Below, piece after piece: positions 1-32,273 of a DNA stretch of 32,273 bases. The notes under the pieces were generated by a model. It saw nothing but the letters and a program-made list of their open reading frames with translations. It was not told where the DNA came from and did not search any database. Position 1 is the first letter of the stretch, and each line of letters opens with the position of its first letter. Both the position numbers and the translations under genes were made by a program. The stretch is taken from NCBI GenBank assembly GCA_016793015.1, contig JAEUJD010000095.1, positions 1 through 32,273 of the forward strand. Reading direction: 5' to 3'. This stretch comes from Phycisphaerales bacterium. Lineage in GTDB: Bacteria > Planctomycetota > Phycisphaerae > Phycisphaerales > UBA1924.

Positions 1-1
1 C

Positions 2-61
2 AGCAAACAGGGCAAATCGAAAGAGCTGAAAAGCTCGTCGGCTGTCCCTTCGCTCGGTTGA
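2..61 (+). CDS. possible 3' end of an upstream reading frame, Lys-rich
   Basis: An open frame enters from the left edge and ends at TGA 59-61, reading SKQGKSKELKSSSAVPSLG. Four of its first nine codons are AAA (Lys). It may be the basic C-terminal tail of an upstream protein or the end of a short leader ORF for the lys operon; the start lies outside the window. A 5-bp hairpin with a GAAA loop (23-36) lies over the Lys codons. Another frame is open to 72, so coding status is uncertain. Confidence 0.25.
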   Translation, partial: SKQGKSKELKSSSAVPSLG

Positions 62-87
62 GATCCCCCTGATCCACTGATCGTTCC

Positions 88-122
88 CGGGCCGGCCGAC
101 AAGGCTGGCCCGCACTGCTTTT
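88..122 (+). terminator. first of two tandem terminator-like hairpins
   Basis: A 10-bp stem (88-97 with 103-112, one G-T pair, loop GACAA) is followed after six bases by TTTT (119-122). It probably ends the transcript arriving from the left. Bases 103-107 (GGCTG) can also pair with 124-128 (CAGCC) in the next hairpin, so the two structures could compete. Confidence 0.6.
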
Positions 123-123
123 G

Positions 124-152
124 CAGCCGCGGGTTTCCCCCGCGGCTGTTTT
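124..152 (+). terminator. second tandem terminator-like hairpin, just before lysW
   Basis: A perfect 10-bp GC-rich stem (124-133 with 139-148, 5-nt loop) is followed directly by TTTT (149-152), a textbook intrinsic terminator. Only 41 bases separate it from the lysW start and I see no clear promoter in them. It is therefore either the end of the upstream gene with a cryptic lysW promoter, or a transcription-control element in the lysW leader. Confidence 0.7.
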
Positions 153-193
153 CGTTTCCAACCCCACTCACCCCACTTTTCAGGAGCCTCCCA

Positions 194-394
194 ATGTCCG
201 CGACCCCAACAACCCCAACCACAACTGCCGCCTGCACCTGCCCCGAATGCGAAGCCAGCGTCCCCTTCGCGCGTCGCCCGCTGCAAGGTGAAGTCGTCCG
301 CTGCCCCGACTGCAACGCCGAACTCGAAGTGACCGCTCTCGACCCCGTCACCCTCGAACTCGCCCCCGAAGTCCAGGAAGACTGGGGCGAGTAA
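194..394 (+). CDS. lysW: LysW amino-group carrier protein
   Basis: Small acidic carrier protein of 66 aa. In the family, the gamma-carboxyl of its C-terminal Glu is linked to the amino group of alpha-aminoadipate (or glutamate), and the substrate stays attached while LysZ, LysY and the aminotransferase work on it. Two CxxC pairs (CPEC at about 16-19, CPDC at about 37-40) form the zinc knuckle, and the protein ends in the hallmark EDWGE with the terminal Glu intact. An N-terminal Thr/Pro stretch precedes the core. AGGAG at 182-186 supports the ATG. It heads the lysW-X-Y-Z-K cluster; its acidic surface is expected to dock the basic faces of the partner enzymes. Confidence 0.93.
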   Translation: MSATPTTPTTTAACTCPECEASVPFARRPLQGEVVRCPDCNAELEVTALDPVTLELAPEVQEDWGE

Positions 395-412
395 TTCCAA
401 CTGCCTTTCACT

Positions 413-498
413 CGATGCCCTGATGCCTTCTGCCTCGATGCCTTCTTGTCTTTCAAACCCTCTTTTGCCTTTCTCCGTGTTCTCTGTGCTCTCTGTGG
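413..498 (+). repeat. short direct repeats in the lysW-lysX spacer
   Basis: The 134-base spacer is pyrimidine-rich and repetitive. GATGCCTTCT occurs at 422-431 and 437-446, with a partial copy (CGATGCC) at 413-419. Three tandem 9-mers follow at 472-498 (TCTCCGTGT, TCTCTGTGC, TCTCTGTGG). No gene is convincing here. It could be a dispersed intergenic repeat or simply a non-coding spacer. Confidence 0.55.
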
Positions 499-528
499 TG
501 AATCTCTTCTGTCTTCCTCGGAGCAACC

Positions 529-1461
529 ATGCGCGTCGGCCTCCTTTATTCCCGCGTTCGTGTCGAAGAGCGCCTTCTCATCGAAGAACTCGAACGAAGA
601 GGCATCGAGCTCGAACTGCTCGATGTCAACAAGTTCCAGGCCGAGATCCACGATCCGACGCCTTGGCAACGCTTCGATGCAGTCTTCGAACGCTGCGTGA
701 GTCAGACGCAGGCCGTCACCGCGGTGCGCGTGCTTGAGTCGTTCGGCATTCCCTGCATCAACTCGAGCGCCGTCATCGAAGCTTGCGGCGACAAGCTCAC
801 AACTTCGCTGATTCTCGCCCGCAACGGAATCGCAACGCCTCGCGTACGCGTCGCGCTCGACCCAGAAACCGCGCTCGAAGCAATCGAGACGATGGGCTAC
901 CCGGTTGTCCTGAAGCCCGCGGTCGGCTCGTGGGGCCGGTTGCTCGCTCGGGTGAATGACCGCGATGCCGCGGAAGCGATCGTGGAACACAAGTCCACGC
1001 TCGGTTCGGTGCAGCACGGCGTGTTCTACATTCAGGAGCACGTGAACAAGCCGGGGCGCGACTTGCGGGTGTTCGTGATCGGAACCAGCCCGATCGCCGC
1101 GATCGAGCGGCGCAGCGAGCATTGGATCACCAACACGGCGCGAGGCGGACAGGCCGCGGGATTCCGCATCACGCCGGAGATCGATGATCTCTGCCGGCGC
1201 ACGGCTCGCGCAATGGCCGGACAAGCAGGCGCTCTGCTCGCGATCGACCTCCTCGAAACCGAAGATGGCCGCGCACTCGTCAGCGAAGTGAATCACACGA
1301 TGGAGTTCCGCAATTCGATCGCGACGACCGGCGTCGATATCCCGGCTCGCATGGTTGATTACGTTCTCGGAATCGCCGAACGCCGCAGCCTGAACCGTGC
1401 TTCGCAGGCCGCTGCCATCGCCCCCACTTCCTTTACATCTGGCCCTGTGGGGGTTGCATGA
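529..1461 (+). CDS. lysX: LysX/ArgX-type LysW ligase (ATP-grasp)
   Basis: RimK-family ATP-grasp enzyme of 310 aa that ligates alpha-aminoadipate (LysX) or glutamate (ArgX) to the C-terminal Glu of LysW using ATP. Visible family blocks are INSSAVIEACGDKL, the ATP-grasp strand YPVVLKPAVGSWGRL, FYIQEHVNKPGRDLRVFVIG, WITNTARGGQA and the metal-binding segment EVNHTMEFRNSIATTGVDIP. CGGAG at 519-523 supports the ATG. The stop overlaps the lysY start (ATGA). The segment after RGGQA reads AGF, unlike the ENC I remember for the Thermus LysX, so aminoadipate versus glutamate preference is open. LysX-type assignment is firm; the substrate is not. Confidence 0.9.
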   Translation: MRVGLLYSRVRVEERLLIEELERRGIELELLDVNKFQAEIHDPTPWQRFDAVFERCVSQTQAVTAVRVLESFGIPCINSSAVIEACGDKLTTSLILARNGIATPRVRVALDPETALEAIETMGYPVVLKPAVGSWGRLLARVNDRDAAEAIVEHKSTLGSVQHGVFYIQEHVNKPGRDLRVFVIGTSPIAAIERRSEHWITNTARGGQAAGFRITPEIDDLCRRTARAMAGQAGALLAIDLLETEDGRALVSEVNHTMEFRNSIATTGVDIPARMVDYVLGIAERRSLNRASQAAAIAPTSFTSGPVGVA

Positions 1462-2504
1462 GTTCGCCTTTGCGAGTTTCGATTGTCGGCGGTTCGGGCT
1501 ACGGAGGAGGCGAAGTCCTTCGCCTGCTGCTCGACCATCCGGGCGTGACTGTTTCACAGATCACCTCCCGTCAGCAAGCCGGTAACTACGTCTACAGCAC
1601 GCATCCGAATCTGCGTGGCCGCACGACGCTCCAGTTCACGACGCCGGATCAGCTTGAACCGTGCGATGTGCTGTTTCTGTGCATGCCGCACGGCGAGGCG
1701 AGTGGGCAGATCGAGCGGTACACAACGCTCGCTCACCGCGTGATCGATCTCTCGGCCGACTTCCGGCTGCGCGACGCGGCGCAGTACCAGCGCTGGTACG
1801 ACGCCCCCCACGCGCAGCCTGCGTGGCTCGATCGCTTTGTCTACGGACTTCCGGAATTGCGCCGCACGCAGCTGACCGGCGCGCGCCTCGCCAGCGGCGT
1901 GGGCTGCAATGCGACCGCGATCAACCTCGCGTTGCTTCCGCTCGCGAAGGCCGGACTCATCAAGTCGGTTGTGGCCGACCTCAAGGTCGGTTCGTCGGAA
2001 GCGGGAAACGCCTCTTCGCCGTCGAGCCATCATCCGGAGCGCTCCGGCAGCGTGCGCTCGTTCGCGCCGACCGGCCACCGGCATCAGGCAGAAGTAAAGC
2101 AGGAACTGATGGATGTCCACGGCGCGTTTGACCTGCACATGAGCATCACATCTGTGGAGTTGGTGCGCGGCGTGCTCTGCACGGCCCACATCACGCCGAC
2201 CCAGAAGCTTGAGGAGAAGGCGCTCTGGAAGCTGTTTCGCGAAACCTATCGAAGCGAGCCTTTCGTGCGTCTGGTCAAGGACCGCTCCGGCATCCACCGC
2301 TATCCCGAACCCAAGATTCTCGCGGGCACCAACTACTGCGATGTCGGTTTCGAGTGCGACCCGCACTCCGACCGCATCGTCGTCCTCTCGGCAATCGACA
2401 ACCTCATGAAGGGCGCTGCCGGCTCCGCCGTGCAGTGCATGAACCTCATGTGCGGCTTCGAAGAAACACAGGGACTCAGGTTCCCCGGCCTCCATCCGAT
2501 CTAA
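1458..2504 (+). CDS. lysY: LysY/ArgC-type LysW-aminoadipyl-phosphate reductase
   Basis: NADPH-dependent reductase of 348 aa that turns the LysW-bound acyl phosphate made by LysZ into the semialdehyde. The Rossmann motif VGGSGYGGGEVLRLLL opens the protein. The catalytic Cys is at about residue 150 in GVGCNATAIN. The block HPERSGSVRSFAPTGHRHQAE is typical of the LysY branch of the ArgC family, and the segment GTNYCDVGF lies near the C-terminus. It starts on the ATGA overlap with lysX and ends 15 bases before lysZ. The length is normal. It could act in lysine synthesis, arginine synthesis or both. Confidence 0.92.
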   Translation: MSSPLRVSIVGGSGYGGGEVLRLLLDHPGVTVSQITSRQQAGNYVYSTHPNLRGRTTLQFTTPDQLEPCDVLFLCMPHGEASGQIERYTTLAHRVIDLSADFRLRDAAQYQRWYDAPHAQPAWLDRFVYGLPELRRTQLTGARLASGVGCNATAINLALLPLAKAGLIKSVVADLKVGSSEAGNASSPSSHHPERSGSVRSFAPTGHRHQAEVKQELMDVHGAFDLHMSITSVELVRGVLCTAHITPTQKLEEKALWKLFRETYRSEPFVRLVKDRSGIHRYPEPKILAGTNYCDVGFECDPHSDRIVVLSAIDNLMKGAAGSAVQCMNLMCGFEETQGLRFPGLHPI

Positions 2505-2519
2505 ACCCCGATCACACTT

Positions 2520-3347
2520 ATGACAACCACCCATCCATACGAAGTTTCCGTCGTCAAGCTTGGCGGCAGCGTCGGCAAGAACCCCGCAGCATTCTGCCGC
2601 GACGCGGCAGAACTGCTCGGCCGAGGCCAGCGCATTGTCATCGTGCACGGCGGATCCGAGCACACCAACGAACTCGCCGAAGCGCTCGGCCATCCCTCGC
2701 AGTTCATCACCAGCCCCAGCGGACACACGAGCCGGCGCACCGACCGGCGCACGCTCGAGATCATGCAGATGGCCTGCCGCGGGCTGTTCAATCAGCAGAT
2801 TGTCGAGCAGTTGCAGCGTCATGGTGTTCGCGCCATCGGATTGTCGGGAATGGATGGAGGCATCTGGCGGGGCGAGCGCAAGGCCGCGATCCGCGCGGTC
2901 GTTGATGGACGCGTGACGGTGGTTCGTGACGATTTCACCGGCGCGGTGAGCGAAGTGAACGTTTGCTTGCTTCGCACACTTCTCGATGCGGGGCTTACCC
3001 CAGTTCTTTCGCCACCCGCCGTGAGTTTCGGCGGGGAACCGATCAATGTCGATGCAGACCGCGCCGCCGCGATGACGGCCGCGGCGCTCGGTGCCCGTAA
3101 CTTGCTCCTTCTCAGCAATGTGCCCGGACTGCTCGCCAAGTTCCCGGATGAGTCGTCTCTGATCGACCGCCTTCCGAAGTCGCAGATCGAAGCCGCACAA
3201 TCCGCGGCACAAGGCCGCATGAAGAAGAAGGTCCTCGGCGCCAGTGAAGCTCTGCAAGGCGGAGTCCGCCGCGTAGTCATCGGCGATGCACGGCGACGCA
3301 GCCCGATCACCGAAGCACTACTCGGCGTGGGAACTGTCATCGAATGA
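2520..3347 (+). CDS. lysZ: LysZ/ArgB-type LysW-aminoadipate kinase
   Basis: Amino-acid kinase of 275 aa that phosphorylates the delta/gamma carboxyl of LysW-bound aminoadipate or glutamate. The N-terminal [10 protein letters not shown] and [18 protein letters not shown] are the nucleotide and substrate loops. [17 protein letters not shown] and [10 protein letters not shown] resemble LysZ more than classical N-acetylglutamate kinases. The C-terminal half has [10 protein letters not shown] and [11 protein letters not shown], followed by a Lys-rich ATP-binding segment (MKKKVLGA). Its stop overlaps lysK by four bases (ATGA), so the two are probably translationally coupled. Confidence 0.92.
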
Positions 3348-4468
3348 GCGACACTTTGGCTCAATCCGATGCTGTCACCGTCTCCGACGCGCAAGCGACG
3401 CAGTTGCTGATCGATCTCGTCTCGACGCTAAGCCTCAGCATGCACGAGCGTGTGTGCGTGGAACTGCTCGTGACGCGAATGGCAGCACTGGGACTCGAGT
3501 CGATGGTCGATGCCAGCGGCAGCGCGGTTGGTACTCGAGGTGATTCGTCGCCCAGCACAAAGGAGATCGTCCTGCTCGGGCATATCGACACTGTGCCCGG
3601 TGTCGTACCGGTGCGGCAAGAGGGCGATGTCTTCTACGGCCGGGGCAGCGTCGATGCAAAGGGTCCGCTTGCGGCGTTCACGATCGCGGCGGCGCGTGCC
3701 TCGTTGCCTGCCGGAGTCCGCGTACGCGTAATCGGTGCGGTCGAAGAAGAGGCGGCTACTTCGAAGGGTGCTCGGTTCGCAGCAGCGAACTACCGCGTGG
3801 ACGCGTGCATCATCGGGGAGCCGAGTGGCGTCGAGGGTGTCACGCTCGGATACAAGGGCCGCTTGATCGCGAAGTTGGATCTGGAAACCGATTCGTCGCA
3901 CTCGGCTGGCCCCGAAGCAACTGCCGCCGAACTCGCATTCGAAGTCTGGTCGCGCATCCGTGCCGCGTGCGACGCTCGAACGGCTGGTGCGAAGCGGGTG
4001 TTCGATCAGGTGCAATCGCGTCTGCGCTCGATTCATTCGGATCACGACGGACTCGCCGATCGCGCAGCATTGACGATCGGGTTCCGCATTCCGCCGGGCG
4101 TGACGCCGGCGGAACTGGAAACGATCTGCGCGGAGGTCACCGCGAGCATCAACGCTCGGACGAGTTGGCACTTTGCTGGACATGAAGTAGCGCATGTAGC
4201 GGACAGAAGTAATGTGATTGCGAGAGCACTGACGGGTGCGATTCGGGCGGAACAATTGACGCCAGCGCCGAAGCTGAAGACTGGGACATCCGACATGAAT
4301 GTGGTTGGGCCGGTCTGGAATTGCCCGATCGCGGCGTATGGACCGGGCGATAGCTCGCTCGATCACACGCCCAACGAGCACATTCGCATTTCCGAATTCC
4401 TCGCGTCGATTCGAATCCTGACAAGGGCGATCGAAGGCATCGCGACAGAGCTCGCCACCTCAGAATAA
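3344..4468 (+). CDS. lysK: LysK-type LysW-lysine/ornithine hydrolase (M20 peptidase)
   Basis: Zinc or cobalt carboxypeptidase of the M20 family, 374 aa, that releases lysine (or ornithine) from LysW in the last step. Metal ligands and catalytic residues are visible in [10 protein letters not shown] (His, Asp), [15 protein letters not shown] (bridging Asp), [14 protein letters not shown] (Glu pair), IIGEPSG (Glu) and the C-terminal [11 protein letters not shown] (His). [12 protein letters not shown] is a LysK-like substrate segment. It is the last gene of the cluster; the next gene is convergent after 42 bases without an obvious terminator. The LysJ aminotransferase is absent here and must be supplied elsewhere. 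Confidence 0.9.
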
Positions 4469-4510
4469 TTTGATGACGTTTCGAAGGCGCTGCGGGCAAC
4501 CGGCATCGAG

Positions 4511-6466
4511 CTAGTGCGATTTCGATGCGATCCGAACCTTGAGCCGCTCGAGCTTGGCGCGGTCGGCTTCGGTCAACGTAGGCGCCATCGAGGTCTCGAT
4601 CAGCGACGCGATCTGCGCGGCTTGTGCCTGATCCGCACAAAGTTCAAGCCCGCGAAGCCACACCTCGGGCTTGGCATCCATCTGGCGTGCCTGATCGAGC
4701 CGATTGACACCGATGAACGAGATCGCCTTGAGATCGCGCAGCCGAGTCGCCGGAATGAACTCTTCAATCTCGGGCAACGCTTCGAGAGCGGAAAGCGCCT
4801 CCCCGTACTTCCCAAGTTCGATGCGAAGCTCCGCCAGCTCGACCAGCGCCTCGGCGGTATAGGAAAGCCGGGCAGGCTCCGTTCGTTCCGACATCACACG
4901 CCGCGGGTCTGCGAGCGTCGCGAGGATCGCTTCGCGCAGCGCCGGATCCGCGCGCAATCGGCGGCTGGCATCGAGAATCTCATCCTCGTTCAGCACCGAT
5001 GCGACAATTGTCAGTGCCTGGCGGCGCTGATCCGGAACCTTGCGTGTCGCTTCTTCAATTGCCGCGAAATTCGCCACGGTCGGTGCGATCGTGATCACGC
5101 CCCGCACCGCAACATCGATGAGCAGCGGATCTTCTCGTGCCGCGGCAAGGATTCGCGCGAGAAATTCTGGAGACCCTACAAGCGCTTCGGCCGTCGCCAG
5201 CCTCTGAGCCGGGTTCTTTGAGCCCAGCAGGACCACGATGGCATCGAGATCCGACTGGTCCCCCAGCTCCGCACGCAGCCGGCAGCCCGAGCCGTTCAGA
5301 TCGCCCAGGCTGACGGTTCGGACAGCGTCGAGAACCCGCCTTGACGCCGCTTCGGAGCGGAGCATGCCTCCGCGATACAAGGCCCACGATGCATCCAGCG
5401 AGGCATCGCGCAGCGCCGTGCCCGAATGAGTCCACACCGCCGGGTCGACCCAGCCGAGGACCGATTCTTCGATCTCGATGCTCGGCCACCGGGCCGCGGC
5501 ATTCAACAACGCTGCAGCCGTCGCCGGCACACGCTCGTGATCGAGCGCATCGCGCACGGCCTTGTCCGCGCCATCCGGCGCGAGATTGGCAATCAGCAGG
5601 GCCGCCTGTTCACGGATCGCGGGGTCGGTCGAACCAAGCAGAGTAAGAATCTGGATGCCCATCTTTGCGTCGGGCCGATTGCCCGCGGAAAGCTCGCGTG
5701 AGATCAGTTCGAGCCCGAGCAGATTCACACACGGGAGTGAATCGCTCACCATCGAAGTAATCAAAGGCCAGCGCTTCTCGGTCGGTGTCGCGAGATGCAG
5801 GCTTCGAAGCGTTTCAAGCAATCGCGCCTGGATGAGGACTCTTTGCTCACTCTCCCGGTCGGCCTTCGCGGCGTGCGCGATGATCGAACTCGCACGCCAG
5901 GCCTCTTCGGTGGGGAGACCGCTCAAAAGGTCCCGCCATTTGGCCGGATCATCACCGAGATCGTCGCGGCCGGATTGCCGCCGAAGAGCATCGATTGCCG
6001 CCCGGCGCAGCGTTGTGTCGGCGCTCGGGATATCGAGCAGTGAGACCAGATACTGGGCCGCGGCACGTTCGCGGATCGATGAAATCGCGCGGAGCATCGC
6101 ACCCTTTTGCGTCGCGGGCAGTGAATTGCAGGCGGCGATAAGGTCGGGCAGGAGTTCGGCCCGCACCGACGAAGCCGACCCGATTGCATCAACGATCTCG
6201 CGAAAGCCGTCCGAATCCGGTGGCAACGAGAGCAGGCGACGGATTTCGGCATCGGAGTCCGCCCCGGCGGATCGTGCCACGAGCGCCTGTGTGCCGGGTT
6301 TCTCGGCTCCAGATTCCCCCGAATCCGCCGCGTCGCCTGCCGGCCTCGCGTCCGGCTGCCCGGCGCGCGCCTCAACCGGCCCGGCTTGCAAGGCCATGGC
6401 ATACACCAATACGGAAATGAACCAACCACGACGCACGGGAAACAGCTCCGGCGACTCCGCATTCAT
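4511..6466 (-). CDS. exported HEAT/TPR-repeat protein, function unknown
   Basis: A 651-aa protein with a hydrophobic N-terminal segment (about residues 14-32, GWFISVLVYAMALQAGPVEA) that looks like an uncleaved anchor or a signal peptide ending at ARA. Helical repeats follow: HEAT-like units around ISSIRERAAAQYLVSLL, LLGSTDPAIREQAALLIANL and VLLGSKNPAQRLATAEALV, then a TPR-like pair near the C-terminus (LVELAELRIELGKYGEALSALEAL). No catalytic motif is seen. The ATG at 6464-6466 has no strong ribosome-binding site. It lies 101 bases downstream of trpB on the same strand but behind a possible terminator. Probably a periplasmic or membrane scaffold; the role is unknown. Confidence 0.75.
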   Translation of the reverse strand: MNAESPELFPVRRGWFISVLVYAMALQAGPVEARAGQPDARPAGDAADSGESGAEKPGTQALVARSAGADSDAEIRRLLSLPPDSDGFREIVDAIGSASSVRAELLPDLIAACNSLPATQKGAMLRAISSIRERAAAQYLVSLLDIPSADTTLRRAAIDALRRQSGRDDLGDDPAKWRDLLSGLPTEEAWRASSIIAHAAKADRESEQRVLIQARLLETLRSLHLATPTEKRWPLITSMVSDSLPCVNLLGLELISRELSAGNRPDAKMGIQILTLLGSTDPAIREQAALLIANLAPDGADKAVRDALDHERVPATAAALLNAAARWPSIEIEESVLGWVDPAVWTHSGTALRDASLDASWALYRGGMLRSEAASRRVLDAVRTVSLGDLNGSGCRLRAELGDQSDLDAIVVLLGSKNPAQRLATAEALVGSPEFLARILAAAREDPLLIDVAVRGVITIAPTVANFAAIEEATRKVPDQRRQALTIVASVLNEDEILDASRRLRADPALREAILATLADPRRVMSERTEPARLSYTAEALVELAELRIELGKYGEALSALEALPEIEEFIPATRLRDLKAISFIGVNRLDQARQMDAKPEVWLRGLELCADQAQAAQIASLIETSMAPTLTEADRAKLERLKVRIASKSH

Positions 6467-6539
6467 CTATCAATCCGACAGGTTCTTGGATCCTACCGCG
6501 CTCGATGAGGGATCGGTTCGGCAAAGTTCCAAGTTACGA

Positions 6540-6564
6540 CAAAAAGGGACGCCGCAAAAGCGTC
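6540..6564 (-). terminator. weak intrinsic terminator after trpB
   Basis: Read on the minus strand just after the trpB stop, a 5-bp stem (6564-6560 with 6552-6548) is followed by CC and five T (6545-6541). The stem is short, so efficiency is uncertain. Confidence 0.45.
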
Positions 6565-6567
6565 GAC

Positions 6568-7845
6568 TCACGTCCGCTCGTTCCGTAGCGCGATCAATCG
6601 CGATGCTTCTTCCACATCCTTGTCGCCCCGCCCGGAGCAACACACCAGCACGTGCTGATCCGCCTTCATCGTGGACGCCAGTCGCACAGCTTCCGAGATC
6701 GCGTGGGAAGTTTCGAGGGCGGGGATGATGCCCTCGGTCTGGGCGAGGAGCGTGAACGCTTCGAGGGCCTGCTCATCGCTCGCGGCGGTGTACGTGACGC
6801 GCCCCGAGTCCTTCCAGAACGAGTGCTCCGGCCCAACGCCCGGATAATCCAGGCCCGCGGAACAGGAATGCACATCGGCAGTCTGCCCGTTCTGGTCCTG
6901 AAGCACGTACGAGAGCGTCCCGTGGAGGACACCGGGAGTCCCCATCGAAAGGGTTGCCGCGTGCTGCCCGGGCGAACGCGATCGACCACCGGCTTCGACG
7001 CCGATCAACTGCACCTTGGAATCGTCCACGAACGGATAAAAGATGCCCGCGGCGTTGGAGCCCCCGCCCACGCACGCCACGATCGAGTCGGGCAAGCGCC
7101 CCATGTAGCGGAGGCACTGTGCCTTGGCTTCGGTGCCGATGATCGACTGGAAATCTCGGACGATCATCGGGAACGGGTGCGGCCCCACCACCGAGCCGAT
7201 GATGTAGTGGGTGCCTTCGACCGAGCCCATCCAGTCTCGCATGGCCTCGTTGGTGGCGTCCTTAAGGGTCCGGGAGCCCGATTCGACTTCGATCACGCGG
7301 GCGCCGAGCATCCGCATACGGATCACGTTGAGCTTCTGACGCCGAACATCTTCCGATCCCATATAGACATCGCATTGGAGGCCCAGGTGTGCCGCGGCCG
7401 TGGCAGAGGCGACGCCGTGCTGGCCCGCGCCGGTCTCCGCGATGATGCGTTTTTTGCCCATCCGCCTGGCGAGCAGGGCCTGACCGAGCGTGTTGTTGAT
7501 CTTGTGCGCGCCGGTGTGAGCCAGGTCCTCCCGCTTGAGCCAGATGGTGGCGGCCTGGCCGTTGTTGCCGCTCTTCCTGGAGAGTTCGGCGGAATGCGCC
7601 GTCAGGCGAGAGGCCTTGTACAGCGGGGTCGGCCGGCCGACGAGGGTTGCGAAGAGGCCGCGAAGTTCGTCCCAGAAATCACGATCCTGGCGGACGGATT
7701 CGTAGACCTGCTCGAGCTGCGCGAGCGCGGCCATAAGCGTTTCCGGAACATACTGGCCGCCGAACGCGCCGAAGCGGCCCTCGGGAGAGGGGACATCGCT
7801 CAACTTGGCGGGCGGGGCCTTGGGGTCGGCTTGAAACGTGGTCAT
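6568..7845 (-). CDS. trpB: tryptophan synthase beta chain
   Basis: PLP enzyme of 425 aa that condenses indole with L-serine to give tryptophan, normally as the beta2 core of the alpha2beta2 complex. Visible motifs are [23 protein letters not shown], the PLP lysine K115 in [20 protein letters not shown], the phosphate loop GGGSNA, and the C-terminal GRGDKD. This is the TrpB1 type, which normally pairs with TrpA. The length is slightly above usual because of an 18-25 residue N-terminal extension. No trpA or other trp gene is adjacent. It starts 8 bases after the MFS transporter stop, so the two are probably cotranscribed. Confidence 0.96.
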
Positions 7846-7853
7846 ACCCGAGT

Positions 7854-9191
7854 TTAGGTCGTGGACCGCGGATTGCTCGCGAAGCGGGTGGGCGCGAGTT
7901 CGGTGTCGCGTTTGAGGAAGGCAGCGCCCCAGATCCAGAGTGCCCCGGAGAGCAGGATCATGGCGCCGACGATGAGGAAACCAAGCGTCATATCGCCCGC
8001 AGGGTTCGACGGGGACTTGGTCAGGTCGGTTACCCAGCCAATCACCGGGGGGCTGATCGCATCGCCGAAGGTGTGGATGAAGAAGATAGAGAGGGCGAAA
8101 CCGGTGGCCCGGATGGATGGATGGGTGACGTTGGCGAGAATCGCATTGCTCGGGCCGGTCGAAAGGAAGAGGAAGAAGATCGCCATGAAGATGAAGCCAT
8201 ACGCCATCGGCATGGGTGCGTAAAGCGATGCGAGGAAGAAGGGGAAGCCCACCAGCATGCCGACGCCCGAAACCAGGAAGTAGGAACCGCTGTAGCGGGC
8301 ACGCAGGCGGTCGCCGAGCCAGCCTCCGATGAGGGTGGCGCTCAGGCCCGCGACGACCGTGATCCCCCCGAACATGAGATTGACGTGCCCGAGATCTTTC
8401 TGTCCGCGATGTTCGTGGAGGAAGGTGGGCATCCAGAAGGAGATGCCGCCAATCGCAAACGTGAACGCCGTCATGCCAGCGACTGCAAGGACGTACGAAG
8501 GAGTTCGGGCCAACGTCGCGTAATCACGAAGTCCGGCGCGATGGTGTGTCGCGCCGTCGGAGATGCCGCGGGGCGGGTCCTTCATCAGGAAGCACATCGC
8601 GCCGAGCGCGAGGCCAGGCGGGAGCGTGAGCAGAAACGCCCAGTGCCACGTCGTGTACTTGGTAACGAGGCCACCCATGACGAATCCGAGTGCGCTGCCG
8701 ACAGGGATCGCGGCGTAGAACCAGGCGAGCACCGCACCCCGGCGCTGCACCGGGAACAAATCTGAAATGAGCGTCGGCGCCGTTGGCCCGTACGCGGCTT
8801 CACCGATTCCCACCAGAACGCGCATGAGAAGCATGGCGAGCCAGGCGGTGGCGATTCCGCTGCCACCGGAAGCGAGCGACCAGACGGTGACGCCGATGCC
8901 GACGATCGCCCATCGCTTCCAGCGGTCGGCAAGCCAGCCGAAGACCGGGGCCGCGATCATGTACGACACCAGAAACGCCGTCGCGAGAAGGCCCATCCGG
9001 AGACCGGCGGTCTTGTCGTCCGCCGCGCCCTTTGGAAAGAACTCGGCCCGGATCAGTGGCTCGACTGCCGCCAGCACATAGCGATCGATGTAGTTGAAAA
9101 GGTTGATGAGCAGCAGGAGCGCGACGGAAAGCATCGCGACCCTGGAAGATGCCCGGGGCGGAGAATCTGAATTTGGAGCCGACTCGCTCAT
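7854..9191 (-). CDS. MFS transporter, Spinster-like
   Basis: Integral membrane transporter of 445 aa with about twelve hydrophobic segments. The first helix carries [15 protein letters not shown], typical of the Spinster/organic-anion branch of the major facilitator superfamily. The loop 2-3 signature appears as [14 protein letters not shown], and helix 4-5 as [21 protein letters not shown]. The chosen start ([13 protein letters not shown] complement at 9189-9191) leaves a short polar N-terminus; a start 15 codons upstream would add a Cys/His-rich stretch unlike the family. Substrate unknown. Adjacency to trpB could hint at an aromatic compound but is weak evidence. Confidence 0.88.
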
Positions 9192-9199
9192 GATCGGAG

Positions 9200-9308
9200 T
9201 ATGACAGGTCTGGTGGATCGCGTGCGCATCGCACAATTGGCCAGAAATGACGAGGTGGCCCGACGGAACCGAGCATCGTGCGCATCGTGTGCGTGTATGA
9301 CAAGTCTG
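9200..9308. repeat. two repeated motifs in the divergent MFS / 9297 promoter region
   Basis: TATGACAGGTCTG (9200-9212) recurs with one change at 9296-9308, and CGTGCGCATCG occurs at 9221-9231 and 9277-9287. The first copy of the latter lies in the inverted repeat GTGCG-CAT-CGCAC (9222-9234). The copies lie between two divergent starts, so they could be operator sites. The second TATGAC copy includes the start codon of the rightward gene. Confidence 0.4.
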
Positions 9309-10373
9309 ATCGACGATTTGGATCGTCCTTCCCCCGGCCCGCTGACAGCGCCCGCCCGCCCGCGTCGTTCCTACGGCCCGATCGGAACAACCATCGCGGC
9401 GCTCGTGGGCGTGGGAGGGCTTGCGCTCGCCGGATGGAGCGTGTACGAAAATACGCGGACCGCTCCGAGGCCGAAATCAGCGAGCGATGTTGTTCGCTCC
9501 GAAAAGCCCGGCGACGGCGCCGATCAGAAGATCGAGCGCGGCGCGCCGCCCTCGGGAAGCCTCGCGGCAGCGACTCCCGACGGTAAGTCGCAGCGACGAC
9601 GCGCCGGAATGGGCGACGGCGTCATGCCGACGTTTATCGAGGCTCCGCAGTTCACGGCCGTCACCACGCCGGATGAATCAACACAGTTGATCGCCCAGAT
9701 CGGTGCCGCGGCAGGCGAACAATCCGCCAAGATCGAGGGTTTGACCGCAACGCCCCTTCAGACTTCCGACCAGATCAACGGCGCGCTCACGCGATTTCTC
9801 GGGCCGCTCGCTCAAGGCGAGATCAAGGACGGCGGGGGATTCATCGCCGCGAACGGTGGCAAGCCCCCCGCTTCGGGCTCGATTCCCGGGATTGTTCAGC
9901 AGATCGCTTCGATCCTGAAGTTCTGCGAACTTGATACCACGCACACGGTGGTCCGCAAGGCGCCGAAAGTCGAAGGCCCGCTCGCGGACATGCTGGCGAA
10001 GCTGCCCGCCGGCGCGGTGCCGATGATGATCAATCAGAATCGATCGGGCGACGGAAACGAAATCGCCTCGATGATGATGCCCCTGACCGGCCTTTTGGAA
10101 GGCTCGATGGAAGGCGTGCCCGCCGATGCGCCGCGGGTCGAAGTAACGATGCCCGCAAAGCTGAAGGACCCCCAGTTCGCCGAAAAGAAATTCCTGCTCG
10201 GGATAATCCTCGCGCAGAACGTCAGGGCGGGCAAGTGGGTGCCCGTGCAATTGCAGTTTCACTCGAACAACGGCGAAACGATCAAGGCTCTCTCCAAAGT
10301 CATCCGGCCTCGCTCGGGGAGCCCGGGCGACGGATCTGCGCCCCCCAAGGCACCGAGCGATCGGGGCGGATGA
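9297..10373 (+). CDS. single-pass membrane-anchored protein, unknown
   Basis: A 358-aa protein I do not recognise. A Pro/Arg-rich cytoplasmic N-terminus (about 1-28) precedes one transmembrane helix (about 30-48, GTTIAALVGVGGLALAGWSV). A low-complexity linker and an exported domain of roughly 230 residues follow, with a Ser/Pro/Gly-rich tail. The start MTSLIDDLDR (ATG 9297) is preferred over an upstream in-frame ATG at 9201, because the extra 32 residues are Cys/Arg-rich and lie in the promoter region. No ribosome-binding site is clear. It precedes the pseudopilin gene by 57 bases and may be cotranscribed with it. Confidence 0.7.
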   Translation: MTSLIDDLDRPSPGPLTAPARPRRSYGPIGTTIAALVGVGGLALAGWSVYENTRTAPRPKSASDVVRSEKPGDGADQKIERGAPPSGSLAAATPDGKSQRRRAGMGDGVMPTFIEAPQFTAVTTPDESTQLIAQIGAAAGEQSAKIEGLTATPLQTSDQINGALTRFLGPLAQGEIKDGGGFIAANGGKPPASGSIPGIVQQIASILKFCELDTTHTVVRKAPKVEGPLADMLAKLPAGAVPMMINQNRSGDGNEIASMMMPLTGLLEGSMEGVPADAPRVEVTMPAKLKDPQFAEKKFLLGIILAQNVRAGKWVPVQLQFHSNNGETIKALSKVIRPRSGSPGDGSAPPKAPSDRGG

Positions 10374-10430
10374 TCGCTCTGGGAACTTCGCTCGATTCTC
10401 CAATTCCTCCCGCCCTCATTCGAGAACGTC

Positions 10431-11210
10431 ATGCATAGCAAATCCCGCGGCTTTTCCCTTATCGAGCTCCTGATCGCGATCGGCGTCGTCGGCCTGCTGA
10501 TCGCGCTCGCGATCCCGGCACTTGCCCAGGCCCGCCTCATGGCGCGGCAAACCAAGGGCATGGCCAACGTGCGCTCGGTCGGCATGACCTTCGCGCAGTA
10601 CGCAGGCCAGTATCGAACCTATCCGTTTATCGAGCCCGGTGCACCGGTGCACGGAGCGCACGGTGATATGCCCGTGCCTGAAGGAATGATCGGCACGCAG
10701 TGGCTCCGCCCGAACACGATGATGATCACGAGCGATCCGTTCGAGATGGAATGGATGTGGGCGGGTCCGGTTGCCCGATTTGTAAACCCCGAAGAAAATT
10801 ATCCGGTCTGGGTTTCGCCCGGCCTGCCGCAAACGCTTCCCGAAGGCGACGACCTCGAGGCACGCGAGCAGATTTCTCTCCGGCTTTCCAACGCGTTCAT
10901 CGCGAAGCCGGAGCTCTTCGGCGAGCATCCAAAAGACGACCTCAAGATGATTGCCCCGGTGAAGCCCGAGGACGTGCTCACTCCATCGAGCAAGGTCATG
11001 CTCTTCGATGCGCACGTGGCGTACTACTCGAAGCGGCCGAAGATTGTGGACTCGCATTACGACGCCCCGGCCCCGATGGTGTTCGCCGACGGTCACGGCG
11101 ACGCAAAGAACCCCGTGCAGGCGAAAGACGGTGTGGCCAATGTCATGCGGGGCGGCAGCAACATCAAGCTGCACTCGACCAAGGACGGGGTGCGCGGACA
11201 GGACTATTAG
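10431..11210 (+). CDS. type II secretion-like pseudopilin (prepilin cleavage/methylation protein)
   Basis: A 259-aa protein with a class III signal: basic MHSKSRG, then FSLIELLIAIGVVGLLIALAIPAL with Glu at +5, as recognised by prepilin peptidase. The remainder is a large globular domain, with a C-terminal FADGHGDAKN segment like the DG motif common in planctomycete DUF1559-type pseudopilins. Such proteins are abundant in Planctomycetes and are thought to be fibre or secretion-system components; the specific role is unknown. It is convergent with the hydrolase gene, with only 11 bases between the stop codons. Confidence 0.88.
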   Translation: MHSKSRGFSLIELLIAIGVVGLLIALAIPALAQARLMARQTKGMANVRSVGMTFAQYAGQYRTYPFIEPGAPVHGAHGDMPVPEGMIGTQWLRPNTMMITSDPFEMEWMWAGPVARFVNPEENYPVWVSPGLPQTLPEGDDLEAREQISLRLSNAFIAKPELFGEHPKDDLKMIAPVKPEDVLTPSSKVMLFDAHVAYYSKRPKIVDSHYDAPAPMVFADGHGDAKNPVQAKDGVANVMRGGSNIKLHSTKDGVRGQDY

Positions 11211-11212
11211 TG

Positions 11213-11240
11213 AAAAAGCTGTCAGCTGATAGCCGGCTTT
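11213..11240. terminator. compact bidirectional terminator-like palindrome
   Basis: A 16-base near-perfect palindrome (11218-11233, centred on TCAGCTGA) lies between the convergent stops and includes the hydrolase stop codon. It is flanked by an A-run on the left (11213-11217) and a T-run on the right (11238-11240), so transcripts from either side could form a hairpin followed by U residues. Confidence 0.5.
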
Positions 11241-12076
11241 AGTTCCCTCACGAAAAACGCGGTCTGCGTGTTCTTCGCGTCGTTGCTGTAGCGCCCGAAT
11301 CCGATGTGTTCTTCCGGCGCGCCGGTCTCTGCCCACGTCACAAGTTCAACAAGTGATGGATCCGCGCCAACCTGCTCGTAGTGTTTGCGAAGCCGCTCCG
11401 CGAAGCCCTTCGCCACCGCGAACGGCATCATCCGATCGGCCTCCGAGTGGAGCATCAGCACCGGGATCGGTCGAAAGGTGGCAAGGTGGGCCGCGGCACT
11501 CACCGCAGCGACCGCGTCGCGCTCGTGACGAACCACCCAGCGGGGCGGCACTTCGCCCGCGTGCGCGTGGTCCTCGGGAAAATACAAACCTTCCAGCCAG
11601 CCCGTCGTGCCTTCCACCGCCGCACAGTGAAACGGATGCGGATCGCAGAGACGCCGCAGCGCGATGATGCCGCCCATCGACATGCCGCCGATGGCGATGC
11701 GATCGAGATCAAAGAGGCCTCCGAATCGCGGATCGGCAAGCGCCTCAACGATGGCATCGATCTCGGAAACAGCCTGCCCGATCACCTTGAGACTGGCATC
11801 CGACTCGTGCGCCCCGGCCCACGGTCGTTCGCCGTGGCCCGGCAGGTCCACCGAACACGCGGCGATTCCGGCTCGAATCCAGCGAAGAAAACGTCCGGGA
11901 TCGAGCTCTTTGTTCGCGGTGCGCCCGTGCATCCAGAGCACAACCGGCGCAGGAGTCTTCCAGTCCGGATGAGCGAGCAGCGCGGGCACATTGGGCCCGA
12001 GGCGTTCCACGCGAACGGCCGCCGCGAGATCGCGGGGGAATTGCTTGAAGCGGTCTTGCGAATGGAGGCTCGACAT
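11222..12076 (-). CDS. alpha/beta hydrolase (dienelactone hydrolase/esterase-like)
   Basis: A 284-aa serine hydrolase. VVLWMHGRTANKE gives the HG oxyanion region, and CSVDLPGHGERP is a typical strand-loop. The nucleophile elbow is GMSMGG. The acid lies in LMLHSEADRMMPF and the His in GAPEEHIGFG. The start MSSLHSQDRF (ATG complement at 12074-12076) is preferred; an upstream extension of 56 codons is Arg/Cys-rich and looks non-coding. No signal peptide, so cytoplasmic. The substrate cannot be told from sequence. It lies 189 bases downstream of the UAP1-like gene on the same strand. Confidence 0.85.
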   Translation of the reverse strand: MSSLHSQDRFKQFPRDLAAAVRVERLGPNVPALLAHPDWKTPAPVVLWMHGRTANKELDPGRFLRWIRAGIAACSVDLPGHGERPWAGAHESDASLKVIGQAVSEIDAIVEALADPRFGGLFDLDRIAIGGMSMGGIIALRRLCDPHPFHCAAVEGTTGWLEGLYFPEDHAHAGEVPPRWVVRHERDAVAAVSAAAHLATFRPIPVLMLHSEADRMMPFAVAKGFAERLRKHYEQVGADPSLVELVTWAETGAPEEHIGFGRYSNDAKNTQTAFFVRELKPAIS

Positions 12077-12265
12077 GCGCCGAAAGCCTAGATCGCCCAA
12101 ACCCGATCGATGCGTGCAAGACAGTTTCCTCTTGTGGCACGCAGACCGGCGACGACATGCCGTACGAGCCCGATGCTCAGCGAGGGACGCGGTTGCTTGC
12201 TCGATCAAAGCACGCTCTGAAACTTGCTCGGCCGTTCTGCCCACAAATCCCGCTCGAGCCGCGTT

Positions 12266-13708
12266 TCAGATGACGCGCCGATCGCCCGCATGAATGACAA
12301 GCCCCTGCACGCGCTCTCGTATATCGCTCGATTCCGCCCCGTGCAGCGGGTCAATCTCAAGCACACAGTCCGGCGTGCCGTCCGCCTTGCGGGGGACCTT
12401 GACCCCGTCCGCCTCGAGCCAGCGCGTTGCACGCAGGGTCTGGATCTGCGCGCACGACTCAGCGCTGTCAACGCCCGTCGCGTTCTTGATCGGCGCGAAT
12501 TCCTCGATGCGGTCGGTCTCCAGCACGATCGACCCGCGGCAGAGCGGGATCGCATCGAAAATGAACTTCTCGAGCTTCACGCCGTTGTTCGAGGTCGGCG
12601 CGACATGCTCGCCGGTTTCGAGATCGACAAACGGCACCTTCTTTTCGGCCCGGTGGAACGGCAATTCAAAGTTCTTGTCGCTCGCGAGCTTTTCGAGGAA
12701 CGACACGCCGAGCACGTGCACCGCGATCGAGCCCGCGTTGAAGCGGAGCGAACCGTCGGGCAGCGTGTCCTTTGCCAGGGCAGCGGGAAAGTCGGAGTAT
12801 TCGATCACATCCACAACACGCCGGCCGTTTTTCATAACGCTCGCGAAGACGCCGACCTTCTCATCGGGGTTGAACTTGGGGATCATCTTGCTCGACATCT
12901 CGCCGGAAGAATCGGGCGCGCTCGCGTGCAGCCCGAGAAAAACCGGATCAAGCGTGCGCACCAGCGGGTTGTCCACCTGGAAATACGAAAGGTGCTCGAC
13001 GCCCCGGCGCTTCATGTCGGCGATCGCGCCGCTCTTCTCAAGCGCCGCAATCGAGCCGCCGTGTCCGTCCGGGTTGGTCGCGACCTCATCGTGGCGCGCG
13101 AGAAGCACCTTGCCCGTGGCCAGATCGAACGACGGCAGCATGCCCTGCTGAAAAAACAGGATATTCGCGGGGTCAAGGCCGAACGAGCGGTGTTCGCTGA
13201 AGTACGCCTGCGTGCTCGCATGATTCTGCGGGCTGGTCATGATGTACCAAGGCACGGGCTTGCCGTATTGCTGCTGAGCGCGTCGAATTCCCAGCCCAAA
13301 AAACTCGAACAGCGAACGGCGGCTCACCTCGCCCGCCCGGAAACAGCCCTTGGGCCCGTCGTACCCGAGCCGGCTTCCCTGTCCGCCCGCGACCATGAAC
13401 GCCGCAACCTTCCCCGCGCGCAGCAAGTCTTCACCCACGCTCTTGTACTTCGCCTTGTCCCAGGGCTTCTTGGATGATTTGGCATCGTGCGGGTACGCAT
13501 CGACCGGTTCGAGCCCCGACGGGGGCGAGTGCTTCGCGCGATTCCGCACATACCGCTCCACCATCGCGGGCAACGCCTCGACATCCAGCGCCTCGATCTG
13601 CGCGAGCAAGGCGGTCTTCTGTTTCTCATCGAGCGTCGGGAAGAACTTGAGCAGGTGCTCCTGCCCCACGCGTTTGAGTCGATCGTGCGTCTCTTGAAAT
13701 CCCGCCAT
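12266..13708 (-). CDS. UDP-N-acetylhexosamine pyrophosphorylase, eukaryotic UAP1-like
   Basis: A 480-aa nucleotidyltransferase of the UDPGP type 1 family, predicted to make UDP-GlcNAc/GalNAc (or another UDP-sugar) from UTP and the sugar 1-phosphate. The nucleotide loop is MVAGGQGSRLGYDGPKGCF. NPDGHGGSIAAL, YFQVDNPLV, DVIEYSDFP, FNAGSIAVHV and NNGVKLEKFIFDAIP follow in the UAP1/AGX order. The start MAGFQETHDR has a good ribosome-binding site (GGAGAGG about 5-10 bases upstream), so an in-frame ATG 12 codons earlier is rejected. No LbH acetyltransferase domain follows, so this is not GlmU. Divergent from rpe. Confidence 0.87.
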   Translation of the reverse strand: MAGFQETHDRLKRVGQEHLLKFFPTLDEKQKTALLAQIEALDVEALPAMVERYVRNRAKHSPPSGLEPVDAYPHDAKSSKKPWDKAKYKSVGEDLLRAGKVAAFMVAGGQGSRLGYDGPKGCFRAGEVSRRSLFEFFGLGIRRAQQQYGKPVPWYIMTSPQNHASTQAYFSEHRSFGLDPANILFFQQGMLPSFDLATGKVLLARHDEVATNPDGHGGSIAALEKSGAIADMKRRGVEHLSYFQVDNPLVRTLDPVFLGLHASAPDSSGEMSSKMIPKFNPDEKVGVFASVMKNGRRVVDVIEYSDFPAALAKDTLPDGSLRFNAGSIAVHVLGVSFLEKLASDKNFELPFHRAEKKVPFVDLETGEHVAPTSNNGVKLEKFIFDAIPLCRGSIVLETDRIEEFAPIKNATGVDSAESCAQIQTLRATRWLEADGVKVPRKADGTPDCVLEIDPLHGAESSDIRERVQGLVIHAGDRRVI

Positions 13709-13782
13709 GCCACCTCTCCTTCCCGTCCAGAACGGGGCGACCATGCTACCTCATCTCCTGCATCCGCGGTTACAGTGTTTCG

Positions 13783-14499
13783 ATGCCCCCCACCCCCACT
13801 CCCACTCCCACTCCAGCCCACGCCGTCTTCAAGTCGCCCGCCCACTTGCCGCTGATCGGCCCGTCGATCTTGTCGGGCGATTTCGGTCGAATGGAAGCGG
13901 ATTGCCGCCCCCTGCTCGAGAACGGCGCGGACTACCTGCACCTTGATGTCATGGACGGGCGGTTTGTCCCGAACCTCACCATGGGGCCCGACATGTGCCG
14001 CTGGATGCGGAAGTACTTCCCCACTGCCGCGCTCGATGTCCATCTGATGGTGGAGGAACCGGAAAAATTCGTCGACGCCTTTATCGAGGCCGGGGCGACC
14101 AACCTGACTTTCCACGTCGAGACGCACAAGGGCGCCGTCGCGACCAAACTCGCCGATCACATTCACAGGGCCGGCGCGCTCTGCGGCCTCGCCGTCAACC
14201 CGCCGACCGACGTTGCCCCGCTACTCGATGTCGCGGGCGCTTTCGATGTGCTTCTCGTCATGTCCGTGAATCCCGGCTTCTCCGGGCAGGCGTTCATCCC
14301 GTCCGTGCTGGAAAAAGCCAAGCGCATCAAACCCCTGCTCCGAAAAGATCAGCGCCTCGAAGTCGATGGCGGAGTTTCTCCCAAAACCGCCCCAGACTGC
14401 CGCGCCGCGGGAATCGACACCCTTGTCTCGGCGAGCGCGATTTTCGGCAAACCTCCCGAGGAACGAAAAGGTGTGATGCAGGCTCTGCGAGGCAGCTAA
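13783..14499 (+). CDS. rpe: ribulose-phosphate 3-epimerase
   Basis: A TIM-barrel metalloenzyme of 238 aa that interconverts ribulose-5-phosphate and xylulose-5-phosphate in the pentose phosphate pathway. Motifs are GPSILSGDFGRME, the metal and catalytic segment YLHLDVMDGRFVPNLTMGP, LDVHLMVEEPEKF, VNPGFSGQAF and LEVDGGVSPKTAPDCRAAG with the catalytic Asp. The N-terminus carries an unusual Pro/Thr run encoded by a hexanucleotide repeat. No ribosome-binding site precedes the ATG; a -10-like TACAGT (13771-13776) lies six bases before it, so the transcript may be leaderless. Confidence 0.95.
   Translation: MPPTPTPTPTPAHAVFKSPAHLPLIGPSILSGDFGRMEADCRPLLENGADYLHLDVMDGRFVPNLTMGPDMCRWMRKYFPTAALDVHLMVEEPEKFVDAFIEAGATNLTFHVETHKGAVATKLADHIHRAGALCGLAVNPPTDVAPLLDVAGAFDVLLVMSVNPGFSGQAFIPSVLEKAKRIKPLLRKDQRLEVDGGVSPKTAPDCRAAGIDTLVSASAIFGKPPEERKGVMQALRGS
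13795..13812 (+). repeat. CCCACT x3 hexanucleotide repeat in the rpe 5' end
   Basis: Three perfect tandem CCCACT units encode a (Pro-Thr)n run at the N-terminus of Rpe. Because the unit is six bases, copy change would alter length but not frame. Confidence 0.8.
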
Positions 14500-14542
14500 A
14501 CGACAGTTTGTCCACCGGACCCAAACAAGACCCGATCCAGCC

Positions 14543-14574
14543 TTGACGCTCCCTGAACCGATTTAGGCTAAACT
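14543..14574 (+). promoter_or_regulatory. possible accD promoter
   Basis: TTGACG (14543-14548) resembles a -35 box. TAGGCT (14564-14569) or TAAACT (14569-14574) could be the -10 box, with spacers of 15 or 20, neither ideal. This would give accD a leader of about 260 bases. Confidence 0.35.
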
Positions 14575-14640
14575 TGGCCTCATTCAACCGGTCCGCGTGG
14601 GTCGTCGGCAGGAGCCGTCGAGCGGATCGGAGCGCGGGAG

Positions 14641-14774
14641 TTTCCTGAAAAGGAAGTTCCGAGCGACGCGGAGGGCGTTGCTTGCCGCCGAACGCACGGA
14701 TGTGCGGAGCAGCCACGCAAGGTCGATTGCTCCATGAGGAAGGGGCCAAACCCGAATCCGTCCAACGGACCGGG
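14641..14774 (+). promoter_or_regulatory. hairpin-rich accD 5' leader
   Basis: The 338-base gap between rpe and accD holds no convincing gene but several stem-loops. Hairpin 1: TTCCT-GAAA-AGGAA at 14642-14655. Hairpin 2: a 7-bp stem at 14663-14681 with one G-T pair and loop GGAGG. Hairpin 3: 14751-14774, a 9-bp interrupted stem. Their clustering upstream of accD suggests a structured mRNA leader, possibly regulatory. No known riboswitch class is recognised. Confidence 0.35.
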
Positions 14775-14837
14775 ATTGTCTCCAGCGGGTCCCCACCTGC
14801 AAATCCGAGTCGGGCAAACCGAAGGAACTTGTACGCC

Positions 14838-15734
14838 ATGACGAAGACAGCCAGTTCGACGAGAACATCCGGCCCGGCCCCGACCCCCGCCCGCACCTGG
14901 AGCGAAGTCCGGCCCGCGCGGCGTGCCTCGATCCCCGAGGGCCTTTGGCTCCGCTGCCCCTCCTGCGCCAAGATGGTTTACCGGCGCCACCTCGAAGCCA
15001 ATCTCAACGTCTGCCCCGAGTGCACCCACCACTTCCGCATCGGCGCTGCCGAGCGGGTCCTCCAGCTGGCCGACCCCGAAACCTTTACGGAGATGTTCAC
15101 CAATCTCCAGCCCACCGATCCGCTCAAGTTCAAGGACCTCAAGGCGTACCGCGAGCGTCTGATCGCCGAGCAGGTCAAGACGGGCCAGATCGATGCGATC
15201 CGGGCCGGCAAGTGCTTTATCAAGGGCCGCGAAGCGATGCTCGTGTGCCTTGACCTGACCTTCATGATGGGCTCGATGGGCTCGGTCGTCGGCGAGACGA
15301 TCACGCGGGCAATCGAAGCCGCCACCCCGAACAAGGCCAAGGGCTACGCCGGACTTCCCGTGATCATCGTGAGCTGCTCCGGCGGCGCACGCATGCAGGA
15401 AGCGGGCCTCAGCCTCATGCAGATGGCCAAGACGAGCGCAGCGCTCGCTCGGCTCGATGATGCGGGCGGCCTCTTCATCAGCGTGCTCACCGACCCCACC
15501 ACCGGTGGTGTGACAGCGAGCTTCGCGATGCTCGGAGACGTGATTCTCGCCGAACCCCGCGCGCTCATCGGCTTCGCCGGCCCGCGCGTCATCCAGCAGA
15601 CCATCCGTCAGGAACTCCCCGAAGGCTTCCAGCGTTCGGAGTTCCTGCTCAAGTCGGGTCTCGTCGATCGCGTCGTTCCCCGCGCCAACATGCGCACCGA
15701 ACTCGCGCGACTCATCGACTACTCCGGCCGCTAA
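14838..15734 (+). CDS. accD: acetyl-CoA carboxylase carboxyltransferase subunit beta
   Basis: Beta subunit of 298 aa which, with AccA, transfers carboxyl from biotin-BCCP to acetyl-CoA to make malonyl-CoA, the first step of fatty acid synthesis. The N-terminal zinc ribbon is C40-x2-C43 ... C59-x2-C62. The crotonase-fold core includes SCSGGARMQEAGLSLMQMAK and DPTTGGVTASFAMLGDV, and ends with GFAGPRVIQQTIRQELPEGFQ. The ATG at 14838 follows GAAGGA (14821-14826). The frame is open further upstream to 14682, but the extra residues are not AccD-like. No accA is adjacent. Confidence 0.95.
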   Translation: MTKTASSTRTSGPAPTPARTWSEVRPARRASIPEGLWLRCPSCAKMVYRRHLEANLNVCPECTHHFRIGAAERVLQLADPETFTEMFTNLQPTDPLKFKDLKAYRERLIAEQVKTGQIDAIRAGKCFIKGREAMLVCLDLTFMMGSMGSVVGETITRAIEAATPNKAKGYAGLPVIIVSCSGGARMQEAGLSLMQMAKTSAALARLDDAGGLFISVLTDPTTGGVTASFAMLGDVILAEPRALIGFAGPRVIQQTIRQELPEGFQRSEFLLKSGLVDRVVPRANMRTELARLIDYSGR

Positions 15735-15785
15735 TTTCTCGCTCCCCATGCTGCGTCCAAAGTTCGAGCGGTCAAGGATCGACCC

Positions 15786-17531
15786 GTGAAGCGGCTCTTA
15801 CTGCCTCTGTTCGCGGGCCTCGCGCACGCACTGCTCCTCGTACTGGCGTTCCCGCCGTTCGGTCTGTGGCCCGCCACACTCATCGCGATCGCGCCGCTGG
15901 TCTGGATCGCGGTTCGCCCCGATCGGCTCGGCTGGCGCGACGCCTTTGCCGTCGCGTTCGGCGCATCCGCTTTTTACTGGTACCAATGCCAGTGGGCGAT
16001 CTCCATCTCGACCGCCGGCTACATCCCCCTCGTTCTCTATCTCACGATCTATCCGGGCGTCTTCGCGTACGCGCTGAACTTCATGCGCCGGCGTCTGCCT
16101 CGCATTCCGCTCAGCCTGCTCGTGCCGATCGCATGGACCGGGCTTGAGTGGCTTCGAGGCGAGGTCGTCTGGGACGGTTACGCCTGGTTCTTGATCTCGC
16201 ACCCGCTCATCAACAACGTCTACCTCTCAGCAGCCGGATCGATCGTCGGCGCGTACGGCGTGGGCGCGTTTGCGGCCTCCTTTGTCGGAATCGCGTTCGA
16301 TTTCGTTCCGGCCCCCGGTACCGCTCCGCGAGCACTTCGCACCGTGCGCACTCTTGCATCCCGAATCGCGATCGCCCTTGGCATCGCGATCGCCTTCGTC
16401 GCGATCAGCATGACGGCGTTTTTCTACGCGATCTATGCCACCGCAGAGCCCCAAATCCGCGTCGGCATCGTCCAGACCAATCTGCCCCAGAGCAACAAAA
16501 TCGGTTGGTCCTTCGAGCAACGCAAGAGCGACTTCGCCCACTTCCTCAATCTGACCCGCCAGGCCGCGGCACAGAAACCCTCTGTCATCCTCTGGCCCGA
16601 AACCATGTTCCCCGGCGCATTCCTTCAAGACTTCGACGAACTCAATGCCCACGGTAAATCGCTGGGCAAGCGAACGCCGTCGCTCGCGGCCGCTCTGATG
16701 AAGTTCCAGGGCGAACTCGGAATTCCGATGCTGGTCGGAGCCTTGGGCACCGAAGGTCTGCGCCTTGACACCTTCACGCCCAACGCCGACTTCGAGTTCG
16801 ACCGCCGCTTCAACAGTGTCTTCCTGCTCAAGAACGGCGCGGTCGAGCCTCTCCGCTACGACAAGATCCGCCTCACGCCCTTCGGCGAGACGATGCCCTA
16901 CATCTCCGCGTGGCCGTGGCTCCAGGACAAACTGCTCTCCATCGGCGCCGCGGGAATGAGCTTCGATCTCTCCATGGGCTCCACCGATCGCATCGGCGCC
17001 TTTGAATTCGCCCCCACCACTCCAAGCCCCCTCGCCAAGCGCCCCGAAGTCGTCCGGATCGTCACCCCGATCTGCTTCGAGATCACCGAATCCAGCCTCT
17101 GCCGCAAACTCGTCAACCGCGCCGCCCAGGGGCGCGCCAAGGTGCTCATCGCCAACATCACCAACGACGGCTGGTTCGGAAACTTCGATCCGGCCCGTGT
17201 CGAGCACCAGATCGCGGCCCGCTGGCGATCCCTCGAGCTCGGCGTCGCCGTCGTCCGGGCCGCCAACACCGGCATTTCCTCGGTCACCGAGTACGGCCGG
17301 GCCAACGGCAACCGGCTGATCGATATCGGGGGCCGCTCCTCGCGGATGGACGGGATCATGGTCGAAAACGTCGCCCTTTTCCGAGGCACAACCTTTTACC
17401 GCGAATACGGCGACTTCTGCTGGCTCTTCCCGATCGCCCTCGCCGGCCTCCTGATTCTCGCATTCCGGCGTGGATCGCCGAACAATCCTGTGGCTGCGAC
17501 CGGTAGCAGCCCGACCGGAGGTTCATTGTGA
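15786..17531 (+). CDS. lnt: apolipoprotein N-acyltransferase
   Basis: Inner-membrane enzyme of 581 aa that adds the third acyl chain to the N-terminal Cys of lipoproteins. The first third is hydrophobic with about six to seven membrane segments. A nitrilase-like periplasmic domain follows with the catalytic triad E272 (LWPETMFPG), K360 (YDKIRLTPFGE) and C430 (TPICFEIT), then NDGWFGNFDPARVEHQIAA. A last membrane helix lies near 550. It starts with GTG, preceded by AAGGA seven bases upstream. Its stop overlaps the start of a lipoprotein gene (GTGA), an apt pairing of enzyme and possible substrate. Confidence 0.94.
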   Translation: MKRLLLPLFAGLAHALLLVLAFPPFGLWPATLIAIAPLVWIAVRPDRLGWRDAFAVAFGASAFYWYQCQWAISISTAGYIPLVLYLTIYPGVFAYALNFMRRRLPRIPLSLLVPIAWTGLEWLRGEVVWDGYAWFLISHPLINNVYLSAAGSIVGAYGVGAFAASFVGIAFDFVPAPGTAPRALRTVRTLASRIAIALGIAIAFVAISMTAFFYAIYATAEPQIRVGIVQTNLPQSNKIGWSFEQRKSDFAHFLNLTRQAAAQKPSVILWPETMFPGAFLQDFDELNAHGKSLGKRTPSLAAALMKFQGELGIPMLVGALGTEGLRLDTFTPNADFEFDRRFNSVFLLKNGAVEPLRYDKIRLTPFGETMPYISAWPWLQDKLLSIGAAGMSFDLSMGSTDRIGAFEFAPTTPSPLAKRPEVVRIVTPICFEITESSLCRKLVNRAAQGRAKVLIANITNDGWFGNFDPARVEHQIAARWRSLELGVAVVRAANTGISSVTEYGRANGNRLIDIGGRSSRMDGIMVENVALFRGTTFYREYGDFCWLFPIALAGLLILAFRRGSPNNPVAATGSSPTGGSL

Positions 17532-18637
17532 GAAACCGCGTTTTCGCCATCGCTGGATTGATTGCCCTCGCTGGCTCCCTTGGCTGTTCTTCCCACCAGG
17601 CCGCAAAGCCGCAGGTTGAGTCGCAGGCAAAGTTCACCCCCACCGCCTCGGGAACGCCCCCGGTCGCTGCCGCACCCAAGGCGGCTCCACCCGATCCCGT
17701 CAAACTCTCACAGATCAGAGAGAAGGCACTGCAGGTCATCGAAGAATCTGCGACAAACCCGGACGGCCAAGTCCGGGGTTACGCCTGCGAAGGCGCATCG
17801 CTCGTTCCCAACCGCCTCGGCGGCATTTTGATCAAAGCCCTCGACGATCCCACAGCTGGCGTCAAGGCGATGGCCGCCGCCGCTTGCGGCCGTTCCAAAT
17901 ACCAGCCCGCGGCACCCAAGATCTACTCTCTGTCAAACGACCCTTCGCCGTTCGTCCGCATCTCCGTCATCTACGCCCTCAACAAGCTCGGCAAGCCGGT
18001 CGACCCCGCCCCCCTCGCTGGCTACCTCACAGGGTCTGAGCCCTTGCCCGTGCGGAGCCAAGCCGCCGTGGTCATTGGAGAGTTTGGAAACCGATCCGCA
18101 ATTCCCATGCTGCGAGCCGCGGCCGTGGAAAACATCGCCCGCGCCCGGCCTCTCGAGATCCAGATTTTCCAGCTTCAGTGCGGCGAGGCCCGCGTCAAGC
18201 TCGGCGACAACGAGCCGATCGAGGGCATTCGCGCAGCGCTATTCCCGGCGCGCCCCGAAGACTTTGAGACCGCCGTTCTCGCCGTCCAGATAATCGGCGA
18301 AGTCAAAGACGCCCGCTCGATGGACCAGTTGATCTACCTCTCCGAGTACCGCGACGGCCGGAACAATCCGATGCCCGCCGAGTTCCGCCTCGCGTGCGCG
18401 ACCGCCATCGCCAAACTCGGGCTCGACCGAGGCAGTTTCCTTGCGGATGAATACGCCCACGATCCCAATCCAACCATTCGCCAGCAGGCGGCATCGGTTT
18501 ACGGGTACACCGCCCGAGCGGAGCATTTTCCGACGCTCGAAGCCATGATGAACGATCCTTCGCCGATGGTCCGCGTGGTTGCCGCGTCTTCGGTCATCCG
18601 GGCTCACGCCCGTCTGATGGGAGAAAAACTGCCCTGA
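17528..18637 (+). CDS. HEAT-repeat lipoprotein
   Basis: A 369-aa protein with a lipoprotein signal: basic MRNR, a hydrophobic stretch and lipobox SLGC with Cys at about 20, then a Ser/Pro/Ala-rich linker. HEAT-like helical repeats fill the rest: KALDDPTAGVKAMAAAACG, SLSNDPSPFVRISVIYALNKLG, PLPVRSQAAVVIGEFGN and MMNDPSPMVRVVAASSVIRA. It starts with GTG on a 4-base overlap with lnt, with GGAGG just upstream. Probably an outer-membrane or periplasmic scaffold; no enzyme motif seen. Confidence 0.85.
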   Translation: MRNRVFAIAGLIALAGSLGCSSHQAAKPQVESQAKFTPTASGTPPVAAAPKAAPPDPVKLSQIREKALQVIEESATNPDGQVRGYACEGASLVPNRLGGILIKALDDPTAGVKAMAAAACGRSKYQPAAPKIYSLSNDPSPFVRISVIYALNKLGKPVDPAPLAGYLTGSEPLPVRSQAAVVIGEFGNRSAIPMLRAAAVENIARARPLEIQIFQLQCGEARVKLGDNEPIEGIRAALFPARPEDFETAVLAVQIIGEVKDARSMDQLIYLSEYRDGRNNPMPAEFRLACATAIAKLGLDRGSFLADEYAHDPNPTIRQQAASVYGYTARAEHFPTLEAMMNDPSPMVRVVAASSVIRAHARLMGEKLP

Positions 18638-18672
18638 TTTGCGATCGACCCCAAGCGGGTTGTCGCTCGGGG

Positions 18673-18701
18673 TTGACACGGAAGCCCGCAGCCTGTACAA
18701 G
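18673..18701 (+). promoter_or_regulatory. sigma70-like promoter candidate
   Basis: A perfect -35 TTGACA (18673-18678) is followed by a 17-base spacer and TACAAG (18696-18701, 4 of 6 matches). It would drive the coiled-coil gene at 18936 through a leader of about 230 bases. The rest of the 298-base gap shows no gene. Confidence 0.5.
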
Positions 18702-18935
18702 ATGCCCCCCTTCTGCATCCGCAAACGACAGGAAACGGGCGGAACAGAGGGGCTTCCGGCATCGGATAGACTGCATGCGTCGGAGCACCGTCCTCCCTCA
18801 TGATGTCAAAATTCGTGTTCGGATGGTTCGGGATGGGGGGCGTTTGGTTGATCGGGCCTCGGTAGGCTCGAATGATTCGACCCTTGCCAGCCAGGATGCA
18901 CGCGCATCGGGCTTGGCGGACTTCAGGAGCCTCGC

Positions 18936-19799
18936 GTGGCGACCCTTACGAAAGTTCTTGTCATCATCGCTGCCGTTCTCAGCCTGTTCCTTTCAGCGCT
19001 GGTGATCTCGTATTCCTTCAACACCGACCGCATCCTTGCCGATCGCGACGCGGAAGTTGCCCGAAGCCTGGCGGCTCAGGGCCAGCTTGCCGACAACGCG
19101 ACCCAGGCCAGCACCGCCAAGGCGAGCTGGGAAAAGGAACGCGCCGCTCTCGAATCGCAGCTCACCGATCGCGAAGCCCGCTCGCGCGAGCTCGAGCGTG
19201 TGAACGCCGAACTCACCCGCTCCAAGGCCAAGGCCGAGCAGGACCTTCAGGCCATCACCCTCAAGATCGCAGAACTCGGCGAGACCGTGAAGACCCAGGC
19301 CACCCTGCTCACGGGCTACCGCGACGAAGTGGGCTCGCTCCGCAAGAACGAGCTCCGCTTCCGCGAGCAGGCCGTTCAGTCGGATGACCGCATCAGCGAT
19401 CTCGAGAGCCAGAACGAAGTGCTCGGCCAGAGCGTTCGCGCTCTCCGCGAACAGCTCGAAGAAGCACGCCTCGCCCGCGAAGGTGGCTCGGCATCGATGG
19501 GCATGATGGGCGTCTCGTTCGCGAAGGAGCCCTTCGTTGACACCGGCATCCCCGTCACCGGCTCGATCGAGAACGTGACCACCGATCCCTCCACCGGTGC
19601 CACCCTCGTCAAGATCAACCTCGGCAGCAACGATCGCATCCGCGAGAACCAGAAGCTCTTCATCAGCCGCGGCAAGGACTTCGTCGCCAATCTCGTCATC
19701 GTCAAGACCGACATGCGGTTCGCCATCGGTCGCGTCGACGCGCTGAGCCGCAACGTCACCGTGCAGAGCGGCGATTCGGTCACCACCCGCCTTCAGTAA
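18936..19799 (+). CDS. membrane-anchored coiled-coil protein, unknown
   Basis: A 287-aa protein. One N-terminal transmembrane helix (about 6-26, KVLVIIAAVLSLFLSALVISY) is followed by a long coiled coil (about 40-185, rich in Glu/Ala/Arg/Leu heptads). A small beta-rich C-terminal domain (about 205-287) contains KINLGSNDRIRENQKLFI and IGRVDALSRNVTVQSGD, reminiscent of MreC-like or secretion-accessory beta domains. The GTG start has CAGGAG at 18923-18928. It is followed 35 bases later by a small membrane protein, probably a partner. Function not recognised. Confidence 0.75.
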   Translation: MATLTKVLVIIAAVLSLFLSALVISYSFNTDRILADRDAEVARSLAAQGQLADNATQASTAKASWEKERAALESQLTDREARSRELERVNAELTRSKAKAEQDLQAITLKIAELGETVKTQATLLTGYRDEVGSLRKNELRFREQAVQSDDRISDLESQNEVLGQSVRALREQLEEARLAREGGSASMGMMGVSFAKEPFVDTGIPVTGSIENVTTDPSTGATLVKINLGSNDRIRENQKLFISRGKDFVANLVIVKTDMRFAIGRVDALSRNVTVQSGDSVTTRLQ

Positions 19800-19834
19800 C
19801 CCTTCACCTTCTTTCGCGGCATCAGGAGTCAGCC

Positions 19835-20047
19835 ATGTCTCAATTCGGAATGCAGATGCCGGGCGGTCGGGCCAAACGTGGTGCGTCTCTCGACGTTTTC
19901 ACGGTCCTCGCCTTTCTTTCGGTCGTCATGCTCGCCATCGCCTGCGGCGTGATGTGGGTTGCCGCGTCCAAGGTCGGTAAGGGCGGAAATGCGTTCGAGA
20001 TGCAGGAAAAAGGCCGGATCGAGCTTCCGCAGCGGGCTCGTTCGTAA
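19835..20047 (+). CDS. small single-pass membrane protein
   Basis: A 70-aa protein starting MSQFGMQMPGGRAKRGASLD, with one transmembrane helix (about 22-44, FTVLAFLSVVMLAIACGVMWVAA) and a short polar tail. The basic residues before the helix suggest an N-in orientation. A ribosome-binding site (AGGAG) lies about eight bases before the ATG. It is cotranscribed with the coiled-coil gene and the two may form one membrane complex; this is inferred from position only. Confidence 0.7.
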   Translation: MSQFGMQMPGGRAKRGASLDVFTVLAFLSVVMLAIACGVMWVAASKVGKGGNAFEMQEKGRIELPQRARS

Positions 20048-20123
20048 ATCTTCCGGCGGCGCGAACCCCGCACCGCCCTATTCAAATATTGTTTTCGGTC
20101 TGTCGATTCGATCCGCGTGCCAC

Positions 20124-20151
20124 TTGAACTTTGCGGCTGGCCGCGTATCGT
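20124..20151 (+). promoter_or_regulatory. possible promoter of the tRNA-Asp gene
   Basis: TTGAAC (20124-20129), a 16-base spacer and TATCGT (20146-20151) match sigma70 boxes at 4 of 6 positions each. Transcription would start about 40 bases before the tRNA. Confidence 0.4.
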
Positions 20152-20197
20152 TCCTCCCGCTCACGAGGCCTTACCGCTTTGTGAACGGAGCCATTTC

Positions 20198-20271
<74 letters not shown>

Positions 20272-20278
20272 CTTAAGT

Positions 20279-20311
20279 AAGTCCCGCTAAACGCGGGACT
20301 TCTGGCTTTTT
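20279..20311 (+). terminator. intrinsic terminator after tRNA-Asp
   Basis: A perfect 9-bp stem (20279-20287 with 20293-20301, loop TAAAC) is followed by five T at 20307-20311. It separates the tRNA transcript from the histidine operon leader. Confidence 0.85.
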
Positions 20312-20339
20312 GGAGTCCATCACGCCCGCCATCGTCCGC

Positions 20340-20367
20340 TTGCCTTCCGAGATTCCCCGCCTATCAA
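20340..20367 (+). promoter_or_regulatory. possible his operon promoter
   Basis: TTGCCT (20340-20345) and TATCAA (20362-20367), 16 bases apart, each match 4 of 6 consensus positions. They lie between the tRNA terminator and the leader ORF, the only space a his promoter could occupy. The predicted start site (about 20374) coincides with the GTG of the leader ORF, which would make the transcript leaderless. Confidence 0.45.
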
Positions 20368-20374
20368 TTCTCCC

Positions 20375-20434
20375 GTGAAGAACGTTCTCTCCAGCCATTT
20401 CCATCACCATCATGCCTCGAGCATGGCCGGGTGA
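20375..20434 (+). CDS. hisL: his operon leader peptide (attenuation)
   Basis: A short ORF of 19 codons from GTG to TGA reading MKNVLSSHFHHHHASSMAG. Five codons are His, four of them consecutive (20402-20413, CAT CAC CAT CAT). It lies between a terminator and hisG and is followed by a second terminator-like hairpin, just as in the classical enterobacterial HisL (a run of His codons before an attenuator). The peptide itself is expected to have no function: ribosome stalling at the His codons would report low His-tRNA. No ribosome-binding site is evident, which fits a leaderless transcript. The frame is open upstream to 20291, but no better start exists. Confidence 0.75.
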   Translation: MKNVLSSHFHHHHASSMAG

Positions 20435-20502
20435 TGGTGCGCTGAGATCGTGAAAATCAGTCCGCCAATCGACGCCGGCCCCGTGCCGGCGTCTTGTGTT
20501 TT
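20401..20502 (+). promoter_or_regulatory. his attenuator: competing hairpins and terminator
   Basis: Pause hairpin (1:2): the His-codon segment CCATCACC (20401-20408) pairs perfectly with GGTGATGG (20430-20437), or in a shifted register CACCATCA (20405-20412) with TGATGGTG (20432-20439). Antiterminator (2:3): GGCCGG (20425-20430) can pair with CCGGCC (20475-20480). Terminator (3:4): a perfect 9-bp stem, 20471-20479 with 20485-20493, loop CCCGT, followed by TTGTGTTTT (20494-20502). The 2:3 pairing would destroy the terminator. Stalling at His codons should therefore favour read-through into hisG. Pairings were found by eye; energies not computed. Confidence 0.7.
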
Positions 20503-20549
20503 CTGATCGAGAACACACGGCGGCGGGCGGTGCCGGCATGGGAGCTTCC

Positions 20550-21485
20550 ATGCCGACCAGCACATCCGTTTCGCGTTCCTCTTCATCGTCAAGTCTTGCC
20601 GCCGGCCCGTCGTCTGAAAGCACGAGCGTGCTGCCCCTCCGCCTGGCCCTCCCCAAAGGCCGCATGCAGGAAGGCATCTTCGCGCTCCTCGCGGATGCGG
20701 GCATCCGCGTGCGCGTCGGCGGTCGGGCGTATCGGCCCCAGGTTTCACTGCCGGGGATCGACGCGAAGATCTTGAAGCCGCAGAACGTGGTCGAGATGCT
20801 CCACGCCGGCTCCCGCGATCTCGGCTTTGCGGGCGCCGATTGGGTGAACGAACTCGGTGCTGAACTCGTCGAAGTGCTCGATACCGGCCTCGATTCCGTC
20901 CGTCTCGTCGCCGCGGCACCGGCCGACCTTCTCAGGGCCGGGGGGCTCCCAAATCGACGGATCGTTGTGGCGTCGGAATACGAACGAATCACCAAGCGCT
21001 GGATCGAATCGCGCGGCCTCGATGCCCAATTCGTTCGCTCGTACGGCGCGACAGAAGTGTTCCCTCCGGAAGACGCCGACTGCATCGTCGATATCGCCGC
21101 CAGTGGAGAAACGCTTCGGGCCCAGAACCTCATCGTCTTCGACGAAATCCTCCAGAGCTCGACCCGGCTTTACGCCTCACCGGGCGCGCTCGCGGACCCC
21201 GCCCGCCGCACCCAGATCGACCGCTTTTCGATGCTGCTTCAGTCGGTGCTCGAAGCCCGCCAGCGTGTCATGATCGAAGTCAATGTCGATCGAGTATCGC
21301 TCGCCCGGCTCATCGAGATTCTGCCGTGCATGCGCGAGCCCACCATCGCGACGCTGCACGGTGATGCCGGCTATGCCGTAAAGGCCGCGGTTCTCCGGAC
21401 CGAACTCCCCCGGCTGATTCCCGAGATAAAGGCCCGGGGCGGAACCGACGTTGTCGTGTCTCAACCTTCGCAGATCATCGCATGA
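20550..21485 (+). CDS. hisG: ATP phosphoribosyltransferase (long form)
   Basis: First enzyme of histidine synthesis, 311 aa, joining ATP and PRPP to phosphoribosyl-ATP. LRLALPKGRMQEGIFALL opens the catalytic domain. GSRDLGFAGADWV and DIAASGETLRAQNL (the PRPP-binding loop) follow. A C-terminal ACT-like regulatory domain (about 235-311, ATLHGDAGYAVKAAVLR) marks the long, histidine-feedback-inhibited form that needs no HisZ. The ATG at 20550 has GGGAG just upstream. ATG 20538 is also possible, and both lie in an 8-bp hairpin (20534-20541 with 20548-20555) that may mask the start. A Ser-rich N-terminal stretch precedes the core. Confidence 0.94.
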   Translation: MPTSTSVSRSSSSSSLAAGPSSESTSVLPLRLALPKGRMQEGIFALLADAGIRVRVGGRAYRPQVSLPGIDAKILKPQNVVEMLHAGSRDLGFAGADWVNELGAELVEVLDTGLDSVRLVAAAPADLLRAGGLPNRRIVVASEYERITKRWIESRGLDAQFVRSYGATEVFPPEDADCIVDIAASGETLRAQNLIVFDEILQSSTRLYASPGALADPARRTQIDRFSMLLQSVLEARQRVMIEVNVDRVSLARLIEILPCMREPTIATLHGDAGYAVKAAVLRTELPRLIPEIKARGGTDVVVSQPSQIIA

Positions 21486-23221
21486 AAACTCCCACGCTCA
21501 CTCCCATCCCGGCATTTGATGGTCAGGGCGGGCCGCTCGCGCTCCCCGCTCCGTACCGGCCCCCGACGCACGCCGGACCGATTGATCTGCGCCTCGATGC
21601 CAACGAGGGACGACCAATCGTCGATCTCTCGGCACTGTGCCTAGCCACAGAACCCGACTCGCTTCGCCGCTACCCGGATTCGTCCGGCCTGCGTGCGATG
21701 CTGGCCGAGGCTTGGGATCTGACCGCCGATCGGGTTCTGGTGACTGCGGGCGCCGACGACGCGATCGACCGCGCCTGCCGCGCATTCCTTGGCAACGGCC
21801 TCGAGATCATCGCTCCCGCGCCGACGTTCGAGATGATTCCGCGCTATGCGCAGCTCGCCGGCGCGAGCGTCATCAGTCCCCCGTGGCCGAACGGACCGTA
21901 TCCGCTCCGAGCGGTCCTTCACACGATCACCGATCGGACCGCGATGATCGCGGTCGTAACTCCCAACAACCCCACAGGCGCGGTTGCGACCGTGGACGTT
22001 GTCCGCGCCCTCGCCGGGGCAGCGCCGAGCGCGATCGTGCTCGTGGACCTGGCATACGCCGAGTTTGCCGATGAGGACTTGACCCGGGCCGCGCTGGAAA
22101 TTCCAAACGCCATCGTCCTTCGAACATTCTCAAAGGCTTTCGGACTCGCCGGCATGCGCGTCGGCTACGCGATGGGCGATGCCTCCAACATCCGCCGACT
22201 TGCCTCGGTTGGTGCCCCTTATCCCGTTTCATCGATCGGGCTGGCAGCGGCGGTGGAATCGCTTCTTGCAGCACCCTCCCGGCTTCCGGCCAGGATCGCC
22301 CGCGTCGTTGATGAGCGGGCGAATCTGGAGACGTTCCTGCGCGAGCTCGGCGGCTCGCCTATTTCGTCGCAGGGAAACTTTGTGCTCTGCAATTTCACCA
22401 ACGCAGAGTGGGTCTGGCGTGCGCTTGGCGGATTGGGCATCGCCGTGCGTCGCTTTGACGATCGACCCGGGCTCGAAAACGCGCTCCGCATCACCTGCCC
22501 GGGAGATGCGGCGGATTTCACAAGGCTGCTCGGAGCGCTCCGCAGCACGCTCAGTCCCAAAGCCCTGCTGCTCGACATCGACGGCGTGATCGCGGATGTT
22601 GGCGCTTCGTATCGCGAGGCGATCTGCCAGACGGCAGGATCTTTCGGCGTGCAAGTCACTCGCGCCGACATTTCGGCAGCAAAGGCGGAAGGCAACGCCA
22701 ACAACGATTGGGTGCTGACAAAGCGTCTGCTCGAACAAGCGGGCTTCCGCACAACACTCGCGGAAGTCACGAAGCGATTCGAATCGCTCTATCAGGGCAG
22801 TGCCGCATCACCCGGCCTGCGCGAGAACGAACGCCTGATCCCCGATCGTGCACTCCTCCAACGGTTGGCGGCAAAGCTCCCGCTCGCGGCCGTTACCGGT
22901 CGCCCCCGTGCCGATTTCGAGCGTTTGCTCGATCGCTTCGATCTGCGTTCCATCTTCTCGGCGTCCGTTTGTATGGAAGACGCGACTGCGAAGCCTGATC
23001 CCGCGCCGGTTCTGCTCGCGCTTTCCCGTTTGGGCGTATCCAACGCGTGGATGGTGGGCGACACGCCGGACGACATCCTGGCCGCTCGTGCGGCCGGCGT
23101 TGTGCCGCTGGGCGTGCTCGCGCCCGGTGACGCGAATCCGCGAACCGCTGCGGCGCTCGAGAGCGCCGGCGTCGCTCGAACTCTCTCATCTCTCTCCGCA
23201 CTGGAGGACTTGATCCCATGA
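21482..23221 (+). CDS. hisC: histidinol-phosphate aminotransferase fused to HAD phosphatase
   Basis: A 579-aa fusion. Residues 1-357 are a class I/II PLP aminotransferase of the HisC family: LRLDANEGRP, TAGADDAIDRACRAFL, VVTPNNPTGAV, the PLP lysine K218 in TFSKAFGLAGMRVGYAMG, and the C-terminal RITCPG arginine. Residues 361-579 are a HAD-family hydrolase with D365-x-D367 (LLLDIDGVIAD), TGRPRADFERLL (motif II), AKPDPAPVLLAL (motif III Lys) and VGDTPDDILAARAAG (motif IV). The HAD half probably supplies histidinol-phosphate phosphatase, otherwise missing from the operon; this is inference from context. ATGA overlaps join it to hisG and hisB. Confidence 0.9.
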   Translation: MKTPTLTPIPAFDGQGGPLALPAPYRPPTHAGPIDLRLDANEGRPIVDLSALCLATEPDSLRRYPDSSGLRAMLAEAWDLTADRVLVTAGADDAIDRACRAFLGNGLEIIAPAPTFEMIPRYAQLAGASVISPPWPNGPYPLRAVLHTITDRTAMIAVVTPNNPTGAVATVDVVRALAGAAPSAIVLVDLAYAEFADEDLTRAALEIPNAIVLRTFSKAFGLAGMRVGYAMGDASNIRRLASVGAPYPVSSIGLAAAVESLLAAPSRLPARIARVVDERANLETFLRELGGSPISSQGNFVLCNFTNAEWVWRALGGLGIAVRRFDDRPGLENALRITCPGDAADFTRLLGALRSTLSPKALLLDIDGVIADVGASYREAICQTAGSFGVQVTRADISAAKAEGNANNDWVLTKRLLEQAGFRTTLAEVTKRFESLYQGSAASPGLRENERLIPDRALLQRLAAKLPLAAVTGRPRADFERLLDRFDLRSIFSASVCMEDATAKPDPAPVLLALSRLGVSNAWMVGDTPDDILAARAAGVVPLGVLAPGDANPRTAAALESAGVARTLSSLSALEDLIP

Positions 23222-23805
23222 AACCCAGAAAAGCCAGCATCGAACGCGTCACCCGCGAAACGAATATCTCTGTTTCGATCGACCTCGATGGCGATGGACA
23301 AGCCAGCATCAAGACCGGCGTCGGCTTCCTCGATCACATGCTGACCGCGCTGACGGTGCACTCCGGCATTGATCTCGCAATCACCTGCAACGGCGATCTC
23401 CAGATCGACGATCACCACACCTGCGAAGACTGCGCACTGGCGATCGGCGAAGCCACCGACCGCGCACTCGGCGAACGCAAGGGCTTCGCCCGCTTCGGCA
23501 GCGCGTACGCGCCGCTCGATGAGTCGCTCGCCCGCGCCGTGATCGACTTCTCGGGCCGACCCTTCGCCGTGGTCGACCTCGGCCTGCGCCGCGAGATGCT
23601 CGGCGGGCTCTCCTGCGAGAACATCCCCCACTTCTTCGCATCGCTCGCGACGGCCTCGCGTGCTGCGCTGCATGTCGATGTGCTGCGAGGCGAGAACGAT
23701 CACCACCGCGCCGAAGCTGCATTCAAGGCGCTCGCGCTTGCTCTCCGCACGGCCATCGCCCGCACGGATGCTCGCTCGGTCCCCAGCACGAAGGGAGTTC
23801 TGTGA
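23218..23805 (+). CDS. hisB: imidazoleglycerol-phosphate dehydratase
   Basis: Manganese enzyme of 195 aa that dehydrates IGP to imidazole-acetol phosphate. The two similar halves carry the metal-binding His motifs GFLDHMLTAL and DDHHTCEDCALAIGEA, then NIPHFFASLA and ENDHHRAEAAFKALALALR. FGSAYAPLDESLARAVIDFSGRP is the conserved middle segment. This is the monofunctional form with no phosphatase domain, consistent with the HAD domain being fused to HisC instead. It starts on an ATGA overlap and ends on a GTGA overlap. Confidence 0.96.
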   Translation: MKPRKASIERVTRETNISVSIDLDGDGQASIKTGVGFLDHMLTALTVHSGIDLAITCNGDLQIDDHHTCEDCALAIGEATDRALGERKGFARFGSAYAPLDESLARAVIDFSGRPFAVVDLGLRREMLGGLSCENIPHFFASLATASRAALHVDVLRGENDHHRAEAAFKALALALRTAIARTDARSVPSTKGVL

Positions 23806-24443
23806 ACCGCAATGTTGTCATCATCCGGACAGGCAGCGCAAACATCGCTTCCGTTGCCGCGGCATTCACGCGCCTGGGCGTCGGCAGCACTGTTACGAGC
23901 ATTGCCGAAACGGTTCGCGATGCCGACCTCGTCGTACTTCCCGGCGTCGGAGCGTTCGGACCGGCCATGAAAGCATTGCGCGAGGACGGCCTTGACGATG
24001 CGATCAAGTCACGCCTTGAGGCCAAACTCCCGCTCCTTGCAATCTGCCTCGGTCTCCAACTCCTCTTTGAATTCAGCGAGGAAAGCCCGGGCATCCCCGG
24101 ACTGTCCATCGTCCCGGGCACAGTCACTCGGTTTCAGCCGCACCTCCGCACTCCGCAGATGGGCTGGAACGAAGTGCTTCCTTCCGAAATCAACGCTGCA
24201 TCGGGGACTCCGCCACTTCTCCGCCCGTCTTGGATGTACTTCGCAAACTCCTATTGCGTCCGTACGCCGCCGCCCGGTTGGGAGTGCGCCCTCACTCAGT
24301 ACGGCGGCAGCTTTGTCTCCGCCATGCAGAAAGGCCGCACGCTCGCCTGCCAGTTTCACCCGGAACTCTCCGGCGCTGCGGGGCTTTCGCTCATCAAACG
24401 CTGGGCGGCGCTCGCAGCCGCGAAGGAGCCAGCGCCATGCTGA
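23802..24443 (+). CDS. hisH: imidazole glycerol phosphate synthase glutaminase subunit
   Basis: Class I glutamine amidotransferase of 213 aa that feeds ammonia to HisF. LPGVGAFGPAMKAL precedes the nucleophile Cys in LLAICLGLQLLFEF, and the His/Glu pair lies in CQFHPELS. The Cys loop reads AICLG rather than the more common GICLG, and CQFHPEL replaces TQFHPEK; both are conservative. PQMGWNEV is the HisH-typical segment. GTG start on a 4-base overlap with hisB; the stop overlaps the hisF start by seven bases, suiting a one-to-one complex. Confidence 0.94.
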   Translation: MNRNVVIIRTGSANIASVAAAFTRLGVGSTVTSIAETVRDADLVVLPGVGAFGPAMKALREDGLDDAIKSRLEAKLPLLAICLGLQLLFEFSEESPGIPGLSIVPGTVTRFQPHLRTPQMGWNEVLPSEINAASGTPPLLRPSWMYFANSYCVRTPPPGWECALTQYGGSFVSAMQKGRTLACQFHPELSGAAGLSLIKRWAALAAAKEPAPC

Positions 24444-25198
24444 CCCGCCGCATCATTCCTTGCCTTGATATCGACGGTGGACGCGTCGTGAAAGGCATCC
24501 GCTTCCAGGGCCTCCGCGATTCCGGCGATCCGGCCGAACTCGCGGCACGCTATGAAGCCGAAGGCGCCGACGAGATTGCCCTCCTTGATATCTCCGCGGG
24601 CAAACAGTCTCGCATCGCCGACACCCAAACGATTGCGCGAGTCCGCGCGGTTCTCTCCATCCCGCTCACAGTCGGCGGCGGCGTGCGTTCCGCGGATGAT
24701 GCCGACCGCCTGCTCAACGCCGGCGCGGATAAGGTCGGCCTCAATACCGCTGCCGCACTCCGGCCTGAGCTTGTTTCTGAATGTGCCGAGCGCTTCGGCT
24801 CGCAATGCATCGTCGCGTCAATCGATGCCGCTCGCTCGTTGGACCCCAGGCCGACCTGGAACGTTCGCATCAAGGGAGGGGACTCGCGGACTCCCCTCGA
24901 TGCGATCGAGTGGGCTGTGCGTGCCGAGTCGCTCGGCGCGGGCGAGATCCTGCTCACCAGTTGGGATCGCGATGGCACAACCAGCGGCTTCGATCTCGAT
25001 CTTACCGCAGCCGTCGCGCACTCCGTACACGTCCCTGTCATCGCTTCCGGCGGTGCATCCAGGCCCTCGGACTTTGTCGAAGCAATTGCCGCTGGCGCAG
25101 AAGCCGTGCTCGCCGCGACGATTTTTCACGAGGCCCGCTTCTCTGTGCAGCAGATCAAGCAGTTTCTGAAGACACAAGGTGTGGAGGTTCGACTGTGA
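24437..25198 (+). CDS. hisF: imidazole glycerol phosphate synthase cyclase subunit
   Basis: A 253-aa (beta/alpha)8 enzyme that converts PRFAR plus ammonia to IGP and AICAR. The catalytic Asp near residue 11 lies in RRIIPCLDIDGGRVVKGI and the second in LLTSWDRDGTTSGFDLDL. Phosphate-binding segments are LTVGGGVRSADDA and VIASGGASRPSDF. SWDRDG replaces the commoner SMDRDG. The ATG at 24437 with GAAGGAG eight bases upstream is chosen; the frame is open further left inside hisH, but those residues are not HisF. Confidence 0.96.
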   Translation: MLTRRIIPCLDIDGGRVVKGIRFQGLRDSGDPAELAARYEAEGADEIALLDISAGKQSRIADTQTIARVRAVLSIPLTVGGGVRSADDADRLLNAGADKVGLNTAAALRPELVSECAERFGSQCIVASIDAARSLDPRPTWNVRIKGGDSRTPLDAIEWAVRAESLGAGEILLTSWDRDGTTSGFDLDLTAAVAHSVHVPVIASGGASRPSDFVEAIAAGAEAVLAATIFHEARFSVQQIKQFLKTQGVEVRL

Positions 25199-26469
25199 TC
25201 ATCCCATCGATCGATCTGATGAACGGCCAGACGGTTCAACTTGTCGGAGGAAAAGAGCACGCGCTCGATGCCGGTGATCCGATCCCGATCGCGAAGCGCT
25301 TCTCGATCGCCGGAGAGATCGCGGTCATCGATCTCGATGCAGCGCTCGGCCGGGGTTCCAACGCCGGGTTGATCCTCCCGCTGCTGCGTCTCGCGAAGTG
25401 TCGCATCGGCGGGGGTATCCGCGACGAACAAACCGCCGTAAAATGGCTCGATGCCGGCGCATCCAAGATCGTCCTGGGCACCGCAGCCAAGCCCGACCTT
25501 CTCAAACGCCTCCCGCGCGATCGAGTCATCGCGGCGCTCGACGCCGACAACGGCGAGGTCGTGGTTGAAGGCTGGCGAAGACCAACCGGCGAGACCATCC
25601 TCGACCGCATGCGAGCGCTCGAGGGCCTCGTTGGCGGATTCCTCGTCACCTTCATCGAACGAGAAGGACGCTTGTCTGGGACCAACCTGGATCTGGTCCC
25701 CGAGCTTGTGCGTGCCGCGGCGGGCGCCCGAGTCACAATCGCCGGAGGCGTGACAACCGCCGACGAAATCCGAGCGCTCGACGACCTCGGCGCCGATGCC
25801 CAGGTCGGTATGGCGCTGTACACCGGCCGCTTGGAGCTAGCCGACGCCATCACCTCGGTCGTGCGCTCCGATCGGCCAGACGGCCTGTGGCCCACCGTCG
25901 TCACCGACGAACTCGGAACAGCGCTGGGGCTTGTGTACTCCAGCAATCAGAGTGTGCGCGAAGCGATCCGCACCGGACGGGGCGTTTACCACTCCCGCAG
26001 GCGAGGCCTGTGGACCAAGGGCGAATCATCGGGCAACGTGCAGACGCTGCTGCGGATCGATCCGGATTGCGATCGCGATGCCCTGCGCTTTACCGTCCGT
26101 CAGTCGGGTCAGGGCTTTTGCCATCTCGGGCGCGAAACCTGCTGGGGCACATGCACCGGGCTCGCGCTCCTCGCCTCGGTGCTCGACAACCGCGCGGCAT
26201 CGGATGCTCCGGATTCGTACACCAAGAAACTTCTACGTTCGCCAAGTCTGCTCGCCTCGAAACTGGTTGAAGAGGCCGGTGAACTGGCCGAAGCCACCGG
26301 GCACGCCGAAGTCGTCCACGAGGCCGCCGACCTCCTTTTCTTCGCGATGACCGCGATGATGCGGTCCGGCGTGTCGCTCGCAGAAGTGAGCGCCGAACTC
26401 GATCGGCGCGGCCTGCGCCTGACCCGTCGTCCGGGCGAAGCCAAACCAGTGCAGGAGAAGCGCCCGTGA
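25195..26469 (+). CDS. hisA/hisI/hisE: HisA-HisI-HisE three-domain fusion
   Basis: A 424-aa protein joining three enzymes. Residues 1-220 are the HisA ProFAR isomerase barrel: IIPSIDLMNGQTVQLVGG, CRIGGGIRDEQTA, AALDADNGEVVVEGW and TIAGGVTTADEI, with both catalytic Asp present. Residues 229-325 are HisI, PRA-CH cyclohydrolase, with metal ligands D291/D293/D295 in DPDCDRD, C309-H310 and C316. Residues 342-415 are HisE, PRA-ATP pyrophosphatase, with E359-E360 (LVEEAGELAEA) and HEAADLLFF. One polypeptide thus covers three consecutive steps after HisG. GTGA overlaps link it to hisF and hisD. No frameshift or stop occurs at the domain joins. Confidence 0.92.
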   Translation: MIIPSIDLMNGQTVQLVGGKEHALDAGDPIPIAKRFSIAGEIAVIDLDAALGRGSNAGLILPLLRLAKCRIGGGIRDEQTAVKWLDAGASKIVLGTAAKPDLLKRLPRDRVIAALDADNGEVVVEGWRRPTGETILDRMRALEGLVGGFLVTFIEREGRLSGTNLDLVPELVRAAAGARVTIAGGVTTADEIRALDDLGADAQVGMALYTGRLELADAITSVVRSDRPDGLWPTVVTDELGTALGLVYSSNQSVREAIRTGRGVYHSRRRGLWTKGESSGNVQTLLRIDPDCDRDALRFTVRQSGQGFCHLGRETCWGTCTGLALLASVLDNRAASDAPDSYTKKLLRSPSLLASKLVEEAGELAEATGHAEVVHEAADLLFFAMTAMMRSGVSLAEVSAELDRRGLRLTRRPGEAKPVQEKRP

Positions 26470-27773
26470 CCCAAACCCGCCCGCTTCTCCGATCGATCGG
26501 CTTCGGCGATCCCGTGCCGACGCGCGGCGCTCCGCTCGACCCGGACACAGTCCGCGTCGCCGCCGAGATTCTTTCCGATGTTGATGCGGGTGGCGAAAAC
26601 GCCGTGATCGAACACGCCGTCCGCCTGGGTGACATCAACGCCGGCGAAAGCGTCGTCCGCGACCGGGCCGACTTGGCCGCTGCACTCCATCGTCTCCCCC
26701 CGCAGACACGATCGTTGCTCGAGCGAACAGCAGATCGCATCCGTGGCTTCGCATCGGCGCAGCGGGCGTGCGTCCGCGACCTCGAGTTCCCGATCCCGTC
26801 CGGATTCGCAGGGCATACATGGCTGCCGGTGTCTTCTGCGGGCTGCTATGCGCCGGGAGGCCGATTTCCGCTGCCGTCCTCGGTGCTGATGACGGCCGTC
26901 ACGGCGCGGGCGGCCGGAGTCGAACATGTTTGGGTCGCCTCGCCAAAGCCGACCGACGCCACGCTTGCCGCGGCGGCAATCGCCGGCGCGGATGGATTGC
27001 TCGCTGTCGGCGGCGCGCAGGCGATCGGCACGTTCCGGCGCGGGCTCTTCGGCGCTCCCGCATGCGACATGATCGTTGGTCCGGGCAATCGCTGGGTCAC
27101 GGCGGCAAAGCAGCTTGTCTCGGCCGATGTCGGAATCGATATGCTCGCCGGCCCCTCGGAACTGCTGGTGCTGGCCGACGCATCGGCCGATCCGAAGATC
27201 GTGGCGGCCGATCTGCTCGCGCAGGCCGAGCACGACGACGACGCCGTGCCGATGCTGGTGACAACTGACCAGAGTTTGCCTCCCAGGGTCGATGCGGAGC
27301 TGCGGAGGCAGCTCGCCACGCTACCCACGGCGCCGGTTGCAATCCGCGCGCTGGCGAACGGCTTTTCGCTCGTCTGTACCGACATGTCCGAAGCGGTTGC
27401 CTTCTGCGATCGGAGCGCACCCGAGCACCTTGAAATCCTCTGCGATCAGGCCGCGAGCATCGCGCTCCTGCTCAAAAACGCCGGCGCGATCTTCATCGGT
27501 TCGCTCAGCGCCGAGGCGCTGGGCGACTACGGAGCGGGGCCGAACCACGTGCTCCCCACTTCCGGAACCGCGCGGTTTCGTGCCGGACTTTCGGTGTTCA
27601 CGTTTCTGCGCGCCCGCACATGGCTTCGCATCACCGATCCCACCGCAGCCCACCCGCTGATGCGGGACGCCGCGGCACTGGCAAGGCTGGAGCGTCTCGA
27701 GGCGCACGCCAGATCCTCTGATACACGAATTCCGGCTCGCTCGACGCCGACAGATTCCGCCGCCAGTTCCTAG
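26466..27773 (+). CDS. hisD: histidinol dehydrogenase
   Basis: Zinc enzyme of 435 aa that makes two NAD-dependent oxidations of histidinol to histidine. Signature blocks are SSAGCYAPGGRFPLPSSVLM, MIVGPGNRWVTAAKQLV, DMLAGPSELLVLAD, LLAQAEHDDDA and AEALGDYGAGPNHVLPTSGTARF, and the conserved C-terminal His lies in RLEAHARSS. GTG start on a 4-base overlap with the HisA-I-E gene, with AGGAG eight bases upstream. Last gene of the operon; no good terminator is seen in the 113 bases that follow. Confidence 0.95.
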   Translation: MTQTRPLLRSIGFGDPVPTRGAPLDPDTVRVAAEILSDVDAGGENAVIEHAVRLGDINAGESVVRDRADLAAALHRLPPQTRSLLERTADRIRGFASAQRACVRDLEFPIPSGFAGHTWLPVSSAGCYAPGGRFPLPSSVLMTAVTARAAGVEHVWVASPKPTDATLAAAAIAGADGLLAVGGAQAIGTFRRGLFGAPACDMIVGPGNRWVTAAKQLVSADVGIDMLAGPSELLVLADASADPKIVAADLLAQAEHDDDAVPMLVTTDQSLPPRVDAELRRQLATLPTAPVAIRALANGFSLVCTDMSEAVAFCDRSAPEHLEILCDQAASIALLLKNAGAIFIGSLSAEALGDYGAGPNHVLPTSGTARFRAGLSVFTFLRARTWLRITDPTAAHPLMRDAAALARLERLEAHARSSDTRIPARSTPTDSAASS

Positions 27774-27886
27774 ACCGCAACTGGGGGTCAGTACCGCACG
27801 TACCGGGAGTCTCCGGTCGTTACACTTGCGCTTCCCCGGCCGACCCCGGCCATCCCCCCCGGTGCCCTTTGTTGAGGTCACGTATC

Positions 27887-30355
27887 TTGAAGCACACATT
27901 CACCGTTGCAGTGTTGACCCTTTGTGCCGCTTTCGCGGCGGCGCAGACACCCAACACCCCGCCGCCTACTTCAGCGCAGGTGCCCGCCCCCGTCGATCCC
28001 GGCTGGCCCCGTTCCTTCTCCAAGGACGGCACGACCATCCTGATTCACCAGCCCCAGATCGACTCGTGGAAGAACTACACCACGATGCGATTCCGTTGTG
28101 CGATCGAGGTGACATTGCAGGGAGCCTCGACTCCCGAGATGGGCGTCATCGCGGCCGAGGCGGAAACCGAGGTTCACACTGCGGCGAACACGGTCGTGCT
28201 CACCGACATCCAGCCCGCGATCCGCTTTCCGGGTGCGTCGCCCGAGATCGCCGCGGCCCTCACGGCTGTTGTCAAAGAAGCGCTGCCCCAGAAATCCACG
28301 CTCACGCTCTCGCTCGATCGCGTCCTGGTCTATATGCGCAATATGACTCCGCCCCCGGGCGTCGCGCTCAACATGGCGCCGCCGCCGATTTTTTACAGCG
28401 AGAACCCCGCGATCCTGGTCATGTTCATGGGCCAGCCGGATTTCAAGCCGATTCCCAACACCAAGATCATGTTCGCCGCGAACACCAACTGGCTGATGCT
28501 GATGGACGGCACGACCACGCAGTACTACCTGTTGAACAACGGCTCGTGGATGACTGCGCCCGATCCGCTGAAAGGCCCGTGGACCGCCGCGGCAACACTG
28601 CCCCCGGATTTCTCCAGCCTCCCCAAAGCCGGCTGGGAAGAGGTGCTGAAAAATTTGCCCGGCAAGCCTATGGCAACAGTGCCGGTGGTCTTCACCAGCA
28701 CGCAGCCGGCGGAACTCATCGTCACGCAGGGTCCGCCGTCGTATACGCCTATCTCGGGTACGCCCCTGATGTACGTGAACAACCCGACGATGACGCTGTT
28801 CTACAACGTCTCGAATTCAACGTACTACTTCCTCGTGGCCGGACGCTGGTTCAGCGCATCAACGCTCAACGGCCCTTGGGCCCAGGCATCGGCCAGCCTT
28901 CCCCCGGCCTTCGCGAATATTCCGGCCAGTTGTCCTCTGGCGTATGTGCTCGCGTCGGTGCCCGGCACGCAGCAGGCTCAGGATGCCATCCTGCTCGCGA
29001 ATGTCCCTCAGAAGGCGACGGTCAAAATTGCTGAAGCCAAGCTCGATGTGACCTATGTCGGCACCCCCCAGTACGTTGCGATCCCCAATACGCAGATGAC
29101 CTATGCCGTGAACACGCCCTTCCAGATCGTGCAGTACGGCGGCGCGTACTACTGCTGCAACAAGGGTGTCTGGTTCATTGCGACATCTCCCACGGGACCG
29201 TGGGTTGTGTGCTCGGTTGTCCCCGATGTCATCTACACCATCCCGCCCTCGTGCCCGCTCTACAACGTGACGTACGTTAAGGTGTATTCAACAACGCCCG
29301 ACACCGTCGTTGTGGGCTATACCAGCGGCTACAGCGGCGAATACGTCGCCGCGACCGGAGCCGTGATGTTCGGTGCTGGCATGGTGACCGGAGCGCTCAT
29401 CGCGGGCAACAACAGCTGGTACTACGGCTGCCCCCCCTCCTACTACTCGTACGGCTGCGCACCCGTGTATCACTACGGATATGGAACCTACTACCGAGGC
29501 GCGGGTTGCTATGGCCCGTACGGCGGGGCGGGCTGGTGCGCGGGGTACAACCCCGCGACCGGAACGTATTTCCGCAGCGGCTCGGCGTACGGCCCCTACG
29601 GCAGCGTGCACGGCACGCAGGCGTACAACCCGTGGACCGGAACCTACGGTCAGCACACCGGCGGCTCGAACGGCTACGGCTCGTGGGGCAATTCGTATGT
29701 GTCTCAGGGCAACCGCTGGGCCGAGGCGGGTCACACCACAAACAACGCGACCGGTGTGACAAAGGGCTGGGCGGAAGATTCGTCCGGTCAGTGGGCCGAG
29801 GGTGCGCACAAGGGTGACTCGACGGTTGCAAAGACCAGCAATGGCGATGTCTACGCCGGCCATGATGGCAACGTCTACAAGAAGGACGACAGCGGCCAGT
29901 GGCAGAAGTACGACAACGGAAGCTGGAACAATGTGAACCGTCCAAGCCAGACCGGCAACATGAGCGGCAATCAGGGCAATCTGGGGGGAAATCAGGGCCT
30001 CAATCAGACCGAAAGCCGCGCGGCGCAGGCCAGCAATTCGAGCGCCTGGCAGAATCGCTCGCAAAATTCCTGGCAGAGCCAATGGGGAAGCGGCAGCGGA
30101 TCAACTTCTGATCTGCAGAATCGCTGGGGGCAAGGGAACGAAGGCGGCCAGGGCGGCTGGCAGGACCACGACAACATGAACGGACTCAACCGCGATTCGT
30201 GGGCGAGAGGCGAAAGCGGAGGAGGCGGCTGGGGCGGAGGAGGCAATAGCTGGGGAGGCGGCTCGCACTCTTGGGGCGGCGGAGGCGGGTTTGGGGGGGG
30301 CGGATTTGGAGGTTTTGGCGGGGCATCACGCTTTGGCGGTTTCCATCGCCGATAA
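27887..30355 (+). CDS. large secreted repeat protein with Gly-rich tail, unknown
   Basis: About 822 aa. The TTG at 27887 is chosen because GAGG lies nine bases upstream and the N-terminus then becomes a clean signal peptide (MKHTFTVAVLTLCAAFAAAQ). Three similar segments follow at about 183-241, 283-345 and 394-450, each with PxxxPIPNT-like start, a hydrophobic Tyr-rich core, G-x-W and a closing GPW. A hydrophobic stretch (about 480-500) leads to a Tyr/Gly/Cys-rich region, two SGQW units and a C-terminal GGGWGGGG/GGFGGGGFGG tail ending HRR. It resembles proteins sometimes labelled carbohydrate-binding family V/XII, from memory only. Probably cell-surface. Confidence 0.75.
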   Translation: MKHTFTVAVLTLCAAFAAAQTPNTPPPTSAQVPAPVDPGWPRSFSKDGTTILIHQPQIDSWKNYTTMRFRCAIEVTLQGASTPEMGVIAAEAETEVHTAANTVVLTDIQPAIRFPGASPEIAAALTAVVKEALPQKSTLTLSLDRVLVYMRNMTPPPGVALNMAPPPIFYSENPAILVMFMGQPDFKPIPNTKIMFAANTNWLMLMDGTTTQYYLLNNGSWMTAPDPLKGPWTAAATLPPDFSSLPKAGWEEVLKNLPGKPMATVPVVFTSTQPAELIVTQGPPSYTPISGTPLMYVNNPTMTLFYNVSNSTYYFLVAGRWFSASTLNGPWAQASASLPPAFANIPASCPLAYVLASVPGTQQAQDAILLANVPQKATVKIAEAKLDVTYVGTPQYVAIPNTQMTYAVNTPFQIVQYGGAYYCCNKGVWFIATSPTGPWVVCSVVPDVIYTIPPSCPLYNVTYVKVYSTTPDTVVVGYTSGYSGEYVAATGAVMFGAGMVTGALIAGNNSWYYGCPPSYYSYGCAPVYHYGYGTYYRGAGCYGPYGGAGWCAGYNPATGTYFRSGSAYGPYGSVHGTQAYNPWTGTYGQHTGGSNGYGSWGNSYVSQGNRWAEAGHTTNNATGVTKGWAEDSSGQWAEGAHKGDSTVAKTSNGDVYAGHDGNVYKKDDSGQWQKYDNGSWNNVNRPSQTGNMSGNQGNLGGNQGLNQTESRAAQASNSSAWQNRSQNSWQSQWGSGSGSTSDLQNRWGQGNEGGQGGWQDHDNMNGLNRDSWARGESGGGGWGGGGNSWGGGSHSWGGGGGFGGGGFGGFGGASRFGGFHRR

Positions 30356-30545
30356 CGGCTGGTAGTCGGAACGCGTTTCCCTGGTTTGCCAGGTTGCTTG
30401 CGTTCTGCTTGATTCGTCTGCGCCGAATGCGCCGACTTTCGGGGTTCCTGCCTCGGATTCGGCACCGTTTCCATGTGGCGCGGGTTGCCGCAAGCCGGTC
30501 GATTTTGGACGTTCACCTTGCGAAAGCGTTTTCGCGGAGGTGTGC

Positions 30546-31193
30546 ATGCGTGGATTGATTGCCGGGATTCTCGTTGCGGGTTTGGCGCCGTCAATAGCGG
30601 CACGCGGTGAATTGATCCTCCAGGACAGTCTGCGGAAAGACGCGGGCTGGTCCGATTGGGATTCCAAGCTCGCCTTTGGTGAGATGGGGCTGTCTGCGTT
30701 TGGTGTGGTCTCGCGCGAACTCGAGTGGCTTCCGGAACGATTCGAAGCGCAGGTCACGCTCGACGCAGCAAAGTCCATCATTTGGGGCTTCGGCGTCGCC
30801 GCGGATTTCTCACCCAAGACCGGGTTCAGCGGCATCGCGCTGGTGGCCGACCGGCAGGACAAGCCCCGGATCACGCTCGGCCGCTGGGAAAACGACCTGA
30901 TCGTCGAGTCGGTCGACATCGATGCCGAAGCCGAGAAGCTCTTTGATGGCGTGCATGATCTGATGATCGGGGTGCGCGAAGATGTCGCGTACGCCCGGAT
31001 CGACGGGGTGACAGTTGCGAAACTCGGGTTCGATGCAAAGAAGCCCGCGGGCTCGCAGATCGTGCTCGCATCGTTCGCTGAGGGGGACACGTTCTTCCGC
31101 GACCTGACGGTCGCGGCACGCATCCCGTCGCAGGGCGGATTGATGGTGGCGATGCCGCTGATCGCTCTCGCGGCGATGCGCCGGCGGCGCTGA
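30546..31193 (+). CDS. secreted protein with PEP-CTERM-like sorting tail
   Basis: A 215-aa protein. Signal peptide MRGLIAGILVAGLAPSIAARG is followed by a beta-rich domain of about 165 residues (FRDLTV near its end), possibly of jelly-roll/laminin-G type but not firmly recognised. The C-terminus reads IPSQGGLMVAMPLIALAAMRRRR: short polar motif, hydrophobic helix and Arg cluster, the plan of PEP-CTERM exosortase substrates, although the motif is not PEP. ATG 30546 is preceded by GGAGG (30536-30540), and a 6-bp hairpin (30520-30535) abuts that site. Confidence 0.75.
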   Translation: MRGLIAGILVAGLAPSIAARGELILQDSLRKDAGWSDWDSKLAFGEMGLSAFGVVSRELEWLPERFEAQVTLDAAKSIIWGFGVAADFSPKTGFSGIALVADRQDKPRITLGRWENDLIVESVDIDAEAEKLFDGVHDLMIGVREDVAYARIDGVTVAKLGFDAKKPAGSQIVLASFAEGDTFFRDLTVAARIPSQGGLMVAMPLIALAAMRRRR

Positions 31194-31235
31194 AGCGACC
31201 TGATACGCAAGGTTTTGTAAATCTCACGCAGTTCG

Positions 31236-31260
31236 AAATCACCCGCGATACGGGTGGTTT
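31236..31260. terminator. bidirectional terminator between convergent genes
   Basis: A 10-bp stem with one G-T pair (31236-31245 with 31251-31260, loop CGATA) ends in A on the left and T on the right, so it works in either direction. It sits between the PEP-CTERM-like gene and the convergent padR. Confidence 0.75.
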
Positions 31261-31288
31261 TGTCTTTGATTCGACGACGCACGACGCT

Positions 31289-31864
31289 TCATGCCTTCTG
31301 CCTCGGCGAAAAGGCCGTGCGAGGGATGGCAGCGAATTCAGGGGAACACTCCACCCGCCGAAGCCAACTCAACCGCGCCTGCATGACCACACTAATGCCT
31401 TCAACAGCCAGGGCAGCGAACACGTTTCCGGTGGATTCGAAGTGCTTCAGCTTCCTGCGATTGGCCGCGAGTTGCCCGCGGATGCGCTTTGCCGCGTCGC
31501 GGAGCATGGAGCGGCGTTTGGCCGGCTCGATCGCGCCGAGGAAATAGATGCGGGTTCGGACGAGATCGGGCGGGACGGTCGCGTCGGCTTCGGGGATCGG
31601 TCCGGCGAGCCAAGCCTTCAAAGCCGCGAGGCCGGAGGGCGAGATCGAATAGAGGCGGCGGGGCCGATTGCCCTGCTTGTCGGCACGGGCGCGGAGCAAG
31701 CGGCGGCGTACCAGGCGGGCGAGCAGCGGGTAAATCGCGCCCTCGCGGCTGCGGTAGTACGCGGCTGTTGAGTGCGTGAACTCCTGAAGTATCTCGTAGC
31801 CGGAGCACTCGCCCTTTTTCCAGACGTTGCCGAGGACGGTGTGCTCGAGATCGGTGAGGGGCAT
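31289..31864 (-). CDS. PadR-family transcriptional regulator
   Basis: A 191-aa winged-helix regulator. The N-terminal domain (about 1-85) has the PadR pattern DLEHTVLGNVWKKGECSGYEI, then YYRSREGAIYPLLARLVRRRLL (recognition helix and wing) and RLYSISPSGLAALKAWL. The C-terminal helical region (about 95-165) fits the PadR dimerisation domain. PadR proteins usually repress a nearby gene and release it on binding a small ligand. No ribosome-binding site precedes the ATG. Two palindromes lie in the divergent region (31891-31900 and 31964-31980); control of the gene at 32085 and of itself is likely but inferred. Confidence 0.87.
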   Translation of the reverse strand: MPLTDLEHTVLGNVWKKGECSGYEILQEFTHSTAAYYRSREGAIYPLLARLVRRRLLRARADKQGNRPRRLYSISPSGLAALKAWLAGPIPEADATVPPDLVRTRIYFLGAIEPAKRRSMLRDAAKRIRGQLAANRRKLKHFESTGNVFAALAVEGISVVMQARLSWLRRVECSPEFAAIPRTAFSPRQKA

Positions 31865-31890
31865 GGGAATTCAAATTGCCAAAGGGCCGG

Positions 31891-31900
31891 ATTTGCAAAT
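31891..31900. promoter_or_regulatory. 10-bp palindrome upstream of padR
   Basis: ATTTGCAAAT is a perfect palindrome, flanked by GGCC on each side, 27 bases upstream of the padR start. It could be an autoregulatory site. Short palindromes arise by chance, so this is tentative. Confidence 0.3.
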
Positions 31901-31954
31901 GGCCAAATTCTGATTACGGAGGCTGGTCTCGGGATTGGCGACGCTTGTATCGGC

Positions 31955-31984
31955 TTGCCGGTTTATTACGATTCGTAATATACT
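31955..31984 (+). promoter_or_regulatory. promoter with overlapping 8-1-8 operator
   Basis: TTGCCG (31955-31960), an 18-base spacer and TATACT (31979-31984, 5 of 6) form a sigma70-like promoter. A perfect inverted repeat, TATTACGA-T-TCGTAATA (31964-31980), fills the spacer and overlaps the -10 box, the expected place for a repressor. It lies about 100 bases upstream of the padR start, so PadR is the natural candidate. Confidence 0.6.
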
Positions 31985-32084
31985 GACTTTTCCGTGATGG
32001 CGCTGAGGCTATTTTGACGGGCGGGCGGAGCTTGGGCATCTTGAGGGTTTGCCGCGGAAGACGCGGCGAATGGGAGTGATCGGC

Positions 32085-32273
32085 ATGTTTGAGTTCAAGT
32101 CGTTGTTGGTTTGCGCGTGTGCCCTGGTTGCCGCGGCTTCTTCGGCGCTGGCGGATGCGGATGTGTTTGTGCTGCGACGCGACGATTCGGGCTTCAAGCT
32201 CACGAAGGTGGGCATCGCCGATGGGCAGCAGATCGTCTGGACGCTCGGGCAGGACGGGTTTGTGGATGTCATT
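32085..32273 (+). CDS. secreted protein, N-terminal part only
   Basis: A frame of 63 codons runs off the right edge. It begins MFEFKSLLVCACALVAAASS and continues to a signal-peptidase site near ALA-DA; the mature part starts DADVFVLRRDDSGFK. GGGAG lies eight bases before the ATG. It is downstream of the promoter/operator at 31955-31984 and is the probable PadR target. Family not recognisable from the portion visible. Confidence 0.65.
   Translation, partial: MFEFKSLLVCACALVAAASSALADADVFVLRRDDSGFKLTKVGIADGQQIVWTLGQDGFVDVI

Follow-up and report, generated by a model that had tools for sequence, protein, structure and literature searches.

A predicted his operon attenuator of conserved, compact, trp-style layout ahead of hisG in Phycisphaerales

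The hisG locus and its leader

The stretch of DNA analysed here (the window, 32,273 nucleotides from a Phycisphaerales bacterium) carries a short histidine-rich ORF between a tRNA-Asp gene and hisG, with a his operon behind it that looks complete from its genes. The features of the locus are the following:

20198-20272: tRNA-Asp gene, upstream of the leader
20279-20301, plus strand: stem of the tRNA-Asp terminator, which sets the tRNA gene apart from the his transcription unit
20375-20434, plus strand: leader peptide ORF MKNVLSSHFHHHHASSMAG, read from the sequence (GTG start at 20375, 19 codons, stop TGA at 20432-20434)
20396-20413, plus strand: regulatory His codons, strand 1 (CAT TTC CAT CAC CAT CAT), where a modelled stall leads to the antiterminator
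20401-20408, plus strand: strand 1 of the 1:2 hairpin, CCATCACC, paired with 20430-20437 in the MFE structure
20425-20445, plus strand: strand 2, GGCCGGGTGATGGTGCGCTGA, which runs across the stop codon and comprises both the anti-His segment and the left side of the antiterminator
20425-20480, plus strand: predicted antiterminator hairpin (2:3), an interrupted helix of about 20 bp, from folding and covariation of its core
20471-20493, plus strand: predicted intrinsic terminator hairpin (3:4), 9 bp, GACGCCGGC-CCCGT-GCCGGCGTC, from sequence, folding and compensatory changes
20494-20503, plus strand: U-rich tail TTGTGTTTTC, from the sequence
20550-21485, plus strand: hisG, first gene of the operon (TIGR00070, 1.1e-40; HisG_C-term, 1.8e-22)
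21482-27773, plus strand: rest of the operon, namely a hisC-HAD fusion, hisB, hisH, hisF, a hisA-hisIE fusion and hisD, from NCBIfam matches; the genes overlap or abut

The start of hisG is most likely the ATG at 20550, which has GGGAG in front of it. Two of the operon's ORFs are fusions: at 21482-23221, hisC is joined to a C-terminal HAD hydrolase (TIGR01548, just above the cut-off) that is perhaps the histidinol-phosphatase, and at 25198-26469, hisA and hisIE share one ORF. Elsewhere in the window (529-4468), LysX-like, LysY/ArgC-like, LysZ/ArgB-like and [LysW]-lysine hydrolase-like genes lie in a row, which suggests a LysW-carrier lysine or arginine pathway; LysX and the hydrolase were matched at 1e-95 and 2e-121, respectively, and the two middle genes were judged by eye. 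Upstream of the genome's trpE-like and leuA-like genes, no convincing Trp-rich or Leu-rich leader, respectively, was found, and ilvB had no family match in this genome.

The leader ORF is short and rich in the amino acid that the operon makes: codons 8 and 10-13 are His, i.e., five His in six codons. CCATCACC (20401-20408) is the perfect complement of GGTGATGG, a segment at 20430-20437 that spans the stop codon. A second complementary pair consists of GGCCGG (20425-20430) and CCGGCC (20475-20480). The original prediction, made by reading the sequence, had described a 19-codon ORF with five His codons between the tRNA-Asp terminator and hisG, whose His codons pair perfectly with a segment at the stop, and all of these elements are found where it placed them. 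It had also proposed that GGCCGG pairs with the left arm of the terminator; this pairing is present, but the antiterminator comprises about 20 bp in folding rather than 6 bp. The U tract that follows the terminator is interrupted. In the window sequence, no sigma-70-type promoter was found for the leader and no clear Shine-Dalgarno sequence was seen ahead of its GTG, and translation of the leader is a prediction.

Alternative pairings and modelled ribosome positions

None of 200 shuffles of 20375-20510 folds as well as the native sequence (z of -4.0), with component z-scores of -4.5 for the terminator, -2.9 for the antiterminator and -2.5 for the 1:2 region; conservation across relatives, presented below, is nonetheless far stronger evidence beyond chance than folding. 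A looser measure, pairing of the left terminator arm with anything upstream, was dropped as evidence because it hardly separates the leader from GC-rich shuffles, and a specific test of the core pairs was used in its place together with covariation.

When no ribosome is present, folding gives both the 1:2 hairpin and the terminator, and the antiterminator of the window leader has a probability of only 0.02-0.08 in the folding models. When the His codons are covered in a nascent RNA whose strand 4 is not yet made, this probability rises to 0.99, compared with 0.08 for the unoccupied leader; the fold with blocked His codons that the original prediction had called for thus switches to the antiterminator as anticipated. 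In the full-length RNA at equilibrium, the terminator beats the antiterminator even with the His codons covered, and its probability is at least 0.71 at every ribosome position. Since the terminator wins once strand 4 is present, antitermination must be kinetic.

A model ribosome of default footprint was also moved along the leader codon by codon. With the ribosome on a His codon, the antiterminator has a probability of 1.0 in every case, and this drops to 0 as soon as the last His codon has been passed; any position from the second codon through the last His permits the antiterminator as well. Changing the assumed footprint displaces the edge of this switch by about one codon, and the result is otherwise robust to such a change. 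Across the 97 leaders modelled, the median antiterminator probability is 0.997 at the first His, 0.16 without a ribosome and 0 at the stop codon, this zero being a matter of geometry because strand 2 lies inside the assumed footprint of the terminating ribosome in 97 of 97 leaders. In the model, it is the position of the ribosome on the regulatory codons that selects the antiterminator. Terminator and antiterminator are predicted to exclude each other, with one strand common to both.

These elements suggest the following course of events. RNA polymerase would start between the tRNA-Asp terminator and 20375, followed by a ribosome presumed to translate the 19-codon leader in step with transcription. 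When charged His-tRNA is scarce, the ribosome would wait on the His codons and cover strand 1, thereby freeing strand 2 (20425-20445) to pair with strand 3 (20457-20480) before strand 4 is made, and transcription would read through into hisG. When histidine is plentiful, the ribosome would reach the stop codon and cover strand 2, so that strands 3 and 4 could form the terminator, with transcripts expected to end near 20495-20503. If the leader is not translated, strands 1 and 2 would pair and the terminator would form as well. That the leader stops transcription when histidine is plentiful is strongly supported by this evidence, which is computational throughout, and we infer termination in the cell and a response to histidine from it. 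The leader also lies directly ahead of hisG of a complete his operon. It is very probable that a ribosome-mediated transcription attenuator sets the expression of the whole operon by the level of charged His-tRNA.

Conservation, covariation and distribution

The GTDB family of the window's genome comprises 163 genomes, of which 86 have a window-like hisG; for 84, the sequence ahead of the gene is long enough. An ORF carrying at least four His in seven codons precedes hisG in 75 of these 84, and three further loci (L053, L073 and L086) show a clear homologue with three His. No His-rich leader occurs on the reverse strands (0/80) or upstream of the second, distant HisG type in the class, KGSL (0/36). 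In further members of the class with window-type HisG loci, the leader is present in 10 of 11; the remaining one (L228) has a more distant KGRQQ form of HisG. The inspection of hisG upstream regions of relatives suggested by the original prediction therefore finds His-codon runs and covarying stems in nearly all of them. The leader peptide is not conserved outside the His run. What is conserved are the RNA strands GGCCGG-TGATGG, kept in alignment A1, and ACGCCGGCC.

Two types of HisG, the window-like KGRM and the distant KGSL, which share about 33% identity, coexist in the class, and the leader accompanies KGRM only. Genus g32 (G062-G065; loci L032, L026, L028 and L037) has a weakened leader with only two to four dispersed His, in an ORF of the form MTKALHQL[HQ]HCMK..., while L032 retains the GGTGATGGTG strand and the terminator; this is possibly an attenuator losing its sensor. 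In genus g2, genomes G001 and G003 lack the leader, have a divergent HisG, and no hisD was seen in them either. More broadly, histidine synthesis appears patchy in the family, with hisD in only 84 and window-like hisG in 86 of the 163 genomes (59 and 60, respectively, of the 112 that are at least 90% complete), which suggests many auxotrophs.

For the covariation scores, 91 leaders were aligned with plain MAFFT, and the shuffles used leave relatedness in place. The terminator is paired in 97.7% of cells, with exchanges between A-U and G-C and compensatory changes, and the 1:2 helix in 76%; for the two together, covariation is higher than in any of the 500 shuffles or slid controls. The antiterminator is weaker overall (60% of cells paired), with a score that still exceeds all 500 shuffles and a strong core. 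At columns 74/161 of this core, C-G is replaced by U-A in five lineages (L074, L077, L107, L129 and L154), and the same five also have U in the right arm of the terminator, so that three strands change together from C/G/C to U/A/U (Fisher p of 2e-4, not corrected for the tree). Within the family, the changed rows fall in two genera; outside it, they are two further Phycisphaerae records and a single record titled as a proteobacterium, and this scatter speaks for separate events. In L007, AACCGG lies opposite CCGGTT, whose TT is outside the terminator stem, so that covariation here extends beyond the terminator. Variation is lower in the left terminator arm, which has to pair with two partners, than in the right (columns 161/176: 0.35 versus 0.89 bits).

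The leader recurs ahead of window-type hisG in dozens of genera and several other phyla. A phylum-wide covariance search found leaders ahead of hisG in six other planctomycete families (f9, f24, f33, f36, f47 and f70), and leader-bearing records, named here by their titles and mostly metagenome bins, come from Phycisphaerae, other Planctomycetota, Acidobacteria (including Mor1 and Vicinamibacterales), Spirochaetae, Armatimonadetes, Acidiferrobacteraceae and other Proteobacteria. It was not found in the Myxococcota, Sumerlaeota and Geminicoccaceae-like alphaproteobacteria examined. Weak matches of model R1 (about 25-48 bits) in the window's own genome and the phylum were set aside; those inspected are mostly ordinary GC-rich terminators or coding sequence with no His leader. 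One locus, L197 (G409:C45:74029-74153; 35.6 bits), in a genome that has no window-type hisG, shows a leader-like ORF, MNRQQVIKCHAMHMHMPKHVCGLAPALGSR, and a terminator upstream of an unidentified gene.

In the HisG tree, phyla are interleaved on a poorly supported backbone, with at least 18 changes in leader presence as labelled, labels that are imperfect since L102 and L142 are marked as having none yet carry three-His leaders with the motif. With such a backbone and such interleaving, transfer of hisG together with its leader is suggested, and the tree can neither prove it nor exclude it. The bolder proposal that one attenuator lineage (GGCCGG-TGATGGTG on the stop codon plus the ACGCCGGCC terminator) travelled with one hisG clade through Planctomycetota, Acidobacteria, Spirochaetes, Armatimonadetes and Proteobacteria is tentative, with the chances somewhat against it. 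If true, it would represent a mobile unit of gene plus regulator and genetic evidence for transcription-translation coupling in these phyla.

Rival readings and known attenuators

A His-rich ORF followed by a hairpin could also be a small protein gene, arisen by chance or coding, for instance for a metal-binding micropeptide, with the hairpin merely a terminator. The histidine-rich peptide fits this, and GC-rich terminators like ACGCCGGC are common in these genomes, as the weak model matches indicate. Against it stand the conservation of the RNA strands rather than of the peptide beyond its His run, the covariation with strand 2 of the terminator lying between the ORF and hisG, and the finding that the sole R1 match above 36 bits in the window's own genome is the hisG locus, which together make this reading highly improbable. 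Much the same small chance is given to attenuation at the level of translation, in which the leader would govern how accessible the hisG ribosome-binding site is, and not termination. Attenuators of this kind have been published (background in PMC9413887), but the hairpin here ends at 20493 with its U-rich tail, about 46 bases ahead of the hisG GGGAG near 20540, and leaves that site free. Slighter still is the prospect that histidine is sensed at this site by other means, either by a T-box reading uncharged tRNA-His or by a protein repressor, with the ORF incidental. T-boxes and HisR do control his genes in Firmicutes (PMC9413887); neither, however, explains the conserved runs of His codons, and an Rfam scan found no T-box or other riboswitch in the window at gathering score, nor in 20180-20700 at E up to 10.

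Ribosome-mediated transcription attenuation, the reading preferred here, bears on more than the his operon. Ribosome-operated attenuation requires that RNA polymerase be followed closely by a translating ribosome, and the cell organisation of planctomycetes has long been debated. An attenuator conserved across dozens of planctomycete genera predicts transcription-translation coupling in the phylum, which is testable. It would also provide a his regulator for lineages where none was found described, one that tracks the type of HisG and not the host phylum, and the leader is a ready RNA family absent from Rfam.

Published his-type leader peptides are from Proteobacteria and Firmicutes (PMC2965389; PMC9413887), while attenuators for other amino acids are known from Actinobacteria (PMC1262725), and in a paper on leader genes, Planctomycetes appear only in connection with a distance statistic (PMC4833913). 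The original prediction had called this logic well established in Proteobacteria, which is too narrow, as candidate his attenuators have been published for Firmicutes (PMC2965389; PMC9413887). That it knew of no description for this type of organism agrees with the open-access literature searched, in which no earlier description of a his attenuator was found for Planctomycetota, nor of this switch for the other leader-bearing phyla; on this scope, novelty for the phylum is provisional.

Its label of a HisL-like leader holds for the logic and not for family membership. As in enterobacterial hisL (RF00514, His_leader), a run of His codons in a short leader ORF ahead of hisG is combined with an antiterminator and an intrinsic terminator as alternatives. 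RF00514, which scores E. coli hisL at 131 bits against a gathering score of 49 bits, does not match the window at E values as high as 10, nor any of 18 loci including relatives; conversely, model R1 reaches only 23.6 bits on E. coli. The E. coli his leader follows a six-strand scheme, with its pairing strands well downstream of the stop codon, whereas the window leader makes do with four and has its anti-His strand overlapping the stop codon. The Firmicutes candidates share His-codon leader peptides and a terminator with an antiterminator, ahead of his operons or of hisS/hisZ; they are known from the Bacillus cereus group, other bacilli, Peptostreptococcaceae/Lutispora and Erysipelotrichales, with no planctomycete mentioned, and are set apart from the window leader by their description (PMC2965389; PMC9413887). 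In layout, the leader is closest to the trp-type attenuators of E. coli, Corynebacterium and Streptomyces, whose four-strand arrangement of 1:2, 2:3 and 3:4 pairings, with the regulatory codons in strand 1, is found here as well; it differs from them in that it would sense histidine, lies ahead of hisG, has strand 2 on the stop codon and belongs to another lineage. The his attenuator predicted here is, in our assessment, real, and combines a conserved and compact form with this trp-style layout.
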